A DNA stretch of 60,605 nucleotides from Candidatus Methanomethylophilaceae archaeon (GTDB lineage: Archaea > Thermoplasmatota > Thermoplasmata > Methanomassiliicoccales > Methanomethylophilaceae). The notes under the pieces were generated by a model that saw only the letters and a list, made by a program, of their open reading frames with translations, did no database searches and was not told the origin of the DNA. The translations under genes were made by a program, and so were the position numbers. The stretch is from positions 1 through 60,605 of the forward strand of contig JAFTYV010000005.1 in NCBI GenBank assembly GCA_017461225.1, written 5' to 3'. This document shows positions 1-60,605 of this stretch, piece after piece; positions within the stretch are counted from its first letter, which is position 1; every line of letters starts with the position of its first letter.

Positions 1-72
1 CACCTCTACGACATGAACCTCGTCCATGGTCCGGTGAACGCCGTCGTGGTAGATATCCCCGACCCTCGAAAG

Positions 73-80
73 CTTATCCT
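73..80 (+). promoter_or_regulatory. TATA-like box of the addBA-like operon
   Basis: An AT-rich CTTATCC box is centred about 28 bases before the ATG at 104. This is the spacing seen before many genes here and suggests a leaderless transcript. The same sequence read on the minus strand could serve a gene lying off the left edge. Confidence 0.4.
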
Positions 81-103
81 ACCCGTACACCATACGGGCC
101 GGC

Positions 104-2749
104 ATGGAGAGGGCGAAGACCATAGACGAGATCTACGCGGAGGTGAGGGACCACGACCTGGTGGTCACCAACGACGCGGCGCTCGCGACCGCACTGAACG
201 CACGTATAGACAGACCCGTCATAGGGAGCTTCGCCGTCACGCCGATGCAGCTGGCATCGGACCTGGCCACGGACATCCTGGGTCAGCCCACCTGGAGCGA
301 CCTCCGCGTCATATCCGCGATATGCGACGAGACCGGATACGACTTCAGGTTCGTCCACGGCGAGATCGAGAACATAAGGGAGATACGCAGGCACACGGCT
401 GAGGTCAGGAAGCACCTGACCACCAAGGCGTCCAGGAGGGTGTACGACTCCTACGAGCCCCTCCCGACACTGGACCGCGCCATGGGTGCCTTCGTCCCGG
501 AGGACTGCGAGCTGTACAGGAACGCGAAGGTGGCAGTCATCGAGCCGTTCCTGTTCGACGACCTGGACAAGCACTTCGTGCCCCTGGACTGCGACATCGT
601 GGAGATCCTGGTGCACGGCGAGGACTACGGCATCGACACCCTCCACGAGATCGGCAACGACAGGCAGGTGGCGGAGAACGCCGTCGCCCTGATAGACCCG
701 TCCCGTGCCTCCGACTACGCCATCGTCGTCAACGTGGGCTCCCCCATAACCGACGCCGTGCGCTCCGCGCTCTACAGGAGGAACCTCCCGTTCGTGAACA
801 GCCTCACGGTCAGGGACCTGGCCCAGGTGAGGGACTACATACAGTTCCTGAGGCTGTCCCTCTCGTACGAGACGCTCCGCGTGAGGAACGTCAGGGAGCT
901 CTTCTCCAACTACAACGGGTTCTTCAAACCGGGGAGGGAGGGCTTCCTCCTGTCCAGGCAGACATCCGACGACATGAGGGACCGCGCCCTGGAGCTCAGG
1001 GACATGATGGCGTCGATCCGCTCGATGACGTTCGGGGAGGTCAGGGACCGCCTGTGCGACCAGAGGGCGAGGATCCAGGTGGGCATCGTCCTGGAGGACC
1101 TGGGCCTGACACACGAGCCCGTGACGTCCTCCCGCGTGTCCGACCTCGTCTACGCCGTGGAGAACGTCGCCGACCTGCACCACAACGAGGAGATCCCGGA
1201 GAACGAGAAGGTCGGGGTCCTCATCACCGACTGCAGGAGGTCGCTGTACATCGACAGGCCGGTGGTCATGCTGCTGGGGATGGGACAGGACTGGGACCAG
1301 TCCGTAAACGGCAAGCGCTACATAGACAGGGAGGACGAGGCCGACCGCGACGTCCTCAGGAAGAAGGTCCTCCTGCAGCAGGGCGCCAGGAGGCTGTACT
1401 GCATCAACACGTCGAAGAGGGGCGAGCGCGCACGCCCGATGTCCGTCCTCGAATCCATCATGGGACGTTCCCTCAAGGACTTCGGTCCGGTCGCCCGCGA
1501 GACCGTCACGGGCAGGTGGTACGAGCCGGAGGAGGCCGTCATGCCGGTGTCCGGCGAGACCTCCATCGATCCCGGCGAGACCGGCTCCTCCTACTTCTCC
1601 AAGTCGTCGTTCAACGCCTACTACAGCTGCCCCCGCTCGTTCATGTACTCCAAGCTGCTGGAGTCGGAGGCGGAGAAGCCCACCGAGTTCGGATCGCTCA
1701 TCCACGAGTTCGCCGAGCTCTACATATGCTACCGCGACAGGGTCAGGGCCGACGGGATAGACAGGTACGTCGGGATGGTGTCCGACAGGTACTCGGGACT
1801 ATCATCACCCCTCCTGGAGGGCATGGACTCCGAGAGGATCCGCAGGGCCATGTGCAACGTCATGGCGTTCATCGATCTGCTGGACATCCGCGACCCGCCG
1901 CTGGACACGGTGAACGGGACGAAGGACCACCCCAACAGGTTCATGGTGGCCGAGGGGCTGGAGATGACCAGCTCGGTCTGCGAGCTGCCGACCGGGTCCC
2001 GCAGCGACCCCGTGTTCGGGAAGTACGACCTGCTCTGGGACGGGGCGATCCACGACTACAAGACGGGCAAGATGGCATCCTCCAAGGAGATCGCGAAGGC
2101 CATGACCGTGGACTCCGGGGCGAGGTACCCCGAGTTCCAGCCGCTGCTGTACCTCATGACCGCCAAGCCCCGTCACGTCGACAGGTTCGAGCTGTTCTAC
2201 GCCATGGGCCGCGACGTGGAGTCCCTGGAACCCGGTTTCGACATACGCGGGAACATCAGGCACGTCCGCATCCACCACGGCGACATAAGGGGGTGCATGA
2301 GGGAGAGCCGCCGTCTGAGGTCGCAGCTCGCCGGGTCGATCAACGCCAAGTTCAGGGAGAGGTCCGACCTGTTCCTGGACACCCTTCTGGACACGGCCGT
2401 GGGGGAGGTATCCGACTGGGACTCCGACCACGCGGTCCTGACCGCCCTGCTGGAGGTCATGGGGATGAACGACAACAAGACCAACAGGGGCACGGTGGCC
2501 GCCAGCGTCAGGAGGGTCACGGGATGCGTACAAGGGGGGATGCTGGTCACGGACACGGCCGTGGAGGTGCCGGAGCCCGTCCTCGACGCGTTCTCCGCGT
2601 TCGTCAGGGCGATGCACGACAGGATGATGCTCCAGTCCGGCACCGACCTGCCGGCGGAACCCCGCGGCAACTGCAGGGACTGCCGCTACTTCCAGGCGTG
2701 CACCAGGGAGGTCGTCAAGGTGGAGGGTGGTTCCGATGACGCAGAGTGA
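104..2749 (+). CDS. AddB-like PD-(D/E)XK nuclease with iron-sulfur cysteine staple
   Basis: This 881-residue protein resembles the nuclease/helicase-like subunit of AddAB double-strand-break resection enzymes. Seen: a C-terminal PD-(D/E)XK nuclease core with D642 in KYDLLWDG and D651/K653 in HDYKTGK, preceded by a GSLIHEFAEL helix. Four cysteines are placed like the AddB 4Fe-4S staple: C509 (YYSCPRSF), then C857, C860 and C866 with C-x2-C-x5-C spacing. The N-terminal ~500 residues look helicase-derived, but I see no clean Walker A motif. The stop overlaps the AddA-like gene by 14 bases, so the two are surely co-translated. Expected role: end resection in recombination or degradation of foreign linear DNA. 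The family call is confident; calling it a true AddB is inference. Confidence 0.8.
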   Translation: MERAKTIDEIYAEVRDHDLVVTNDAALATALNARIDRPVIGSFAVTPMQLASDLATDILGQPTWSDLRVISAICDETGYDFRFVHGEIENIREIRRHTAEVRKHLTTKASRRVYDSYEPLPTLDRAMGAFVPEDCELYRNAKVAVIEPFLFDDLDKHFVPLDCDIVEILVHGEDYGIDTLHEIGNDRQVAENAVALIDPSRASDYAIVVNVGSPITDAVRSALYRRNLPFVNSLTVRDLAQVRDYIQFLRLSLSYETLRVRNVRELFSNYNGFFKPGREGFLLSRQTSDDMRDRALELRDMMASIRSMTFGEVRDRLCDQRARIQVGIVLEDLGLTHEPVTSSRVSDLVYAVENVADLHHNEEIPENEKVGVLITDCRRSLYIDRPVVMLLGMGQDWDQSVNGKRYIDREDEADRDVLRKKVLLQQGARRLYCINTSKRGERARPMSVLESIMGRSLKDFGPVARETVTGRWYEPEEAVMPVSGETSIDPGETGSSYFSKSSFNAYYSCPRSFMYSKLLESEAEKPTEFGSLIHEFAELYICYRDRVRADGIDRYVGMVSDRYSGLSSPLLEGMDSERIRRAMCNVMAFIDLLDIRDPPLDTVNGTKDHPNRFMVAEGLEMTSSVCELPTGSRSDPVFGKYDLLWDGAIHDYKTGKMASSKEIAKAMTVDSGARYPEFQPLLYLMTAKPRHVDRFELFYAMGRDVESLEPGFDIRGNIRHVRIHHGDIRGCMRESRRLRSQLAGSINAKFRERSDLFLDTLLDTAVGEVSDWDSDHAVLTALLEVMGMNDNKTNRGTVAASVRRVTGCVQGGMLVTDTAVEVPEPVLDAFSAFVRAMHDRMMLQSGTDLPAEPRGNCRDCRYFQACTREVVKVEGGSDDAE

Positions 2750-5630
2750 GAACGGCCGCGCCTCGGAGCTCAACCCCTCCCAGGCGGCCATAGTGGCCAA
2801 CACCGAGGGCATGGTCGTGGTGGACGCCGGACCCGGCACGGGGAAGACCCACACTATAGTCGAGAGGTACCTCGCCATAGCGTCGAGACCGGACGTCAGC
2901 CCGTCGGAGATCCTGATGCTCACGTTCACCAACAACTCCGCCGCCGAGATGGAGTCCCGCATAAAGGGCAGGCTGGCGGAGTCCGGCAGGGAGAGGGAGT
3001 CCAAGCAGGTCCAGGCCAGCACTTTCGACTCGTTCTGCATGTCCATCGTCATGGACTCCCCCGAGGAGGTCGGGGAGTTCTTCGGCATAGGGGAGAAGCT
3101 CACCCGCGGCGTGACCATGTCCGCCAACGAGACCCTCAACCGCCAGTACTTCGACTCGTTCCTCGACCGCTTCCTGCACGACCGCGGCGAGGACTACGGC
3201 GACACCGCGGTGGTCGCCAGCCAGCACCCCGGTTCGGTGATGGGTGTGATCGACAGGCTCATGTCGCGCGGGATCGCCCCCCTGAGGAACGGCTGGTTCG
3301 GCCTGGACGCGGACCGCGAGCTGCTCGGGGACACCGACGCCCTGGCGGACGCCCTGGGGGAGATGGACGTCCCCGGGAAGAGGAGCCCCTCGGGACCCGC
3401 GAAGCTCCTGAAGGGGGCCAGCGTCAACGACTACGGGGAGCTCCCAATCGTCACCGGCGACACCGCGGGCGAGGACATCCTGCTCTCCGCGGTGGGGGAC
3501 GACCGTTCCGAGCTGTTCCGCTTCATCCACGACGTCTACCTGTCGTACATAAGGCACAGCATCGCGGACAACAGGCTGACCTTCGGGCTGAACGCGCTGT
3601 TCGCCTTCACGCTGCTGTACAGCAGGTCCGAGGTCAGGCGGCGGAACTCGTACCGCTACGTGATGATCGACGAGTTCCAGGACACCAACGCCAACCAGAT
3701 GATGATTGCCCTGATGATCCTGTCCGAACCCAACCTCTGCGTGGTCGGGGACTGGAAGCAGGGCATCTACGGGTTCAGGTACGTCTCCATCGAGAACATC
3801 GTCCGCTTCCGCGAGAGGGCGGAGACCCTGAGGGGCTTCCTCAACGGGGACGACGAGAGGGTCCCGTTCAGGATCGGCGAACCCGTGCTGCTGCCGCTCG
3901 ACACCAACTACCGCTCGGCCCCGGAGGTCATCGAGGGGGCGTTCGAGTGCATGTACCTGCCCGACACCAAGGACGCCGAGGTCGACCGCGAAGCCGTCTC
4001 CGGGTCGGTGGTGGCGATATCCGCCTCCGAGGGTAACACGGGCATCCACTCGGAGGTGCGCTACGTCCTCGCCGACTCCAAGGAGGACGAGGTCGCGCAG
4101 GTGGTCGCCGCCGTCCGCGACTACGTCGGATCCGGGAGGTACACGGTCCACAAGGACGGCTCGCGCCCCCTGGGATTCGGCGACATCGCCGTCATATGCA
4201 GGAAGACCAACCACTGCAGGGCCGTGATGGAGGCCCTCACCTCCGCGGGGATCCCGGCGTTCCTGCAGGCGGACATGGACATCATGTCGTCGCGCGAGGG
4301 CAAGCTCGCCCTCGCATGGCTCCGCTACGTGAACAACGAGAGGGACCCGTGGGGCGTGGTCCCGATCATGGCCGACATGAACATCCCGATGACCGCCATC
4401 AGGGCGGCCACGCGCGGGAGGTGGGACATCCCGAAGGTCCTGTCGGACCAGCGCCGCAACCTCTACCTCAAGAGGCGCAGGGTGACGGAGATGCTCACGT
4501 CACTCTACGCCTTCTACGGTCTGGACAACGACATCACACAGGCCATCATCACCACCGTCTCGTCCGCCCACCGCGGATCCCTCCTGACCATATCCGACAT
4601 CATCGGCATGATGGAGGGCGACATCGAGAACGGGACCGTGTACCCGGTGGAGAACACCGTCGACGGAGGGGCCGTCCGCATCATGACCATGCACAAGTCC
4701 AAGGGTCTGGAGTTCCCCGCGGTCATCATCCCGTTCATGGACAGCGGAACCATGCCGTCCAACAAGGGGGACACCGACGTGTTCTGCTTCGACACGCTCC
4801 TGGGCCTCAGGTGCACCCACAGGGTCGTCCGCATGGACGGGTACGCTAAGATATGCAGGTCCTGGAGGACCGACATGGTCAGACTGGTCCCGAGGACCGA
4901 CCGCGACGAGGAGAAGCGCCTGATGTTCGTGGCGATGTCGAGGGCCTTCCAGTACGAGACCGTGATATCCGGTGACAGGCCGTCGCACTACATGGAGTGC
5001 CTCAGCCGCGGGGGGTACACCACCATCCCGGACGCCGAGCTCCCCGAATCCGAGTCGGCCGGCACCACCGTCCCCGCACCGGACCTCTCCGGCTACCCCG
5101 CCCGCAGGACGAGGCTGGGGGTCCACGACCTGATGGACTTCTCCGGCGAGTCCGCAGGTCCGGAGGGCGACGAGGTCTGCGGGAAGGGCAAGGAGTACGG
5201 CGAGGAGGTGCACAGACTCGCCTACATGATGGGCCGTGGCATGCGCGTCGACACGGATGCCCATCCGGAGCTTGAGGAGGTCTCGCGCGTCCTCGACTCC
5301 GTGTCCGACGCGGACCTGATCCTCCTGGAGGTGGACTGCGGCCTCCCGGTCCCCGGGACGGGGACCACGCTCCGCGGCAGGATCGACATGATGGCCGTGT
5401 ACCCGGACCGCGTCGAGGTCCACGACTACAAGACGGACGTCTCCAGGAGGTTCGAGTCAGAGTACAGGTTCCAGCTGTCGGTCTACGCCCACGCGGCGGC
5501 AGGCTTCTACGGGAAACGGGTGACCTGCCACATCGACTACGTGTCCCTCGGGGAGACGGAGGTGTTCGACCCGGAGCCGATGGACGGCGTGGTCGGACGT
5601 CTGGAACGCCACATGTCCAGACGAAGCTGA
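2736..5630 (+). CDS. AddA/UvrD-like superfamily 1 helicase-nuclease
   Basis: A 964-residue ATP-dependent 3'-5' DNA helicase fused to a nuclease. Walker A AGPGTGKT lies at residues 31-38, and motif II is IDEFQDTN with D312/E313. Further helicase motifs are CVVGDWKQGIYGFR (III), NYRSAPEV (IV), MTMHKSKGLEFP (V) and RLMFVAMSRA (VI). The C-terminus carries a RecB-type nuclease with RGRID and HDYKTD (D897, K899) and a QLSVYAHAA helix. I chose the ATG at 2736 over the in-frame GTG at 2727, because GGAGGG at 2722-2727 is a well-spaced Shine-Dalgarno site for it. With the upstream gene it forms a two-nuclease AddAB-type complex, a bacterial-style solution that is unusual beside the archaeal HerA-NurA machinery. 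Confidence 0.88.
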   Translation: MTQSENGRASELNPSQAAIVANTEGMVVVDAGPGTGKTHTIVERYLAIASRPDVSPSEILMLTFTNNSAAEMESRIKGRLAESGRERESKQVQASTFDSFCMSIVMDSPEEVGEFFGIGEKLTRGVTMSANETLNRQYFDSFLDRFLHDRGEDYGDTAVVASQHPGSVMGVIDRLMSRGIAPLRNGWFGLDADRELLGDTDALADALGEMDVPGKRSPSGPAKLLKGASVNDYGELPIVTGDTAGEDILLSAVGDDRSELFRFIHDVYLSYIRHSIADNRLTFGLNALFAFTLLYSRSEVRRRNSYRYVMIDEFQDTNANQMMIALMILSEPNLCVVGDWKQGIYGFRYVSIENIVRFRERAETLRGFLNGDDERVPFRIGEPVLLPLDTNYRSAPEVIEGAFECMYLPDTKDAEVDREAVSGSVVAISASEGNTGIHSEVRYVLADSKEDEVAQVVAAVRDYVGSGRYTVHKDGSRPLGFGDIAVICRKTNHCRAVMEALTSAGIPAFLQADMDIMSSREGKLALAWLRYVNNERDPWGVVPIMADMNIPMTAIRAATRGRWDIPKVLSDQRRNLYLKRRRVTEMLTSLYAFYGLDNDITQAIITTVSSAHRGSLLTISDIIGMMEGDIENGTVYPVENTVDGGAVRIMTMHKSKGLEFPAVIIPFMDSGTMPSNKGDTDVFCFDTLLGLRCTHRVVRMDGYAKICRSWRTDMVRLVPRTDRDEEKRLMFVAMSRAFQYETVISGDRPSHYMECLSRGGYTTIPDAELPESESAGTTVPAPDLSGYPARRTRLGVHDLMDFSGESAGPEGDEVCGKGKEYGEEVHRLAYMMGRGMRVDTDAHPELEEVSRVLDSVSDADLILLEVDCGLPVPGTGTTLRGRIDMMAVYPDRVEVHDYKTDVSRRFESEYRFQLSVYAHAAAGFYGKRVTCHIDYVSLGETEVFDPEPMDGVVGRLERHMSRRS

Positions 5631-5640
5631 CCGGGGTTTA

Positions 5641-5649
5641 GTATAAATA
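5641..5649 (+). promoter_or_regulatory. TATA box before the P-type ATPase
   Basis: GTATAAATA is centred 26 bases before the ATG at 5671. It therefore favours that ATG over the one at 5659, which would lie upstream of the expected transcription start. Confidence 0.55.
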
Positions 5650-5670
5650 CTACGAAGAATGGGTACAGGT

Positions 5671-8214
5671 ATGCGCGGTCTGACGTCGGAGGAGGTTAAG
5701 GAGAGGGTCTCTCAGGGACTCGTCAACGACACTGAGGTGAGCACCAGCCGCACCTACACCGACATCTTCGTAAAGAACGCGTTCACACCGTTCAACATGA
5801 TCCTCTTCGCGATCGGTGCGTTCCTCCTGATACTGGACGAACCCATAAGCGCCGTCTCCGCGACCGGGATCATCGCGGTCAACATCCTCATCTCCACGAT
5901 CCAGGAGATGCGCGCCAAGCACAGGTTGGACAAGATCGCCCTGCTGACGCGCCCCAAGGTCACCGTCGTCCGCGACGGGGAGGAGGTCGAGATAGACCAG
6001 GCGCGCATAGTCAAGGACGACCTCATCGTCCTCAGGCCCGGGGACCAGGCGCTGGTCGACGGCGTCCTGGAGGGATGCAGGTCGCTCGAGATGGACGAGG
6101 CGCTCCTCACGGGGGAGTCAAGCACCGTCCGTAAGAACGTCGGCGACACCGTCTACTCGGGATCCTTCTGCGTCACCGGCGAGGGGCACTACAGGGTCAC
6201 GGCCTTCGGCCAGGACTCGTTCGCGTCCCAGATGCTCAGCAGCGCCAAGAGGTTCACCTACAAGAACACCCCCCTGCAGATGGAGACCAACACGGTCACC
6301 AAGGTGCTGATGCTCCTGGCGCTGATCCTCATGGGGATCTCCCTCGTCCTGGAGCTCATCAGGGGCCAGAGCATATCCGAGACCCTGGAGGTCTTCGTGC
6401 TGTGCCTGGACGTCGTCCCGATGGCGCTCTTCCTCCTGATATCGCTCACCTACATGATCGCGTCCGTCAGGATGGCGAACTCGGGCGTGCTGCTCCAGAG
6501 GTCGAACTCGGTCGAGTCCATCAGCCATGTGGACACCGTCTGCATGGACAAGACGGGCACCATCACCACCAACAGGCTGGTCTTCGAGGACGCCCGCAAC
6601 TTCATCGACGGTGCGGAGGCCGAGCACATCGCATCGCTGTTCGCGACCGCGTCCGGGAGCAGGAACCGCACCATGGAGGTCATCCTGGAGAGGTACGGCG
6701 AGACCCCCTCGGAGCTCGTGGAGGAGATCCAGTTCTCGTCAGACAGGAAGTACAGCGCCGTGCGCATCGACGACGGCGGTGTCCGCCGCTGCCTGTACAC
6801 CGGTGCGTGGAGCGTCCTCAGGGAGCACTGCGCCACCGACATCGACATAGGCTCCATGATACACGAGGAGTCATCCAAGGGGCTCAGGACCGTGGTCCTG
6901 TTCACGGCCGAGGACGGCCCCCTGTACGTCGACGGGGAGCCCGTCGTACGCGACCTGGTCCCCGTCATGATGGTCTCCATCCGCGATGAGATCAGGCCCG
7001 ACTGCAGGGAGACCATAGAGGTGTTCCTGGAGAACGACATGGACATCAAGGTCATCTCTGGTGACGATCCCGTCACCGTCGACGCCCTGTTCACCCTCGC
7101 GGACATCCCCGGCGAGAGGAGGATCATATCCGGTCCGGAACTGGATGCGCTCTCCGGCGAGGAGCTGGAGGAGGCGGTCCTCAACACCAACATATTCGGC
7201 AGGATGAAGCCCGACCACAAGGAGAGGGTCATAGAGGTCCTGAAGGACAAGGGCAGGTACGTCGCCATGATCGGTGACGGTGTCAACGACGTGAAGTCCC
7301 TCAAGACCGCACAGGTGGGCATCGCCCTCGGCAGCGGTTCCGGTGCGGCCAAGGGTGCTGCGGACATGATCCTGTTCGACGACAACTTCTCCGCACTGCC
7401 CAAGGCCCTCGTCGAGGGGAGGAAGACCGTGTCCGGCATGAGGGACATCCTCAAGCTCTACCTGACCAGGAACTTCGCCCTCGCCGTGATGTTCGTCTTC
7501 ATCTACCTGTTCGTCGGCTATCTGCCGATGATCCCGATCCAGAACACCTACTACGCGTTCGTGTCCGTCACGATCCTGGCGTTCTTCATGACGTTCTTCT
7601 CCAAACCCGAGAGGAACAAGGACCTGGTCCTGCCGGACGTGCTGCGGTTCTCGATACCGTCCGCGCTGATGATATCGATAACGGGTCTCATAGTGTACGC
7701 CGCCACCTGGCTCAGCTACGACGCAGGCCTGCTGGTCATCGACTTCGACCACCTCGCGTCACTCGTGCCCTCCTACGCCTCCAGCGGCGGGGAACTCGTC
7801 GCCAAGATGTCATGGGGAGGCAGCGGCGCCAACGAGATATGCGCCAGGTCGGCGATGGTGTTCGTCGTGACCCTGGCGGGTGTCCTGCAGCTCCTGCTCA
7901 TATGCCCGAGGTTCAGGTTCCTGTCCTACAACGGCAGGGTCAACAGGAGCCCCGTGCCCATAGCACTGGTGATCTTCCTCTTGCTGATCATCTACACGAT
8001 GTACACCTACTTCCCGATCATCGCCATAGGTCTCGTCGGACTGGTCGTGTTCCCGCCGGAGATCTTCGGTGTGCTGATCGCCGTTGTGGCCGTGTGGTTC
8101 TTCGTGGAGCTGGTCCTCCTCAGGAAGGGTGCGTTCAAGGAGGCCTCCGAGAGGTTCGAGCGCCTGTACATGGAGAAGCTGCACGACGAGTACACCGGCG
8201 AACGTCACAGGTGA
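5671..8214 (+). CDS. cation-transporting P-type ATPase (HAD superfamily)
   Basis: An 847-residue P-type ATPase of the plasma membrane. Seen: the actuator motif TGES at 147-150, the phosphorylation motif DKTGT with D293, the hinge motif GDGVNDVKS at 535-543, and N- and C-terminal transmembrane clusters. The N-terminus RGLTSEEVKERV matches Ca2+/Mn2+-type pumps of the PacL/Exp7 kind. In the fourth membrane helix the usual PEGL ion-binding motif is replaced by VVPMALFLL, so the transported ion cannot be assigned. The start is taken at 5671 from the TATA spacing; 5659 would add four residues. It stands as its own unit between the helicase-nuclease pair and a zinc-ribbon protein. Confidence 0.85.
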   Translation: MRGLTSEEVKERVSQGLVNDTEVSTSRTYTDIFVKNAFTPFNMILFAIGAFLLILDEPISAVSATGIIAVNILISTIQEMRAKHRLDKIALLTRPKVTVVRDGEEVEIDQARIVKDDLIVLRPGDQALVDGVLEGCRSLEMDEALLTGESSTVRKNVGDTVYSGSFCVTGEGHYRVTAFGQDSFASQMLSSAKRFTYKNTPLQMETNTVTKVLMLLALILMGISLVLELIRGQSISETLEVFVLCLDVVPMALFLLISLTYMIASVRMANSGVLLQRSNSVESISHVDTVCMDKTGTITTNRLVFEDARNFIDGAEAEHIASLFATASGSRNRTMEVILERYGETPSELVEEIQFSSDRKYSAVRIDDGGVRRCLYTGAWSVLREHCATDIDIGSMIHEESSKGLRTVVLFTAEDGPLYVDGEPVVRDLVPVMMVSIRDEIRPDCRETIEVFLENDMDIKVISGDDPVTVDALFTLADIPGERRIISGPELDALSGEELEEAVLNTNIFGRMKPDHKERVIEVLKDKGRYVAMIGDGVNDVKSLKTAQVGIALGSGSGAAKGAADMILFDDNFSALPKALVEGRKTVSGMRDILKLYLTRNFALAVMFVFIYLFVGYLPMIPIQNTYYAFVSVTILAFFMTFFSKPERNKDLVLPDVLRFSIPSALMISITGLIVYAATWLSYDAGLLVIDFDHLASLVPSYASSGGELVAKMSWGGSGANEICARSAMVFVVTLAGVLQLLLICPRFRFLSYNGRVNRSPVPIALVIFLLLIIYTMYTYFPIIAIGLVGLVVFPPEIFGVLIAVVAVWFFVELVLLRKGAFKEASERFERLYMEKLHDEYTGERHR

Positions 8215-8271
8215 CGTCGCGTACGAAGCTCCGTTCGCAGGGTTAATATCCTCCGACGCGATGGAATCGGC

Positions 8272-8817
8272 ATGAGCGAGGGAGTGAACTCTTTCTGCGT
8301 TAGATGCGGTGCCCGCCTTCCGGATGGCGCCGTGTACTGTCCCGAATGCGGGTACGCCGTCGACGGTACCGGTAACCCGCACGCGTCCCCGAACACAGTT
8401 AGTCCCAGCGACGACCGCCTCAGGACGATGGGCATGGCCACCATGCTGTACGGGGTGCTCTCCATCGTCGGAGGGCTCCTGTTCGTCGCCGTCGGGATGA
8501 TGCTGACCCCCGAGCTGTGGGACACGATACTGGCCGACATGACCCCCGAGGAGGTCGAGATGATCGAGTCCCTCGGCTACGACTTCCTCAAGGACATGTT
8601 CTACGTCATGGGCGCACCCATGCTCGCATCCGGCGTGCTCGCCATGGCGTCCTTCATCCTCATGAACAGGAGGGCCAACTGGACGATCTGCATGGTGCTC
8701 TGCGCCATCGCGACCGTGCTCACCGTGATCTACGGAATCTACGCCGTGGTGACCATCGCGGTCGGAGCGTACGTGACCTACACCATCTACAGGTCCAAGG
8801 ACGTCTTCGAGAACTGA
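8272..8817 (+). CDS. zinc-ribbon membrane protein, function unknown
   Basis: A 181-residue protein with an N-terminal zinc ribbon (C9-x2-C12 and C23-x2-C26, as FCVRCG and YCPECG). It is followed by about four hydrophobic segments in the C-terminal two thirds. Such ribbon-plus-membrane proteins are common in archaea and usually uncharacterised. A TTAATATC box at 8242-8249 sits 27 bases before the ATG, suggesting its own leaderless transcript. It converges on phoU across a hairpin terminator. No function can be read from the sequence. Confidence 0.75.
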   Translation: MSEGVNSFCVRCGARLPDGAVYCPECGYAVDGTGNPHASPNTVSPSDDRLRTMGMATMLYGVLSIVGGLLFVAVGMMLTPELWDTILADMTPEEVEMIESLGYDFLKDMFYVMGAPMLASGVLAMASFILMNRRANWTICMVLCAIATVLTVIYGIYAVVTIAVGAYVTYTIYRSKDVFEN

Positions 8818-8833
8818 CCCCCTTACGGGGGGA

Positions 8834-8860
8834 GGGGTCCGGACCCGTCGCCCGGACCCC
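8834..8860. terminator. bidirectional hairpin between convergent genes
   Basis: A perfect 9-bp stem (GGGGTCCGG with CCGGACCCC) and a 9-base loop lie in the 55-base gap between the zinc-ribbon gene and the end of phoU. There is no long T tract on either side. Confidence 0.5.
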
Positions 8861-8872
8861 GGGGAAACCGTT

Positions 8873-9520
8873 TCAGCACACCGTGGTGCGCATGCCGGTG
8901 ACCATGAACGTCACCTTCTCGGCGATCTTGCAGGCATGGTCGCCCACGCGTTCCAGGTACTTCAGCACGGATATGTAGTAGATGCAGACGTCCGCACTGC
9001 CCTCGTGGGTGTTGATGAACCCTATTATGGATTCGAGGTCGTCCCTCATGGTGGAGTCCAGGTAGTCGTCCATATCGATCATCCGGTCGAAACCCTCGAC
9101 GCTGCCGTCCCTGAGGTTGTCCGTGGCGATCCTGACCATCCTGGACGCCGTCTCGCCCATCGGCCCCACAAGGGACACCGGTTCGTACGGCTGCCTGTCG
9201 GCCAGGTACATCGTCGCCACGGCTATGTTCCTGCTGTACTTGGCTATCCTCTCGAGATAGGTTATGCACTTCAGGATCGTCGCGACCCTGCGGAGGTCGG
9301 ACGACACGGGCTGGTACAGGGTCAGGACCCTGATCGCATCGGCCTCTATCTCCGAATCGTAGCGGTTGACGCGGTCGAAGTCCGACACCACCCTCTCCGC
9401 CAGATCCGTGTCCCTGGAGACGAACGACCTCACCGCGTCCTCTATCATGTCCGCCGCCAGCGAGCCCATCCTCACGGTCTCCGCGGTCAGGGATTCCATG
9501 TCCTCGATGAACCTCCTCAC
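8873..9520 (-). CDS. phoU: phosphate transport regulator PhoU
   Basis: A 215-residue, all-helical PhoU protein with two PhoU repeats. Motifs such as YQPVSSDLRRVATILK and YLERIAKYSRNIA are diagnostic of the family, which binds metal clusters and modulates the Pst transporter or its signalling. The start lies 4 bases beyond the pstB stop, so it is the distal gene of pstS-pstCA-pstB-phoU. A second PhoU-type protein lies across the divergent pst promoter, so this organism appears to use two. Length and motifs are normal. Confidence 0.9.
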   Translation of the reverse strand: MRRFIEDMESLTAETVRMGSLAADMIEDAVRSFVSRDTDLAERVVSDFDRVNRYDSEIEADAIRVLTLYQPVSSDLRRVATILKCITYLERIAKYSRNIAVATMYLADRQPYEPVSLVGPMGETASRMVRIATDNLRDGSVEGFDRMIDMDDYLDSTMRDDLESIIGFINTHEGSADVCIYYISVLKYLERVGDHACKIAEKVTFMVTGMRTTVC

Positions 9521-9524
9521 GGTA

Positions 9525-10301
9525 TCACCCGAACCTCCCGGTGAGGTACCTCTCGGTCATCTCCTCGGAGGGGTTGTTGAAGAGCTCCTCCGTTTGGCCG
9601 AACTCCACCATCCTGCCCATGTACATGAACCCGGTGTAGTCGCTGATGCGGGACGCCTGCTGCATGTTGTGCGTGACGATGGCGACCGTGTACTCCCTGC
9701 GCAGGTCCAGTGCCAGATCCTCTATCCTGGATGTGGCTATCGGGTCCAGCGCGGAGGTGGGCTCGTCCATGAGGATGACCTCCGGGTTGACCGACAGGGC
9801 CCTCGCGATGCAGAGCCTCTGCTGCTGCCCTCCGGACAGTCCCAACGCGGACTCGCCCAGCCTGTCCCTCACCTCGTCGTACAGGGCGGCCTTGCGGAGA
9901 CAGGACTCCACAATCGCGTCCAGCTCCCTCCTGTCGGTGACCCCGTGTATGCGGGGGCCGTAGGTTATGTTGTCGCGGATCGACATGGGGAACGGGTTCG
10001 GTTTCTGGAAGATCATCCCGATCCTCGTCCTGAGTTCGTTCACATCCACGTCCGGGGACCGGATGTCCCTGCCGTGGAACTCCATGGTCCCCTCGACCCT
10101 GCACCCGTCCACCAGGTCGTTCATCCTGTTCATGCTCCTGAGGAGCGTCGACTTGCCGCATCCGGAGGGGCCTATGAGCGCCGTTATGCTGTTCCGTCTC
10201 ACGGGCATGGAGACATCGAACAGCGCCTGCTTGTCCCCGTACCACAGGTTCACGTTCCTCACGTCCACGACCACGTCGTTGCTTCCACTAGTGTTCTCCA
10301 T
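9525..10301 (-). CDS. pstB: phosphate ABC transporter ATP-binding protein PstB
   Basis: A 258-residue ABC ATPase that powers phosphate import. Seen: Walker [10 protein letters not shown] at 44-52, the Q-loop in [11 protein letters not shown] (characteristic of PstB), the signature [15 protein letters not shown], and Walker [14 protein letters not shown] followed by an H-loop in [10 protein letters not shown] chose the ATG at 10301, because a GGTGAT Shine-Dalgarno site precedes it. The upstream ATG at 10313 would overlap the end of the permease gene and add four residues. It is third in the pst operon. Confidence 0.92.
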
Positions 10302-10306
10302 AGGTA

Positions 10307-12298
10307 TCACCATCTGATCTTCTTGTTCGTCCTGTACCTGATAGCCGATGCCACGAGGAACATCGATAGTACGATCAACAGCAGGACGCAGGCCGTGCCG
10401 TACTGCATCTCGGTCGAACCCGGGACCTCGGTCGCCAGGTAGTAAAGGTGGTAGGGGAGGGCCATGACGGGGTCCATGATGCTGTCCGCCATGTGGGTCG
10501 AGAAGGCCACCGCCGCGGTGAACATGATGGGGGCAGTCTCACCGGCAGCCCTTCCGAGGGCCAGGATGGAGCCCGTCATCACACCGCCCATCGCGGCGGG
10601 GAGCACGACCCTGTACGTGGTCTGCCACTTGGTGGCACCCATGGCGCGGGACGCCTCCCTCAGCTCACGGGGCACCGTGCCCAGTGCCTCCTCCGTGGTG
10701 CGGATGACCACCGGCAGGACCATGACCGAGAGGGTGATCCAACCGGCGACCATCGAGTAGCCGAGGTCAGCCGTCACGACCAGGAACGAGAACCCGAACA
10801 GTCCGAAGACGATCGATGGGGTCCCGTTCAGTATGTCTATCGCCTCCCTGATGGTGCGGGTGGCGGTGTTGTCGCCGGAGTACTCCGCCAGGTACACGCC
10901 CGAGGCGATCCCCAGGGGCAGGGCGATTACGACGGTCCCCGCGATGAGCTGCAGGGTCCCGACGATCGCTGGGAATATCCCCCCGGACCTGCCCCCGTCG
11001 GCGACGTCCCCGGTTAGGAACCCCGACGACAATGCGGGCAGCCCGTTGACCAGGATGTGTCCGAGGATGACCACCAGCATGAGGATCACGAGTCCCATGA
11101 CGAGGGCCAGGGACCCGTGGGCGAGGGACTGGACCCTGTTCGAACCGAGTCCGCGTCCCAGTGACGAGTACGCGTTCGCCACCAGCACCAGGACCGATCC
11201 GGCGAAGGCGGACACGACCGGGCCCGTGACCAGGGATCCGAACATCATCACGGCTGTGAACAGGAGGGCCGATCCGACCACCCTGCACACCGTCCCGCGG
11301 TGTTCGGAGAGGGCACGGACCATCCCCATCCCCTCCAGACGGCGGAACAGGGGTCCGGACAGGGCCCCGTGCGTGCGGGGTGCGGTGCATCCCGCCCTCC
11401 TCACGATGGTGCGTGCGACCAGGTTCACCGACAGGACCATGCCCATGAGCACCAGGGCCAGGAGGAAGAGAGACGAGTAGTGGAGGTCGCCGACGACGAT
11501 CTCCGGCATCTCCGAAGCGATCGTCCCCGTGATCGTCGTCACGAGGGAGAATATGTTCCAGAGGGGTTCGGGTATCATGGGGGAGTTGCCGGTGACCATC
11601 ATCACGGCCATCGTCTCCCCTATCGCCCTGCCGACCCCGAGTATCGCAGCTGCGGATATGCCCGACAGCGCCGCCGGGACCACGACCCTCACCGTGGTCT
11701 CCCATCTAGACGCACCCATCGCCAGGGAGGCCTCCCTGTACGACGACGGGACCGCGTGGATCGCATCCTCGGACACGGATATCACCGTTGGGAGGGCCAT
11801 GATGCCCAGGAGGATGGATCCGGCGAGCCAGGAAGACCCGTAGAGCAACTGGTCTGGGAAGGTCTCCCTCAGGAAGGGGACGAGCACCAGCAGTCCGAAG
11901 AACCCGTACACCACGGACGGGATCCCCGCGAACACCTCGCAGACGGGTTTCAGCAGGTTCCTCTGACGGGGCGATGCGACCTCGGAGATGAAGATCGCGC
12001 ACCCTATGCCGAGGGGGAGTGCGATGGCCATGGCACCGGCCGTGACCAGCACCGTGCCGGTGATGACCGGCAGTGCACCGTACACCCCGTCGGCCGGATC
12101 CCATTCGGTCCCGAACACGAACTCCAGAGGTCCGATGTCCACCAGTGCATCAAGTGCGTTCCCGCCGATGAACACCAGTATGAGGAGGATCGCCAGCACG
12201 GCGGTCCCGGCCACGACGGTGAGCAATCCCCCCATGAGGGAGTCCCCGTCGGTACCGGTGCGGGATGCGGATCCGTTCAGACATGCGGGTCTCGTCAT
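10307..12298 (-). CDS. fused phosphate permease PstC-PstA
   Basis: A 663-residue protein containing both permease subunits of the Pst importer, which are normally separate ~300-residue proteins. The N-terminal half is PstC-like, with the coupling loop [15 protein letters not shown] and [16 protein letters not shown]. The C-terminal half is PstA-like, with [15 protein letters not shown] and [13 protein letters not shown]. The halves are joined by a basic linker near residues 290-330. The frame is open throughout, so this is a true fusion and not a missed stop. The start at 12298 is supported by GAGGG eight bases upstream. The gene sits between pstS and pstB with very short spacers. The fused chain would form the whole membrane channel as a single pseudo-dimer. 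Confidence 0.88.
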
Positions 12299-12308
12299 AC
12301 CACGGCCC

Positions 12309-13151
12309 TCAGTTCAGTGTGACGAACTCCTCGCCGACTATCGCCTGTCCCTCGGGTCCGAGGATCCAGTCGATGAACGCCGCGACCTCCCCCGTGGCCT
12401 CGCCATCGGTGCAGAGCACGAGGTCCCTCTGGATGGGGTAGCTCCCATCCGAGACCGTCTCGTCGGATGCCGTGACGCCGTCCACTGTGAGCACACAGGT
12501 CCCCTGGGGGAGACCGTCCACCGCACCGATGCTGATGTACCCTATGGCACCGGGCGTGCTGCTGACCTGCGACACGACACCGTTCGTCGAGGACTGCTCG
12601 GGGACGCCCTCCTTGACCTCCCAACCGTCCACGGCACCGGCCATGGCCTTGTCGAAGCACTCCCTCGTTCCGGAGGCGTCGTCCCTTATGACGACGGCTA
12701 TCCTCCTGTCCGGTCCGCCGACGTCCTTCCAGTTCCCGATCTCACCGCTGAATATGCCGGCGAGCTGCTCCATGGTCAGATCTCCGACACCTTCGACGTT
12801 GGCTATGACGGCCACGCCGTCGTACCCTATCCTGACCTCCCTGAGTCCGAGGTCGACCTCGCTCTGTTTGAGGTTCCTCGAGCACATGCCGATGTCGAAG
12901 GTCCCGTTGGCGGTGTTGGAGGCACCGACCCCGGATCCCCCTCCGAGGACCGTGATCTCGACATCACCGTGTGTCTTGTAGTATCCGTCGGCGAGTTCCG
13001 CCATGATCGGCTGGATCGTGGTGGATCCCCCGACCGTTATCCTGGTCCTTCCATCGTCCTCGGAACCGTCCACGAGGAAGATCCCGATACCAGCGACCAG
13101 GAGGACCGCCACAGCCGCAATCGTAATCGTCTTTCCATTCAAGGTAACCAT
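12309..13151 (-). CDS. pstS: phosphate-binding protein PstS
   Basis: A 280-residue extracytoplasmic phosphate-binding protein. Seen: an N-terminal hydrophobic segment (about residues 8-25) with no lipobox cysteine, so it is probably held by an uncleaved membrane anchor. Phosphate-binding motifs are GGSTTIQPIM, GGGSGVGASN, DIGMCSRNL and RDDASGTRECF. It is the first gene of the pst operon. A GTATATACC box at 13179-13187 lies about 31 bases upstream on its strand. The family assignment is firm. Confidence 0.92.
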   Translation of the reverse strand: MVTLNGKTITIAAVAVLLVAGIGIFLVDGSEDDGRTRITVGGSTTIQPIMAELADGYYKTHGDVEITVLGGGSGVGASNTANGTFDIGMCSRNLKQSEVDLGLREVRIGYDGVAVIANVEGVGDLTMEQLAGIFSGEIGNWKDVGGPDRRIAVVIRDDASGTRECFDKAMAGAVDGWEVKEGVPEQSSTNGVVSQVSSTPGAIGYISIGAVDGLPQGTCVLTVDGVTASDETVSDGSYPIQRDLVLCTDGEATGEVAAFIDWILGPEGQAIVGEEFVTLN

Positions 13152-13313
13152 ACCTCGGATGGAGGGAGACCGGTTTTTGGTATATACTTGCCCGAATTAT
13201 AATATATTGATATATATTCGATATATAGTAATATATTCAGATATATACAAATACACATACGGTGATCAACGGTATCGACGGAACACGGGCGTTCGTGGGA
13301 AGGGATATCGGAT
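13152..13313. promoter_or_regulatory. divergent pstS / AbrB-PhoU promoter region with AT-rich repeat block
   Basis: The 162-base divergent spacer contains a ~60-base, nearly pure A/T block at about 13195-13255. It is built of repeated GATATATA-like units (around 13209, 13220 and 13241), striking in a GC-rich genome. One box serves pstS on the minus strand (13179-13187); another near 13241-13248 could serve the regulator gene. A GAAGGGA-type ribosome site precedes the regulator ATG. The arrangement suggests a shared, phosphate-responsive operator, possibly bound by the adjacent AbrB-domain protein. Confidence 0.55.
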
Positions 13314-14297
13314 ATGGAGCAGAGGAAGATACAGGTTACAGGGGGGTCATCGTTCATGGTGACCCTGCCGAAGGAATGGGCGGAGTCCGTGGGACTCAGG
13401 AAGAACGACACGGTCGGACTGGCCCCCCAGTCCGACGGCTCCATGCTGATCGTCCCCGGCGACGTCCGTGCGGGCATATCCTGTTCCTCCGTCACGATAA
13501 CGGTGGACGGGGACACCGACGGCGATTTCCTGTACCGGAGGCTGGTGGGTGCATACATCGCCGGACACGACTCCATAGTGGTCGGATGCCCCGGGGGCAT
13601 ACCCAGTCATCTCGCATCCGTCGCATCGACCTTCACCCAGACCGCCATGGGATTCGAGATAATGGAGGAGAGCGACGACATCATACTGATAAAGGACCTC
13701 ATGGACCCGGACGAGGTCAGGCCCACCAAATCCGTGGAGAGGATGAAGGTGCTCGTGAAGAACATGTACAACGACGTCTTCGACACCGCCGGTGCCGACG
13801 GGGTCGGACAGCAGCCGCTGGCGGACCGCGACCGCGAGATCGACCGCCTGTACTGGCTGGTATCCAGGCAGGTCTCCCTGCACCTGAAGGACCCCTCGAT
13901 GTCGAGGCGCTCCGGCCTCACACCCTCGGCGGTGTCCCGCTGTGCCATCGTGGCGAGGTCCATCGAGAGGATGGGGGATCACGTGGTCCAGCTGGATTCG
14001 AACCTCCGTGCGATCGTGTCGTCCGGGGACACGGGGTTCATCGACAGGCTGCTCCCGCTGAGACCGGAGCTGATGGACCTCGTCCAGGCCTCGGTCCGTG
14101 CATGGGTCACGTCGGACATGGTGGCAGCCGACCGCAGCATCGTCACGGGGAGGGCGCTGGTATCGAGGTTGGACGGACTGCTGTCAGGGGACCCCATCGG
14201 AGGTCTCCCCGCAGGTCTGGCCGTGGGCAACCTGCGCAGGATCGCCGAGTACTCGGTCGACATATGCGAGGCCGCCATCAACTCGGCCATGGACTGA
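13314..14297 (+). CDS. AbrB-domain PhoU-type phosphate regulator
   Basis: A 327-residue protein. The N-terminal ~45 residues form a SpoVT/AbrB swapped-hairpin DNA-binding domain (RKIQVTGGSSFMVTLPKEWA). The rest is a PhoU-like helical region (RMKVLVKNMYNDVF; RSIERMGDHVVQLDSNL; RIAEYSVDICEAAI). This architecture is known from archaea as a phosphate uptake regulator, probably doing the job of a PhoB-type activator or repressor. It is transcribed divergently from pstS, which supports direct control of the pst operon. DNA binding and phosphate sensing are inferred. Confidence 0.85.
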   Translation: MEQRKIQVTGGSSFMVTLPKEWAESVGLRKNDTVGLAPQSDGSMLIVPGDVRAGISCSSVTITVDGDTDGDFLYRRLVGAYIAGHDSIVVGCPGGIPSHLASVASTFTQTAMGFEIMEESDDIILIKDLMDPDEVRPTKSVERMKVLVKNMYNDVFDTAGADGVGQQPLADRDREIDRLYWLVSRQVSLHLKDPSMSRRSGLTPSAVSRCAIVARSIERMGDHVVQLDSNLRAIVSSGDTGFIDRLLPLRPELMDLVQASVRAWVTSDMVAADRSIVTGRALVSRLDGLLSGDPIGGLPAGLAVGNLRRIAEYSVDICEAAINSAMD

Positions 14298-14298
14298 C

Positions 14299-14306
14299 TT
14301 TTATAA
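14299..14306 (+). promoter_or_regulatory. TATA box before ubiX
   Basis: TTTATAAC is centred 26 bases before the ATG at 14328, which selects that start over the ATG at 14316. Confidence 0.5.
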
Positions 14307-14327
14307 CAATAACGGATGGGGATTGCC

Positions 14328-14870
14328 ATGAGGTACGTCGTCGCGATCACGGGTGCGTCCGGGGCCATCTACGGTATAAGGCTGCTCCAGGAGCTGAAGG
14401 GGGAGAGGATCCTCGTCATGTCCGAGACCGCGAGGGCGATCATCCCCGTGGAGACGGACTACACCGTCGAGGAGGTCGAGGCCATGGCCGACCAGGTCTT
14501 CGACGACGGTCAGATGTTCGCATCCATAGCGTCCGGGAGCTTCAGGTACGACGCGATGGTCGTGGTCCCGTGCACGGAGTCCTCCGTGGCGAAGTTCGCC
14601 TGCGGGATCGCCGACACGCTGATATCCCGTGCGGTGTCCGTGTGCATCAAGGAGAACCGCAGACTCGTGCTCGTGGTCAGGGAGACCCCGAAGAGCGCCA
14701 TCATGCTGGAGAACGAGCTCAAGCTCGCACGCCTCGGCGTCACGATACTGGATGCCAACCCCGGTTTCTACCCCAGGCCCCAGACCGTGGACGACATCGT
14801 CGACATCGTCGTCGGCAGGTGCATGGACCAGATCGGTGCGGAGCACGACCTGTACCGCAGATGGGAGTGA
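14328..14870 (+). CDS. ubiX: UbiX-family flavin prenyltransferase
   Basis: A 180-residue flavoprotein of the UbiX/Pad1 family. It makes prenylated FMN, the cofactor of UbiD-type (de)carboxylases. Seen: the N-terminal Rossmann-like motif AITGASGAIYGIRLL, the catalytic-region VVPCTESSVAKFACGIADTLISRA, and RRLVLVVRETPKSAIMLEN. The start at 14328 gives the usual UbiX N-terminus right after the TATA box. The partner UbiD decarboxylase is not in this window. In archaea UbiX/UbiD act in menaquinone-like or mevalonate-pathway decarboxylations; which applies here is unknown. Confidence 0.88.
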   Translation: MRYVVAITGASGAIYGIRLLQELKGERILVMSETARAIIPVETDYTVEEVEAMADQVFDDGQMFASIASGSFRYDAMVVVPCTESSVAKFACGIADTLISRAVSVCIKENRRLVLVVRETPKSAIMLENELKLARLGVTILDANPGFYPRPQTVDDIVDIVVGRCMDQIGAEHDLYRRWE

Positions 14871-14871
14871 A

Positions 14872-14898
14872 CGGGCCCGGGACAACCGCCCGGACCCG
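14872..14898. terminator. hairpin between convergent ubiX and TPR genes
   Basis: A 10-bp stem with one mismatch (CGGGCCCGGG with CCCGGACCCG) and a 7-base loop is followed by GTGTGTTTT on the plus strand. It is placed to end ubiX transcription. Confidence 0.55.
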
Positions 14899-14908
14899 GT
14901 GTGTTTTC

Positions 14909-15742
14909 TCAGGACCTGTCGCAGTAGGACAGGACGTTCAGCGCCGCCCTGTTGCCGGGCGACGTCTCGTTTATGGCACCGGCTATGATGCGTGCCTTGT
15001 CGTACTCGCCCTTCTCGGCGAGGCATATGCCCAGGGTCTCCATCGCACCGATGTGGTGGTTGTCGATCTGGATCGCACGGGTGGCGTATCCGGCCGCCGC
15101 CTTGATGTTGCCGGTGACCCTCATGACGTAGCCGGCCACTGCGTTGGAGTTGGCATCCTTCGATTTGAGACAGGAGCGCACGTACTTCACGGCCTCCTTG
15201 TCACGACCGCCCAGGATGAGGGCCGAGACGTAGCATCTCATGACCTCGTACTCCCCGGGGAGCTCGGCCAGGAGCGTGGACGCGGTCTCGACGGCGGCAC
15301 TGTGCTCGCCGAGTGCGCTCTGCACCTCCGTCAGCATGATCCTGTCCCTGGCGACGGGTGCGGCGATTCCCAGCACGGTCTCGAGTGCGGACTCGTACTC
15401 GTCCATGTCCATGAGGCAGAGTGCGGACATGCGCCTGGTGGAGTCGTTCGTCTCGAGTGTTCCCAGAATGTCCAGTGCCTCCTTGGGGTAGTCGAGTCCC
15501 CTGAGCGCACCTGCGACTTCGATCTTGCGTTCCACATCATCCCCGACGGTCGAGACCACCTTCTTGACGAGTTCCGACATCGTCTCGTGGTCCTCGACGA
15601 CCTTGAGCAGGGACATGCACTTGATGAGGGTGAAGGAATCATCCGTCTCCTCGGCGATCCCCATGACCTTGGGACCGACATCGCCGGTCCTGCCCTCCGC
15701 TATGTCCTTGCGGATGGATGTGAATACCTCCTCTGTATCCAT
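14909..15742 (-). CDS. tetratricopeptide-repeat protein, function unknown
   Basis: A 277-residue soluble helical protein made of degenerate ~34-residue repeats (LDYPKEALDILGTLE, MDEYESALETVLG, GEHSAAVETASTLLAELPG, GNIKAAAGYATRAIQIDN, KGEYDKARIIAGAI). The Gly/Tyr/Ala pattern is typical of TPR scaffolds. There is no enzymatic domain, signal peptide or membrane segment. A GTTTATCAG box on the minus strand near 15765-15773 sits about 27 bases upstream of the ATG. It is convergent with ubiX and divergent from the PARIS-like pair. Likely a protein-interaction scaffold; no partner can be named. Confidence 0.75.
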   Translation of the reverse strand: MDTEEVFTSIRKDIAEGRTGDVGPKVMGIAEETDDSFTLIKCMSLLKVVEDHETMSELVKKVVSTVGDDVERKIEVAGALRGLDYPKEALDILGTLETNDSTRRMSALCLMDMDEYESALETVLGIAAPVARDRIMLTEVQSALGEHSAAVETASTLLAELPGEYEVMRCYVSALILGGRDKEAVKYVRSCLKSKDANSNAVAGYVMRVTGNIKAAAGYATRAIQIDNHHIGAMETLGICLAEKGEYDKARIIAGAINETSPGNRAALNVLSYCDRS

Positions 15743-15807
15743 GCGGACCCGATTGCGGAGGACTCTGATAAACTATTGCGGTCCCTCCGCCGCTCCGGGG
15801 ATTCACG

Positions 15808-15815
15808 CTTTATAG
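15808..15815 (+). promoter_or_regulatory. TATA box of the ATPase/DUF4435 pair
   Basis: CTTTATAG is centred about 29 bases before the ATG at 15841, so the pair probably has its own leaderless promoter. Confidence 0.45.
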
Positions 15816-15840
15816 AATCATCGCGATTACAACAGTGGCC

Positions 15841-16881
15841 ATGAACATCAGATCCCTCTACATCGACCGTCTCTTCAACGAATACAGCTACAACCTCGAG
15901 CTCTGCGACAGGCTCACGTTCCTCCACTCCCCGAACGGGTACGGCAAGAGCACCCTGATGGGTCTCCTCAACAGCGCCCTCAGGGGCGACGTCGGACACA
16001 TCGCCGACGTGCCGTTCCAGAGGATGGACATAGGGTTCGAGGACGACACGGCCATGATCATCGAGAACGACGAGGGCGACCTCCTCGTGCAGATGCAGAA
16101 GAACGAGCTGGAGAGCCCGATGACGCCCGAGGAGATGGCGGAGATACGCAACGTCACCTACATCCCGCCGGAGAGGCTGGTGGTGAGGAGGAAGGACGGT
16201 CACCTCGTGTCGGCCATAGAGGTGTACGGCCACGAGCTCATGGAGAGGATCAGGTACGCGAGGGATCACACCGAGCTCGTCCCCCAGCCCAGGGAGGGTC
16301 GCAGGGAGATGAACGACGGGGAGCTGGAGTTCTGGGCGAAGGACCTGAAGGCCAAGCTGGACTTCATCGGAGATGCCGGCTTCGAACCGGAAATCCCGCC
16401 GGGAATGAGGTTCCCCCCGTCCAGGTACGAGCTCACGACCCGCAGGGAGGAGTACGTCGAGTTGATCCACTCCATCGCGGAGTTCGTGGAGAGGGACTAC
16501 GGCCTCGCGGAGTCGATCGTGGTGTTCAGGGACATAGTCAACGAGATCTTCATCAACAAGACCATCATGGTGTCCGAGAACGGCAAGATGGGGATCCAGA
16601 TGGACAACGGCACCGCGTTGCAGATAACGCGCCTGTCGTCCGGCGAGAGGCAGATCCTGATAATGTTCTACATCCTGCTGTTCCACGCCCAGCCCGGATC
16701 CCTGGTCATACTGGACGAGCCCGAGATATCCCTCCATGTCAGCTGGCAGCAGAGGCTCGGGGACTTCTTCATGGACATCTGCAGGGTCAGGGACCTCCAG
16801 ATGATCGTCGCCACGCATTCGCCCCAGGTGATCCACGACAAGTGGGACCTGGCAAGGGAACTGGTGCCGGAAGATGCGTGA
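15841..16881 (+). CDS. ABC/SMC-type ATPase, AriA-like (PARIS-like system)
   Basis: A 346-residue ATPase of the AAA15/AAA21 (RecF/OLD-like) group. Walker A is PNGYGKST at 31-38, the ABC signature is LSSGERQ at 265-271, and Walker B plus D-loop is LVILDEPEISLHVSWQ at 288-303. An H-loop lies in IVATHSPQVIHD. It overlaps the following DUF4435 gene by 8 bases. An AAA15 ATPase next to a DUF4435 TOPRIM protein is the architecture of the PARIS anti-phage system (AriA-AriB). There the ATPase assembly senses a phage trigger and releases the nuclease. The protein is somewhat short for AriA. The start is the ATG at 15841; a GTG at 15835 is possible. A housekeeping OLD-like role cannot be excluded. Confidence 0.7.
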   Translation: MNIRSLYIDRLFNEYSYNLELCDRLTFLHSPNGYGKSTLMGLLNSALRGDVGHIADVPFQRMDIGFEDDTAMIIENDEGDLLVQMQKNELESPMTPEEMAEIRNVTYIPPERLVVRRKDGHLVSAIEVYGHELMERIRYARDHTELVPQPREGRREMNDGELEFWAKDLKAKLDFIGDAGFEPEIPPGMRFPPSRYELTTRREEYVELIHSIAEFVERDYGLAESIVVFRDIVNEIFINKTIMVSENGKMGIQMDNGTALQITRLSSGERQILIMFYILLFHAQPGSLVILDEPEISLHVSWQQRLGDFFMDICRVRDLQMIVATHSPQVIHDKWDLARELVPEDA

Positions 16882-17740
16882 GTACCTCACACCGGATGAC
16901 ATCTGCAACCAGCTGTCGATGGGGAGGTCCGTCTTCGACGGGGTCTACCTCATGGTGGAGGGTGTGACGGACCAGAGGCTGTTCGAGAAGTTCATAGACA
17001 AGGACGGGGTCCGCATAGCCGTCGGCCACTCCAAGGACAACGTCCGCAACGTGGTCCGCACCATGTCGGAGCGTCGCGGCGACCGCCGCACGATCGGGAT
17101 AGTGGATGCGGACCTGGACCGTCTGCGCCGTAGGCGCGTGTCCCCTCCGCTCTTCCACACGGACTGCAGGGACATGGAGACCATGGCCATCCGCAGCAAC
17201 GCGCTGGACGACGTCCTGGACGAGTACTGCGACGTCGACGCACTGGGGTCGTTCACCGGTTCCGTCGGTCCCGTGAGGGATGCGGTGGTCGGTTCTAGCG
17301 TCCCGATAGGGCTCCTGATGCACGTGTCGCAGAGGGACGGCCTCGGTCTGAGGTTCAAGGACCTGGACTTCAACCGCTTCGTGAACCCCCGCACGCTGTC
17401 GATCGACGTCCACACCATGGTGTCGGACGTCATAGGCAACTCGAACGGCCGTCGCATCGGCCGCAGGGAGCTCCTCCAGAGGCTGGACGACGAGATGGCC
17501 TCGCTGTCCGATCCGTGGGACGCCGCACGCGGTCACGACGCTGTGGACATCCTGCTGATAGGGCTGAAGCGCAACTTCGGATCGTTCAACAGCAGGTCCC
17601 TCACCGAGGGGGAGCTGGGCGGGGCGCTCAGGCTGGCGTTCTCGGACCATTGTTTCATGGGGACGCGCCTCTACGCCGACACATCCGAGTGGTCGGAGCG
17701 CGAGGGGGTCCCGCTCTGGGACCTGGTCAGTCCATCCTGA
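16874..17740 (+). CDS. DUF4435 TOPRIM-like protein, AriB-like (PARIS-like effector)
   Basis: A 288-residue protein with DUF4435/TOPRIM features: E29 in LMVEGVTDQRLFEKF and the metal-binding pair D78/D80 in IGIVDADLD. A further acidic site lies in HTDCRDMETMAI. In PARIS, DUF4435 proteins are the toxic nuclease held inactive by the partner ATPase. The presumed catalytic Glu and Asp residues are all present here, so an active nuclease is plausible. It is translationally coupled to the ATPase (8-base overlap). Its 3' end overlaps the convergent xseB gene by 14 bases. The target is unknown. Confidence 0.7.
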   Translation: MREYLTPDDICNQLSMGRSVFDGVYLMVEGVTDQRLFEKFIDKDGVRIAVGHSKDNVRNVVRTMSERRGDRRTIGIVDADLDRLRRRRVSPPLFHTDCRDMETMAIRSNALDDVLDEYCDVDALGSFTGSVGPVRDAVVGSSVPIGLLMHVSQRDGLGLRFKDLDFNRFVNPRTLSIDVHTMVSDVIGNSNGRRIGRRELLQRLDDEMASLSDPWDAARGHDAVDILLIGLKRNFGSFNSRSLTEGELGGALRLAFSDHCFMGTRLYADTSEWSEREGVPLWDLVSPS

Positions 17741-17969
17741 AGTCCTCGGTCCTCACGGCACCGGCGGACTCCATGATCGTCCTTATCCTGCGCTCGCTCT
17801 CGTCGAGGATGCTCTTGCAGTGGTTCCTGAGGACCACCGCCCTCTCGTAGATCTCCAGGCTCCTGTCCAGCCCTATGCCGCCGTTCTCGAGTTCCCTTAC
17901 CAGGTCCTCAAGCGCCTGCATGCTCTCCTCGAAACCCATCTTCCCGACTTCCTCTGCGTAATCGCTCAT
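17727..17969 (-). CDS. xseB: exodeoxyribonuclease VII small subunit
   Basis: An 80-residue helical protein with the XseB core FEESMQALEDLVRELENGGIGL shortened here to its key parts FEESMQALEDLV and LDRSLEIYERAV. The small subunit binds XseA to form ExoVII, which degrades single-stranded DNA into oligonucleotides. The start overlaps the xseA stop by 4 bases, as usual for the pair. The C-terminal codons overlap the convergent DUF4435 gene. Confidence 0.88.
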   Translation of the reverse strand: MSDYAEEVGKMGFEESMQALEDLVRELENGGIGLDRSLEIYERAVVLRNHCKSILDESERRIRTIMESAGAVRTEDFRMD

Positions 17970-19366
17970 GTCCTCATCTCCTTGTCCATGATCTCGGCAA
18001 CGGCCCTCCCGTCCCCGAGGTGTATCGTGACCTTATCCCCCTCGTCCATGTCGCCCACCGATGATACCACGGTCCCGTCGGCCGAGGTAACCATCGCGTA
18101 GCCCCTGCCGAGCACGTTCACGGGGTTCAGCCCCTCGAGGCGCTCCCCGAGCGACTCCAGCGAATCCGTGGAACGGGCCATCGTCCGCATCACGGCGTTC
18201 TCCGGGCGTTCACCCACGGAAACCATCCTGCGCACAGCCAGGTCGACGGTGTGCGACACCATCATCCCGATGCGGTCCAGTGCCCCGTCGGCATCATCCG
18301 CATGACCGGATATGTCCGACAGCGCCTTCTCGGGCGACAGCCTGGCGTCGGCGACCGCGAACCTGCCGCCCATCGCCCTGAGCACGTCCCACGGCGCCCT
18401 GTCGGACCTGGCCGACAGGTCGTCCAGCCTCATCCTCAGCACGTCGAGGGATTCGGAGGCGCGTCTCGGGGACAGCCTGGCGTCGGCGAGTTCGAAGCGC
18501 GCCCTCATCTCCCCCACGGCGGCGGCCACTGCCCTGTTCATGCGCAGCGAGATGTTGTCCACCTGTCCGCGGACCTCCTTCCTGTCGCGCAGTATGACCG
18601 CGGCGGCACCGGTGGGCGTGGGTGCCCTGACGTCGGCGACGAAGTCCGCTATGGTGAAGTCCGTCTCGTGTCCGACGGCGGACACCACCGGCGCACGTGA
18701 TGCGGCTATGGCGCGTGCGACCGGTTCCTCGTTGAACGCCCAGAGGTCCTCTATCGACCCGCCTCCCCTGCCGACTATGATGACGTCCACACCGTGCCTG
18801 TTCAGGAGCTCGATGCCCGCGACTATGGACTCCGCGGCGCCCTCGCCCTGCACCTTGGCCGGCGCCAGGACGATGTCCGCGGGGAACCTCGACGCGGAGG
18901 TGGTTATGATGTCGTGGATGACCGCACCCGTGGGGGATGTGACGACGCCGATGGTCCTGGGGTACCTGGGGAGCGGACGCTTGCGCGCGGGGTCGAACAG
19001 CCCTTCCGCCTGCAGCCTGGCCTTGAGCCTCTCGAACTCCATGTACAGGTCGCCGACACCGGACCTCCTCATCGTCTCGACTATGAACTGGTACGAACCG
19101 CGCTGGACGTAGAGGTCCACGCGACCGAACGCGAGGATCTTCATGTTGTCCACGGGTTCGAAGTCGATCCTCGACCTGGATCCGGAGAACATGACGCCGC
19201 GGATCTCGCTGCCCTGGTCCTTCAGCGTGAAGTAGTAGTGCCCGGAGGTGTACCTCTTGAGGTTCGAGATCTCGCCGCTGACCCAGATGTCCCTCAGACC
19301 GGGGGACTGGTTGAGGTGCTCCCTCACACGTGTGTTCAGCTGGGTGACGGTCACCGTCTCGGACAT
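17966..19366 (-). CDS. xseA: exodeoxyribonuclease VII large subunit
   Basis: A 466-residue catalytic subunit of ExoVII. Seen: an N-terminal OB fold (IWVSGEISNLKRYTSGHYYF), the catalytic core with GVVTSPTGAVIHDI, IIVGRGGGSIEDLWAFN and SAVGHETDFTIADFVAD, and a C-terminal coiled-coil region ending in NVLGRGYAMVTS. The length is close to bacterial XseA. ExoVII is a bacterial enzyme found in only some archaea, so lateral acquisition is likely, although base composition matches the neighbours. It works on single-stranded DNA ends in repair. A TTAGAAATAC box about 25 bases upstream may be its promoter. Confidence 0.92.
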   Translation of the reverse strand: MSETVTVTQLNTRVREHLNQSPGLRDIWVSGEISNLKRYTSGHYYFTLKDQGSEIRGVMFSGSRSRIDFEPVDNMKILAFGRVDLYVQRGSYQFIVETMRRSGVGDLYMEFERLKARLQAEGLFDPARKRPLPRYPRTIGVVTSPTGAVIHDIITTSASRFPADIVLAPAKVQGEGAAESIVAGIELLNRHGVDVIIVGRGGGSIEDLWAFNEEPVARAIAASRAPVVSAVGHETDFTIADFVADVRAPTPTGAAAVILRDRKEVRGQVDNISLRMNRAVAAAVGEMRARFELADARLSPRRASESLDVLRMRLDDLSARSDRAPWDVLRAMGGRFAVADARLSPEKALSDISGHADDADGALDRIGMMVSHTVDLAVRRMVSVGERPENAVMRTMARSTDSLESLGERLEGLNPVNVLGRGYAMVTSADGTVVSSVGDMDEGDKVTIHLGDGRAVAEIMDKEMRT

Positions 19367-19408
19367 GCGTCCCCCATCGCCCCCGACGTATTTCTAAGGT
19401 TGCCGGGC

Positions 19409-19975
19409 TCAGGCCGTGCCGCATCCGCGTCCGGACAGCAGGTGGACGATGGACGGCAGGTCCGGGTCGTACTCCCTGGCGATGACGGAGATGGCGAAGC
19501 CTTCTGCCGCCGACACCAGGGCTATGGTGGAGGCTATGAAGACCATCAGGACCTGGTCGGGTGCCGTGAGGATCAGGGGGGTGAGGAACACGACCAGTCC
19601 GGTCACCTTGTTCAGATAGGTGTGCAGTCCGCCGACGACCCCGAACCTCAGCAGGATGATCCCTGATGTGACGAACCTGATCACGACGGTGGAGAGGGCG
19701 TAGAATCCGAGCCACGGGGGGATCGAGCCCCAGAGGATGCGCAGCAGGATGAACATTATGACCACGCAGAAGACGAAGTCGGCCAGACTGTCCAGGACGG
19801 AGCCGAGGCGGCTGGTCGTCCCGGTGCGGCGGGCGACGGCGCCGTCGACGATGTCGCCCAGCCCGCACAGCACGTATATCGCCATGAAGGTCGGGGACAG
19901 GGGTTCCACCAGGAGCATCGTCGGTGTCAGGAGCATCCTGGCTATCGTGATGTAGTTCGCAGTGTTGGCTCCCAT
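19409..19975 (-). CDS. CDP-alcohol phosphatidyltransferase family protein
   Basis: A 188-residue integral membrane enzyme with the family motif DIVDGAVARRTG and GSVLDSLAD (D-x2-D-G-x2-A-R-x8-G-x3-D-x3-D), plus about five hydrophobic helices. These enzymes transfer a polar head group to CDP-activated lipid; in archaea the lipid is CDP-archaeol. The head group (glycerol phosphate, inositol phosphate or serine) cannot be decided from the sequence. It is transcribed divergently from the aryl-CoA ligase. The call to family level is firm. Confidence 0.85.
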   Translation of the reverse strand: MGANTANYITIARMLLTPTMLLVEPLSPTFMAIYVLCGLGDIVDGAVARRTGTTSRLGSVLDSLADFVFCVVIMFILLRILWGSIPPWLGFYALSTVVIRFVTSGIILLRFGVVGGLHTYLNKVTGLVVFLTPLILTAPDQVLMVFIASTIALVSAAEGFAISVIAREYDPDLPSIVHLLSGRGCGTA

Positions 19976-20068
19976 CGTACCCGTCCTTCCCGTGGATGGT
20001 CACTGCCTCCACTACCATTATATAACCTCCGATTATAACACCAGTCAAACCGTGCTATTTGATAGCAC
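19976..20068. promoter_or_regulatory. divergent promoter with GTGCTAT palindrome before the aryl-CoA ligase
   Basis: The spacer holds TATA-like boxes (TTATATAAC at 20018-20026, GATTATAAC at 20031-20039). It also has a perfect inverted repeat, GTGCTATTTGATAGCAC, at 20052-20068, ending right at the ligase ATG. The palindrome covers the predicted start of transcription (about 20062), the position expected for a repressor operator. It could also form a short hairpin in the mRNA. Confidence 0.5.
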
Positions 20069-21388
20069 ATGTCAATGGTGTTGCCGATGGTGTACTGGAA
20101 CGAGGAAATCGAGACCATGCCCCGCGAGGAGCTGGAGGGACTGCAGCTGAGACTCCTGAGGGAGAAGGTGGCGGAGATGTACGGGAAGTCCCGCTTCTTC
20201 CACGACAGGATGGAGGCGGCCGGACTCACCCCGGAGGACATAGACAGCTTCGAGGCGTTCAGGAAGGTCCCGTTCATGACCAAGTCCGACCTCCGCGACA
20301 ACTACCCGGACGGACTCTTCGTGGTCCCGTACGACGACATCGTCAGGATACACGTCTCCTCGGGAACCACCGGCAAGCCGACCGTCGTCGGATACACACG
20401 CGGCGACATGGACAACTGGACCGAGGCCCTCGCACGCGGCATGACCTCGTTCGGTATGACCAACAAGGACGTCCTCCAGAACAGCCACGGTTACGGACTG
20501 TTCACGGGCGGCCTCGGGGTCCACTACGGTGCCGAGAGGATCGGAGCCACGACGCTGCCCACGGGTACGGGCAACACCTCCAGGCAGATCCAGCTCATGC
20601 AGGACCTCCCGGTGACCACCATCGCCGGAACCCCCTCGTACATGTTCCACATCGCCGACACATGCGACCACATGGGCATCGATATCCGCAGGGACACCAA
20701 GCTCAGATACGCCATCGCCGGCGGCGAGCCCTGGTCCGAGTCCATGAGGGCGAAGCTCCAGGAGCGCACCGGCATCCGCGTCCACAACTGCTACGGTGCC
20801 AGCGAGTTCTACGGCCCCATGTTCCTCGAGTGCCATGAGCAGAACGGACTCCACATCTGGGCCGACCTCTGCTACATGGAGATCCTCGACGAGAACGGGG
20901 AGCCCTGCGCCGACGGTCAGAGGGGAGAGGTCGTCGTGACCATGCTCAAGAAGGAGGCCTTCCCGCTCATCAGGTACAGGATCGGGGACATCTCCTCCCT
21001 CGACTGGTCTCCCTGCCCCTGCGGAAGGACGCACCCCAGGCTGATGAGGCTGTCCGGGAGGACCGACGACAAGCTGGTCGTCCGCGGCGTCAACGTGTTC
21101 CCCTCCCAGATCGAGAGCGTCATCGGTGAGATGCCGTTCCTCTCGCCCTTCTACCACATCACGCTCAGCAACGACAACTACATGGACAGGATGGTCGTGG
21201 AGGTCGAGCTCAACGAGGACTCCCTCTCGGAGGACACCGTGGAGCACGGCAGGATGACCAACCTCCTGTCCTCCAGGCTGAAGGACGTCCTCAACATCAA
21301 GGCGGATGTCAGGTTGGTCCTCCCCGGCACCCTCGAGAGGTTCGAGGGCAAGGCCAAGCACGTCACGGACAACAGGAAGTACGACTGA
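20069..21388 (+). CDS. phenylacetate-CoA ligase family (aryl-acid CoA ligase)
   Basis: A 439-residue adenylate-forming enzyme of the PaaK family. Seen: the N-terminus NEEIETMPREELEGLQ, the ATP-binding motif HVSSGTTGKPTVVGYT, the core YGASEFYGPMFLEC, a CPCGRTHP segment and the C-terminal hinge SGRTDDKLVVRGVNVFP. It would convert an aryl acid such as phenylacetate to its CoA thioester, or run in reverse. With IorAB in the same window it fits archaeal aromatic amino acid and arylacetate metabolism. Starts at 20075 and 20087 are also possible; 20087 gives the commonest family N-terminus, while 20069 is closest to the predicted promoter. Confidence 0.88.
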   Translation: MSMVLPMVYWNEEIETMPREELEGLQLRLLREKVAEMYGKSRFFHDRMEAAGLTPEDIDSFEAFRKVPFMTKSDLRDNYPDGLFVVPYDDIVRIHVSSGTTGKPTVVGYTRGDMDNWTEALARGMTSFGMTNKDVLQNSHGYGLFTGGLGVHYGAERIGATTLPTGTGNTSRQIQLMQDLPVTTIAGTPSYMFHIADTCDHMGIDIRRDTKLRYAIAGGEPWSESMRAKLQERTGIRVHNCYGASEFYGPMFLECHEQNGLHIWADLCYMEILDENGEPCADGQRGEVVVTMLKKEAFPLIRYRIGDISSLDWSPCPCGRTHPRLMRLSGRTDDKLVVRGVNVFPSQIESVIGEMPFLSPFYHITLSNDNYMDRMVVEVELNEDSLSEDTVEHGRMTNLLSSRLKDVLNIKADVRLVLPGTLERFEGKAKHVTDNRKYD

Positions 21389-21400
21389 GGTACATCCCAC

Positions 21401-22051
21401 ATGGACGATACGGTCGTCAGGCTCGGGTTCCTCGAGGCCGAGGACCTGGAGGCCCTTGTGTGCCGTTCCGCGGTCGATGCGGACGGCACCCTCGCCGGCC
21501 TCCCGTTCACCTACGCCGACAGGGACGTCCCCGCCGGCGATCCGGACCACCGTGCCGCATCCCTTCTGGCACGTTCGGCCACCGCCGTCTCGGAGGGCAT
21601 GGACAGCACCGCGCTGTCGCTCCTGCTGGTGGCCGCCGTGGTCCACAGCACCGTCCACCCGGACGATCCGGTGACCCTCCCGGAGGGGTTCCCGGTCGCA
21701 TCCGGCCGGGATGCCGCAGGGGCGCTCCTCTCGACGGGTTCCGCGCTGATGACCGTCCCCGGACGCCGCTGGATGGCCCTGCCCTTCATGGAGGAGGCGG
21801 CGGCCATGGGGGAACCGGAGGCCATGCACTCCCTCGGGCTCATGTACTCCGAGGGGCGCTGGGGCGTAGCGTCCGACAACGACCTCGCCCGCAGATGGTT
21901 CACCGCCGCGTCCGAGCACGGGCATCCGGATGCCGAGCGCCTCCGCATGCTGGTGGAGAGGATGTCCGGGCCCATCAGCATATACAGCGAGGACGGCTAC
22001 AGCGGCAGGAACGGAGGGGAGAGGTCCGTCTACAGCCGCAGGAACCGTTGA
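21401..22051 (+). CDS. Sel1-repeat protein
   Basis: A 216-residue protein. The C-terminal part has Sel1-like (SLR) repeats, seen as MEEAAAMGEPEAMHSLGLMY and ARRWFTAASEHGHPDAERL. The N-terminal ~130 residues are low in recognisable features. Sel1 repeats are alpha-helical protein-interaction modules. The gene starts 12 bases after the aryl-CoA ligase and has GAGGT just upstream, so it is probably co-transcribed with it. No enzymatic motif, signal peptide or membrane segment is evident. Confidence 0.7.
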   Translation: MDDTVVRLGFLEAEDLEALVCRSAVDADGTLAGLPFTYADRDVPAGDPDHRAASLLARSATAVSEGMDSTALSLLLVAAVVHSTVHPDDPVTLPEGFPVASGRDAAGALLSTGSALMTVPGRRWMALPFMEEAAAMGEPEAMHSLGLMYSEGRWGVASDNDLARRWFTAASEHGHPDAERLRMLVERMSGPISIYSEDGYSGRNGGERSVYSRRNR

Positions 22052-22086
22052 CAACCGTTATCTACCCCGTCCCGTTCCCATCACCC

Positions 22087-22650
22087 ATGTACGAGGGAAT
22101 GGATGTCATCGGACTCCGCGGACTCATCGCGGAGCGTGCCGCCCCGTTCGGGGAAGCAGGACTCGCAAGGGTGGTCCAGGCCATGGACTACGCCGAATCC
22201 AAGCACGCCGGGCAGACGCGCAGCTCGGGTGAGCCGTACATAACGCATCCGATGACCGTCGCACTGATCCTGATGGACCTCGGTGCCGACTGCGACACCG
22301 TCGTCTCGGGACTCCTCCACGATGTGGTCGAGGACACCGATGCCACCGTTCGCGACGTGTCCCGCATGTTCGGGGCATCCGTCGCCTACATGGTGGACGC
22401 GGTCACCAAGCCCGAGGACGGTTCCGACCCCTACCTCAAACTCGTCGGGATGTCGGAGAACGAACCGCGTGCGATCACATTGAAACTCGCGGACAGGCTG
22501 CACAACATGAGCACCATCTCCCACAAGTCGCCGAACAAGCGCGTGAAGAAGGCCCAGGACACGTACCACCGCTACGTCCCGTTGGCGGAGCACCACGGGA
22601 TGACCCGTGTCGCACAGAGCCTCAGGGAGCTCTGCCTCCCTTACCTCTGA
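22087..22650 (+). CDS. HD-domain phosphohydrolase of the SpoT/MESH1 type
   Basis: A 187-residue protein consisting only of the hydrolase domain of RelA/SpoT homologues. Seen: KHAGQTRSSGEPYITHP, LLHDVVEDTD (the HDxxED signature) and TLKLADRLHNMSTI. No synthetase, TGS or ACT domain follows. Such small alarmone hydrolases (MESH1-like) degrade ppGpp or related metabolites such as NADPH; the substrate here is unknown. The ATG at 22087 lies 26 bases after a GTTATCTAC box (22057-22065). Its 3' end overlaps the convergent winged-helix gene by 10 bases. Confidence 0.82.
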   Translation: MYEGMDVIGLRGLIAERAAPFGEAGLARVVQAMDYAESKHAGQTRSSGEPYITHPMTVALILMDLGADCDTVVSGLLHDVVEDTDATVRDVSRMFGASVAYMVDAVTKPEDGSDPYLKLVGMSENEPRAITLKLADRLHNMSTISHKSPNKRVKKAQDTYHRYVPLAEHHGMTRVAQSLRELCLPYL

Positions 22651-23012
22651 CACCCGTCCCGTTCCCCTGGGTACCGTCTCTCCATCTCGGAGACCATGTC
22701 CCTCACGGTCTGCATGCGGTACCTGTCGAGGTCCCCTCCGGACCTCTCCTCCAGACTGCAGAGGGCCTCGGCGTAGATCTTGCCGAGATGCGTCAGCCTC
22801 ACCGGCCTGCTCCTGCCGCCCTCCACCATGTCCCCGGTCTTCACCAGTCCGCGCTCCTCCAGCATGTCGAGCTTGCGCGGCATGTGCGGGTTCGTGGACA
22901 CCGCCTTGTAGATCTCGCTGCGGGAACGCGGGCCGAACATGTGGAGGTACATGATTATCCCGACCACGTGGCGTTCCTCGAGAATCCTCTCGGTCACGAT
23001 CTGTGCTGTCAT
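22641..23012 (-). CDS. winged helix-turn-helix transcriptional regulator
   Basis: A 123-residue DNA-binding protein of the MarR/ArsR-like winged-helix type. Seen: FGPRSRSEIYKAV (helix-turn-helix) followed by MPRKLDMLEERGLVKTGD and a wing rich in Arg (EGGRSRPVRLTHLG). A GGTTATAAC box on the minus strand at about 23034-23042 lies 27 bases before the ATG, suggesting a leaderless mRNA. There is no ligand-binding domain. Its targets cannot be inferred; the overlap with the HD hydrolase gene is 3'-to-3' and is no evidence of control. Confidence 0.78.
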   Translation of the reverse strand: MTAQIVTERILEERHVVGIIMYLHMFGPRSRSEIYKAVSTNPHMPRKLDMLEERGLVKTGDMVEGGRSRPVRLTHLGKIYAEALCSLEERSGGDLDRYRMQTVRDMVSEMERRYPGERDGCQR

Positions 23013-23085
23013 GCCGCGACCATCGTCCGCCGAGGTTATAACGGACTCTTCGGAGAATTTGAAAAGTGGCGGTAACGGTGTTTGG

Positions 23086-23107
23086 ACCCGCCGGTCACCC
23101 GGCGGGT
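23086..23107 (-). terminator. hairpin after the homocitrate-synthase-like gene
   Basis: A perfect 9-bp stem (ACCCGCCGG with CCGGCGGGT) and a 4-base loop lie just past the stop codon on the minus strand. Confidence 0.55.
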
Positions 23108-23117
23108 AATTGACCGG

Positions 23118-24362
23118 TCACTGGGGGTTGCCGGCGTTCTCCTGGACGGGTTCGGGTACGGCCGCTGCGGGTGCGGGCGCAACCGCGACAGCGCCCTCGT
23201 CGAACACGTCGTTCCCGGACATCAGGTCCTCGTAGAGCAGGAAGAGCTCCTTGGGGCTGACGCTGCGGTGCATCTGGATGGTGGCCTTCCTGACCATGTC
23301 GAGGAGGGCGTCCGCATCCTCCCTGCTGAGCTCGATGCCCATCTGGGCGATCTCGGAGATGATGGTGTTCCTGCTGGAGTGCTTACCGACGAGGACGGTC
23401 CTGACGGCTCCAACCTCGGCGGGGTCGAACGCCTCCCCGTTCTCGTCCTTCACGACGCCGTCGACGGCGACACCGGACTCCTGCATGTAGACGTAGGATC
23501 CGATGACGGGCTTGGCGACGGGCACGGGGCGCCCGGAGGCCAGTGCGACCGCGTCGCCGATCTCCATGAACCTGGTGCAGTCGATACCGCTGTCGAGTCC
23601 GAGGGTGTGTCCGGCGGCCATCACGACCTCCTCGAGGGGTGCCACACCGGCCTTGGGTCCGATGCCCATGGAGGAGACGCTGGCGAACCTGGCGCCCGCC
23701 TTGAGTCCGGCGACGGTGTGCGCGGTGGCCATCCCGAGGTCGTTGCTGGAGACGACCTCGTAATCCATCCTGACGATCTGTCCGAGCGTCTTGAGCCTCT
23801 CGTAGCATGTGAAGGGGTCCTCGCAGCCGATGGTGTCGACGTAACCGATGCGGTCCGCACCCGCCTCCCTAGCGCACTTGGCGAAGTCCAGGAGGAACCC
23901 GAGGTCCGCGTTGGGGGCATCCTCGGCGAGACATGAGATGTAGAGTCCGTGGTCGGACGCATAGCTGACGGTCTCGTAGATCTTGTCGACGATCCACTCG
24001 TGGTCCTTCCTGTAGACGTTCGCGATCTGCGCGTCGGAGACGCCTATCGAGATCGCGACGGAGTCGACCTCGCACTCTATGCTTGCGTTGATGTCGTTGA
24101 TGTCCGCCCTGTTCCAGGACATCACGGATGCGTCCAGGCCCATGCGTGCGATGTGCCTGACGGCCTTCTTGTCCTCGGTGCTGAGGCCGGGGATACCGGC
24201 CTGGATCTGCGGTATCCTCGCCTCGTCCAGGAGCTGTGCTATCCTGTACTTCTCGATGTTCGAAAAGATGACCCCGGCGGCCTGCTCGCCGTTCCTGAGT
24301 GTGGTGTCGCAGATGCAGACGGGCCTGTCAAGGCAACCGGTAACCTCGTTCTTGCTCTTCAT
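23118..24362 (-). CDS. homocitrate synthase-like DRE-TIM protein lacking the HxH metal site
   Basis: A 414-residue DRE-TIM barrel protein related to NifV/AksA/LeuA acyl-CoA condensing enzymes. Seen: DTTLRNGEQAAG (19-30), IPQIQAGIPG, CLAEDAPNADLGF, YVDTIGCEDPF and KAGVAPLEEVVMAAG. In the family the metal is bound by the HxH of HxHND; here that stretch is V204-S-S-N-D208, so both histidines are absent. The C-terminus ends in an Ala/Pro-rich tail with no LeuA regulatory domain. In a methanogen a homocitrate synthase (AksA) would be expected for coenzyme B, but the missing ligands make that assignment doubtful. It may have a different or metal-free activity. Confidence 0.75.
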   Translation of the reverse strand: MKSKNEVTGCLDRPVCICDTTLRNGEQAAGVIFSNIEKYRIAQLLDEARIPQIQAGIPGLSTEDKKAVRHIARMGLDASVMSWNRADINDINASIECEVDSVAISIGVSDAQIANVYRKDHEWIVDKIYETVSYASDHGLYISCLAEDAPNADLGFLLDFAKCAREAGADRIGYVDTIGCEDPFTCYERLKTLGQIVRMDYEVVSSNDLGMATAHTVAGLKAGARFASVSSMGIGPKAGVAPLEEVVMAAGHTLGLDSGIDCTRFMEIGDAVALASGRPVPVAKPVIGSYVYMQESGVAVDGVVKDENGEAFDPAEVGAVRTVLVGKHSSRNTIISEIAQMGIELSREDADALLDMVRKATIQMHRSVSPKELFLLYEDLMSGNDVFDEGAVAVAPAPAAAVPEPVQENAGNPQ

Positions 24363-24439
24363 TTGTATTTCCCTTCCCTACGCTCCGCTGATTCGTGTGA
24401 ATTTCGGATGTTCGAGTGCGGATTTCGTAATGGCTTATC

Positions 24440-24483
24440 CGTATTTAATACAGGAACCACGAAGGGGTGTTAACACGTGTGTT
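24440..24483 (-). promoter_or_regulatory. promoter and palindromes upstream of the homocitrate-synthase-like gene
   Basis: A TATTAAATAC box (24441-24450, minus strand) lies about 80 bases before the ATG, giving a leader of some 55 bases. Overlapping palindromes in GTGTTAACACGTGTGTT (24467-24483) sit 20-37 bases further upstream, a plausible regulator site. Confidence 0.4.
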
Positions 24484-24497
24484 CCATGGGAAAACGT

Positions 24498-25541
24498 TCA
24501 CTCGGCCACCTTGTACCTCAGGATTGCACCCATGCCCCCGAGCGCCGCGAGCTCCCTGCCACCGTCGTGCTGACCGGACACGACGACCACCGTGCCCTTC
24601 TGCGCCTCCACGGCGCGGACGATGTCGTCCAGATCCTGCTCCCTGACCTTAGAATCCAGAACCAGGAGCTTCTCGACGGCACCCGCGAGGGCCGCGTCCA
24701 TGACCTGCTGCGGACCGTAGGTCCCCAGTCCGTTCCTGGCTATCTCGGTCATGAGCTCCTCCACGGCCTCGAGCTCGACGCCGACGGCGGACTCCCTCAG
24801 GACGTCCGCACCCATGCCGGCCTTCATGAGCTCGTTGATGCCGACCATCCCGCACTGCCCGGTGTGGTACACGTGTATCCTCTTGAAGGTCTCCGGTTCC
24901 ATCCTCTTCAGGTCCTCGGCGAGGGTCTCCTTCTCGAAACCGGGTCCGAGGAGGACGAGCGGCATGTTGGGTTCCATGAGCGGGATCAGTTTGGCGCAGA
25001 TCTCCGCATGGTAGCCGTCGGCCTGGGGCTTCTCGCTGTACTGCTTCCCGGACCTGCCGGAGCGGACGGTGGTGACCTCCTTGAGTCCGAACTGCCTGAG
25101 GACGGCCACGGTGGCGTCGTCCTGGTCCAGCGAGACGAACACGATGCGCGGCTTCTTCGAGTCGTTCACGGCCCTCCTGAGCCTCTCGACCTGCGTGTCC
25201 CTCCAGCGGCGCTTCTCGATGTCCATGGAGTCGCCGTTCTCGAATATGAGCGTGTGGTGCTGTCCGATGTCCTGGGGGCCGGTCTCGATGGTCCCGAGGA
25301 GCTTCAGCCTCAGGTCGTCCTCCGAGAACTCGATCTTCTCCACCCTCACACCCAGGGTCATCCTCCTCTTCTCGGCCCTCTCGGCCCTGAGCTTGTCCGC
25401 GGACTTCTCCTCGCGTCTGGTGGTGGACGCGGTGACGAGGTCGCCCTCCTCCACCACGTTGTACAGGTGCCAGATGTCCTCGTCGGTCTCGACCTGAATC
25501 CTCATGCGGCCGGCGGAGGCCTCCTCGTTCAGTATGCGCAT
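24498..25541 (-). CDS. pelA: mRNA surveillance protein Pelota
   Basis: A 347-residue archaeal Pelota (Dom34), an eRF1-like ribosome rescue factor that works with an aEF1alpha/ABCE1 partner on stalled ribosomes. Seen: an N-terminal Sm-like domain (EDIWHLYNVVEEGDLVTAST), a central domain (DSKKPRIVFVSLDQDDATVAVL) and a C-terminal L7Ae-like domain (GTYGPQQVMDAALAGAVEKLLVLDS in part). Pelota lacks the GGQ motif of release factors and none is seen. The length is normal. A CTATAAGG box about 25 bases upstream on the minus strand fits leaderless transcription. Confidence 0.92.
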   Translation of the reverse strand: MRILNEEASAGRMRIQVETDEDIWHLYNVVEEGDLVTASTTRREEKSADKLRAERAEKRRMTLGVRVEKIEFSEDDLRLKLLGTIETGPQDIGQHHTLIFENGDSMDIEKRRWRDTQVERLRRAVNDSKKPRIVFVSLDQDDATVAVLRQFGLKEVTTVRSGRSGKQYSEKPQADGYHAEICAKLIPLMEPNMPLVLLGPGFEKETLAEDLKRMEPETFKRIHVYHTGQCGMVGINELMKAGMGADVLRESAVGVELEAVEELMTEIARNGLGTYGPQQVMDAALAGAVEKLLVLDSKVREQDLDDIVRAVEAQKGTVVVVSGQHDGGRELAALGGMGAILRYKVAE

Positions 25542-25662
25542 GACCGGCCCATGGGCTCCCCCTTATAGAACCTTTATTACGTTCCGTATAGCAGTCAGAA
25601 AAGGGTTCGTTTGTCCGTAATCCGACAACTCTGTTTCGTCCTTGTCAGATATATTGGCGAGG

Positions 25663-25672
25663 TCTTATATAC
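25663..25672 (+). promoter_or_regulatory. TATA box of carAB
   Basis: TCTTATATAC is centred about 30 bases before the carA ATG at 25698, in the divergent spacer shared with pelA. Confidence 0.5.
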
Positions 25673-25697
25673 GGTACTGGAATGTGATAATTCCCCG

Positions 25698-26786
25698 ATG
25701 GCACGCGGATACCTGGTCCTGGAGGACGGGACCAAATATGAAGGAGAGCTGTTCGGATCTGAATCCGGTACGGTCGGGGAAGTAGTTTTCGCAACTGGAA
25801 TGAGCGGGTACCAGGAGACACTGGTCGATCCCGCATGCAGGGGTCAGATAGTCGTCATGACCTATCCCCTGATCGGCAACTACGGGGTCGCCGAGGAGTA
25901 CTTCGACGAGCGCGAGGTCCACGCCCGCGGTATCGTGGTCAGGGAGTACTGCAAGGACCCCTCGCCCATGTACGACGGCAGGACCATCGACGAGTTCCTC
26001 AAGGTCAAGGGCACGCCCGGCATCTCAGGAATAGACACGCGTGAGATCGTCCTCAGGATACGCTCCACGGGGACGATGAGGGGCGCCATCGTCGGAGAGG
26101 ACGCCGATCTGGAGAAGGTCGTCGCGGACCTCAGGGGCATGGAGTTCCCCTGCGAGACCAACCTGGTCTCCGAGGTCACCTGCGGATCGGTCGAGGAGAT
26201 CCGTTCCGGAAAGGACGTCACCGTGGGCATCATCGACTGCGGTGCGAAGGGATGGCTCGTCAGAACCCTCTCCGAGAGGTTCGACGTGGTCAGGTTCCCC
26301 TACGACACCCCCGCGGACGTCATCCGCGGATACGGGGTCGACGGCATCGTGGTCTCCGACGGACCCGGCAACCCCGCGAACCCCGAGATCGGATCCACCG
26401 TCGTCGCGACGGTGTCCACACTCGCGAAGGGCGGGATGCCCGTCTTCGGCATAGGGTTCGGCGGACTCGCCACGGTCCTCGCAATGGGCGGATCCGTACG
26501 CAAGCTCAGGTTCGGACACAACGGGGCCAGCCAGCCCGTGAAGTACGACGGCCGTGTGCACATCACCACGCAGAACCACTGCTTCACCGTCGAGGAGGGC
26601 AGCCTGGACGGCACCGGCCTGGTCGCTGACCAGGTCAACGTCAACGACGGCACCATCGAGGGCACGCACCACGGGTCCCTACCCATCCTCACCGTGCAGT
26701 ACCACCCCGAGGCGGCACCCGGCCCCTGGGACGGTTCCCAGATTTACGACAGATTCGCCAGGATGATCGAGGAGGGGAGATTTTGA
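25698..26786 (+). CDS. carA: carbamoyl-phosphate synthase small subunit, glutaminase cysteine missing
   Basis: A 362-residue CarA, normally the glutaminase that feeds ammonia to CarB. The N-terminal CPSase domain is intact (LVLEDGTKYEGELFG, FATGMSGYQETLVDP, GIDTREIVLRIRSTGTMRGA). In the class I glutamine amidotransferase domain the nucleophile motif GICLGH reads GIGFGG: codon 26454-26456 is GGG, so residue 253 is Gly and not Cys. The rest of the triad is kept (His-Pro-Glu in QYHPEA). The subunit should therefore be unable to hydrolyse glutamine, as in ammonia-dependent CPS I. The ATG at 25698 fits the TATA box. It overlaps carB. Confidence 0.9.
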   Translation: MARGYLVLEDGTKYEGELFGSESGTVGEVVFATGMSGYQETLVDPACRGQIVVMTYPLIGNYGVAEEYFDEREVHARGIVVREYCKDPSPMYDGRTIDEFLKVKGTPGISGIDTREIVLRIRSTGTMRGAIVGEDADLEKVVADLRGMEFPCETNLVSEVTCGSVEEIRSGKDVTVGIIDCGAKGWLVRTLSERFDVVRFPYDTPADVIRGYGVDGIVVSDGPGNPANPEIGSTVVATVSTLAKGGMPVFGIGFGGLATVLAMGGSVRKLRFGHNGASQPVKYDGRVHITTQNHCFTVEEGSLDGTGLVADQVNVNDGTIEGTHHGSLPILTVQYHPEAAPGPWDGSQIYDRFARMIEEGRF

Positions 26787-29700
26787 GGAAGGATTACAAG
26801 AAACTGATGGTCATAGGGTCCGGTCCGATCGTCATCGGACAGGCAGCCGAGTTCGACTTCTCCGGTACGCAGGCGTGCCGCTCCCTCAGGGAGGAGGGCT
26901 ACAGCACCGTCCTCGTCAACTCCAATCCCGCGACCATCCAGACCGACTCCGACACCGCCGACAGCGTGTACATCGAGCCCCTGCTCGCGGAGAACGTCGC
27001 CAAGATCATCGAGAAGGAGGGCGTCGACGGCGTCCTCTCCGGAATGGGCGGTCAGACCGCCCTCAACATATGCTCCGAACTCGCCGACTCCGGCGAGTTG
27101 GATAGGCTCGGCGCCGCACTCGTCGGAACGCAGCCCGACGCGATCGCCATGTCCGAGGACAGGGAGCTATTCAAGGAGACCATGGAGAGGATCGGCGAGC
27201 CCGTCCCCATCTCCAGGAGCGTCAACAGCATCGAGGAGGCCAAGCAGGCCGTGGAGATCATCGGGAGGTACCCCGTCCTCATCAGGCCCGCGTACACCCT
27301 GGGCGGAACCGGGGGCGGAATCGCCTACGACGAGGCGGAGCTCGAGGAGATCTGCGCCCGCGGACTCGCGTACTCCCGTATCCACCAGGTCCTCATCGAG
27401 GAGAGCGTCCTCGGATGGAAGGAGTACGAGTACGAGGTCATGAGGGACTCCAACGACAACTGCATCCTCATATGCAACATGGAGAACCTCGACGCCATGG
27501 GTATCCACACCGGTGAGAGCATAGTGTGCGCACCCTGCCTCACCCTGTCCGACGCGGACCACATCCGCCTCAAGACCGCCGCGCTCAAGGTCATCCGCGC
27601 CCTCGGTATCGAGGGCGGCTGCAACGTCCAGTTCGCATTCAACCCCGAGAACGGGGACTACAGGCTCATCGAGGTCAACCCCCGTGTGTCCCGTTCCTCC
27701 GCACTCGCATCCAAGGCGACCGGCTACCCCATCGCCAGGGTCTCGACGAAGATCGCCGTCGGCTACACGCTCGACGAGATCCCCAACAGGATCACCGGCA
27801 CGACCTTCGCATCCTTCGAGCCCACCATCGACTACGTCGTCATCAAGATCCCGCGCTGGCCCTTCGACAAGTTCCGCACCGTGGACCGCCACCTCGGAAC
27901 CCAGATGAAGTCCACCGGCGAGGTCATGGCCATCGGAAGGACCTTCGAGGAGGCCCTCCTGAAGGGCATGAGGTCCCTTGAGATCGGCGTCAGGGGACTC
28001 GACAGGTCCGACATCGCCGACGATGAGATCATGACCGAGCTCCAGAACGCCACCGACAGGCGCATCTTCGTGATGGCCGAGGCCCTCAGGAGGGGATGGT
28101 CCGTGAAGGAGGTCGCCGAGGCGGCCCAGTGGGACACCTTCTTCGTGCAGAAGCTCAGGAACATCGTGGACATGGAGCAGAGGATCGCATCCGGACTCAC
28201 CGCCGAGGTCCTCAGGGAGGCCAAGACCATGGGATTCTGCGACGAGGCAATCGCCGAGATCGCGGGAGGCACCCCCGCGGAGATCCGTGCCACCAGGAAG
28301 GCGGAGGGCATCGTCCCCGTCTACAAGATGGTCGACACCTGTGCCGGCGAGTTCGCCGCGGAGACCCCCTACTTCTACTCCACCTACGGGCGCTCGACCG
28401 AGGTCGTCCCCGTCGAGGACAGGAAGAAGGTCCTCATCGTCGGAGGCGGACCCATCAGGATCGGACAGGGAATCGAGTTCGACTACTGCTGCGTCCACGG
28501 CGTCATGGCCCTCCAGGAGGAGGGTGTCGATGCCATCATCGTCAACAACAACCCCGAGACCGTCTCCACCGACTACGACATCTCGGACAGGCTCTACTTC
28601 GAGCCCCTCCTCCTCGAGGACGTGCTGAACGTCATCGAGGCCGAGGACGCGGACGGCGTCATCGTCCAGTACGGCGGACAGACCTCCGTCAACCTCGCGG
28701 TGGACCTGGAGAAGGCCCTCGAGGGCACCAAGACCAGGGTCCTCGGAACCAGTCCCGACAAGATGGACGTGGCCGAGGACAGGCGCAGGTTCTCCAAGCT
28801 CATGGACGACCTTGGCATACAGCAGCCCAGGTCCGGAACCGGGTACTCATTCGAGGAGGCCAGGGACATCGCCGAGGACATCGGCTACCCCGTCCTCGTC
28901 AGGCCCTCGTACGTCCTCGGCGGAAGGGCGATGGAGATCGTCTACTCCACCGACGAGCTCAGGACCTACGTCGAGACGGCCGTCAAGGTGTCCAGGAACC
29001 ACCCCATCCTCATCGACAAGTACCTCACAGAGGCCGTCGAGCTCGACATCGACGCCGTGTGCGACGGCACCGACGTCTACGTCGGAGGCATCATGGAGCA
29101 CGTCGAGTACGCCGGATGCCACTCCGGTGATGCGACCATGGTCCTCCCGCCCTTCACCCTGGGCAAGGAGATCATCGACCAGGTCGTGGACATCACCACC
29201 AGGGTCGCACTGGCCCTCGACATCCACGGTCTCATGAACCTCCAGCTCGCGGTCAAGGACGGCCAGATCTACATGATCGAGGCCAACCCCAGGGCGTCCA
29301 GGACGGTCCCCTTCATCTCGAAGGCCACCGGTGTCCAGCTGGCCAAGGTCGGTACCAAGATCATGCTCGGCAGGACCCTGAAGGAGTTCGGCCTCAAGGG
29401 ATACAGGCCCATCGACCACTACGCCATCAAGGCGTCCGTCTTCCCCTTCCTCAAGCTCCCCGGAGTCGACTCCATCCTCACACCCGAGATGAAGTCCACG
29501 GGAGAGGTCATGGGAATCGACGAGGACTTCGACAAGGCCTGCTACAAGGCCCTGATCGCGGCCGGCAACAAGCTCCCCACCGAGGGCGGCGTGTACATCA
29601 CCGTCAACGATGCGGACAAGCCCAGGATCCTCGGTCCCGCCAGGGCGCTCAAGGAGATGGGATTCACCATCTACGCCACCAAGGGTACCTCCACGTACCT

Positions 29701-29989
29701 CAGGGAGAACGGCATCGAGACCACCACCGTGTTCAAGATCGACGAGAACCAGAAGCCCAACGCCATCGGACTCATGAGGGACGGCAAGATCAACCTGATC
29801 ATCAACACCCCCTCGCTCAAGTCCGGTGCGATCCGCGACGGTTACACCATGCGCAGGCTCGCGGTGGAGCTGGAGATCCCGTTCATGACCACCGTGCAGG
29901 GCGCCGAGATCGCGGTCGCATCCATCAGGGTCGCCAGGTCCGGCGAGGTCGGCGTCAGGAGCACCCGCGAGTTCCACGGACTCGTCTGA
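26783..29989 (+). CDS. carB: carbamoyl-phosphate synthase large subunit
   Basis: A full-length 1068-residue CarB. It makes carbamoyl phosphate from bicarbonate, ammonia and two ATP for arginine and pyrimidine synthesis. Both ATP-grasp halves are present: KLMVIGSGPIVIGQ and KVLIVGGGPIRIGQ begin each half, and EVNPRVSRSSALASKATG and EANPRASRTVPFISKATG are the metal-binding loops. A C-terminal MGS-like regulatory domain follows (GFTIYATKGTSTYLRENG). The start is a TTG at 26783 with GGAGGGGA five bases upstream, overlapping the carA stop. The large subunit can use free ammonia, which fits the disabled CarA. Confidence 0.95.
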   Translation: MRKDYKKLMVIGSGPIVIGQAAEFDFSGTQACRSLREEGYSTVLVNSNPATIQTDSDTADSVYIEPLLAENVAKIIEKEGVDGVLSGMGGQTALNICSELADSGELDRLGAALVGTQPDAIAMSEDRELFKETMERIGEPVPISRSVNSIEEAKQAVEIIGRYPVLIRPAYTLGGTGGGIAYDEAELEEICARGLAYSRIHQVLIEESVLGWKEYEYEVMRDSNDNCILICNMENLDAMGIHTGESIVCAPCLTLSDADHIRLKTAALKVIRALGIEGGCNVQFAFNPENGDYRLIEVNPRVSRSSALASKATGYPIARVSTKIAVGYTLDEIPNRITGTTFASFEPTIDYVVIKIPRWPFDKFRTVDRHLGTQMKSTGEVMAIGRTFEEALLKGMRSLEIGVRGLDRSDIADDEIMTELQNATDRRIFVMAEALRRGWSVKEVAEAAQWDTFFVQKLRNIVDMEQRIASGLTAEVLREAKTMGFCDEAIAEIAGGTPAEIRATRKAEGIVPVYKMVDTCAGEFAAETPYFYSTYGRSTEVVPVEDRKKVLIVGGGPIRIGQGIEFDYCCVHGVMALQEEGVDAIIVNNNPETVSTDYDISDRLYFEPLLLEDVLNVIEAEDADGVIVQYGGQTSVNLAVDLEKALEGTKTRVLGTSPDKMDVAEDRRRFSKLMDDLGIQQPRSGTGYSFEEARDIAEDIGYPVLVRPSYVLGGRAMEIVYSTDELRTYVETAVKVSRNHPILIDKYLTEAVELDIDAVCDGTDVYVGGIMEHVEYAGCHSGDATMVLPPFTLGKEIIDQVVDITTRVALALDIHGLMNLQLAVKDGQIYMIEANPRASRTVPFISKATGVQLAKVGTKIMLGRTLKEFGLKGYRPIDHYAIKASVFPFLKLPGVDSILTPEMKSTGEVMGIDEDFDKACYKALIAAGNKLPTEGGVYITVNDADKPRILGPARALKEMGFTIYATKGTSTYLRENGIETTTVFKIDENQKPNAIGLMRDGKINLIINTPSLKSGAIRDGYTMRRLAVELEIPFMTTVQGAEIAVASIRVARSGEVGVRSTREFHGLV

Positions 29990-29997
29990 AACGGTAT

Positions 29998-30016
29998 CCC
30001 GGGGCGCGTCCCCGGG
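29998..30016 (+). terminator. carAB terminator
   Basis: A perfect 7-bp stem (CCCGGGG with CCCCGGG) and a 5-base loop are followed by CCACCATCATTTTT, just after the carB stop. Confidence 0.7.
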
Positions 30017-30033
30017 CCACCATCATTTTTCAC

Positions 30034-30057
30034 ACGGGCGGTCACGGTACCGCCCGT
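30034..30057. terminator. second hairpin between carB and tRNA-Leu
   Basis: A perfect 9-bp inverted repeat (ACGGGCGGT with ACCGCCCGT) has a 6-base loop. It could back up the carAB terminator or end the convergent tRNA transcript. Neither flank has a clear T run. Confidence 0.4.
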
Positions 30058-30147
30058 CCTTGTCTTCCAAACACATCGGAATCCAGGCATCGTCGCGACA
30101 TGCGACCGGCGATCCGACACATCGGACCGCGTACGTCAGAATAGACA

Positions 30148-30232
30148 TGGTGCCGGGGAAGGGATTTGAACCCTTGAACTACTAAAGACAGGATCCTAAA
30201 TCCTGCGCCTTTTCCGACTCGGCAACCCCGGC
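30148..30232 (-). tRNA. tRNA-Leu (anticodon UAG), CCA encoded
   Basis: On the minus strand the acceptor arms GCCGGGG and CCCCGGC pair perfectly, followed by discriminator A and a genomic CCA. The anticodon stem CAGGA/TCCTG encloses loop TTTAGGA with anticodon UAG (plus-strand positions 196-198 of the 30,000s). The T-arm is AAGGG-TTCAAAT-CCCTT. The long variable arm of 13 bases is typical of class II tRNA-Leu. No intron is seen. It reads CUA and, by wobble, other CUN codons. Confidence 0.95.
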
Positions 30233-30283
30233 CCAACAGGTGCAAAGGGTTGCTGGTTATTAGTGTATCGGGTGGCCGTGGCA

Positions 30284-30294
30284 TCTATTAATAG
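30284..30294 (+). promoter_or_regulatory. TATA-like box of iorAB
   Basis: The AT-rich, palindromic TCTATTAATAG is centred about 40 bases before the iorA ATG. With a start of transcription near 30316 the leader would be short and contain a weak GAGGTTT ribosome site. Confidence 0.4.
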
Positions 30295-30329
30295 ATACGT
30301 CCGGATACGGTACCCGTTGAGGTTTCAAA

Positions 30330-32144
30330 ATGTCCAACCTACTCTCTGACGGGGGCAGACAGCTCCTGCTCGGCAACGAGGCCATCGTGAGGGGACTCAT
30401 AGAGGCGGGGACCGGTTTCGCGTCCACGTACCCCGGAACGCCATCGTCCGAGATCGGAAACATCCTCGAGAAGATCTCCGGGGATGCAGGCATGTATTTC
30501 GAATTCTCCACCAACGAGAAGGTGGCGCTCGAGGTCTCCGCAGCGGCGGCATCCTCGGGGGTCAGGTCCTTCGCGTTCATGAAGCACGTCGGACTCAACG
30601 TCGCATCCGACCCCCTCATGACCCTCTCGTACGCGGGGGTCCGCGGGGGCATGCTCATACTCTCCGCGGACGACCCGTCCGCGCACAGCTCCCAGAACGA
30701 GCAGGACAACCGCTACTACTCCACGCTTGCCCTGATCCCCATGATGGAGCCCTCGACCCCCCAGGAGGCCAAGGACATGGTCGCTGAAGCGTACAGGGTT
30801 TCGGAGGAGCTGACGCTCCCCCTCCTGTACAGGACCACCACCAGGGTCAACCACGCCCGCGGCGTGGTGGAGTTCTCCGAAAGGTCCGAGCCCGTGACCA
30901 AGGGGCACTTCGACAGGGACGTCGTCAGGTTCGTCAACATCCCCGCGCATGCGAAGGTCAACAGGAACAGGCTCCTGAACCTCTACGCCAAGGCGGCGGA
31001 GATGTCCGAGGAGTCACCCCTCAACTTCGTCGAGGGTTCCGGTGACATCGGGATCATCACCTCCGGAGTGTCCTACACATACGTCCGCGAGTTCACCAGC
31101 GGCGCCTCCGTCTTCAAGCTCGGATTCACCAACCCCCTCCCCGAGAAAAGGCTCGCAGAGTTCATCAGGGGCAAGAGGTACGTGATCGTCGTGGAGGAGC
31201 TCGAGCCCTTCCTCGAGGACCAGGTCCTCAGGATCTGCGCCCAGAACGGCCTGGACGTCCCCGTATACGGGAAGAGGAGCGGACACCTGCCCAGGGCATG
31301 GGAGTTCTCGCCCGACACGCTCACGGCGATCAGGGATCTCGTCTCCGTCCAGGAGTTCAGGGAGCCCCTGCCCAGGAGCGAGGTCAAGCTGCCCAGCAGG
31401 CCCCCGACACTCTGCGCCGGTTGCCCCCACAGGGGACTCTACGCGGCCACCAAGAGGGCCGTCGGCAGCAGGGACGTCGTGTACTGCTCGGACATCGGCT
31501 GCTACACCCTGGGTGTCCAGCCCCCGTTCCAGACCGCCGACTTCATCATCTGCATGGGCGGCGGCGCCGGTGCCGCCGGAGGTTTCGCGGCATCCACCGA
31601 CCAGAAGGCCATCGCGTTCATGGGCGACTCCACGTTCTTCCATGCCGGTGTCCCCCCTCTCGTCAACGCGCTGTTCAACGACCACAGGATCGTCATGGTC
31701 ATCCTGGACAACCGCACCACCGCCATGACCGGACACCAGCCCAACCCCGGTACGGGGAGGGAGTTCGGAGGCATCACCACCGAATCCATAGACATCGAGA
31801 AGCTCGTCCGCGGCATAGGGGTGAGGTTCGTGGAGAAAGTCAATCCCTACGACGTCAAGGCGGCCACCAAGGTCATGAGGGACGCGGTCGACTTCGACGG
31901 TGTCGCAGTGGTCATATCCGAGTGCCCCTGCCCCCTGGAGCTCAAGAAGCGCAAGATGCTCGAGCCCAAGGTCTGTGTCGTCGATCAGGACAGGTGCATC
32001 CAGTGCTCCGCATGCGTCAAGAACATCGCCTGCCCCGCGCTCGTCAAGAGGGAGGACAGGATAGAGGTCGATGAGACCCAGTGCATAGGGTGCCGCATGT
32101 GTGCGAGCGTGTGCCCCAGGGAAGCCATAGAGGTGAGGAGATGA
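30330..32144 (+). CDS. iorA: indolepyruvate ferredoxin oxidoreductase alpha subunit
   Basis: A 604-residue thiamine-diphosphate enzyme subunit. It oxidatively decarboxylates aryl pyruvates (indole-, phenyl-, hydroxyphenylpyruvate) to aryl-acetyl-CoA and reduces ferredoxin. Seen: GNEAIVRGLIEAGTGFASTYPGTPSSE at the N-terminus, the cysteine-bearing LCAGCPHRGLYAATK, the TPP site CSDIGCYTLGVQPPF and MGGGAGAAGGFA, and FMGDSTFFHAG. A C-terminal two-cluster ferredoxin domain has CIQCSACVKNIACP and CIGCRMCASVCP. The stop overlaps iorB by 4 bases. With the PaaK-type ligase it suggests aromatic amino acid turnover or aryl acid assimilation. Confidence 0.95.
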   Translation: MSNLLSDGGRQLLLGNEAIVRGLIEAGTGFASTYPGTPSSEIGNILEKISGDAGMYFEFSTNEKVALEVSAAAASSGVRSFAFMKHVGLNVASDPLMTLSYAGVRGGMLILSADDPSAHSSQNEQDNRYYSTLALIPMMEPSTPQEAKDMVAEAYRVSEELTLPLLYRTTTRVNHARGVVEFSERSEPVTKGHFDRDVVRFVNIPAHAKVNRNRLLNLYAKAAEMSEESPLNFVEGSGDIGIITSGVSYTYVREFTSGASVFKLGFTNPLPEKRLAEFIRGKRYVIVVEELEPFLEDQVLRICAQNGLDVPVYGKRSGHLPRAWEFSPDTLTAIRDLVSVQEFREPLPRSEVKLPSRPPTLCAGCPHRGLYAATKRAVGSRDVVYCSDIGCYTLGVQPPFQTADFIICMGGGAGAAGGFAASTDQKAIAFMGDSTFFHAGVPPLVNALFNDHRIVMVILDNRTTAMTGHQPNPGTGREFGGITTESIDIEKLVRGIGVRFVEKVNPYDVKAATKVMRDAVDFDGVAVVISECPCPLELKKRKMLEPKVCVVDQDRCIQCSACVKNIACPALVKREDRIEVDETQCIGCRMCASVCPREAIEVRR

Positions 32145-32728
32145 AGTACACGGTTCAGATCGTCGGAGTCGGGGGACAGGGTGTCCTCCTGGCATCCATG
32201 GTCCTCGGAAACGCCGCGATGAACATGGGATACAGGGTTGCGATGAGCGAGGTCCACGGCATGGCCCAGAGGGGAGGAAGCGTCCTCTCCACCCTCCGCT
32301 TCGGTGACGACGTCATCAGTCCGCTGGAGGCCGTCGGCTCCGCCGACATGATCATGGGGTTCGAGCCTGCGGAGACCTGCAGGAACATCCACCTCGGCAA
32401 CAGCGACACCGTGGTCCTGATGAACCTGGATCCGGTCCTGCCGTCCATGGTCGCCGCAGGATTCGAGGAGTACCCCGATGTCGGCGGACTCGTCGACTCC
32501 GTGAAAAGGGTCAACGGCAACGTGGTCACGATCGATGCCACGAAGATCGCCATCGAGGCCGGGAAGGCCGTTGCGGCCAATGCCGTGATGATCGGTGCCG
32601 TCGCCGCCATGAAGGGATTCCCTATCCCCAAGGACGTCCTCCTCGATGCCCTCGTGTCACAGGTCCCCGAGAAGTTCAGGGACCTCAACATAAGGGCCTT
32701 CGAGATGGGATTCTCGTCCCTCCAGTGA
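32141..32728 (+). CDS. iorB: indolepyruvate ferredoxin oxidoreductase beta subunit
   Basis: A 195-residue gamma-type subunit of the ketoacid oxidoreductase. Seen: the N-terminal QIVGVGGQGVLLASMVLG and SEVHGMAQRGGSVLSTLRFG, both strongly conserved in IorB. The ATG at 32141 overlaps the iorA stop and has GGTGAGG nine bases upstream. It forms the functional enzyme with IorA. Confidence 0.93.
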   Translation: MKYTVQIVGVGGQGVLLASMVLGNAAMNMGYRVAMSEVHGMAQRGGSVLSTLRFGDDVISPLEAVGSADMIMGFEPAETCRNIHLGNSDTVVLMNLDPVLPSMVAAGFEEYPDVGGLVDSVKRVNGNVVTIDATKIAIEAGKAVAANAVMIGAVAAMKGFPIPKDVLLDALVSQVPEKFRDLNIRAFEMGFSSLQ

Positions 32729-32732
32729 AACC

Positions 32733-32751
32733 AAGGGGGTCGCACCCCCTT
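32733..32751 (+). terminator. iorAB terminator
   Basis: An 8-bp stem (AAGGGGGT with ACCCCCTT) and a 3-base loop are followed by TTCCATCATTTTTT, four bases after the iorB stop. Confidence 0.75.
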
Positions 32752-32759
32752 TTCCATCA

Positions 32760-32951
32760 TTTTTTGAGAAAACGGTCCATTGTGGGTCAACGGATGTGTC
32801 CGACACGGTGTCGGACAGATATCATGGATAGAGAAGGTACCCGTGGACCGCTCCATCGCGGTCCACGGAAGGAGGATTTCGGACCATCTCGGTCCGTGGG
32901 GGTGCAGAGGGGCGGCGCCCCTCTGCGGGGGGAGAAAATCGTGATGTGTGA
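32760..32951. other. hairpin-rich spacer between iorB and the FtsZ-like gene
   Basis: No gene is seen. The 190 bases hold four inverted repeats in a row. These are TGTCCGACA/TGTCGGACA (32797-32817, 3-base spacer), CCGTGGACCG/CGGTCCACGG (32841-32868), CGGACC/GGTCCG (32880-32896) and GCAGAGGGGC/GCCCCTCTGC (32904-32926). The last could end the FtsZ-like transcript on the minus strand. The first carries the same half-sites found upstream of the FtsZ-like and RHH genes. A structured RNA or a regulator site cluster is possible. Confidence 0.5.
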
Positions 32952-33650
32952 TCAGGCGCTCATGAGCTGCTTGAGCGGGAAGGTGTCTCCGGAGACCTCC
33001 TGTTCCTCGACGCTCCTGGGCTTCATGAGTTCGTCCGTGTATGTCTCCTCGACCATCCTCACGCAGTCCATGACATGCTTCCTGATGCTCCTGTTGACCT
33101 CGTTGAACGCGGCGTTCATGGTGAGGTCGGACATGTGCTCGAGGACGAGGTCGTTCTCGACGAGTACGGTGTGGGGACAGACCGCCCTGATGTGTGCGTA
33201 TCCGTTCCTGGCGGTCTCGACCCTGGATCCCTCGAAGGAGAAGGGTGCGATGCAGACCGCGAATGTGAGGATGTTCTGGGACTGCGCCGCCTCGATGACG
33301 ACAGAAGCCGCACCGGTTCCGGTTCCGCCGCCGAGTCCGGCGACGACGAACACGAAGTCGTGTCCGGCGAGAGCGTCCCTGATCTCCTCCTTGTGGATGT
33401 CTGCACACTTCTTTCCGAGCGCGGCGTCTCCATGGGCTCCCTCGCCCTTGAGGACCTCCTTGCAGATGTAGATCTTCTCATCTGCGGAGGCCGCATGGAG
33501 TGCGTCCTTGTCGGTGTTGATGGCGATGGTGTCGACGGAGCACATGGACTCGAAGAATCCGGTGACGACGTTGCAACCTGCTCCGCCCACTCCGACGACC
33601 GCGATACGCGGCTCGGTACTGATTTCGATGTCTGTGCTGTTGTACACCAT
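32952..33650 (-). CDS. short FtsZ-like GTPase-domain protein
   Basis: A 232-residue tubulin/FtsZ-superfamily protein. The nucleotide-binding half is clear: VVGVGGAGCN near residues 18-27, NTDKDAL at 45-51 and the tubulin signature GLGGGTGTG at 105-113. True FtsZ is about 350-400 residues; the C-terminal polymerisation/activation domain and the FtsA/SepF-binding tail are absent. The T7 catalytic loop NxDxxD is degenerate: it reads MNAAFNEV, with A181 and E184 at the two Asp positions. It may bind GTP without normal filament dynamics. A CTTAAAGC box 27 bases upstream suggests a leaderless mRNA. The neighbour is a ribbon-helix-helix regulator. Confidence 0.85.
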   Translation of the reverse strand: MVYNSTDIEISTEPRIAVVGVGGAGCNVVTGFFESMCSVDTIAINTDKDALHAASADEKIYICKEVLKGEGAHGDAALGKKCADIHKEEIRDALAGHDFVFVVAGLGGGTGTGAASVVIEAAQSQNILTFAVCIAPFSFEGSRVETARNGYAHIRAVCPHTVLVENDLVLEHMSDLTMNAAFNEVNRSIRKHVMDCVRMVEETYTDELMKPRSVEEQEVSGDTFPLKQLMSA

Positions 33651-33671
33651 GCGTGCATCCCCTTTGTTGTG

Positions 33672-33752
33672 GCTTTAAGATGTTTGGACCACAAGTGAAT
33701 CGTGCATGTGTGTCCGACAGCTTGGCCGAAGCCATCCCATCCCTGTCAGACA
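33672..33752 (-). promoter_or_regulatory. FtsZ-like promoter with two TGTCNGACA sites
   Basis: A minus-strand CTTAAAGC box (33673-33680) lies 27 bases from the ATG. Upstream are TGTCCGACA (33711-33719) and TGTCAGACA (33744-33752), spaced 33 bases apart. Each is nearly self-complementary. They match the sites before the RHH gene, so the RHH protein is the natural candidate binder. Confidence 0.5.
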
Positions 33753-33770
33753 CACCGTCCCATCCCTTCA

Positions 33771-34130
33771 TCACTTGAGTACGGCGTTTCTCTGAGCCGC
33801 CCTGAAGGCGTTCTCGAACGCCTCCTCCTCGATGGTCTTGGTGATTATCCTCTCCAGGACGCATCTGCGGACGAACTCCTCTTCGTCGAGACAGAGTCCC
33901 GACTTCACGAGGTTTCCGAGGGCATCCATCTGCAGATCGCTGAAGCGAACGAAGATGCCCCCGTCCTCCATCTTGCCTGCACCGTTCCTCTTGGACTCGA
34001 TGTAGGTGCTGATGGCCTCGCGGATGAAATCAGATCTGCTTCCGAAGTTGTGGTCACCCATGAAGTCCTCCATTGCCTGGATTTCCTCAGGTCCCATCCT
34101 GATAGTGACCTTGGTTCCGTCGTCAGCCAT
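33771..34130 (-). CDS. ribbon-helix-helix transcriptional regulator
   Basis: A 119-residue protein. Its N-terminal 45 residues are a CopG/NikR-type ribbon-helix-helix domain (TKVTIRMGPEEIQAMEDFM then FGSRSDFIREAISTYIES). The C-terminal part is helical and unfamiliar (FSDLQMDALGNLVKSGLC; EEFVRRCVLERI). I chose the ATG at 34130, because GGAAGG lies six bases upstream; an ATG at 34136 is also in frame. The gene lies upstream of the FtsZ-like gene, same strand, and both promoters carry TGTCNGACA-like sites. Autoregulation and control of the FtsZ-like gene are inferred. Confidence 0.8.
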   Translation of the reverse strand: MADDGTKVTIRMGPEEIQAMEDFMGDHNFGSRSDFIREAISTYIESKRNGAGKMEDGGIFVRFSDLQMDALGNLVKSGLCLDEEEFVRRCVLERIITKTIEEEAFENAFRAAQRNAVLK

Positions 34131-34207
34131 TTTCATCCTTCCTTTGTCGCAAGTTTAGTAGAGTCCCATCCCTTCCAATGCTTGCTACGTAAGACATTGT
34201 CCTCCAG

Positions 34208-34250
34208 GTATAAAAAGCTTGTCGGACAACCGTAAGACAACGGTCGGACA
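34208..34250 (-). promoter_or_regulatory. RHH gene promoter with TGTCGGACA sites
   Basis: A minus-strand CTTTTTATACC box (34208-34218) is directly abutted by TTGTCGGACAA (34219-34229). A second copy, GGTCGGACA, lies at 34242-34250. The first would overlap the TFB recognition element, a typical position for repression. Confidence 0.5.
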
Positions 34251-34341
34251 CGGAGGAAAACCACCTCCGCATCGCGGAAACATCCGGGTGATACGGGTCA
34301 CCCAGCACTCCTCCCATCAACTGGAAACTATTTAATTTGTT

Positions 34342-34350
34342 CCTATATAC
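34342..34350 (+). promoter_or_regulatory. TATA box of leuS
   Basis: CCTATATAC is centred about 36 bases before the ATG at 34383, leaving a leader of roughly ten bases. Confidence 0.45.
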
Positions 34351-34382
34351 ACGCTTCTATTTACCTATTATAAGGGATCTCT

Positions 34383-37268
34383 ATGGCATTCGATTACGGG
34401 AAGATGGAGGCCAAGTGGCAGGCAAGATGGCTCGACGCTGGTCTCAACAGGGCAGAGAGGGACGAGGGCAAACCCAAGTTCATGTCGATTTTCGCATACC
34501 CCGGGGTCACCGGGTACCTCCACGTCGGACACCTCAGGGGATACACGTACGTGGATGCGATCGGAAGGTACAAGCGCATGACGGGGTACAACGTCCTCTT
34601 CCCCGTGGGCACCCATGCCACCGGTAACGGCGGCATAAGCCTCGCCAAGAAGATCGCCAGCGGTGATGAGAAGACCATAGACTACCTCGTCAGGAACGGA
34701 TGTCCCGAGGAGAGGCTCTCCGAGCTCAGGGACCCCATGTCCGTCGTCGAGTTCTTCAACGGCGTCTATCAGAACGAGTACTGGAAGAGATTCGGTTTCC
34801 TCGCCGACTGGAGGAGGTTCACGTGCACCCTCTACGAGGACTACGGCAAGTTCATCCAGTGGCAGTTCAGGAAGCTCAGGGAGGCGGGCCTCCTCATCCA
34901 GAAGCCCTACTACGCATCCGTCTGTCCCGGTTGCGGTCCCGTCGCGGTCGATCCCTCCGAGACGGACCTCTCCAAGGGGGGCAGGGCCGAGACGCAGGAG
35001 TACACCCTCCTCAAGTTCAGGCACGGGGACGAGTTCCTCATCGCGGCGACCCTCAGGCCCGAGACCGTGTACGGGCAGGTCTGCTTCTGGATCAACCCCG
35101 AGGTCGAGTACAGGAGGGTCACCAAGGACGGGGAGACGTGGATCGTGTCCCCCCAGGCGGCCGAGAAGCTCCAGCTCCAGAAGGACGGAGTGGAGATCGT
35201 CGGATCCATCCCCGGCAGGGACATGATCGGATGGATGTGCGAGGCACCCATGATCCACCGCGAGATCCCCGTGTTCCCCGCATCGTTCTGCGACCCCGAC
35301 GTCGGAACCGGACTGGTCACGTCCGTCCCGTCCGACGCGCCCGACGACTGGATCTCTCTGGAGGCGGTCAAGGCCGATCCCCGCATGGAGTCCGAGTACG
35401 GGCTCACCAGGGAGCTCATCGACAGCGTCGTCCCGATCTCCATCATAGAGATGAAGGGCTACGGCGACTTCCCCGCTAAGGACATCATCGACCGCATGGG
35501 CATCACCCAGCCCGGGGACCCCAAGCTCGTCGACGCCAAGAAGCAGGTGTACAAGGACGGTCACCACACCGGCAGGATGAAGCCCGTCTGCGGCGAGTTC
35601 GCCGGAATGCGCGTCGAGGAGGCGAAGGACAGGATGAAGCAGGCGATGATCGACGCCGGCGAGGCCGAGGTGTTCTTCGATCTCACGGAGGAGGTCGTCT
35701 GCAGGTGCGGACAGAGGGTCCACATCAAGAGGATCGACGACCAGTGGTTCATCAACTACGCCGACAAGGACCTCACAGAGAGGACCTCCGCCCACTGCAG
35801 GACCATGGACATCAACCCCGCCGAGTACGCGGACAACGTCCACGGGGTCCTCGACTGGTTCAGGGAGAGGGCGTGCGTCAGGATGGGCAACTGGCTCGGT
35901 ACGGAGTTCCCGTTCGACGACAGGTGGATCATCGAGGCCATCTCGGACTCCACGCTCTACCCCATCTACTACATCATATCGCCCTACGCAAACGACGGCA
36001 GGATCGCCCCGTCCCAGATGACGGAGTCCTTCTTCGACTACGTGATCCTCGGAAGGGGCTCCGCCCAGGCCGTGTCCGACGAGACCGGAATCGCGTCCGA
36101 CATGGTCGAGGACATCAGGAGGGACGTCCTCTACTGGTACCCCCTCGACATGAACCTCGGCGGCAAGGAGCACATGACCGTGCACTTCCCCGTGTTCCTC
36201 TTCAACCACATCGCGATCCTCCCCGAGGAGATGTGGCCCAGGGGCATCACCGTCAACTGGTACGTCACCGGCAAGAACAGCGACAAGATATCCAAGTCCA
36301 AGGGCGGTGCGCAGCCCATCCCCGGTGCGGCGGCCAAGTTCGGAGTCGATGCGATGAGGCTCTACTACGCCCATGTGGCGTCCATGTTCGTGGACGTCGA
36401 GTGGAGCGAGGACACCGTCACCACCTACCGTCAGAGGGTCGACAGGATCATGGGCGCCGTCGAGGACCTCGTGTCCGCCGGAACGGACGCGCCCTCCGCA
36501 CCCATCGACGACTGGCTCATGTCCAGGTTCAACAACCACCTGGTGTCCATCCGCACAGCCATGGAGAGGAACGACCTCAGGGCCATGGCCACCGTGGTGT
36601 ACTTCGACATGCTCAACGACATGAGGTGGTACACCAGGCGCGGAGGCGACAACAGGACCGCGATCCGCGAGGCCCTCGCCATCTGGATCCAGGCGATGAT
36701 GCCCATCACGCCCCACACCGCCGAGGAGCTGTGGGAGATGGCAGGTTTCGACGGCCTCGTCTCCGCCGGTCAGCTCCCCAAGCCCGACATGTCCAGGATC
36801 TCGGCCTCCGCTGAGTACGCGGAGAACCTCATCCGCGACGTCATGTCCGACATCACCGAGATCAGGAAGATCGCCGGGATCGAACCCAGCAGGCTCATCC
36901 TCTACACCACCGCCCAATGGAAGAGGGACGTCATGTCCTACGCCGTGGAGATGCTCCGCGAGGGGAGGCTCACCGTGCCCGACCTGACCAAGAGGTGCAT
37001 GTCCGACGAGAACATCAAGAGGAACGGCAAGGCCGCCTCCGAGCTGGCCAAGAAGGTCGCCGTCGAGTTCTCCAGGTCGACACCCGAGGCCAAGGTGCCC
37101 GTGTTCGAGACGGACGAGGCCACGCTCTTCGGTTCCGCCGCCGGATTCCTGTCCGACGAGACCGGACTCCCCGTGGAGGTCTACTCCGCCGATGCGGAGG
37201 GCATCCACGACCCCCAGAACAAGGCGAGGCAGGCCGCACCCGGAAGGCCCGCCATCTACCTGGAGTGA
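34383..37268 (+). CDS. leuS: leucyl-tRNA synthetase, archaeal type
   Basis: A 961-residue class Ia synthetase that charges tRNA-Leu. Seen: the HIGH motif as HVGH at 47-50 (GYLHVGHLRGYTYVDA), the KMSKS motif as KISKS at 635-639 (NSDKISKSKGG), a CP1 editing domain with a zinc-like pair (VCPGCGPV) and CRCGQR, and an archaeal/eukaryotic-type C-terminal extension. The length fits archaeal LeuRS. Its stop overlaps the following nitroreductase gene by one base (TGATG), so they are co-transcribed. A cognate tRNA-Leu(UAG) lies 4 kb upstream. Confidence 0.95.
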   Translation: MAFDYGKMEAKWQARWLDAGLNRAERDEGKPKFMSIFAYPGVTGYLHVGHLRGYTYVDAIGRYKRMTGYNVLFPVGTHATGNGGISLAKKIASGDEKTIDYLVRNGCPEERLSELRDPMSVVEFFNGVYQNEYWKRFGFLADWRRFTCTLYEDYGKFIQWQFRKLREAGLLIQKPYYASVCPGCGPVAVDPSETDLSKGGRAETQEYTLLKFRHGDEFLIAATLRPETVYGQVCFWINPEVEYRRVTKDGETWIVSPQAAEKLQLQKDGVEIVGSIPGRDMIGWMCEAPMIHREIPVFPASFCDPDVGTGLVTSVPSDAPDDWISLEAVKADPRMESEYGLTRELIDSVVPISIIEMKGYGDFPAKDIIDRMGITQPGDPKLVDAKKQVYKDGHHTGRMKPVCGEFAGMRVEEAKDRMKQAMIDAGEAEVFFDLTEEVVCRCGQRVHIKRIDDQWFINYADKDLTERTSAHCRTMDINPAEYADNVHGVLDWFRERACVRMGNWLGTEFPFDDRWIIEAISDSTLYPIYYIISPYANDGRIAPSQMTESFFDYVILGRGSAQAVSDETGIASDMVEDIRRDVLYWYPLDMNLGGKEHMTVHFPVFLFNHIAILPEEMWPRGITVNWYVTGKNSDKISKSKGGAQPIPGAAAKFGVDAMRLYYAHVASMFVDVEWSEDTVTTYRQRVDRIMGAVEDLVSAGTDAPSAPIDDWLMSRFNNHLVSIRTAMERNDLRAMATVVYFDMLNDMRWYTRRGGDNRTAIREALAIWIQAMMPITPHTAEELWEMAGFDGLVSAGQLPKPDMSRISASAEYAENLIRDVMSDITEIRKIAGIEPSRLILYTTAQWKRDVMSYAVEMLREGRLTVPDLTKRCMSDENIKRNGKAASELAKKVAVEFSRSTPEAKVPVFETDEATLFGSAAGFLSDETGLPVEVYSADAEGIHDPQNKARQAAPGRPAIYLE

Positions 37269-37741
37269 TGGGATTGTTCTCAGATCTCGCGAGGGACAGG
37301 GCGACGGTGAGGGAGTTCTCCCCCGAACCCCTGTCCGACGCCGAGATCGCAGGGATAACGGGGGTCGGTGACCTGGCCCCCACATCCCGCAACCTGCGTC
37401 CGGTGAGGCTCCACCCCGTGACCGACACGGCGGTGATACGCGAACTCGCCGGATGCAAGTCCTCCGGGACCCGTGCCCTCGAGACCGCCACGTTCGCCGT
37501 CGTCGTCGCGGCGGATCCCGCCGTGTCCGATGTGTGGATCGAGGACTGCTCCATAGCGACGGTCATGATGCAGTTCGCCGCACAGGACCTCGGGATAGGC
37601 TCCTGCTGGATCCAGGTCCGTCTCCGCGATGCCGACGGCGTCCCGGCCTCCGAGACCGTGAAAACGATCTGCGGGTTGGACCACGGACTCGAGGTGCTGT
37701 CCATAGTGGCCTTCGGCAGGCCCCGCACCGGTGGTGTGTGA
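37268..37741 (+). CDS. nitroreductase-family protein
   Basis: A 157-residue small nitroreductase-like flavoprotein (FMN). Seen: RATVREFSPEPLSDAEI, the flavin-contacting APTSRNLRPVRLH, and a C-terminal QDLGIGSCWIQVR and HGLEVLSIVAFGRP. It is shorter than classical nitroreductases (about 200 residues) but complete for the small subfamily. Translation is coupled to leuS through the TGATG overlap. The substrate is unknown. Confidence 0.8.
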   Translation: MGLFSDLARDRATVREFSPEPLSDAEIAGITGVGDLAPTSRNLRPVRLHPVTDTAVIRELAGCKSSGTRALETATFAVVVAADPAVSDVWIEDCSIATVMMQFAAQDLGIGSCWIQVRLRDADGVPASETVKTICGLDHGLEVLSIVAFGRPRTGGV

Positions 37742-37763
37742 CCTGTCCGATCCGCGTTCCGAC

Positions 37764-38087
37764 ATGCGCGGCATCATCCCGTGCATAACGGCCTTCCATC
37801 TGGCAGAGGAGGCCGGCATGTTCTGCGAGGCCTTCTCCGATGCCGTCGAGTCGTCGGGCATCGACACTGGTGGGTGGAACTTCGTCCACCAGTCCGACGA
37901 ACCCTATGAGATCTACTTCGAATGGTGGTTCGGGGATGTGAGGCTGGGTGCCGTGCTGCAGGCCGACCGCGACGGTTCGGCATGGTTCGTCAACACCCCG
38001 TCCCGCAGGCGCCGTGGCCGCTTCAACGGGGACCATGTGACGGCGGCGTCGGAGATGGTCCGGATAATCCGTGGAGGGGACCTCTGA
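37764..38087 (+). CDS. hypothetical protein
   Basis: A small protein of 107 residues from the ATG at 37764, or 118 from a GTG at 37731 that overlaps the nitroreductase gene. I do not recognise it. It is aromatic-rich in the middle (WNFVHQSDEPYEIYFEWWFG) with a basic patch (SRRRRGRFNGD), suggesting a small alpha/beta fold. There are no membrane segments. It probably shares the leuS operon. Its stop abuts the stop of the convergent next gene. Confidence 0.55.
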   Translation: MRGIIPCITAFHLAEEAGMFCEAFSDAVESSGIDTGGWNFVHQSDEPYEIYFEWWFGDVRLGAVLQADRDGSAWFVNTPSRRRRGRFNGDHVTAASEMVRIIRGGDL

Positions 38088-38567
38088 TCAGGTCTCCGCA
38101 CCGTGCCCCTCGAAGGACCACCTTATCTCGGACCTCGGTCTCCGGACGGCGCTGCCGAACCTGAGGTTCTCGTAACCCTCCTCGTACAGCGGTCTGAGAT
38201 CGACTATGGAGCGGACCCTCCCGTTCCCCGCCAGTATCCACAGGAACCCGTCCGTGGCCACACCCAGGGGTGCACCGCTCCCCCTCATGAGCTCCAGCAG
38301 TCCGGGGGCGGAGCCGCCGACACGGTCGTTCAGGCCGACCGTCACCAGGACCGGCCAGTTCCCGGACTCCTCGTCGAAGCCGATGTGCCTCATCACGGGC
38401 AGGATCATCGTCCTGTACACCAGGTTGTCAAGCTTCTCGCCGGTCAGCACATCGCGATCTACGGGGATCCTGCGCCCCGATATCACCGATCCGGTCATGG
38501 ATCCGAACGATGCGTGGAGCTCGCGTGCTGCGTCGCCTATGATGGTCACCAGTGGTTCGCGGTCCAT
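38088..38567 (-). CDS. hypothetical protein
   Basis: A 159-residue soluble protein. The start at 38567 is chosen because a TATATAC box on the minus strand (38587-38593) lies 24 bases upstream. An upstream in-frame ATG at 38669 would give a less natural N-terminus. The C-terminal part (GVATDGFLWILAGNGRVRSIVDL) faintly recalls the N-terminal nuclease-like domain of type I restriction R subunits, but no catalytic PD-(D/E)XK set is evident. Function unknown. Confidence 0.55.
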   Translation of the reverse strand: MDREPLVTIIGDAARELHASFGSMTGSVISGRRIPVDRDVLTGEKLDNLVYRTMILPVMRHIGFDEESGNWPVLVTVGLNDRVGGSAPGLLELMRGSGAPLGVATDGFLWILAGNGRVRSIVDLRPLYEEGYENLRFGSAVRRPRSEIRWSFEGHGAET

Positions 38568-38751
38568 GACAGTACGAGGCAGGGGTGTGTATATGAATGT
38601 TGGAACGGGGTGTCCGAAAATGCCGAAAGTGGTCGCGTGAGGGACACGGCTCAACGAGGAGATGAACAACCTCTTAGCAGCGAAGGTGTCCGTAGTGTCA
38701 GGTCGTGCCCCACGTTTTCGAAATCGTCTTCACAGGTATTAAGGTTGACGG

Positions 38752-40314
38752 TCAGACCCTGTGCCTGCGGCGCATCCTCCTGTTCCTGGACCTGGCCCCG
38801 CGGCTCGCCCTGCTGTTGAGCCAGACCTCCCTCCAGAAGGAGGGTGTGAAGAGGGTCAGGGCCACCAGGATCTCCAGACGACCCAGCCACATGAGTATGC
38901 AGAGGATCATCTTGATCCGGGGGTCGAGGATGGCGTAGGACTCCGTCGGACCGAAGTTCCCGAAACCGATACCGACGTTGGACACGGCGGAGATCGTGAG
39001 TCCGAACGAGTCGACGTAGTCCATCCCGAAGAACATGAGGACCACGGCGCCTGCGAACATCGTGACGATGTACATCAGGAATATCGACAGGGCGGACATG
39101 ACCGCGGAGTCGTCCACGGGCTTCCCGTCGACCTTGACGGCCATGACCTCGTTGGGCCTCAGGGATTTGCGGAGGGAGTTCGCGAGGAACTCGTAGATGA
39201 TCCTGAGCCTTCCGAACTTGACACCACCGCTGGTGGATCCCGAGGATGCGCCGAAGAAGGCCACGATCATGAGCAGCATGACGCACTGCTCGGGGTACTG
39301 CGTGTAGTCGTCGACCGCGAAACCGGTCGTCGTCCCGAGGGACACGGTGGTGAAGAGGGAGTTCTTGAACACCTCCAGATGCTCCCCGATGTCCAGGGAC
39401 GTGAAGCTCCCCATGTTGGCCACGATCATCACGTAGACCAGGACCGATATGGTGATGAACCACAGCGTCAGGGTCTTGAACTCGGAGTTGCCCCTGTACA
39501 CCCTCTTGCTGTGCCTGTAGAGCGCCCTGTAGTGGAGGTAGAAGTTCACACCCCCGAGGAACATGAAGACGATCGTGATTATCTGCACGATGTCGGAGAA
39601 GCTGGTCAGGCTGTCGTTCCTGCACATGAGGCCCCCGGTGGAGATGGTGGTGAGCATCAGGCAGAGCGCATCGACCAGGTCCACACCGCACAGGACGAGC
39701 AGCAGGAAGTTGGCGAAGGTGAGCACGCAGTAGACGATGATGAAAGACTTGGCGGCGTTGCCCATCTTCATGTAGTAGTCGGAGGAACCCGATCCGGCAA
39801 GTTCGTTCAGGAAGAAACCGCGTCCGACGCTGAAGACCGGCAGGATGTACATGAAGATGATGATGACCGCTATTCCCCCGAGCCACTGGGACAGGGACCT
39901 CCACAGCAGGAGGCTCACCGGCCAGCTCTCGATGTCCGACATGATGGTGCTGCCGGTGGTGGTGAAACCGCTGACGGATTCGAAGAACGCGTCCACCGGC
40001 GTCATGCCCGACACGACGTAGGGGACGGTGCCCAGCACGAACACCAGCAGCCAGGCCAGACCTATCATCAGCAGTCCGTTGACAGTGCGGAACCCCTTGG
40101 ACTCGCGGAAGAGGACGAACTGCAGGGCCCCCGCGATGAACAGGGGCGGGACCGTCACGAGGAAGGGCGTCGGATCCTCCCCCAGCACGATGGCGGCGAT
40201 GGCCGGTATCAGGAGGAACCCCGCGATGATCACCTCGACGGCACCCATGATCTTGACGGTGGTGCCGCTCCAGCGTGCGAACCTGTCGAAACCCCTGTCC
40301 CCGAGCATCCCCAT
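38752..40314 (-). CDS. trkH: TrkH-family potassium transporter
   Basis: A 520-residue membrane channel-transporter with four pseudo-repeated pore loops: SGFTTTGSTI, TTISTGGLMC, SLGTTTGFAVDD and SNVGIGFGNFGP. Each supplies a selectivity-filter Gly. It takes up K+ in complex with a TrkA ring. The gene starts five bases after the trkA stop, so the two form an operon with trkA first. The start may be 40314 or 40308. Confidence 0.92.
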   Translation of the reverse strand: MGMLGDRGFDRFARWSGTTVKIMGAVEVIIAGFLLIPAIAAIVLGEDPTPFLVTVPPLFIAGALQFVLFRESKGFRTVNGLLMIGLAWLLVFVLGTVPYVVSGMTPVDAFFESVSGFTTTGSTIMSDIESWPVSLLLWRSLSQWLGGIAVIIIFMYILPVFSVGRGFFLNELAGSGSSDYYMKMGNAAKSFIIVYCVLTFANFLLLVLCGVDLVDALCLMLTTISTGGLMCRNDSLTSFSDIVQIITIVFMFLGGVNFYLHYRALYRHSKRVYRGNSEFKTLTLWFITISVLVYVMIVANMGSFTSLDIGEHLEVFKNSLFTTVSLGTTTGFAVDDYTQYPEQCVMLLMIVAFFGASSGSTSGGVKFGRLRIIYEFLANSLRKSLRPNEVMAVKVDGKPVDDSAVMSALSIFLMYIVTMFAGAVVLMFFGMDYVDSFGLTISAVSNVGIGFGNFGPTESYAILDPRIKMILCILMWLGRLEILVALTLFTPSFWREVWLNSRASRGARSRNRRMRRRHRV

Positions 40315-40318
40315 GGGA

Positions 40319-41671
40319 TCACAGCTCCGCTACGATGTTCTTGCCGAACACCCTGGCCAGGTCCTCCTCCCTCGTGAGGTTGGTGAAGACGATGGCCGAG
40401 TCGCCGTCCCTGAACACGGTGTCGAGGCGCGGGTAGATGACCTCGCCGTCGCGGACCACGGCGACGATCCTTATGCCCTCGGGGAGGGGGATGTCGCCGA
40501 AGTACCTGTCGAGGAGCTTGGAGCCGTGCCCCACCCTGTGGTTGAAGAACAGCTCGTTGTGGGACCTCATCCTCACGATGGCCATCTCGTCCGAGATGGT
40601 GCACTTGGTGATCTCGTTGGAGACGATCTTGTAGTAGCCGATGATGGATTCGAGTCCGGTGAACGTGAATATGTCCTCGTACTCCTTCTTGAAGTACCTG
40701 GACACGATCTTCCTCGCGTTGAACTTCTGCGCGGACATGCACATGAGGAGGTTCGTGTCATCCAGACGCGACGTGGATATGGTGCAGTCGACCTTGAAGA
40801 CGTTCTCCGCGGTCTGCACGTCCGGTTCCGTGAAGTCCCCGTTGATGACGACGACCCCGGTGAGGATCTTGGAGAGCTCCCTGCACGTCTCGGGACTCCT
40901 GTCGATGATCTTGACGTACCTCTTCTTCGGGTCGTTGGAGAGCAACCTGGCGAGGTTCCTCCCGACGATGGACCCGCCGAGGATTACGAACTCCCTGGCT
41001 ATGTCGACGACGCCGATGATCTCGTTGAGCCTGGTGACGCCCTCCAGCGTCCCGAGCGCGCAGATCCTGTCGCCGGCATGGATCTCCATGGTGTCGACGT
41101 CCAGGTGCAGCTCGTCGTCGCGGTATATCCCGAAGATGGTGAACATGTCGTCGGAGGGGAGCTCCATGACGACCTTCCCGATGACCCCCTGCCCGTTCTC
41201 CACCGCGAATATGGCGAGGGAGAGACCCAGGCTGCCGATGTACTCGTAGTCGACCATGTTCTCGTTGGTGGCCATCCTGTACATCTTCTCGGCCGTGATG
41301 AGCTCCGGGGAGATCAGGATGTCCGCGAAGTCGGTGCCGTCCCCGCGGGGCTCCAGCATGAAGTCCGGGTTGGCGATGGACGCTATGGTCCTGACGTCGG
41401 GGTCGAGGCGCTTCGCCATCATGCAGACGAACAGGTTGGAGTCGTCACGGGGTAGGGTGGAGATGACCATCCCGGGCTTGTGGGTCTCCATTGCGAACTG
41501 GAGGGTCTTCGGGTTGGTGCCGTCCTCGTGGAGGACGGAGACGTTGAGGCGGCTCTTTATGGTCTCCGCGACGTCGTTGTCCCTCTCTATGACGAGGACG
41601 TCGTGGACGTCCGCGATTGTCTCCGCGGCGACGTACCCCACGTCCCCCGCTCCGATGATGATGACGTTCAT
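40319..41671 (-). CDS. trkA: TrkA potassium uptake regulatory protein
   Basis: A 450-residue cytoplasmic protein with two RCK_N/RCK_C units. The nucleotide-binding motifs are IIIGAGDVGYVAAETIA near the N-terminus and VILGGSIVGRNLARLL in the second half. It binds NAD(H) or ATP/ADP and gates TrkH. The ATG at 41671 has a strong GGAGGTG ribosome site. The reading frame stays open far upstream, antisense to hisD, but that part has no family similarity and is rejected. Confidence 0.93.
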   Translation of the reverse strand: MNVIIIGAGDVGYVAAETIADVHDVLVIERDNDVAETIKSRLNVSVLHEDGTNPKTLQFAMETHKPGMVISTLPRDDSNLFVCMMAKRLDPDVRTIASIANPDFMLEPRGDGTDFADILISPELITAEKMYRMATNENMVDYEYIGSLGLSLAIFAVENGQGVIGKVVMELPSDDMFTIFGIYRDDELHLDVDTMEIHAGDRICALGTLEGVTRLNEIIGVVDIAREFVILGGSIVGRNLARLLSNDPKKRYVKIIDRSPETCRELSKILTGVVVINGDFTEPDVQTAENVFKVDCTISTSRLDDTNLLMCMSAQKFNARKIVSRYFKKEYEDIFTFTGLESIIGYYKIVSNEITKCTISDEMAIVRMRSHNELFFNHRVGHGSKLLDRYFGDIPLPEGIRIVAVVRDGEVIYPRLDTVFRDGDSAIVFTNLTREEDLARVFGKNIVAEL

Positions 41672-41746
41672 GGTCCCACCTCCGACGCCTACCGTGGATA
41701 AATAGATGAGGGGAGGTTCGCACCCCTGACGCACGCGGTACCAAAT

Positions 41747-41755
41747 GCTATAAAT
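41747..41755 (+). promoter_or_regulatory. TATA box of the hisD-ppk-ppx operon
   Basis: GCTATAAAT is centred 29 bases before the ATG at 41780 but only 20 before the ATG at 41771, favouring the later start. Confidence 0.5.
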
Positions 41756-41779
41756 CGTAAGTGAGCGTAGATGCCGGCC

Positions 41780-43042
41780 ATGTGGAAGCAGGTCAACGAA
41801 GAGTTCTGGACCAAGAACCGCGAATCGAAGGTCGACCAGGTCAACGAGACCGTCAGGGACATAGTCGAGATGGTCCGTCAGAACGGCGACGGCGCCCTCA
41901 GGGAGCTCGCCAAGAAGTTCGACAAGGTGGACCTCAAGGGCATAGCCGTCACCAGGGAGGAGATCGAGGAGGCCTACGAGAAGGTCGACCCCGAGGTGGT
42001 GGAGGAGCTCGAGAACGCGGCGTACAACATCCAGCGCTTCCACGAGATGCAGAAGCCCGCCGGACTGTGGCTCACCGAGGTCGAACCCGGGATCACCCTG
42101 GGCGTCAAGACCACCCCCCTCGAGAGGGTCGGATGCTACATCCCCGGTGGACGCGCGTCGTACCCCAGCACCGTCCTCATGACCGCCATCCCCGCGAGGG
42201 TGGCCGGTGTCGACGAGATCGTGTGCTTCACGCCCGCACCCATCAACCCCATCACCCTCGTCGCCGCCGACATCGCCGGTGTCGACGAGATCTACAAGAG
42301 CGGCGGCGCGCAGGCCATAGCCGCCATGGCGCTCGGGACGGAGAGCGTCGAACCCGTCCAGAAGATCGTCGGACCCGGCAACGTGTTCGTCACGTCGGCC
42401 AAGATGATGCTCCGCGACAAGGTCGAGATCGACTTCCCCGCCGGACCCAGCGAGATCGGCATCATCGCCGACGACTCCGCCGACCCCGTGTTCGTCGCAT
42501 CCGACCTCATCGCACAGGCCGAGCACGACCCCTCGTCCGCCTGCCTGCTCATCACCTGCGACCCCGACCTCCCCGACAGGGTGTGGGCCGAGATGGAGCG
42601 CATGATCGCGGAGGCCCCCAGGAGGGAGATCATCGAGAAGGCCCTGGAGAACTCCGGCTACATCGTCACCACCGACCTCGAGCTCGCCATCGAGATGATG
42701 AACGGCATCGCGCCCGAGCACCTCTCGATCCAGGTCAGGGACCCCCTGGCCGCGCTGTCGCTCGTCAGGAACGCCGGTTCGATCTTCGTAGGCCCCTACA
42801 CCCCCGTGGCCGCCGGCGACTACGCCTCCGGTACGAACCACGTGCTCCCCACCGCCGGCAACGCCGTGACGGCGTCCGGACTCAACGTGGCCCATTTCAT
42901 GAAGACCTCCACCGTCCAGTACCTCACCAGGCAGGGCCTCGCGGCCATCGCCCCCACCATCGAGACCATCTCCACTGCGGAGGGTCTCCACGCGCACTGC
43001 GAATCCGTCAGGGTGAGATGCCCCGGGGACGACGATGAGTGA
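41780..43042 (+). CDS. hisD: histidinol dehydrogenase
   Basis: A 420-residue zinc enzyme that performs the last two steps of histidine synthesis (histidinol to histidine, two NAD+). Seen: RVGCYIPGGRASYPSTVLM, SGGAQAIAAMALGTESV, VGPGNVFVTSAK, FPAGPSEIGIIAD and IAQAEHDPSSACLLIT; the last holds zinc/catalytic residues. The start at 41780 is inferred from the TATA box; 41771 would add three residues. The last 8 bases overlap ppk. It is the only his gene in the window. Confidence 0.93.
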   Translation: MWKQVNEEFWTKNRESKVDQVNETVRDIVEMVRQNGDGALRELAKKFDKVDLKGIAVTREEIEEAYEKVDPEVVEELENAAYNIQRFHEMQKPAGLWLTEVEPGITLGVKTTPLERVGCYIPGGRASYPSTVLMTAIPARVAGVDEIVCFTPAPINPITLVAADIAGVDEIYKSGGAQAIAAMALGTESVEPVQKIVGPGNVFVTSAKMMLRDKVEIDFPAGPSEIGIIADDSADPVFVASDLIAQAEHDPSSACLLITCDPDLPDRVWAEMERMIAEAPRREIIEKALENSGYIVTTDLELAIEMMNGIAPEHLSIQVRDPLAALSLVRNAGSIFVGPYTPVAAGDYASGTNHVLPTAGNAVTASGLNVAHFMKTSTVQYLTRQGLAAIAPTIETISTAEGLHAHCESVRVRCPGDDDE

Positions 43043-45101
43043 CGGGCCCGACCTCTACGACGAGAGGTACTACATCAACAGGGAGCTCTCCTGGCTCGAG
43101 TTCAACAGGCGCTGCCTGGAGGAGGCCATGGACCCCTCCAACCCCGTGCTCGAGAGGGTCAAGTTCCTGGCCATATGCTATGGGAACATGGACGAGTTCT
43201 TCATGATCCGTGTCCCCGGGATCATGGCCAGGACGCCGATCCCCGGTCCGGACTACACCGGGATCAGCCACGGCGCCCTCATGGAGAGGGTTTCCGGCAC
43301 CGTCCAGGAGCTGGTCGACCGCTACGGCGAGTGCTGGACGGACCTGAAGTCCGCCCTCGCGGCCGAGGGCATCCGCATCCTCACCATGGACGAGCTGAAC
43401 CCGGACCAGAAGGCATGGACCGCATCCTACTACAGGGAGAGGGTCCACCCCCTCCTGACCCCGCTGGCCCTGGACGTCACGCACCCGTTCCCCTTCATCT
43501 CCAACAACGCGCTCAACATAGCCGTGAGGATGAGCAACCCCAACAAGGACAGGCTCTACGCCAGGGTGAAGGTCCCGCTGAGCGTCCTCCCCAGGTTCGT
43601 CAGGCTGCCCTCCGAGACGGGTGACGTCTTCGTCAGGCTGGAGGACATCATAGAGGACAACATCTCCGCGCTGTTCCCCGGGCTGGACATAGAGGGTGCC
43701 TACACCTTCCGCGTCACCCGCAACGCCGACGTCAAGGTGACCATCGACGAGGCCTGCGACTTCATGCTCGCCGTGGAGGAGTCCATAGAGGACAGGGACA
43801 TAGGGTTCCCGGTCAGGATGGTCGTCGAGGACACCATGCCACCGGAGATGGTGAGGCTGTTCGGCAGGAACCTCGGCCTAGAACCCGTGCAGATCCACAG
43901 GTCCGACGCCATCATGCTCGTGGACCTGTGGCAGATAGTCGGGCTCAACCGCCCGAAGCTGAAGGACCCCCAGTTCGAACCGTACACCCCTCCGGAGCTC
44001 GCCGAGGGGAACGACCTCTTCGATGCGATAAAGCGCCGCGACTGGATCCTGTTCCACCCCTACGAGACGTTCGGCACCGTCCTGCGCCTGGTCAACGACG
44101 CGGCATCGGATCCGAACGTGCAGAGCATCAAGGTGTGCCTCTACAGGATCGGTAAGGACCCGTCCCTGGTCCGCTCGCTCATGCGTGCCAGGGAGAACGG
44201 CAAGACCGTGTCCGTCCTGATGGAGCTCCGTGCCAAGTTCGACGAGACGAACAACATCCGCTGGGCCAGGGAGCTGGAGAGGATGGGCGTCCACGTGGTC
44301 TACGGCCCAGTGGACCTGAAGGTGCACTCCAAGCTGCTCCAGATCGTCCGCCTGGAGGGCGAGAGGCTGGTGCGCTACACCCACATGAGCTCCGGCAACT
44401 ACAACTCGTCCACCGCCAAGCAGTACGGCGACATCTCGTTCCTCACCGCCGACAGGGAGATCGGCGAGGATGTGGGTGAGCTGTTCAACTCCCTGACCGG
44501 TTTCTTCGGACCCCGCATGTACAACCGCCTGCTGGTGGCCCCGCTGAACCTCAAGAGCTCGCTCATCAACCGCATCAGGCGCGAGATCGACGTGTGCCGC
44601 AGGACCGGGAGGGGCTACATCGCCATGAAGGCGAACGGACTCATCGACTCCGACATAATCGCGTCCCTCTACGAGGCGTCCAACGCCGGCGTGAGGGTGG
44701 ACCTGAACATCCGCGGACTCTGCTGCCTCAGGCCCGGGGTCCCGGGCGTGTCCGAGAACATACGCGTCACCAGCGTGGTTGACAGGTTCCTGGAGCACTC
44801 CCGCATATACTACTTCGGGAACGGCGACAGGCCCGAGATGTACATGGGTTCCTCGGACATGATGCCCCGCAACCTGCTGGCCAGGGTGGAGGTGCTGTTC
44901 CCCGTCCTGGACCCCGACATGATGGAGCGCATCAGGGACCGCATCCTCGCCGTCCATCTGGCGGACAACGTGAAGGCCCGCGAGCTCCGTCCCGACGGCA
45001 CGTACGTCCGCAGGGAACGCGCCGAGGGGGAGGCACCCCTGCGCTCCCAGCAGTGGTTCATCGACAACAGGGGCGCATGGCATGACGACGGAAGGTTCTG
45101 A
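43035..45101 (+). CDS. ppk: polyphosphate kinase 1
   Basis: A 688-residue PPK1 that reversibly polymerises ATP gamma-phosphate into polyphosphate. Seen: the N-terminal YYINRELSWLEFNRRCLEEA, the first catalytic motif KVHSKLLQIVR with H431 (equivalent to the phosphorylated His of the E. coli enzyme), YTHMSSGNYN and a second phospholipase-D-like domain (ANGLIDSDIIASLYEAS). Full length. It overlaps hisD by 8 bases and ppx by 20 bases, so polyphosphate synthesis and breakdown are co-translated. Confidence 0.95.
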   Translation: MSDGPDLYDERYYINRELSWLEFNRRCLEEAMDPSNPVLERVKFLAICYGNMDEFFMIRVPGIMARTPIPGPDYTGISHGALMERVSGTVQELVDRYGECWTDLKSALAAEGIRILTMDELNPDQKAWTASYYRERVHPLLTPLALDVTHPFPFISNNALNIAVRMSNPNKDRLYARVKVPLSVLPRFVRLPSETGDVFVRLEDIIEDNISALFPGLDIEGAYTFRVTRNADVKVTIDEACDFMLAVEESIEDRDIGFPVRMVVEDTMPPEMVRLFGRNLGLEPVQIHRSDAIMLVDLWQIVGLNRPKLKDPQFEPYTPPELAEGNDLFDAIKRRDWILFHPYETFGTVLRLVNDAASDPNVQSIKVCLYRIGKDPSLVRSLMRARENGKTVSVLMELRAKFDETNNIRWARELERMGVHVVYGPVDLKVHSKLLQIVRLEGERLVRYTHMSSGNYNSSTAKQYGDISFLTADREIGEDVGELFNSLTGFFGPRMYNRLLVAPLNLKSSLINRIRREIDVCRRTGRGYIAMKANGLIDSDIIASLYEASNAGVRVDLNIRGLCCLRPGVPGVSENIRVTSVVDRFLEHSRIYYFGNGDRPEMYMGSSDMMPRNLLARVEVLFPVLDPDMMERIRDRILAVHLADNVKARELRPDGTYVRRERAEGEAPLRSQQWFIDNRGAWHDDGRF

Positions 45102-46644
45102 GACCGTAGGGTTCATCGACGTCGGCACCAACTCCATCCACCTGCTGGTGGCCAGGTTCTTCGATGGGTCCGTCGGCACCCCGGTCTTCCAGGACAAGGA
45201 GACCGTGCGCCTGGGTCAGTCCCTGTACTCCACCGGCTCCATCGACCCCGGGATCATATCCAAGTCCGCCCTCGTGGTGTCCCGCTTCGCACGCATCTCC
45301 CGCGAGATGGGTGCGGACAGGGTGGTGGCGTACGCCACATGCGCCGCCAGGGAGGCCTCCAACAGCCGCGAGCTCATGTCCGCGCTCTCCGGGGCGGCGG
45401 ACGTCCAGGTCATCCCCGGCACCGAGGAGGCCAGGCTCACCGCGCTGGGCGTGTTCGGCACGTCCGGTCCCTCGGAGAGGACCGTCCTCATCGACATAGG
45501 CGGCGGCAGCACCGAGGTGGTGGTGGCGGAGGGCGGGGCGAACCTGTTCATCGACAGTCTGGCCATGGGTGCCGTCAGGTACGCGTACGGGCTCGGGGTG
45601 GACAACACCCTGGCGGTGTCGGACCGCGACTACTCCGAGATGAGGAGGAACGTGGACGTCTCGTCCTACCGCGCATCGTCGGCGGTACGCTCCCTCGGTT
45701 TCACCAGGGCCGTCGGTTCATCGGGCACGCTGATCGCCCTGGCGGAGATGTGCGCCGCCATCCGTCCCGACGGCGACCCGTCCTACATGACGAGGTCGGA
45801 GCTCTCCGCGCTGATGCGCGACGTCCGCTCCAGGGACCTGAGGGGCAGGCACTCCGTCCCCGGTCTGGGGAGGGGCCGTGCCGACATCATAGTCGCCGGC
45901 GGCGCCATAGCCGAGGAGCTGATGACCCTGTTCGGGATCGAGCGCATGGAGATCAGCACCAGGGGCCTGAAGCAGGGCATGCAGGCGGACCACCTGCTGT
46001 CCCGCGGGTACACGATGTTCGAGACACGCGATGCATCCGTCCGGGCGCTGGCCTGCCGCTGCCACTACGACCGGAAGCACGCGGAGGCCGTCCGCGTCAA
46101 CGGTCTGCGCATATTCGACATGACCCGCGGACTGGGTCTCCACGGGATGTCCGACGGGATGAGGAGCCTGCTGGCATCCGCATGCACCCTCCACGACATA
46201 GGGGAGTTCGTCAACTACACCAACCACCACGTCATGTCCCAGATGATCATAGAGAGCTCCGACATGGTGGGTTTCACCTGCACCGAGCTCCACCACATGG
46301 GCCTGATGGTCCGCCTCCACCACAAGCGCTTCCCCGGGCCGAAGGACCCCCTGTTCTCGGACATACCCCGTCCGGTCGTGGACGACATACGCCGCTGCGC
46401 GCTGTTCCTGAGGATGGCCGACGTCCTGGACAGGCACCGCACATCCACGGTCACCGACCTCACGATGGCTGTGTCCGACGGCACCCTGGTGCTGGGCGTG
46501 GTGTCCAGCGAGGACCCCAGCATGGAGATCTGGCGCCTGGGCAGGCTGAGGGGCGACTTCAGGAAGCTGTTCGGTCTGGAGCTCCAACCCGAACCCGTCC
46601 CAGCATCCGGTGACGACGGGGTCGCCAGGTGCCAACCTATTTAA
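45082..46644 (+). CDS. ppx: Ppx/GppA exopolyphosphatase
   Basis: A 520-residue phosphatase of the ASKHA fold. Seen: VGFIDVGTNSIHLLVA (phosphate 1 motif), GTEEARLTALGV, LIDIGGGSTEVVVAEGG (phosphate 2), and a C-terminal HD-type helical domain (LHDIGEFVNYTNHHVM, LHHMGLMVRLHHK). It removes terminal phosphate from polyphosphate, or converts pppGpp. A MESH1-like hydrolase elsewhere in the window makes either substrate interesting. The 20-base overlap with ppk suggests balanced co-expression. Confidence 0.92.
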   Translation: MTTEGSETVGFIDVGTNSIHLLVARFFDGSVGTPVFQDKETVRLGQSLYSTGSIDPGIISKSALVVSRFARISREMGADRVVAYATCAAREASNSRELMSALSGAADVQVIPGTEEARLTALGVFGTSGPSERTVLIDIGGGSTEVVVAEGGANLFIDSLAMGAVRYAYGLGVDNTLAVSDRDYSEMRRNVDVSSYRASSAVRSLGFTRAVGSSGTLIALAEMCAAIRPDGDPSYMTRSELSALMRDVRSRDLRGRHSVPGLGRGRADIIVAGGAIAEELMTLFGIERMEISTRGLKQGMQADHLLSRGYTMFETRDASVRALACRCHYDRKHAEAVRVNGLRIFDMTRGLGLHGMSDGMRSLLASACTLHDIGEFVNYTNHHVMSQMIIESSDMVGFTCTELHHMGLMVRLHHKRFPGPKDPLFSDIPRPVVDDIRRCALFLRMADVLDRHRTSTVTDLTMAVSDGTLVLGVVSSEDPSMEIWRLGRLRGDFRKLFGLELQPEPVPASGDDGVARCQPI

Positions 46645-46730
46645 CCCCGTAGGGAGTTTGGCGTCCCATAGCATGAGGTGGCCCCCTTGCAACGGACCAC
46701 AGGTCCCAACCGCCTCCTGCTTTCCCCCCT

Positions 46731-46739
46731 TTTTATATC
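46731..46739 (+). promoter_or_regulatory. TATA box of the nre operon
   Basis: TTTTATATC is centred 25 bases before the ATG at 46760, fitting a leaderless transcript. Confidence 0.55.
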
Positions 46740-46759
46740 CGTTCACCATAACCCGCACC

Positions 46760-48037
46760 ATGGTTCAGGGGACGCTCTTCGAGGAGGCTGTGGGAAGCGG
46801 CGACGCCGTCGTACGCAACGGTCTCTGCAACCTCTGCAAGGGCACCCGCAGGCTGTGCGGGCGCGAGCGCTGCCCCCTGATGCTCAGGTTCTACTCGCAG
46901 CGCAGGATCATGCCCGAGGTCAGGACCAGGGAGGTCTCCGGGAGCAGCCCGCCCGCGGTCTTCGTGGGACGGCACGGCTACCCCAAGGTCGAGATCGGCC
47001 CCCTCCTGCCCACCGAGTTCGGCGACACCTCCGACATGGACACACCCGAGGGGTGGGTCGGGAGGTCGGTCGACGAGATAGCGGACCTGAGGTTCAGACT
47101 GGTCCGCGGGAAGTACAGGATAGACGCCACGGACTTCCGGAAGTCGGGGAGGATCGTGGACGACGTCCAGGAGATCGCACTGGTCGAGAAGCCGGTCGAC
47201 GTCGAGACCAGGTTCGACAGGAGGCCCACCGGTAGGGTGGTCCTTGACGACGAGGTCCAGCCCTTCGGGCCATCGGCCCGCATGGAGTCCATGACCGTGG
47301 GCAACGGCAGGTTCGAGAGGAACCTGGAGCGCAGCTTCTACGACACGGACATGAGGTCCGTGGACGCCGTCCTCTCCGCCTACCGCAACGGCACCCTGGT
47401 CTCGGAGATCCAGAAGGCGTTCTCCGTCGGCACCATGGGCGTCGGCAAGAGGAGGAGGTTCGTGCCAACCAGGTGGAGCATCACCGCCGTGGACGACATG
47501 ATAGGGAAGGACCTCGTCGCCGGGTCCAGGTTCAACGAGACCATCGACGACTACAGGCTGTACAGGTGGGAGGGCCTGGACAACAGGTGGTGCGTCATCA
47601 TGATGCCCTGCACCTGGAGGTTCGAGCTCGTGGAGGCGTGGTTCCCCCGCTCCAGCTGGAACCCCGACGGCTCCACCGTCCAGATGTCCTCCGACTGCGA
47701 GTTCTTCGACGGCAGGACCACCTACGCGTCCAACTGCGCCGGCGCCTACTACGCCGCCAGGCTGGCGGTGTCCGAGATGCTCGGCAGGGAGGGAAGGACC
47801 GCGGGTGTCGTCGTCCTGAGGGAGATCCACCCCGGATACGACATACCCCTGGGCGTCTGGAACATCAGGGAGAACGTGAGGGCCGCACTCACCACCGAGC
47901 CCGTCCGCTCCGACACCCTGGAGGCGCTCTGGCCCCACGTGGACGCCCACATGGCCACCGCCCACGGCCGCTGGGTCTCCGGGTCCGAGGTGATCAGGGA
48001 CTGGCGCGTCCAGCGCCGCATAGAGGACTTCTACTGA
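46760..48037 (+). CDS. Nre-family DNA repair protein (copy 1)
   Basis: A 425-residue archaeal Nre protein. Nre proteins are implicated in DNA-damage repair and bind the sliding clamp PCNA. Seen: an N-terminal zinc finger (C23, C26, C33, C38 in LCNLCKGTRRLCGRERC), the family core FVGRHGYPKVEIGPLLP, RLVRGKYRIDA and SFYDTDMRSVDAVLSAY, and a C-terminal PIP box QRRIEDFY that would insert into PCNA. It heads an operon with a second copy and a radical SAM protein. Catalytic function is unknown in the family. Confidence 0.88.
   Translation: MVQGTLFEEAVGSGDAVVRNGLCNLCKGTRRLCGRERCPLMLRFYSQRRIMPEVRTREVSGSSPPAVFVGRHGYPKVEIGPLLPTEFGDTSDMDTPEGWVGRSVDEIADLRFRLVRGKYRIDATDFRKSGRIVDDVQEIALVEKPVDVETRFDRRPTGRVVLDDEVQPFGPSARMESMTVGNGRFERNLERSFYDTDMRSVDAVLSAYRNGTLVSEIQKAFSVGTMGVGKRRRFVPTRWSITAVDDMIGKDLVAGSRFNETIDDYRLYRWEGLDNRWCVIMMPCTWRFELVEAWFPRSSWNPDGSTVQMSSDCEFFDGRTTYASNCAGAYYAARLAVSEMLGREGRTAGVVVLREIHPGYDIPLGVWNIRENVRAALTTEPVRSDTLEALWPHVDAHMATAHGRWVSGSEVIRDWRVQRRIEDFY
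47273..47514 (+). repeat. high-identity segment shared by the two nre copies (copy 1)
   Basis: Positions 47273-47343 match 48556-48626 with a single mismatch, and 47468-47514 match 48751-48797 exactly, both at the same offset of 1283 bases. DNA identity is far above that of the flanking parts of the two genes, consistent with gene conversion or recent duplication under constraint. Confidence 0.7.
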
Positions 48038-48045
48038 GGTGACCG

Positions 48046-49317
48046 ATGGGGCTGAGGGACTTCTTCGACACCGGGGACACCGGCGACGGGACCGTCGCCC
48101 GGGGGCTGTGCTCCGTATGCAAGGGCGCCCACAGGCTCTGCGGGAAGGACCGCTGCCCCCTCATGGTGAAGTTCTACTCCCGTCAGAGGACGCTGCCGCT
48201 CATCGACTCCCGCGACCTGGAGGGCAGCAGCCCGCCGGCGGTCTTCGTGGGGCGCCACGGGTACCCCAAGGTCGACATAGGTCCGCTCCTGCCGCCGGAC
48301 CACGGGGACACCTCGGTGATGGACAAGCCGGAGATGTGGGTGGGCAGGTCCATAGACGAGATCGTCGACATGAGGTTCAGGCTGGTCCGCGGGAAGTACA
48401 GGATAGACGCCACCGACTTCCGGAAATCCGGGAGGATAGTGGACGACGTCCAGGAGCTCGCCCTGGCCGCCAGGCCGGTTGACGTGGAGGCCTCCTTCAG
48501 CCAGAGGCCCACCGGGAGGATCATCCTCGACGACGAGGTCCAGCCGTTCGGGCCCTCGGCCCGCATGGAGTCCATGACCGTGGGCAACGGAAGGTTCGAG
48601 AGGAACCTGGAGCGCAGCTTCTACGATACCGACATGCGCGCCACCGACGCCGTGCTGGAGGCGTACAGGAGGGGCACGCTGATATCGGAGATCCAGAAGG
48701 CGTTCTCCGTCGGCACCATGGGTGTGGGGAAGAGGAGGAGGTTCGTACCCACCAGGTGGAGCATCACCGCCGTGGACGACATGATAGGGAAGGACCTGCT
48801 GAGGACGACCAGGTTCAACGAGACCATCGACGACTTCAGGCTGTACCGCTGGGAGATGCTGGACAACAGGTGGTGCATCCTGATGATGCCCTGCACCTGG
48901 AGGTTCGAACTCATCGAGGCCTGGTACCCCAACACCACGTGGAACCCGATGGGGAAGACCGTGGACATAATCTCCGACTGCGAGTTCTTCGACGGCAGGA
49001 CCGAGTACGCCCACATAGGCGGGTGCTACTACGCGTCGCGCATGGCCGTCAACGAGCTGCTGATCTCCGAGGGCAGGACGGCCGGGGTGGTGATCATGAG
49101 GGAGGCGCATCCGGGGTACATCATGCCCGTGGGGGTGTGGAACGTGAGGGAGAACGTCAGGGCGGCCCTCAAGACCCGTCCGATGCACTTCGACACGCTG
49201 GACGCCGCATGGACGGAGATAGAGTCGACGATGGAGATACGCCGCGAGACCTGGATAAGGAACTCGGGCGTCCTGAGGGACTGGCTGGTGCAGAGGAGGA
49301 TCGAGGACTATTACTGA
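48046..49317 (+). CDS. Nre-family DNA repair protein (copy 2)
   Basis: A 423-residue paralogue of the upstream Nre protein. It keeps the zinc finger (C22, C25, C32, C37), FVGRHGYPKVDIGPLLP and the C-terminal PIP box QRRIEDYY. It begins 9 bases after copy 1, with GAGGTGA as ribosome site. Differences cluster in the N-terminus (LRDFFDTGDTGDG) and the C-terminal third. Two intact tandem copies, each with a PCNA-binding tail, suggest the proteins work together or have divided roles on the clamp. Confidence 0.88.
   Translation: MGLRDFFDTGDTGDGTVARGLCSVCKGAHRLCGKDRCPLMVKFYSRQRTLPLIDSRDLEGSSPPAVFVGRHGYPKVDIGPLLPPDHGDTSVMDKPEMWVGRSIDEIVDMRFRLVRGKYRIDATDFRKSGRIVDDVQELALAARPVDVEASFSQRPTGRIILDDEVQPFGPSARMESMTVGNGRFERNLERSFYDTDMRATDAVLEAYRRGTLISEIQKAFSVGTMGVGKRRRFVPTRWSITAVDDMIGKDLLRTTRFNETIDDFRLYRWEMLDNRWCILMMPCTWRFELIEAWYPNTTWNPMGKTVDIISDCEFFDGRTEYAHIGGCYYASRMAVNELLISEGRTAGVVIMREAHPGYIMPVGVWNVRENVRAALKTRPMHFDTLDAAWTEIESTMEIRRETWIRNSGVLRDWLVQRRIEDYY
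48556..48797 (+). repeat. high-identity segment shared by the two nre copies (copy 2)
   Basis: Counterpart of 47273-47514 with no insertion or deletion between them. Confidence 0.7.
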
Positions 49318-49417
49318 CACGACGCTGCTGGACTTCACGGATCCCCCCGGCGAGTGGGACGGGGTCTTCGAGTACACCGAGTGCCGCAGGGCGCTGTCCC
49401 CGTCGGGGCTCCCGGAC

Positions 49418-50101
49418 ATGGACTACGCCCTGAACCCGTACCTGGGGTGCGAGCACGGCTGCCTCTACTGCTACGGACCGGGCGTGTTGCACGCTGAGAC
49501 GTCCACCTGGAGGGTCGTGCGCGTCAAGCGAAACATCCCCGAGAGGCTCGCCAGGGAGCTCCCCGCGGTGGACGGCATCATCGGGATAGGGACGGTAACC
49601 GACCCGTACCAGTACGCCGAGTCCAGGTTCAGGCTGACCCTCCGCTGCCTGGAGGTCCTGCACAGGAGGGACAGGGAGATACACCTGCACACCAAGTCCG
49701 ACCTGGTGGCCAGGGACGCGGGGCTGCTGGCTTCCATCAGGGGTGTGGTGGGGGTCACCGTCACCACCCTGGACGACAGGGTGTCGAGGATGACGGAGCC
49801 GGGTGCACCGCTCCCACGCGACAGGCTGTCAGCCATGGCGGCGCTGCACGACGCCGGGGTGTCGGTCTACGCCCTGGTGGCACCGGTCATGAGCACCCTC
49901 GAGGGGCATGAGGCGGAGCTCCTGGACGCCATACGGGACACCGGTGTCCGCACGGTCTACTACAACCCCCTGCACTTCAGGAACGTGGATCCGACGAGGA
50001 TGATGAGGATGGGGATCTCCGGATCCGACACCGCCCGCTCCGCACTGGAGGGCGGGGGCCGTTCCAGGGGTCTGGACATCAGGCACGTTTTTAAGCCGTG
50101 A
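49418..50101 (+). CDS. radical SAM protein, SPL/DNA-photolyase-like
   Basis: A radical SAM protein of the Rv2578c/SplB-like group. The 4Fe-4S motif is CEHGCLYC (C11, C15, C18 counted from the ATG at 49418). TVTDPYQYAESRFRLT and GVTVTTLDDRVSRMTEPGAPLPRDRL (in part) are typical. The coding signal clearly begins earlier: upstream in-frame codons encode EYTECRRALSPSGLPDM, the conserved lead-in to the cysteine motif. Yet no ATG, GTG or TTG occurs in that frame before 49418. A CTG at 49325 or 49328 may be the real start, 8-11 bases after the nre stop. It lies in the nre operon, supporting a DNA-repair role. Confidence 0.8.
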   Translation: MDYALNPYLGCEHGCLYCYGPGVLHAETSTWRVVRVKRNIPERLARELPAVDGIIGIGTVTDPYQYAESRFRLTLRCLEVLHRRDREIHLHTKSDLVARDAGLLASIRGVVGVTVTTLDDRVSRMTEPGAPLPRDRLSAMAALHDAGVSVYALVAPVMSTLEGHEAELLDAIRDTGVRTVYYNPLHFRNVDPTRMMRMGISGSDTARSALEGGGRSRGLDIRHVFKP

Positions 50102-50140
50102 CCTTTCCGAATTCGCACCCCTGCCGTGTCCAAATCAGAT

Positions 50141-50190
50141 AAGTTCAAATAGAAGTTCTAATCTATCGATGTTTAGATTAAACAAGGTGA
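50141..50190 (+). promoter_or_regulatory. thermosome control region
   Basis: The region holds a direct repeat AAGTTC (50141-50146, 50153-50158) and a perfect inverted repeat TAATCTA/TAGATTA (50159-50165, 50174-50180). GTTTAGATTAAAC overlaps the right arm. A Shine-Dalgarno AAGGTGA (50184-50190) lies seven bases before the ATG. Unlike most genes here, this one has a leader with a ribosome site and a possible operator, as expected for a heat-shock-regulated chaperonin. Confidence 0.5.
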
Positions 50191-50197
50191 CAAACCT

Positions 50198-51817
50198 ATG
50201 TACGGTTCTGGAAATCAGCCTGTCATCGTCCTCAAAGAGGGCACCGAGAGAAGCAAAGACAAAGAAGCGCAGTTCAACAACATCGCAGCGGCCAAGGCCG
50301 TCGCCGACGCCGTCAGGTCCACACTCGGACCCAAGGGAATGGACAAGATGCTCGTCAACACCATCGGTGACGTCGTCATCACCAACGACGGTGTGACCAT
50401 CCTCAAGGAGATCGATGTCCAGCACCCCGCCGCCAAGATGGTCGTCGAGGTCGCCAAGACCCAGGACACCGAGTGCGGAGACGGAACCACCTCCTCCGTC
50501 GTCATCGCAGGGGAGCTCCTGAAGCAGTCCGAGGAGCTCATCAACTCCAACGTCCACCCCACCGTCATCACCAACGGATTCAAGATGGCATCCGAGAAGG
50601 CCGTCGAGATCCTCAACGAGATCGCGGTCCCCGCCAACGACGACAAGATCCTCAAGCAGGTCGCAGCCACCGCCCTCACCGGCAAGTCCGTCGGAGAGGA
50701 GGAGGACATGCTCGCCGACATAGTCGTCAAGGCATGCAAGTCCGTCGAGGACGCAGGCAAGGTCGACACCAAGAACATCCGCATCCAGAAGAAGGTCGGA
50801 GGCGTCATCGGCGACTCCTACCTCATCGAGGGTGTCGTCATCGACAAGGAGAAGGTCCACTCCAGGATGCCCGACCACGTCGAGAACGCGAAGATCGCGC
50901 TGTTCTCCTGCGCACTCGAGGTCAAGAAGACCGAGTTCGACGCACAGATCCAGATCAGCGACCCCACCTCCATGGCGTCCTTCCTCGCAGAGGAGGAGAA
51001 CTCCCTCAAGGCCATGGTCGAGCACATCAAGTCCGTCGGAGCGAACGTCGTCTTCTGCCAGAAGGGTGTCGACGAGCTCGTCCAGCACTACCTCGCCAAG
51101 AACGGAATCCTCGGATACAGGAGGCTCAAGCAGTCCGACCTCGAGGCCATCGCCAAGGCGACCGGCGGAAACATCGTCGGAAACGTGCAGGAGCTCACCG
51201 CGGAGGACCTCGGAGTCGCTGGTGCCATCGACGAGAAGCAGGTCGGAGAGGACGGAATGGCGTTCATCACCGGATGCAAGAACCCCAAGGCGATCACCAT
51301 CTTCACCCGCGGCGGAACCGAGCACGTGCTCGAGGAGGTCGAGAGGGCACTGGTCGACGCCATCCGCGTCGTCGGAGTCGCCATCGAGGACGGAAAGGTC
51401 GTCGCAGGTGCCGGAGCACCCGAGATCGAGCTCGAGCTCAGGCTCAACGACTTCGCCGCATCCGTCGGAGGAAGGGAGCAGCTCGCCATCGAGAAGTTCG
51501 CCAAGGCCATGGAGATCATCCCCTGGACCCTCGCCGAGAACGCCGGTATCGACCCCATCGACAGCATCATCAAGCTGAAGAACGCGCACGACAAGTCCAA
51601 CCCCAACGGAAAGTACATGGGACTCTGCCTCGAGAACGGAGAGGCCGTCGACATGCTCGCACAGAACGTCGTCGAGCCCCTCAGGGTCAAGGTCCAGGCG
51701 ATCAACTCCGCAGAGGAGGTCGCCAACATGATCCTCAGGATCGACGATGTCATCGCGTCCCGCAGGGCACCCCCGGCGCCTCCCCAGGGCGGCATGGGCG
51801 GAATGCCCGGAATGTGA
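50198..51817 (+). CDS. thsA: thermosome subunit (group II chaperonin)
   Basis: A 539-residue subunit of the archaeal ATP-dependent folding chamber. Seen: the N-terminal [30 protein letters not shown], the ATP motif [31 protein letters not shown] and the C-terminal GGMGGMPGM tail lining the cavity. Strong use of one preferred codon per residue (ATC, GTC, CTC, GGA) marks it as highly expressed. It is monocistronic, with its own terminator. Whether it is the alpha or beta type cannot be told. Confidence 0.95.
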
Positions 51818-51832
51818 TTCTGAAACTCCAAA

Positions 51833-51852
51833 GCGAGGGGGCAACCCCTCGC
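51833..51852 (+). terminator. thermosome terminator
   Basis: A perfect 8-bp stem (GCGAGGGG with CCCCTCGC) and a GCAA loop lie 16 bases after the stop. A T-rich GTTTTTATT follows, which also serves as the TATA box for the next gene. Confidence 0.75.
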
Positions 51853-51901
51853 ACCACCCATCACAGTTTTTATTACACCGCGACCCGTTACAGCGGTCGG
51901 G

Positions 51902-52684
51902 ATGGATGCAAGACGCGCAGCACTGTACGCCAGGGTCTCGACCGAGGAGCAGGCCCAGGAGGGATTCTCCCTGGACGCACAGGTCAGGAAGATGGAGGCC
52001 TACTGCAAGGTCCGCGGATGGGAGGTCGCCGGCCGTTACAGGGACGAGGGTGCCTCCGGTCGCACCACGGACCGTCCCGAGTACAGGCGCATGATGTCCG
52101 AGTCGGACTCTTGGGACATACTCCTGGTCCTGAAGATGGACCGTATCCACAGGAACAGCGTCAACTTCACCGTGATGATGGACGACCTCCGCGCCAGGGG
52201 CAAGGAGTTCAACTCCATGCAGGACAAGTTCGACACGACCACCGCCATGGGCAGGTTCGTGATGGACATCATGCAGCGCATAGCGCAGCTGGAGAGCGAG
52301 CAGATCGGCGAGAGGGTGAAGATGGGCATGACCTACAAGGCGGTCAACACCTCCGGCAGCCTGGGTTCCGGGCACCCGTACGGGTACGTGTACAGCAGGG
52401 GGAGGCTGGAGGTCGTCCCCTACGAGGCGGACACCGTCCGCACCATCTACAACATGTACCGCCGCGGCTCCACCATGGAGGACATAGCGACGTTCCTCAA
52501 CCGCTCCGGTGTCCCCGCCAAGAAGGGCGGTGCGTGGAACAGGCAGTCCATCGGCAACATCCTGCACAACCCGCTGTACGTGGGCATGGGGCGTTGGGAC
52601 GGCAACCTCCGCCGCGGCGAGCAGGAGCCCATCGTCGACATGGACCTCTTCGAGTCCATCAACGGTCCCCTGGAGACGGTCTGA
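51902..52684 (+). CDS. serine recombinase (resolvase/invertase family), copy 1
   Basis: A 260-residue site-specific recombinase. The catalytic resolvase domain has Ser13 in ALYARVSTEEQAQEG and the Arg-rich RDEGASGRTTDRPEYRRM with LKMDRIHRNS. It is followed by a short 'recombinase' DNA-binding domain (TMEDIATFLNRSGVPAKKGG; SIGNILHNPLYVG). It lacks the zinc ribbon and coiled coil of large serine integrases, which reach 450-600 residues. A TTTTTATTA box lies about 30 bases before the ATG. The next gene is a close paralogue one base downstream. Confidence 0.88.
   Translation: MDARRAALYARVSTEEQAQEGFSLDAQVRKMEAYCKVRGWEVAGRYRDEGASGRTTDRPEYRRMMSESDSWDILLVLKMDRIHRNSVNFTVMMDDLRARGKEFNSMQDKFDTTTAMGRFVMDIMQRIAQLESEQIGERVKMGMTYKAVNTSGSLGSGHPYGYVYSRGRLEVVPYEADTVRTIYNMYRRGSTMEDIATFLNRSGVPAKKGGAWNRQSIGNILHNPLYVGMGRWDGNLRRGEQEPIVDMDLFESINGPLETV
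52122..52315 (+). repeat. identical DNA blocks shared by the recombinase pair (copy 1)
   Basis: 52122-52159 (38 bases) is identical to 52903-52940, and 52274-52315 (42 bases) is identical to 53055-53096, both at an offset of 781 bases. The rest of the two genes is much less alike. Confidence 0.75.
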
Positions 52685-52685
52685 C

Positions 52686-53540
52686 ATGGCCAAGCGCGTC
52701 GCATTGTACGTGAGGGTCTCCACCGACGAGCAGGCCGCGGAGGGTTACTCCATCGATGCCCAGAGGGAGATACTGGAGAGCTACTGCATCGTCGAGGGCT
52801 GGGAGGTCGCCGACGTCTACGCCGACGACGGCTACTCGGGACGCACGACACGCCGTCCGGCCTACCAGAGGATGATGGCCGAGATGGACAGGTGGGACGC
52901 CGTCCTGGTCCTGAAGATGGACCGTATCCACAGGAACAGCCGCAACTTCATGAACATGATGGAGGTCCTCGACCGCAACCACAAGGACTTCGTGTCCTCC
53001 ACCGAGGCCCTGGACACCGAGAACGCCCTCGGGAGGTTCGTCATAGACATGATACAGCGCATAGCGCAGCTGGAGAGCGAGCAGATCGGCGAGAGGACCT
53101 ACATGGGAATGAGGGAGAAGGCGGAGACCCTCGGGGAGACCACCGGCGGTAAGCGCACGATGGGGTTCACGCCCCCGTTCGGTTACACCCTGGAGGACGG
53201 CGAGCTGGTCGCGGTACCCGAGGAGTTGGATGTGGTGTCCCACATATTCGGATCGTACCTGTCGGGCGCCACCATGGACTCCATATGCTACGATCTGAAC
53301 CGTTCGGGGACGCTCACCCGCCGCGGCAACCCCTGGAACAAGTACAACCTCCGCAACATCCTCCACAACCCGGTGTACGCCGGCTACATGCGCTGGACGG
53401 ACCTCCTGTTGGAGCACGGGGCGGCCACCGTGGTGACCCCGGAGGAGTTCAACAGGGTGCAGGTCGTATCCGCATCCAGGGTCCGGGACCCATCCAAAAG
53501 GAACCCCAGAATGCTACCGATTCCTGACCAATCCAACTGA
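52686..53540 (+). CDS. serine recombinase (resolvase/invertase family), copy 2
   Basis: A 284-residue paralogue with catalytic Ser12 in ALYVRVSTDEQAAEG and the same LKMDRIHRNS and RIAQLESEQIGER blocks. It also has a recombinase domain ending in YNLRNILHNPVYAGYMRW. Like copy 1 it lacks the zinc ribbon/coiled coil. It follows copy 1 with a single-base gap, so both are made together and may act as a heteromer, as paired serine recombinases do in some systems. No phage, transposon or attachment-site genes lie nearby. Confidence 0.88.
   Translation: MAKRVALYVRVSTDEQAAEGYSIDAQREILESYCIVEGWEVADVYADDGYSGRTTRRPAYQRMMAEMDRWDAVLVLKMDRIHRNSRNFMNMMEVLDRNHKDFVSSTEALDTENALGRFVIDMIQRIAQLESEQIGERTYMGMREKAETLGETTGGKRTMGFTPPFGYTLEDGELVAVPEELDVVSHIFGSYLSGATMDSICYDLNRSGTLTRRGNPWNKYNLRNILHNPVYAGYMRWTDLLLEHGAATVVTPEEFNRVQVVSASRVRDPSKRNPRMLPIPDQSN
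52903..53096 (+). repeat. identical DNA blocks shared by the recombinase pair (copy 2)
   Basis: Counterpart of 52122-52315 with unchanged spacing between the two identical blocks. Confidence 0.75.
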
Positions 53541-53730
53541 TTTTTCAGCCACATGTATTTAAAACTTTCTCGATTTCCAGCCGTTTTCACGATGCTGGCC
53601 ATTCCAGTTGGATGGATGCAACGTTCGCAAATGACGGAAAATAAAATTAACGGGGTTCAATACGTTGATATTAAATACCGATAAACCGAAACAAGGGGTG
53701 AGTTAAACCAACTCATTAGGAGGAAAACAA
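53541..53730. promoter_or_regulatory. AT-rich spacer and promoter of the acetate-transporter-like gene
   Basis: No gene is seen. An ATTAAATAC box (53670-53678) is followed at the expected start of transcription by GAGTT/AACTC (53700-53714, 5-base loop) and then a strong AGGAGGA ribosome site seven bases before the ATG. An 8-base inverted repeat TCCAACTG/CAGTTGGA (53532-53539, 53605-53612) flanks the first part of the spacer. The region is noticeably AT-rich against its surroundings. Confidence 0.45.
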
Positions 53731-54252
53731 ATGACTGATGAATGTAAAGCCCCGCTTGACCCGACCGCGTTCGGTCTGTTCTTCGTGGCTCTCGTCTCAC
53801 TGCCCATCGCACTCGTGTGCATCCTGGGCTACGCCGGCGTCGACAACGACATCGGTGCAACACTCGGCCCCCTTCTCGAGATCGCGGCCTTCTTCATTCT
53901 CATCGCAGCACTCGCAGCCTACAGGGCTGGAAGCAACTTCGGATTCATCGTGTTCGGACTCGTCGCCCTCGGTGTCTACTTCGCCGGTGCGTACGGTGGA
54001 GACCTCTGGATCAACCTGACCCTCGGACTCATCTACGTCGTGTCCCTGATCTGGTCCTTCCGTGTCGGCAACCCCAAGACACTGACCTTCATCCTGCTCA
54101 CCACCGCACTGATCTTCATCTTCGGTGGAATCAACGCTCACACCGGTGAGGACATCTGGATGCTCCTCAAGGGAATCGCGGCACTCGGTAACTTCGTGCT
54201 CACCCTGTACCTCGCATTCGCACTTGCGGACGAGCACCTCCCCTGCTACTGA
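53731..54252 (+). CDS. AceTr-like (GPR1/FUN34/YaaH) membrane protein, putative acetate transporter
   Basis: A 173-residue protein with six hydrophobic helices and short loops. DPTAFGLFFVALVSL resembles the NPAPLGL signature of the acetate-uptake family. NFGFIVFGLVALGVYFAGAY and the late FIFGGINAHTGED also fit. The family moves acetate or succinate across the membrane. The leading Asn of the signature is replaced by Asp, so specificity is uncertain. The strong Shine-Dalgarno site and preferred codons imply high expression. It is monocistronic. Confidence 0.7.
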   Translation: MTDECKAPLDPTAFGLFFVALVSLPIALVCILGYAGVDNDIGATLGPLLEIAAFFILIAALAAYRAGSNFGFIVFGLVALGVYFAGAYGGDLWINLTLGLIYVVSLIWSFRVGNPKTLTFILLTTALIFIFGGINAHTGEDIWMLLKGIAALGNFVLTLYLAFALADEHLPCY

Positions 54253-54275
54253 GCCGGGATAAACTTCCAAGAAAC

Positions 54276-54291
54276 GGGGGATCCGTCCCCC
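54276..54291 (+). terminator. terminator after the acetate-transporter-like gene
   Basis: A 6-bp stem (GGGGGA with TCCCCC) and a TCCG loop are followed by CAACCTTCCCTGTTTTCTG-like T-rich sequence. Confidence 0.6.
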
Positions 54292-54373
54292 AACCTTCCC
54301 TGTTTTCTGAACAACAATCGGAAGCGGTCACGACATCGCGGTGCACCGTCGTGGGGCCAATGCATGGACGGGA

Positions 54374-55015
54374 TCAACGGTCGAAGACCCAGCACTCCTT
54401 GATCTCGGAGAGGTCGTCGGGGAAGACGTCCACCTCGTTGCCGATGTAGTCGACGGCCTCCTCGGGGATCATCTCCAGGAACTCGTCGATGGGGGTCAGG
54501 GGGATCGACAGCCCACCGACCCTGTAGTGCATCGGTATGATGATGGTCGGGTTGACCAGCTCTATGAACCTCCTCACATCCTCCATGACCATGGTGAAAA
54601 CCTCTCCCGTGGGGATGAGGAGGAAGTCGACGCCCTTGATGCGGGACAGCACGTCCTCGTCGGGGATGCACCCCAGGTCGCCGCAGTGGCAGATCCTCAT
54701 GCCGCCCATCTCGAAGAGGTACATCGTGTTGCTCCCCCTCTCGCAGCCCTCGGAGGTGTCGTGGTAGGTGGGGAGCCCCTCCACATCCAGGCCCTTGACG
54801 TTGAAGATCCCGTCGCGGGCGAGGACGTCCTGGTGGTTCCCCTTGATCGCACGGACCGCGTTGTGGTCGTAGTGGTTGTGGGTCATGAGGACTATGTCGG
54901 CGGAGACCACGGGGGGTTTGATCCCGATGGACCTGCCGTCGTGCGGATCGATGACCACGGTTAGACCGGAATCCTCGAACTCGAAACAGGAGTGACCATG
55001 CCATCTGATGCGCAT
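54374..55015 (-). CDS. UlaG-like metallo-beta-lactamase fold hydrolase
   Basis: A 213-residue metal-dependent hydrolase of the UPF0173/UlaG type. Seen: IRWHGHSCFEFE, VVIDPHDGRSIG, the metal-binding HNHYDHNAV, a second-site GDLGCIPDEDV and a terminal IIIPMHYRVG. The start at 55015 gives the standard family N-terminus; a TTAATAAAC box about 25 bases upstream on the minus strand supports it. Substrates of this family are mostly unknown (one member is L-ascorbate-6-phosphate lactonase). Confidence 0.83.
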   Translation of the reverse strand: MRIRWHGHSCFEFEDSGLTVVIDPHDGRSIGIKPPVVSADIVLMTHNHYDHNAVRAIKGNHQDVLARDGIFNVKGLDVEGLPTYHDTSEGCERGSNTMYLFEMGGMRICHCGDLGCIPDEDVLSRIKGVDFLLIPTGEVFTMVMEDVRRFIELVNPTIIIPMHYRVGGLSIPLTPIDEFLEMIPEEAVDYIGNEVDVFPDDLSEIKECWVFDR

Positions 55016-55101
55016 GGGCCGGTGTAACGGGCTCTGTTTATTAATTGTTCCCACGGGTCGACATGGTGTCGTGACAAATGTTGAATCCGCCCCCACATCA
55101 A

Positions 55102-55110
55102 TCTTAATAT
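55102..55110 (+). promoter_or_regulatory. TATA box of the DUF373-mptE operon
   Basis: TCTTAATAT is centred 26 bases before the ATG at 55132. Confidence 0.5.
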
Positions 55111-55131
55111 CGGCGATGCGGATTCGGTACC

Positions 55132-56259
55132 ATGAAGAAGACCCTGGTCCTCGTAGTGGATAGGGACGACGACTTCGGTGTGAAGGGAAAGGTCAACACG
55201 CCGGTTATCGGAGTCCAGAACTGCCTCGATGCAGCCACTGCGTTCGGCATCGCCGATCCCGAGGACTCGGATCTCAACGCCCTGTACGCCGCCGTCAGCG
55301 TCTGCCTGGAGATCCAGGAGGACGGCCACGATGCGGATGTCGCACTCATCTGCGGTGACGAGAAGGTCGGGCACAGGTCCGACCTGGCCCTGGTCGCCCA
55401 GCTGGAGGAGGTCCTCGAGACATGCGTCCCGGACAGCGTCGTCCTCGTCGGCGACGGTGCGGAGGACGAGTACATCTACCCGATCATCTCGTCGCGTGCA
55501 CACGTGGACTCCGTGAGGAAGGTCTACGTGAAGCAGGCGCCGGGACTGGAGGGTTCGCTCTACATCCTGACTAGGATGATGTCCGACCCGGCTAAGAGGC
55601 GCAGGTTCCTGGCACCGCTCGGATTCATCACGATGATGGTCGCCGCGGTCCTCATGGTCCCCGGTCTTCTCGAGTTCGTTCGCACCAACGACATAGCGGC
55701 GATAGCCAACATGTCGGCTGCGATATCGGTGCTGGTGGTCGGACTGTTCCTCACACTGTACGCATACGATGTGGAGGAGAAGCTGGTGGTCCTGAGGCGG
55801 TACGTCAGGGACAGCGTCCTGGGTCACAGCACCAGGTTGATCTTCCTGTGCATCTCGTTCTCGATAATCATCATATCCGCGATATGGGTCTTCTACGAGG
55901 TCTCCGATATGTACGCCGTCGGCCTGCTCCCGAGGGTGCTCTACTACACCGCATCCATGGTGTGGCCGATCACCATCGCCCTCATCGTCTACACGCTGGG
56001 GCTCTCCATAGAGGAGTACCTCTCATCCAACACGATCCTGCTCAGCCGTGTTTTCGCCTGTGTGGATCTGGCCGCCCTCGCCCTGGTGGCACTGGCGATC
56101 CTGGACATCATCCAGTCCTACGTCACCGCCAGCTACGACACCGGGTCCCTGGGGGTCGTCGGTATCGTCGCCGGAGTGCTGATATCGCTGGCGTCCACGT
56201 TCGTCAAGAGCAGGATGAGGTCCAACCCGCTGGAGGTGCCCGCAGATGATGTTCCCTGA
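55132..56259 (+). CDS. DUF373 archaeal membrane protein
   Basis: A 375-residue protein of the archaeal DUF373 family. The conserved cytosolic N-terminal domain has LVVDRDDDFGVKGKV, TPVIGVQNCLDAATAFGIAD and PEDSDLNALYAAVS. Five or six transmembrane helices fill the C-terminal half. The Asp-rich N-terminus suggests metal or nucleotide binding, but the function is unknown. It overlaps the mptE-like gene by 14 bases, so the two may be functionally linked. Confidence 0.85.
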   Translation: MKKTLVLVVDRDDDFGVKGKVNTPVIGVQNCLDAATAFGIADPEDSDLNALYAAVSVCLEIQEDGHDADVALICGDEKVGHRSDLALVAQLEEVLETCVPDSVVLVGDGAEDEYIYPIISSRAHVDSVRKVYVKQAPGLEGSLYILTRMMSDPAKRRRFLAPLGFITMMVAAVLMVPGLLEFVRTNDIAAIANMSAAISVLVVGLFLTLYAYDVEEKLVVLRRYVRDSVLGHSTRLIFLCISFSIIIISAIWVFYEVSDMYAVGLLPRVLYYTASMVWPITIALIVYTLGLSIEEYLSSNTILLSRVFACVDLAALALVALAILDIIQSYVTASYDTGSLGVVGIVAGVLISLASTFVKSRMRSNPLEVPADDVP

Positions 56260-56890
56260 GTGGGAGCCGGTGTACCTCGGGATACTGGAGGACATGGGTT
56301 ACGACAGGGCCGACGACGAGATGTGCGTGCGCGTCCTGAAGGCCGTCACCCTGAACAGCGACCTCATGTCCGACGACGAGCTGGGGGAGCTGATCGGCGA
56401 CACCGTCACCGTCGTGGGGAACGCACCGTGCCTCGAGTCCGATCTGGCCGCCGGCACCGAGGGAACCCTCGTGGTCTCGGGTTCCGCGGTCGGACGCGTC
56501 CTTTCGGCCGGACTGTCCCCCGATATAGTGGTCACGGACCTCGACGGCGACATGGGGCCCCAGCTGGATGCCAGCGCCCGCGGTGCCGTGACGCTGATAC
56601 ACGCGCACGGCGGCAACCAGGACATGGTACGCTCGTATGCCCACCTGTTCCGCGGACCGGTGGTGCTCACGACGCAGTCCGCACCGGAGAACACGGTGTA
56701 CAACTTCGGGGGTTTCACGGACGGTGACCGCGCGGTCTGCACGGCCGTGCACTTCGGTGCCCGCCGCATCGTCCTGCGCGGGTTCGATTTCGACGACCCG
56801 ATGCCAAAGGAGGGTTCGGACCCCGCCGTCAAGCTCAGGAAGCTCGGCTGGGCCCGCAGGATAATCTCCGGCCTCGGCATCGGGTTGTGA
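56246..56890 (+). CDS. mptE: MptE-like 6-hydroxymethyl-dihydropterin diphosphokinase
   Basis: A 214-residue protein of the archaeal DUF115/MptE family. It pyrophosphorylates 6-hydroxymethyl-7,8-dihydropterin on the way to tetrahydromethanopterin or folate-type C1 carriers. Seen: VTVVGNAPCLESDL, SGSAVGRVLSAGLSPDIVVTDLDGD and IHAHGGNQD, then GFTDGDRAVCTAVHFGARRIVLRGFDFDDP. The start is one of two adjacent ATGs at 56246/56249, inside the DUF373 gene. Pterin-dependent C1 metabolism would suit a methanogen, though H4MPT use in this lineage is not shown here. Confidence 0.85.
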   Translation: MMFPEWEPVYLGILEDMGYDRADDEMCVRVLKAVTLNSDLMSDDELGELIGDTVTVVGNAPCLESDLAAGTEGTLVVSGSAVGRVLSAGLSPDIVVTDLDGDMGPQLDASARGAVTLIHAHGGNQDMVRSYAHLFRGPVVLTTQSAPENTVYNFGGFTDGDRAVCTAVHFGARRIVLRGFDFDDPMPKEGSDPAVKLRKLGWARRIISGLGIGL

Positions 56891-56925
56891 CGGACGGGAC
56901 GCCCTCCCCGTATCCTTCCTTTTAT

Positions 56926-58542
56926 ATGATGAGTTCAATCGGTCTCGCGGGGGATACATTGGATACCGCGTACGTAGTGCTTCTGGTTCTTCTCGTGATT
57001 TACATCCCGATCTACATCTGGGTCTGGAGGTGTCCGGAGGCCGCCGAGAGGTTCCACCTCTCGAGGTACGGTCCCGCCCTGATGGTCAAGACGAGGCTGG
57101 GTTTCCGCACCATGGACCGTCTCGCCAGGTACACCAGGTTCTGGGCGGTGTTCGGTTTCGTGTCCAAGATCATCTCCGCGGTCCTGCTGTTCCTCATGAT
57201 GTATATGATGGTGGTGGCCATAATGGCCATACCGTCCAGGATCGGGAGCTCCGCCATAGGCATCGAGTACGCCCTGGCGATCCCCGGTTTCAACCCCATA
57301 ATGCCCCTCAGCTACGGCGTGGTCGCACTTGTGGTCGCCATGGTCGTCCACGAGCTCGGTCACGGGATACAGACCCGTGCCAACGGGGCGCGTGTGGACT
57401 CCTCCGGCCTCCTGTACGGGGTCATACCCCTGGGCGCATTCGTGGAGCCCAACGAGGAGGACATGGCGGCGAGGTCCCGCAGGGTCCGCATGGACATGTA
57501 CACCGCGGGCATATCCGTCAACACGTTCGTGGCCATCGGGTCCATAGCGGTCCTGATACTCGCCTGCGGCGCGGTGACCTCGGATCATTCGGACGACGTC
57601 GGCGTCTACGCCATCGACAACGGGTCCCCGGCCTACATCGCCGGGATCCCCGCGTCCGCCATCGTCACCGGGGTGCAGGAGTACGGTTCCAAAACGTTCA
57701 CCGAGGTCGACTCCGTTCAGGGCGGAGGTGTGGTGTCGATAGACTACGACTTCGACCCATCTATGTACTACATCCTGCAGTACGAGACCGAGGTCGGCAC
57801 GCATACGACCACCGAACCCGTCCAGATGGGTGCGTTCATCAAGTCCGTCACCAACGGCAGTCCCGCCGACAGGGGGGACGTGGGGGTCGGACAGTTCATC
57901 TACAGCCTGACATCCGACGGCGTGGTCACGCAGATACACAGCACCTACGACTTCATGTCCTACATGGCGGCCACCGAGCCCGGACAGGTCCTGACGCTCA
58001 CCACGGTGACCGTCGCGGAGCACGGGGGCTCCCCCGAGTTCGTCACCCACGAGGGCATCGTCCTCGCCGACAGGTCCTCACAGGGCTTCCTCGGACTTTC
58101 CGTGACCACGGGCGGCATGACGCTCACGACCCCCGGGATCCTCCTGGACAAGGCGAGGGATCCCTTCTACGGTGCGACCGATCCGTTCTCGTACGTCTCG
58201 GCGCTGTTCTCGTACCTCTCGGGCCCCTTCAACGGCATGGACCCCATATCCGACGAGGTGAGGTGGTGGTACGACGCACCCGGAGACGACATCTTCTGGA
58301 TCGCGATCACCATGCTCTACTGGATCTTCTGGCTGGACATACTCCTGGCCATATCCAACGCCCTCCCCGCGTATCCGTTCGACGGAGGGTTCATATTCGC
58401 CGGCGGCGTCAACTGGCTGCTGGAGAGGTTCGGTGTCTCCGACACCGAGAGGCGCGACAGGATCAGCGACAGCGTGTCGAACAGCGTGTCGACGGTGGTA
58501 CTGTTCATGTTCATGATGGTGATACTGTCGTTCATAATCTGA
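56926..58542 (+). CDS. M50 site-2 protease with PDZ domain
   Basis: An intramembrane zinc metalloprotease. Seen: a first membrane helix (AYVVLLVLLVIYIPIYIW), the zinc motif HELGH at 142-146, a PDZ-like middle part (VTNGSPADRGDVGVGQFIYS), and the third-ligand motif NALPAYPFDGG. The start is uncertain. A GTG at 56887 overlaps the mptE stop, ATGs lie at 56926/56929, and a TTG at 56959 follows a TTTATATG box (56921-56928) and a GGGGGAT ribosome-like site. Such proteases cut membrane-tethered regulators or signal peptides; the substrate is unknown. Confidence 0.87.
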   Translation: MMSSIGLAGDTLDTAYVVLLVLLVIYIPIYIWVWRCPEAAERFHLSRYGPALMVKTRLGFRTMDRLARYTRFWAVFGFVSKIISAVLLFLMMYMMVVAIMAIPSRIGSSAIGIEYALAIPGFNPIMPLSYGVVALVVAMVVHELGHGIQTRANGARVDSSGLLYGVIPLGAFVEPNEEDMAARSRRVRMDMYTAGISVNTFVAIGSIAVLILACGAVTSDHSDDVGVYAIDNGSPAYIAGIPASAIVTGVQEYGSKTFTEVDSVQGGGVVSIDYDFDPSMYYILQYETEVGTHTTTEPVQMGAFIKSVTNGSPADRGDVGVGQFIYSLTSDGVVTQIHSTYDFMSYMAATEPGQVLTLTTVTVAEHGGSPEFVTHEGIVLADRSSQGFLGLSVTTGGMTLTTPGILLDKARDPFYGATDPFSYVSALFSYLSGPFNGMDPISDEVRWWYDAPGDDIFWIAITMLYWIFWLDILLAISNALPAYPFDGGFIFAGGVNWLLERFGVSDTERRDRISDSVSNSVSTVVLFMFMMVILSFII

Positions 58543-58555
58543 TGGAGGTGGCGAG

Positions 58556-59503
58556 ATGACGATCGATATCTACGAGATGAGGGAGGGGAGACCGATGAAG
58601 ACCGATTCCATCGGGGAGGATGTCTGGATCAACCTGACCAACCCCACCACCGAGGAGATCGACTACGTCCAGAGGGCCCTGGACATCGACAGGGAGGCGC
58701 TGACGGCCGCTCTGGACGACGAGGAGGGTTCCAGGGCGGAGGTCACGCCCAAGTACACCCTCATCCTGATCGACGCCCCCACGAGGGAGTGGAGGAACGG
58801 TCGTGAGGAGTTCACCACGTACCCCATCTCGATCACGATAACGGACACCGCGATCGTCACCGTATGCCTGCAGGAGCTCTTCGCGCTCAGCACCATCGTC
58901 ACCGGCAGGAACAAGAACATCAACGCCGTGAACATCGCCAACAGGTCCCGTTTCGTCCTGCAGATCCTGTTCAGGATCGCCGTCAACTACCAGGCCGACC
59001 TCAAGTACATCGAGGTGAAGCGCATGGCGATCGAGGAGTCGATACGCAAGGCCACCCGCAGGGACGACCTGTTCGAGCTCCACGAGCTGGAGTCCAACCT
59101 GGTCTACTTCAAGACGTCGCTCAGTGTGAACTGCTCGATCATCGACAGGATCAGCAGGCAGTCCCGCTTCATCGCGTCACCCGAGGACAAGGAGCTCATG
59201 GACGACGTCATCATCGAGACCAACCAGGCCCTGGAGATGACCACCACCTACAGCCAGATCATCAAGGGTACCAGGCAGCTGGTGGAGGCGGACCTCAACA
59301 ACTCCCTCTCGAACGTCATGAAGTTCCTGACGTCCATCACACTCATCATATCCATCCCGACCATGATCGCCAGCTTCTACGGCATGAACGTGGTGCTACC
59401 GGGAATGAACGAGACCTACACCCCGGCGGTCCTGCTGGTCCTGATGGTGGTGCTCTGCGCCGTATCCATCCAGATCCTGCGCCGCAGGGGATTGTGGCGT
59501 TGA
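58556..59503 (+). CDS. corA: CorA-family divalent cation transporter
   Basis: A 315-residue magnesium/cobalt transporter. The long N-terminal cytoplasmic domain (WINLTNPTTEEIDYVQ) and stalk helix are followed by two C-terminal membrane helices. The pore signature YGMNVVLPGMNE is present. The ATG at 58556 has a perfect GGAGGTGG ribosome site. It lies 13 bases after the M50 gene and before the methanogenesis marker gene, probably one operon. Confidence 0.9.
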   Translation: MTIDIYEMREGRPMKTDSIGEDVWINLTNPTTEEIDYVQRALDIDREALTAALDDEEGSRAEVTPKYTLILIDAPTREWRNGREEFTTYPISITITDTAIVTVCLQELFALSTIVTGRNKNINAVNIANRSRFVLQILFRIAVNYQADLKYIEVKRMAIEESIRKATRRDDLFELHELESNLVYFKTSLSVNCSIIDRISRQSRFIASPEDKELMDDVIIETNQALEMTTTYSQIIKGTRQLVEADLNNSLSNVMKFLTSITLIISIPTMIASFYGMNVVLPGMNETYTPAVLLVLMVVLCAVSIQILRRRGLWR

Positions 59504-59516
59504 ACAGGGTGGTCAT

Positions 59517-60485
59517 GTGTCCCTACAGAATCTTGCAGATGCGATCCGGGCGTTCCCGGGAGTCACGAGGAAGAACAAGATACACGAGGTCGTCGACCTC
59601 CTCCCCACGGACGGTTTCGACCACGTCCACGTGGCGGCCGGGGAGGACGCCGCGGCACTCGACATAGGGGACAGGTACGTCCTCTTCGCCACGGACGGCA
59701 TCATGCCGTCTCTCCTGCGTTCCAACCCGTACCTCGCCGGTTACTTCGCCGTGCTCGTCAACGTCAACGACATCGCCGCCATGGGCGGTCGCGCCATCGG
59801 CATGGTCGACGTCATGTCCCTCATCGACGGTACCGTCGCACCCGAGCTCATCAGGGGACTCAGGGACGGCGTCTCCAAGTTCGGGGTCCCCATAGTCGGG
59901 GGTCACACGCATCCCGACTGCGACTACGACGCCATCGACATAGCCGTGGTCGGCACCGTCCGCAAGGACGCGCTGCTCCGCAGCGACACCGCCAGGCCCG
60001 GGGACGACATCGTCTTCGTCATCGACACCGTCGGCTACTACCCGGAGGACACGCCCTACGCGTACGTCACCACCGAGGGCAGGTCCGACGACGAGGTGCG
60101 CGCACAGCTCGAGGCCGTCGCCGTCATCGGTGAGCGCCACCTGGCGCACGCCTGCAAGGACATGAGCAACCCCGGCGACATAGGCACGCTGGGCATGATG
60201 CTCGAGTCCTCCGGGGTCGGCGCCGTCGTCGACGTGACCCGCATCCCCCGTCCGGAGGGTGTGGACGAGGTCCACTGGCACCTGACGTACCAGGGCTGCG
60301 GTTTCTGCTTCGCGTGCAATCCGATGTGCTCGCAGGAGATCATAGACATCTTCGCCGCCGTCGGATGCGAGGGCGCCGTGGTGGGGAAGATCGACGGTTC
60401 GCACGTTCTGAGGCTCACCGACGGTACCGATGACGTGGTGCTCTTCGACTTCGACGACGAGATCATCACGGGGATAAGGAACTGA
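59517..60485 (+). CDS. AIR synthase-related protein, probable methanogenesis marker 2
   Basis: A 322-residue protein of the PurM/ThiL/HypE ATP-binding superfamily. It matches the subgroup called methanogenesis marker protein 2: GEDAAALDIGDRYVLFATDG, FAVLVNVNDIAAMGGRAIGM and VPIVGGHTHPDCDYDAID. An unusual cysteine cluster, CGFCFACNPMC, lies near residues 262-272 and could bind metal or an Fe-S cluster. The start is a GTG at 59517, with GGGTGGT upstream. Its biochemical role is unknown. It is the clearest methanogen-specific marker in the window. Confidence 0.8.
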   Translation: MSLQNLADAIRAFPGVTRKNKIHEVVDLLPTDGFDHVHVAAGEDAAALDIGDRYVLFATDGIMPSLLRSNPYLAGYFAVLVNVNDIAAMGGRAIGMVDVMSLIDGTVAPELIRGLRDGVSKFGVPIVGGHTHPDCDYDAIDIAVVGTVRKDALLRSDTARPGDDIVFVIDTVGYYPEDTPYAYVTTEGRSDDEVRAQLEAVAVIGERHLAHACKDMSNPGDIGTLGMMLESSGVGAVVDVTRIPRPEGVDEVHWHLTYQGCGFCFACNPMCSQEIIDIFAAVGCEGAVVGKIDGSHVLRLTDGTDDVVLFDFDDEIITGIRN

Positions 60486-60605
60486 AGTGTGTAAAAGCGC
60501 CTGGCCACGGGGGTTGACCCCACATCCCAATCCAAGTTTACCATTTCGCTTCTCGACCCTGAGCTCCTGCAAACGTCAGTGGTTCGAAGTGAGGCTGCTC
60601 CCGTC
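60486..60605. other. right-edge sequence with no assigned gene
   Basis: A GGGG/CCCC mini-hairpin (GGGGTTGACCCC, about 60511-60522) follows the last gene. On the minus strand a frame is open from the edge to a TAA at 60538-60540 and could be the last 21 codons of a gene outside the window (PHFEPLTFAGAQGREAKW). This is too little to assign. Confidence 0.25.

Follow-up and report, generated by a model that had tools for sequence, protein, structure and literature searches.

A predicted ribbon-helix-helix repressor and a putative small RNA may together control a single-domain FtsZ-like gene in Methanomethylophilaceae

Introduction

Haloarchaea encode a small ribbon-helix-helix (RHH) regulator, CdrS, directly upstream of the FtsZ gene ftsZ2, and this gene pair has been linked to the control of cell division (PMC7439475; PMC8406309). 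The cdrS-ftsZ2 mRNA of H. salinarum also appears to be controlled post-transcriptionally (PMC8303175). The locus described here, from a Candidatus Methanomethylophilaceae archaeon, resembles this system in that a predicted RHH gene lies directly upstream of an ftsZ-type gene, a comparison made from the description of haloarchaeal CdrS. The two differ in that the RHH protein studied here has 121 aa and is apparently a tandem, while CdrS is a single-RHH protein of about 60-70 aa. Furthermore, the FtsZ-like partner is truncated and the predicted operators lie on the TATA box of the RHH gene itself. A likeness also exists to aCcr1 (NCBIfam NF053762), which stands for archaeal RHH cell-cycle regulators, however our RHH protein reaches 19 bits against a cut-off of 60, and this over 15 residues only.

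The RHH repressors MetJ, omega, ParG and NikR act at tandem operators, short boxes that recur at roughly every helical turn close to the promoter of the repressor itself, and the N-terminal beta-strand contacts the bases. Here, in contrast, the spacing is 11 bp, the boxes read TGTCNGACA, and the RHH protein is without a NikR-like ligand domain. On the RNA side, the closest described systems are those of enterobacteria, where DicF, StfZ and DinR act on ftsZ mRNA (PMC10907235; PMC9628754). The small RNA (sRNA) gene reported here is likewise separate and its RNA would be complementary to the leader of ftsZ or to its ribosome-binding site, the likeness being one of complementarity only. It is unrelated to the enterobacterial RNAs in sequence and structure, has its own TATA promoter, is conserved across the order and, unlike them, is predicted to aim also at the leader of the neighbouring transcription factor gene. 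To our knowledge, little has been learned about the control of FtsZ in archaea, and we know of very few trans-acting archaeal sRNAs whose predicted target is so deeply conserved. Our literature search retrieved no report of an archaeal trans-acting sRNA aimed at a division gene. We propose that an FtsZ gene may here be under RHH control of the CdrS type and, in addition, under an antisense RNA that recalls DicF without being related to it in sequence.

Results

The genome analysed comprises 1.52 Mb in 64 contigs and is 97% complete. The window, by which we mean the whole stretch of 60,605 nt under study, is contig C50, and its features are collected in Table 1. Relatives of the encoded proteins come from metagenome-assembled genomes named Candidatus Methanomethylophilaceae, Methanomassiliicoccaceae and Thermoplasmata, several of them ruminant-derived. 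The FtsZ-like protein matches PF00091 with 117.7 bits and contains the signature GGGTGTG (in the context GLGGGTGTGAA). A profile search against the PDB aligned it to residues 34-228 of M. jannaschii FtsZ (E 4e-42), and with the AlphaFold model (pLDDT 78) the best Foldseek match was again FtsZ, over about 190 residues (E 4e-18). The protein ends after H7 and is without the T7 loop and the C-terminal domain. An FtsZ that has no T7 loop should not hydrolyse GTP in the ordinary FtsZ manner. The short form is the rule, and almost every complete orthologue has an open reading frame (ORF) of about 230 aa. The FtsZ_C model (PF12327) found no match in 100 of the 102 family genomes, and therefore the family seems to manage with FtsZ-like proteins of a single domain. 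In the genome studied here the gene is the sole tubulin-family match.

A second RHH gene of 98 aa (VEKVTVRLP...) was seen at about 9.9 kb of contig C19 of this same genome (G000, L291). Its product is nearer to a CdrS-type query and matches a CdrS-looking relative (E 6.9e-5). The ORF that comes directly after it, starting MDDILMVCCGGGGHRVLE, looks like a divergent tubulin/FtsZ homologue that PF00091 misses, and many members of family f1 have a second, more divergent tubulin-like ORF.

For the RHH protein of the window, Pfam returned no match at 1e-3, and the profile search against the PDB gave weak matches to CopG/NikR chains (E 0.06-0.65). The AlphaFold model is of low confidence (pLDDT 66) and has zero strands assigned; it places helix-helix units at residues 16-29/34-51 and 67-79/85-97, plus a C-terminal helix. 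Orthologues are found in 92 of 102 family genomes, mostly with 115-125 aa, and wherever the contig continues, every locus read has the order RHH to ftsZ-like. The RHH-ftsZ locus on contig C29 of G089 (L018) is near-identical to that of G071, although G089 is assigned to another genus, and is probably a contamination of the G089 assembly.

Table 1. Features of the RHH-ftsZ locus, listed from high to low window coordinates
Feature	Position	Strand	Remarks
Operator box 1 (predicted), TGTCCGACC	34242..34250	-	first of exact 11-bp tandem
Operator box 2 (predicted), TGTCTTACG	34231..34239	-	second of tandem; absent from the initial annotation; box type recurs in relatives
Operator box 3 (predicted), TGTCCGACA	34220..34228	-	3 nt from TATA box
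TATA box of the putative RHH-ftsZ transcript, TTTTTATA	34209..34216	-	position conserved in relatives
Extra box (predicted), TGTCTTAC	34189..34196	-	near expected transcription start; relatives have GTAAGACA/TGTCTTAC
Predicted sRNA target element in RHH 5' UTR, AAGGGAUGGGACUCUAC	34158..34174	-	within weak hairpin, fold z -1.85; predicted duplex -31.8 kcal/mol
RHH regulator gene, 121 aa	33771..34136	-	single chain that seems to comprise two ribbon-helix-helix units (TKVTIRM..., GGIFVRF...)
Second predicted target element, AGGGAUGGGA	33758..33767	-	directly 3' of RHH stop; best predicted duplex of ftsZ leader region -27.5 kcal/mol
RNA hairpin in ftsZ leader	33708..33755	-	arms are the sites at 33711 and 33744; fold z -4.90; covariation
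Third predicted target element, AGGGAUGGGA	33735..33744	-	at bulge of ftsZ-leader hairpin
ftsZ ribosome-binding region, GGGGAUGCAC	33653..33662	-	9 nt complementary to sRNA
FtsZ-like gene, 232 aa	32952..33650	-	tubulin/FtsZ GTPase domain and H7 only; tail FPLKQLMSA
Inverted pair TGTCCGACA/TGTCGGACA	32797..32817	no strand	past ftsZ, not conserved

An initial annotation of this DNA had listed one near-palindromic motif as TGTCCGACA (33711-33719) and TGTCAGACA (33744-33752) before the FtsZ-like gene and as TGTCGGACA (34220-34228) and GGTCGGACA (34242-34250) before the RHH gene, and all four sites are present at these positions. The site at 34220 was said to touch the TATA box; it is indeed close by, but a gap of 3 nt separates the two. 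At the RHH promoter the three boxes TGTCCGACC, TGTCTTACG and TGTCCGACA form an exact 11-bp tandem. Conservation upstream of the orthologues, which had been proposed as a check, is pronounced: the 89 orthologous RHH upstream regions hold 68 exact TGTCNGACA sites compared with 0.3 expected from dinucleotide shuffles, and among the 44 regions containing any site, 37 show one that ends 0-4 bp before the TATA box. RHH promoters without exact sites have the variant boxes GTAATACA, GTATGACA and GTGATACA at the same place. The half-site moreover varies with the protein. Where the first beta-strand residue is K or R (K/R-[VI]-T-x-R), a GACA half-site is found in 49 of 59 cases, while with another residue this holds for 5 of 22 (Fisher 7.6e-7). 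Scored over whole arrays, K/R occurs with GACA 52 times and with TACA six times, and other residues occur 19 times with TACA and 0 times with GACA. On the tree of the FtsZ proteins the association comes down to a small number of independent events, namely four contrasts with good support, each of them pointing in one and the same direction (sign test p 0.125, the lowest value possible for four). Since the residue tracks the half-site (GACA or TACA), it ties the RHH protein to these boxes, and we regard the case for a predicted binding of the RHH protein to its own promoter as strong, albeit not conclusive.

The boxes lie over BRE/TATA and the start site, and this position suggests repression, so that we predict that the RHH protein represses its own gene. 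Autoregulation had been anticipated in the initial annotation and is supported by the conserved boxes abutting the TATA box and by the half-site following the beta-strand residue, as far as can be judged from sequence comparison. An alternative would be that the boxes activate, as has been proposed for CdrS at ftsZ1 in Haloferax, and that the sRNA is a fine-tuner. In line with this, CdrS sites are located upstream of promoters and depletion of CdrS lowers ftsZ1 (PMC8406309). However, CdrS motifs are mostly found 41-110 nt upstream of the start site, while the boxes described here lie against the TATA box and occur again at the start site, which is the position expected for a repressor. Activation is therefore rather unlikely in our view, and autorepression is the reading that we follow.

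The sRNA gene is located on contig C32, where an intergenic hairpin contains the 21-mer AAGGGATGGGATGCACTCTAC, which is invariant and which each genome of the family has in about one copy. The adjoining gene, recognised from its start, is presumably SRP54. At a fixed spacing from the hairpin a TATA box is present on one strand in 55 of 57 distinct copies, compared with 1.2% at random places. It is found in 0 of 57 on the other strand, and on this ground we reject a hairpin read from there. The strand with the TATA box is opposite to that carrying the 21-mer, and the hairpin begins about at the expected transcription start. Among 64 copies there are 52 distinct stems, each with at least 13 pairs, around the invariant loop, almost every lineage having a stem of its own, and in several families the stem is followed by the oligo-T stretch CCCTTTTTT. 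Strand and invariant loop taken together, the RNA would therefore expose GUAGAGUGCAUCCCAUCCCUU, the complement of the leader elements described below. Of the 147 genomes of the order, 126 contain the sRNA core (a reversed-pattern control gave one match), as do 192 of 399 sampled genomes of the class Thermoplasmata. MAFFT/RNAalifold returned no consensus pairs for the RHH-leader hairpins (A1) and the sRNA (A3), because stems of unequal length were misaligned; the structures given for both are from per-sequence folds, which are no covariation test. Rfam 15 at E<=1 had no match for seven sRNA loci or six RHH-ftsZ loci, and the literature yielded no match for the sRNA core sequence and none on small RNAs in Methanomassiliicoccales. 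The hairpin appears to be a separately encoded, previously undescribed RNA gene of about 75 nt that is presumably expressed. Within the window, a tRNA gene (30151-30232, minus strand) is the sole Rfam match.

The putative targets of this RNA are short elements that recur at the RHH-ftsZ locus. The 10-mer AGGGATGGGA has ten copies in the genome, three of which are at this locus and a fourth of which is the sRNA gene. Elements of the type GGGATGGGA are present once in the RHH 5' UTR, where the stretch 34158-34174 reads AAGGGATGGGACTCTAC, and at two places in the ftsZ leader. The GGGAUGGGA elements of the leader hairpin and of the RHH leader are complementary to the sRNA loop. Other readings of GGGATGGGA were rejected, namely an upstream ORF (the frame is not conserved), a general Shine-Dalgarno sequence (merely 10 copies in the genome) and a known RNA (no Rfam match). 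Besides the duplexes predicted for this genome (Table 1), the mean duplex over 79 genomes is -24.2 kcal/mol with the RHH leader and -24.3 kcal/mol with the ftsZ leader, compared with -13.2 and -15.0 kcal/mol for shuffled loops. Among 79 relatives, 62 have the target motif in the RHH leader and 68 in the ftsZ leader (coding controls: 4 and 6, respectively), and 35 have GGGATGCAC no more than 25 nt from the ftsZ start versus 0.15 in coding controls. Many of the target elements do not reach the full length of the sRNA complement, and the element in the RHH 5' UTR is lost in one subclade of the genus (G057, G061, G067-G069).

It is conceivable that the GGGAUGGGA elements are bound by some RNA-binding protein with a CsrA-like logic and that the free-standing RNA has no antisense role. 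A short, repeated GGA-containing motif at hairpin loops or bulges, several per mRNA and not bound to one reading frame, would be in line with such a protein. The pairing, however, also covers the CUCUAC block in the RHH leader, and in G011 it reaches far, the ftsZ leader and the sRNA gene having 28 nt in common. In addition, the free-standing gene is read from the opposite strand according to its TATA boxes (55/57 against 0/57), and therefore its RNA should carry the complement and not the motif. We consider protein binding unlikely, and antisense pairing with the sRNA remains our preferred explanation of these elements.

The two sites before the FtsZ-like gene had been annotated as operators, a role for which we see no support, as they form the two arms that pair in an RNA hairpin. 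When transcribed, 33708-33755 folds into GUGUGUCUGACAG, a GGAUGGGA bulge, an inner UGGC-UUCG-GCCA and CUGUCGGACACAC (z -4.9). Relatives have arms of different sequence, compensatory changes being seen in 9 of the 11 pairs predicted, and they retain the bulged GGAUGGGA, while TGTCNGACA is found at this hairpin in 2 of 79 relatives. The ftsZ-leader hairpin is conserved as a structure and not as DNA sites, and its arms happen to read TGTCNGACA in this genome. Between the hairpin and the ftsZ ribosome-binding site, a conserved AAACNNYTTAA stretch was noticed in the window (33660-33700) and in relatives. The inverted pair that had been described as lying just beyond the FtsZ-like stop is present (32797-32805/32809-32817), but it lies 135-155 nt beyond the stop and nearer to the end of a convergent gene (32728). 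A part in the switch, as had been suggested for it, finds no support in its conservation, since 6 of 79 relatives have any site within 200 nt beyond ftsZ.

Clustering of the motif beyond chance was a further claim of the initial annotation, and it holds: the window contains 9 exact sites versus 1.9 in dinucleotide shuffles (shuffle maximum 6), and for the five exact sites within 1.43 kb the genome-wide rate (lambda 0.058) gives a Poisson P of about 5e-9. A genome-wide scan had been proposed as well, with an equally common motif as counter-evidence. In raw counts TGTCNGACA is indeed common (62 sites versus 24 for the reversed pattern). All 62 sites were read in context, with genes called by a simple codon-usage gene caller, and 56 are inside predicted genes and 6 are intergenic; five of these six are the cluster at the RHH-ftsZ locus. 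The high count is explained by codon usage, and the intergenic cluster is nonetheless unique. The proposed counter-evidence holds for the raw counts and fails for intergenic DNA, which is decisive here. The sixth intergenic site (C48:30911 in G000) lies between two convergent genes. The tandem-spacing pattern TGTCNGACA-N10-TGTC gave zero matches in the genome.

The density of five exact sites would fit a single DNA switch in which all clustered TGTCNGACA sites, before and after the FtsZ-like gene, are RHH operators, and GTCCGAC or GTCAGAC does occur in the leader-hairpin arms of two g6 relatives. We nevertheless judge such a switch to be quite improbable, given how few relatives keep the leader and downstream sites and that the leader pair is a covarying hairpin. 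A site in one hairpin arm forces a site in the other, and therefore the pair is one coincidence and not two. That the cluster is a chance product of a GC-rich genome full of TCCGAC codons is hardly credible, for although 56 of 62 sites are coding and the motif exceeds its reversed pattern, the same position is kept in dozens of genomes (68 sites versus 0.3 expected), so that chance is contradicted for the RHH promoter and may hold for the pair at 32797-32817.

Discussion

Our analysis points to a circuit with two layers of control. The RHH and FtsZ-like genes probably share one minus-strand mRNA, for which the TATA box around 34209-34216 would mark the start. The RHH protein would bind the array of TGTCNGACA/TGTCTTAC boxes, which are one DNA turn apart and extend over BRE/TATA and the start site, and would probably repress its own mRNA and hence the FtsZ-like protein too. 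The sRNA of about 75 nt from C32 is predicted to pair via its loop GUAGAGUGCAUCCCAUCCCUU with AAGGGAUGGGA(N)CUCUAC in the RHH 5' UTR, and likewise with the ribosome-binding region of ftsZ and the GGGAUGGGA elements of its leader. The likeliest outcome of this pairing would be less translation of the RHH protein and of the FtsZ-like protein. Taken as a whole, we think it likely that RHH autorepression and sRNA control act together on a two-gene mRNA whose FtsZ-like product is without a C-terminal domain. The sequences themselves show the positions of the sites, their conservation, the RNA structures and the complementarity; from these we infer strongly that the RHH protein is linked to its operators, and we also infer repression by this protein as well as the expression and effect of the sRNA.

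Such a circuit would be testable in gut and rumen methanogens, since the putative RHH repressor comes with mapped operators and a specificity residue, and the sRNA gene with a promoter, a structure and target sites. An archaeal family whose detectable FtsZ-like proteins are without the C-terminal domain also prompts us to ask what the division ring is made of.

Matches to the sRNA complement outside the family, picked by sequence alone with at most one mismatch, suggest further candidate targets. Near-perfect 16-mers are located before FtsZ-like genes in G111, G134 and G019, and in many genomes a match lies just past the stop of a short CdrS-like RHH gene. In two genomes (G130:C13, L275; G133:C1, L278) matches lie before a gene for a protein of about 80 aa (MEFEPDVVEWMKQHKVREIKALAKEVEEHG), which has several GGGATGGGATGC elements and, at its promoter, boxes that resemble the operators. 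In G134 (C6, around 53830; L280) a match lies before an SMC gene that has the operator as well, its promoter/leader containing both TGTCTGACAGTCGTCGGAC and GGGATGGGATGCAGTC. Other matches were coding or ambiguous, and therefore the list of candidate targets is selective. Whether one base-pairing sRNA with an invariant loop of about 20 nt, kept across much of Thermoplasmata, might act post-transcriptionally as the master regulator of archaeal genes for division and segregation (FtsZ-like, its RHH regulator, CdrS-like RHH, SMC and the protein of about 80 aa), with RHH repressor operators on some of the same promoters, is a proposal to which we give even chances. Among the loci read, G110, G111, G120, G125 and others (L257, L259, L263, L270) show an element of the GGGATGGGATGCACTT type right after the stop of the CdrS-like RHH gene, followed by T-runs, and this element might act as a sponge for the sRNA or as a target in the 3' UTR.
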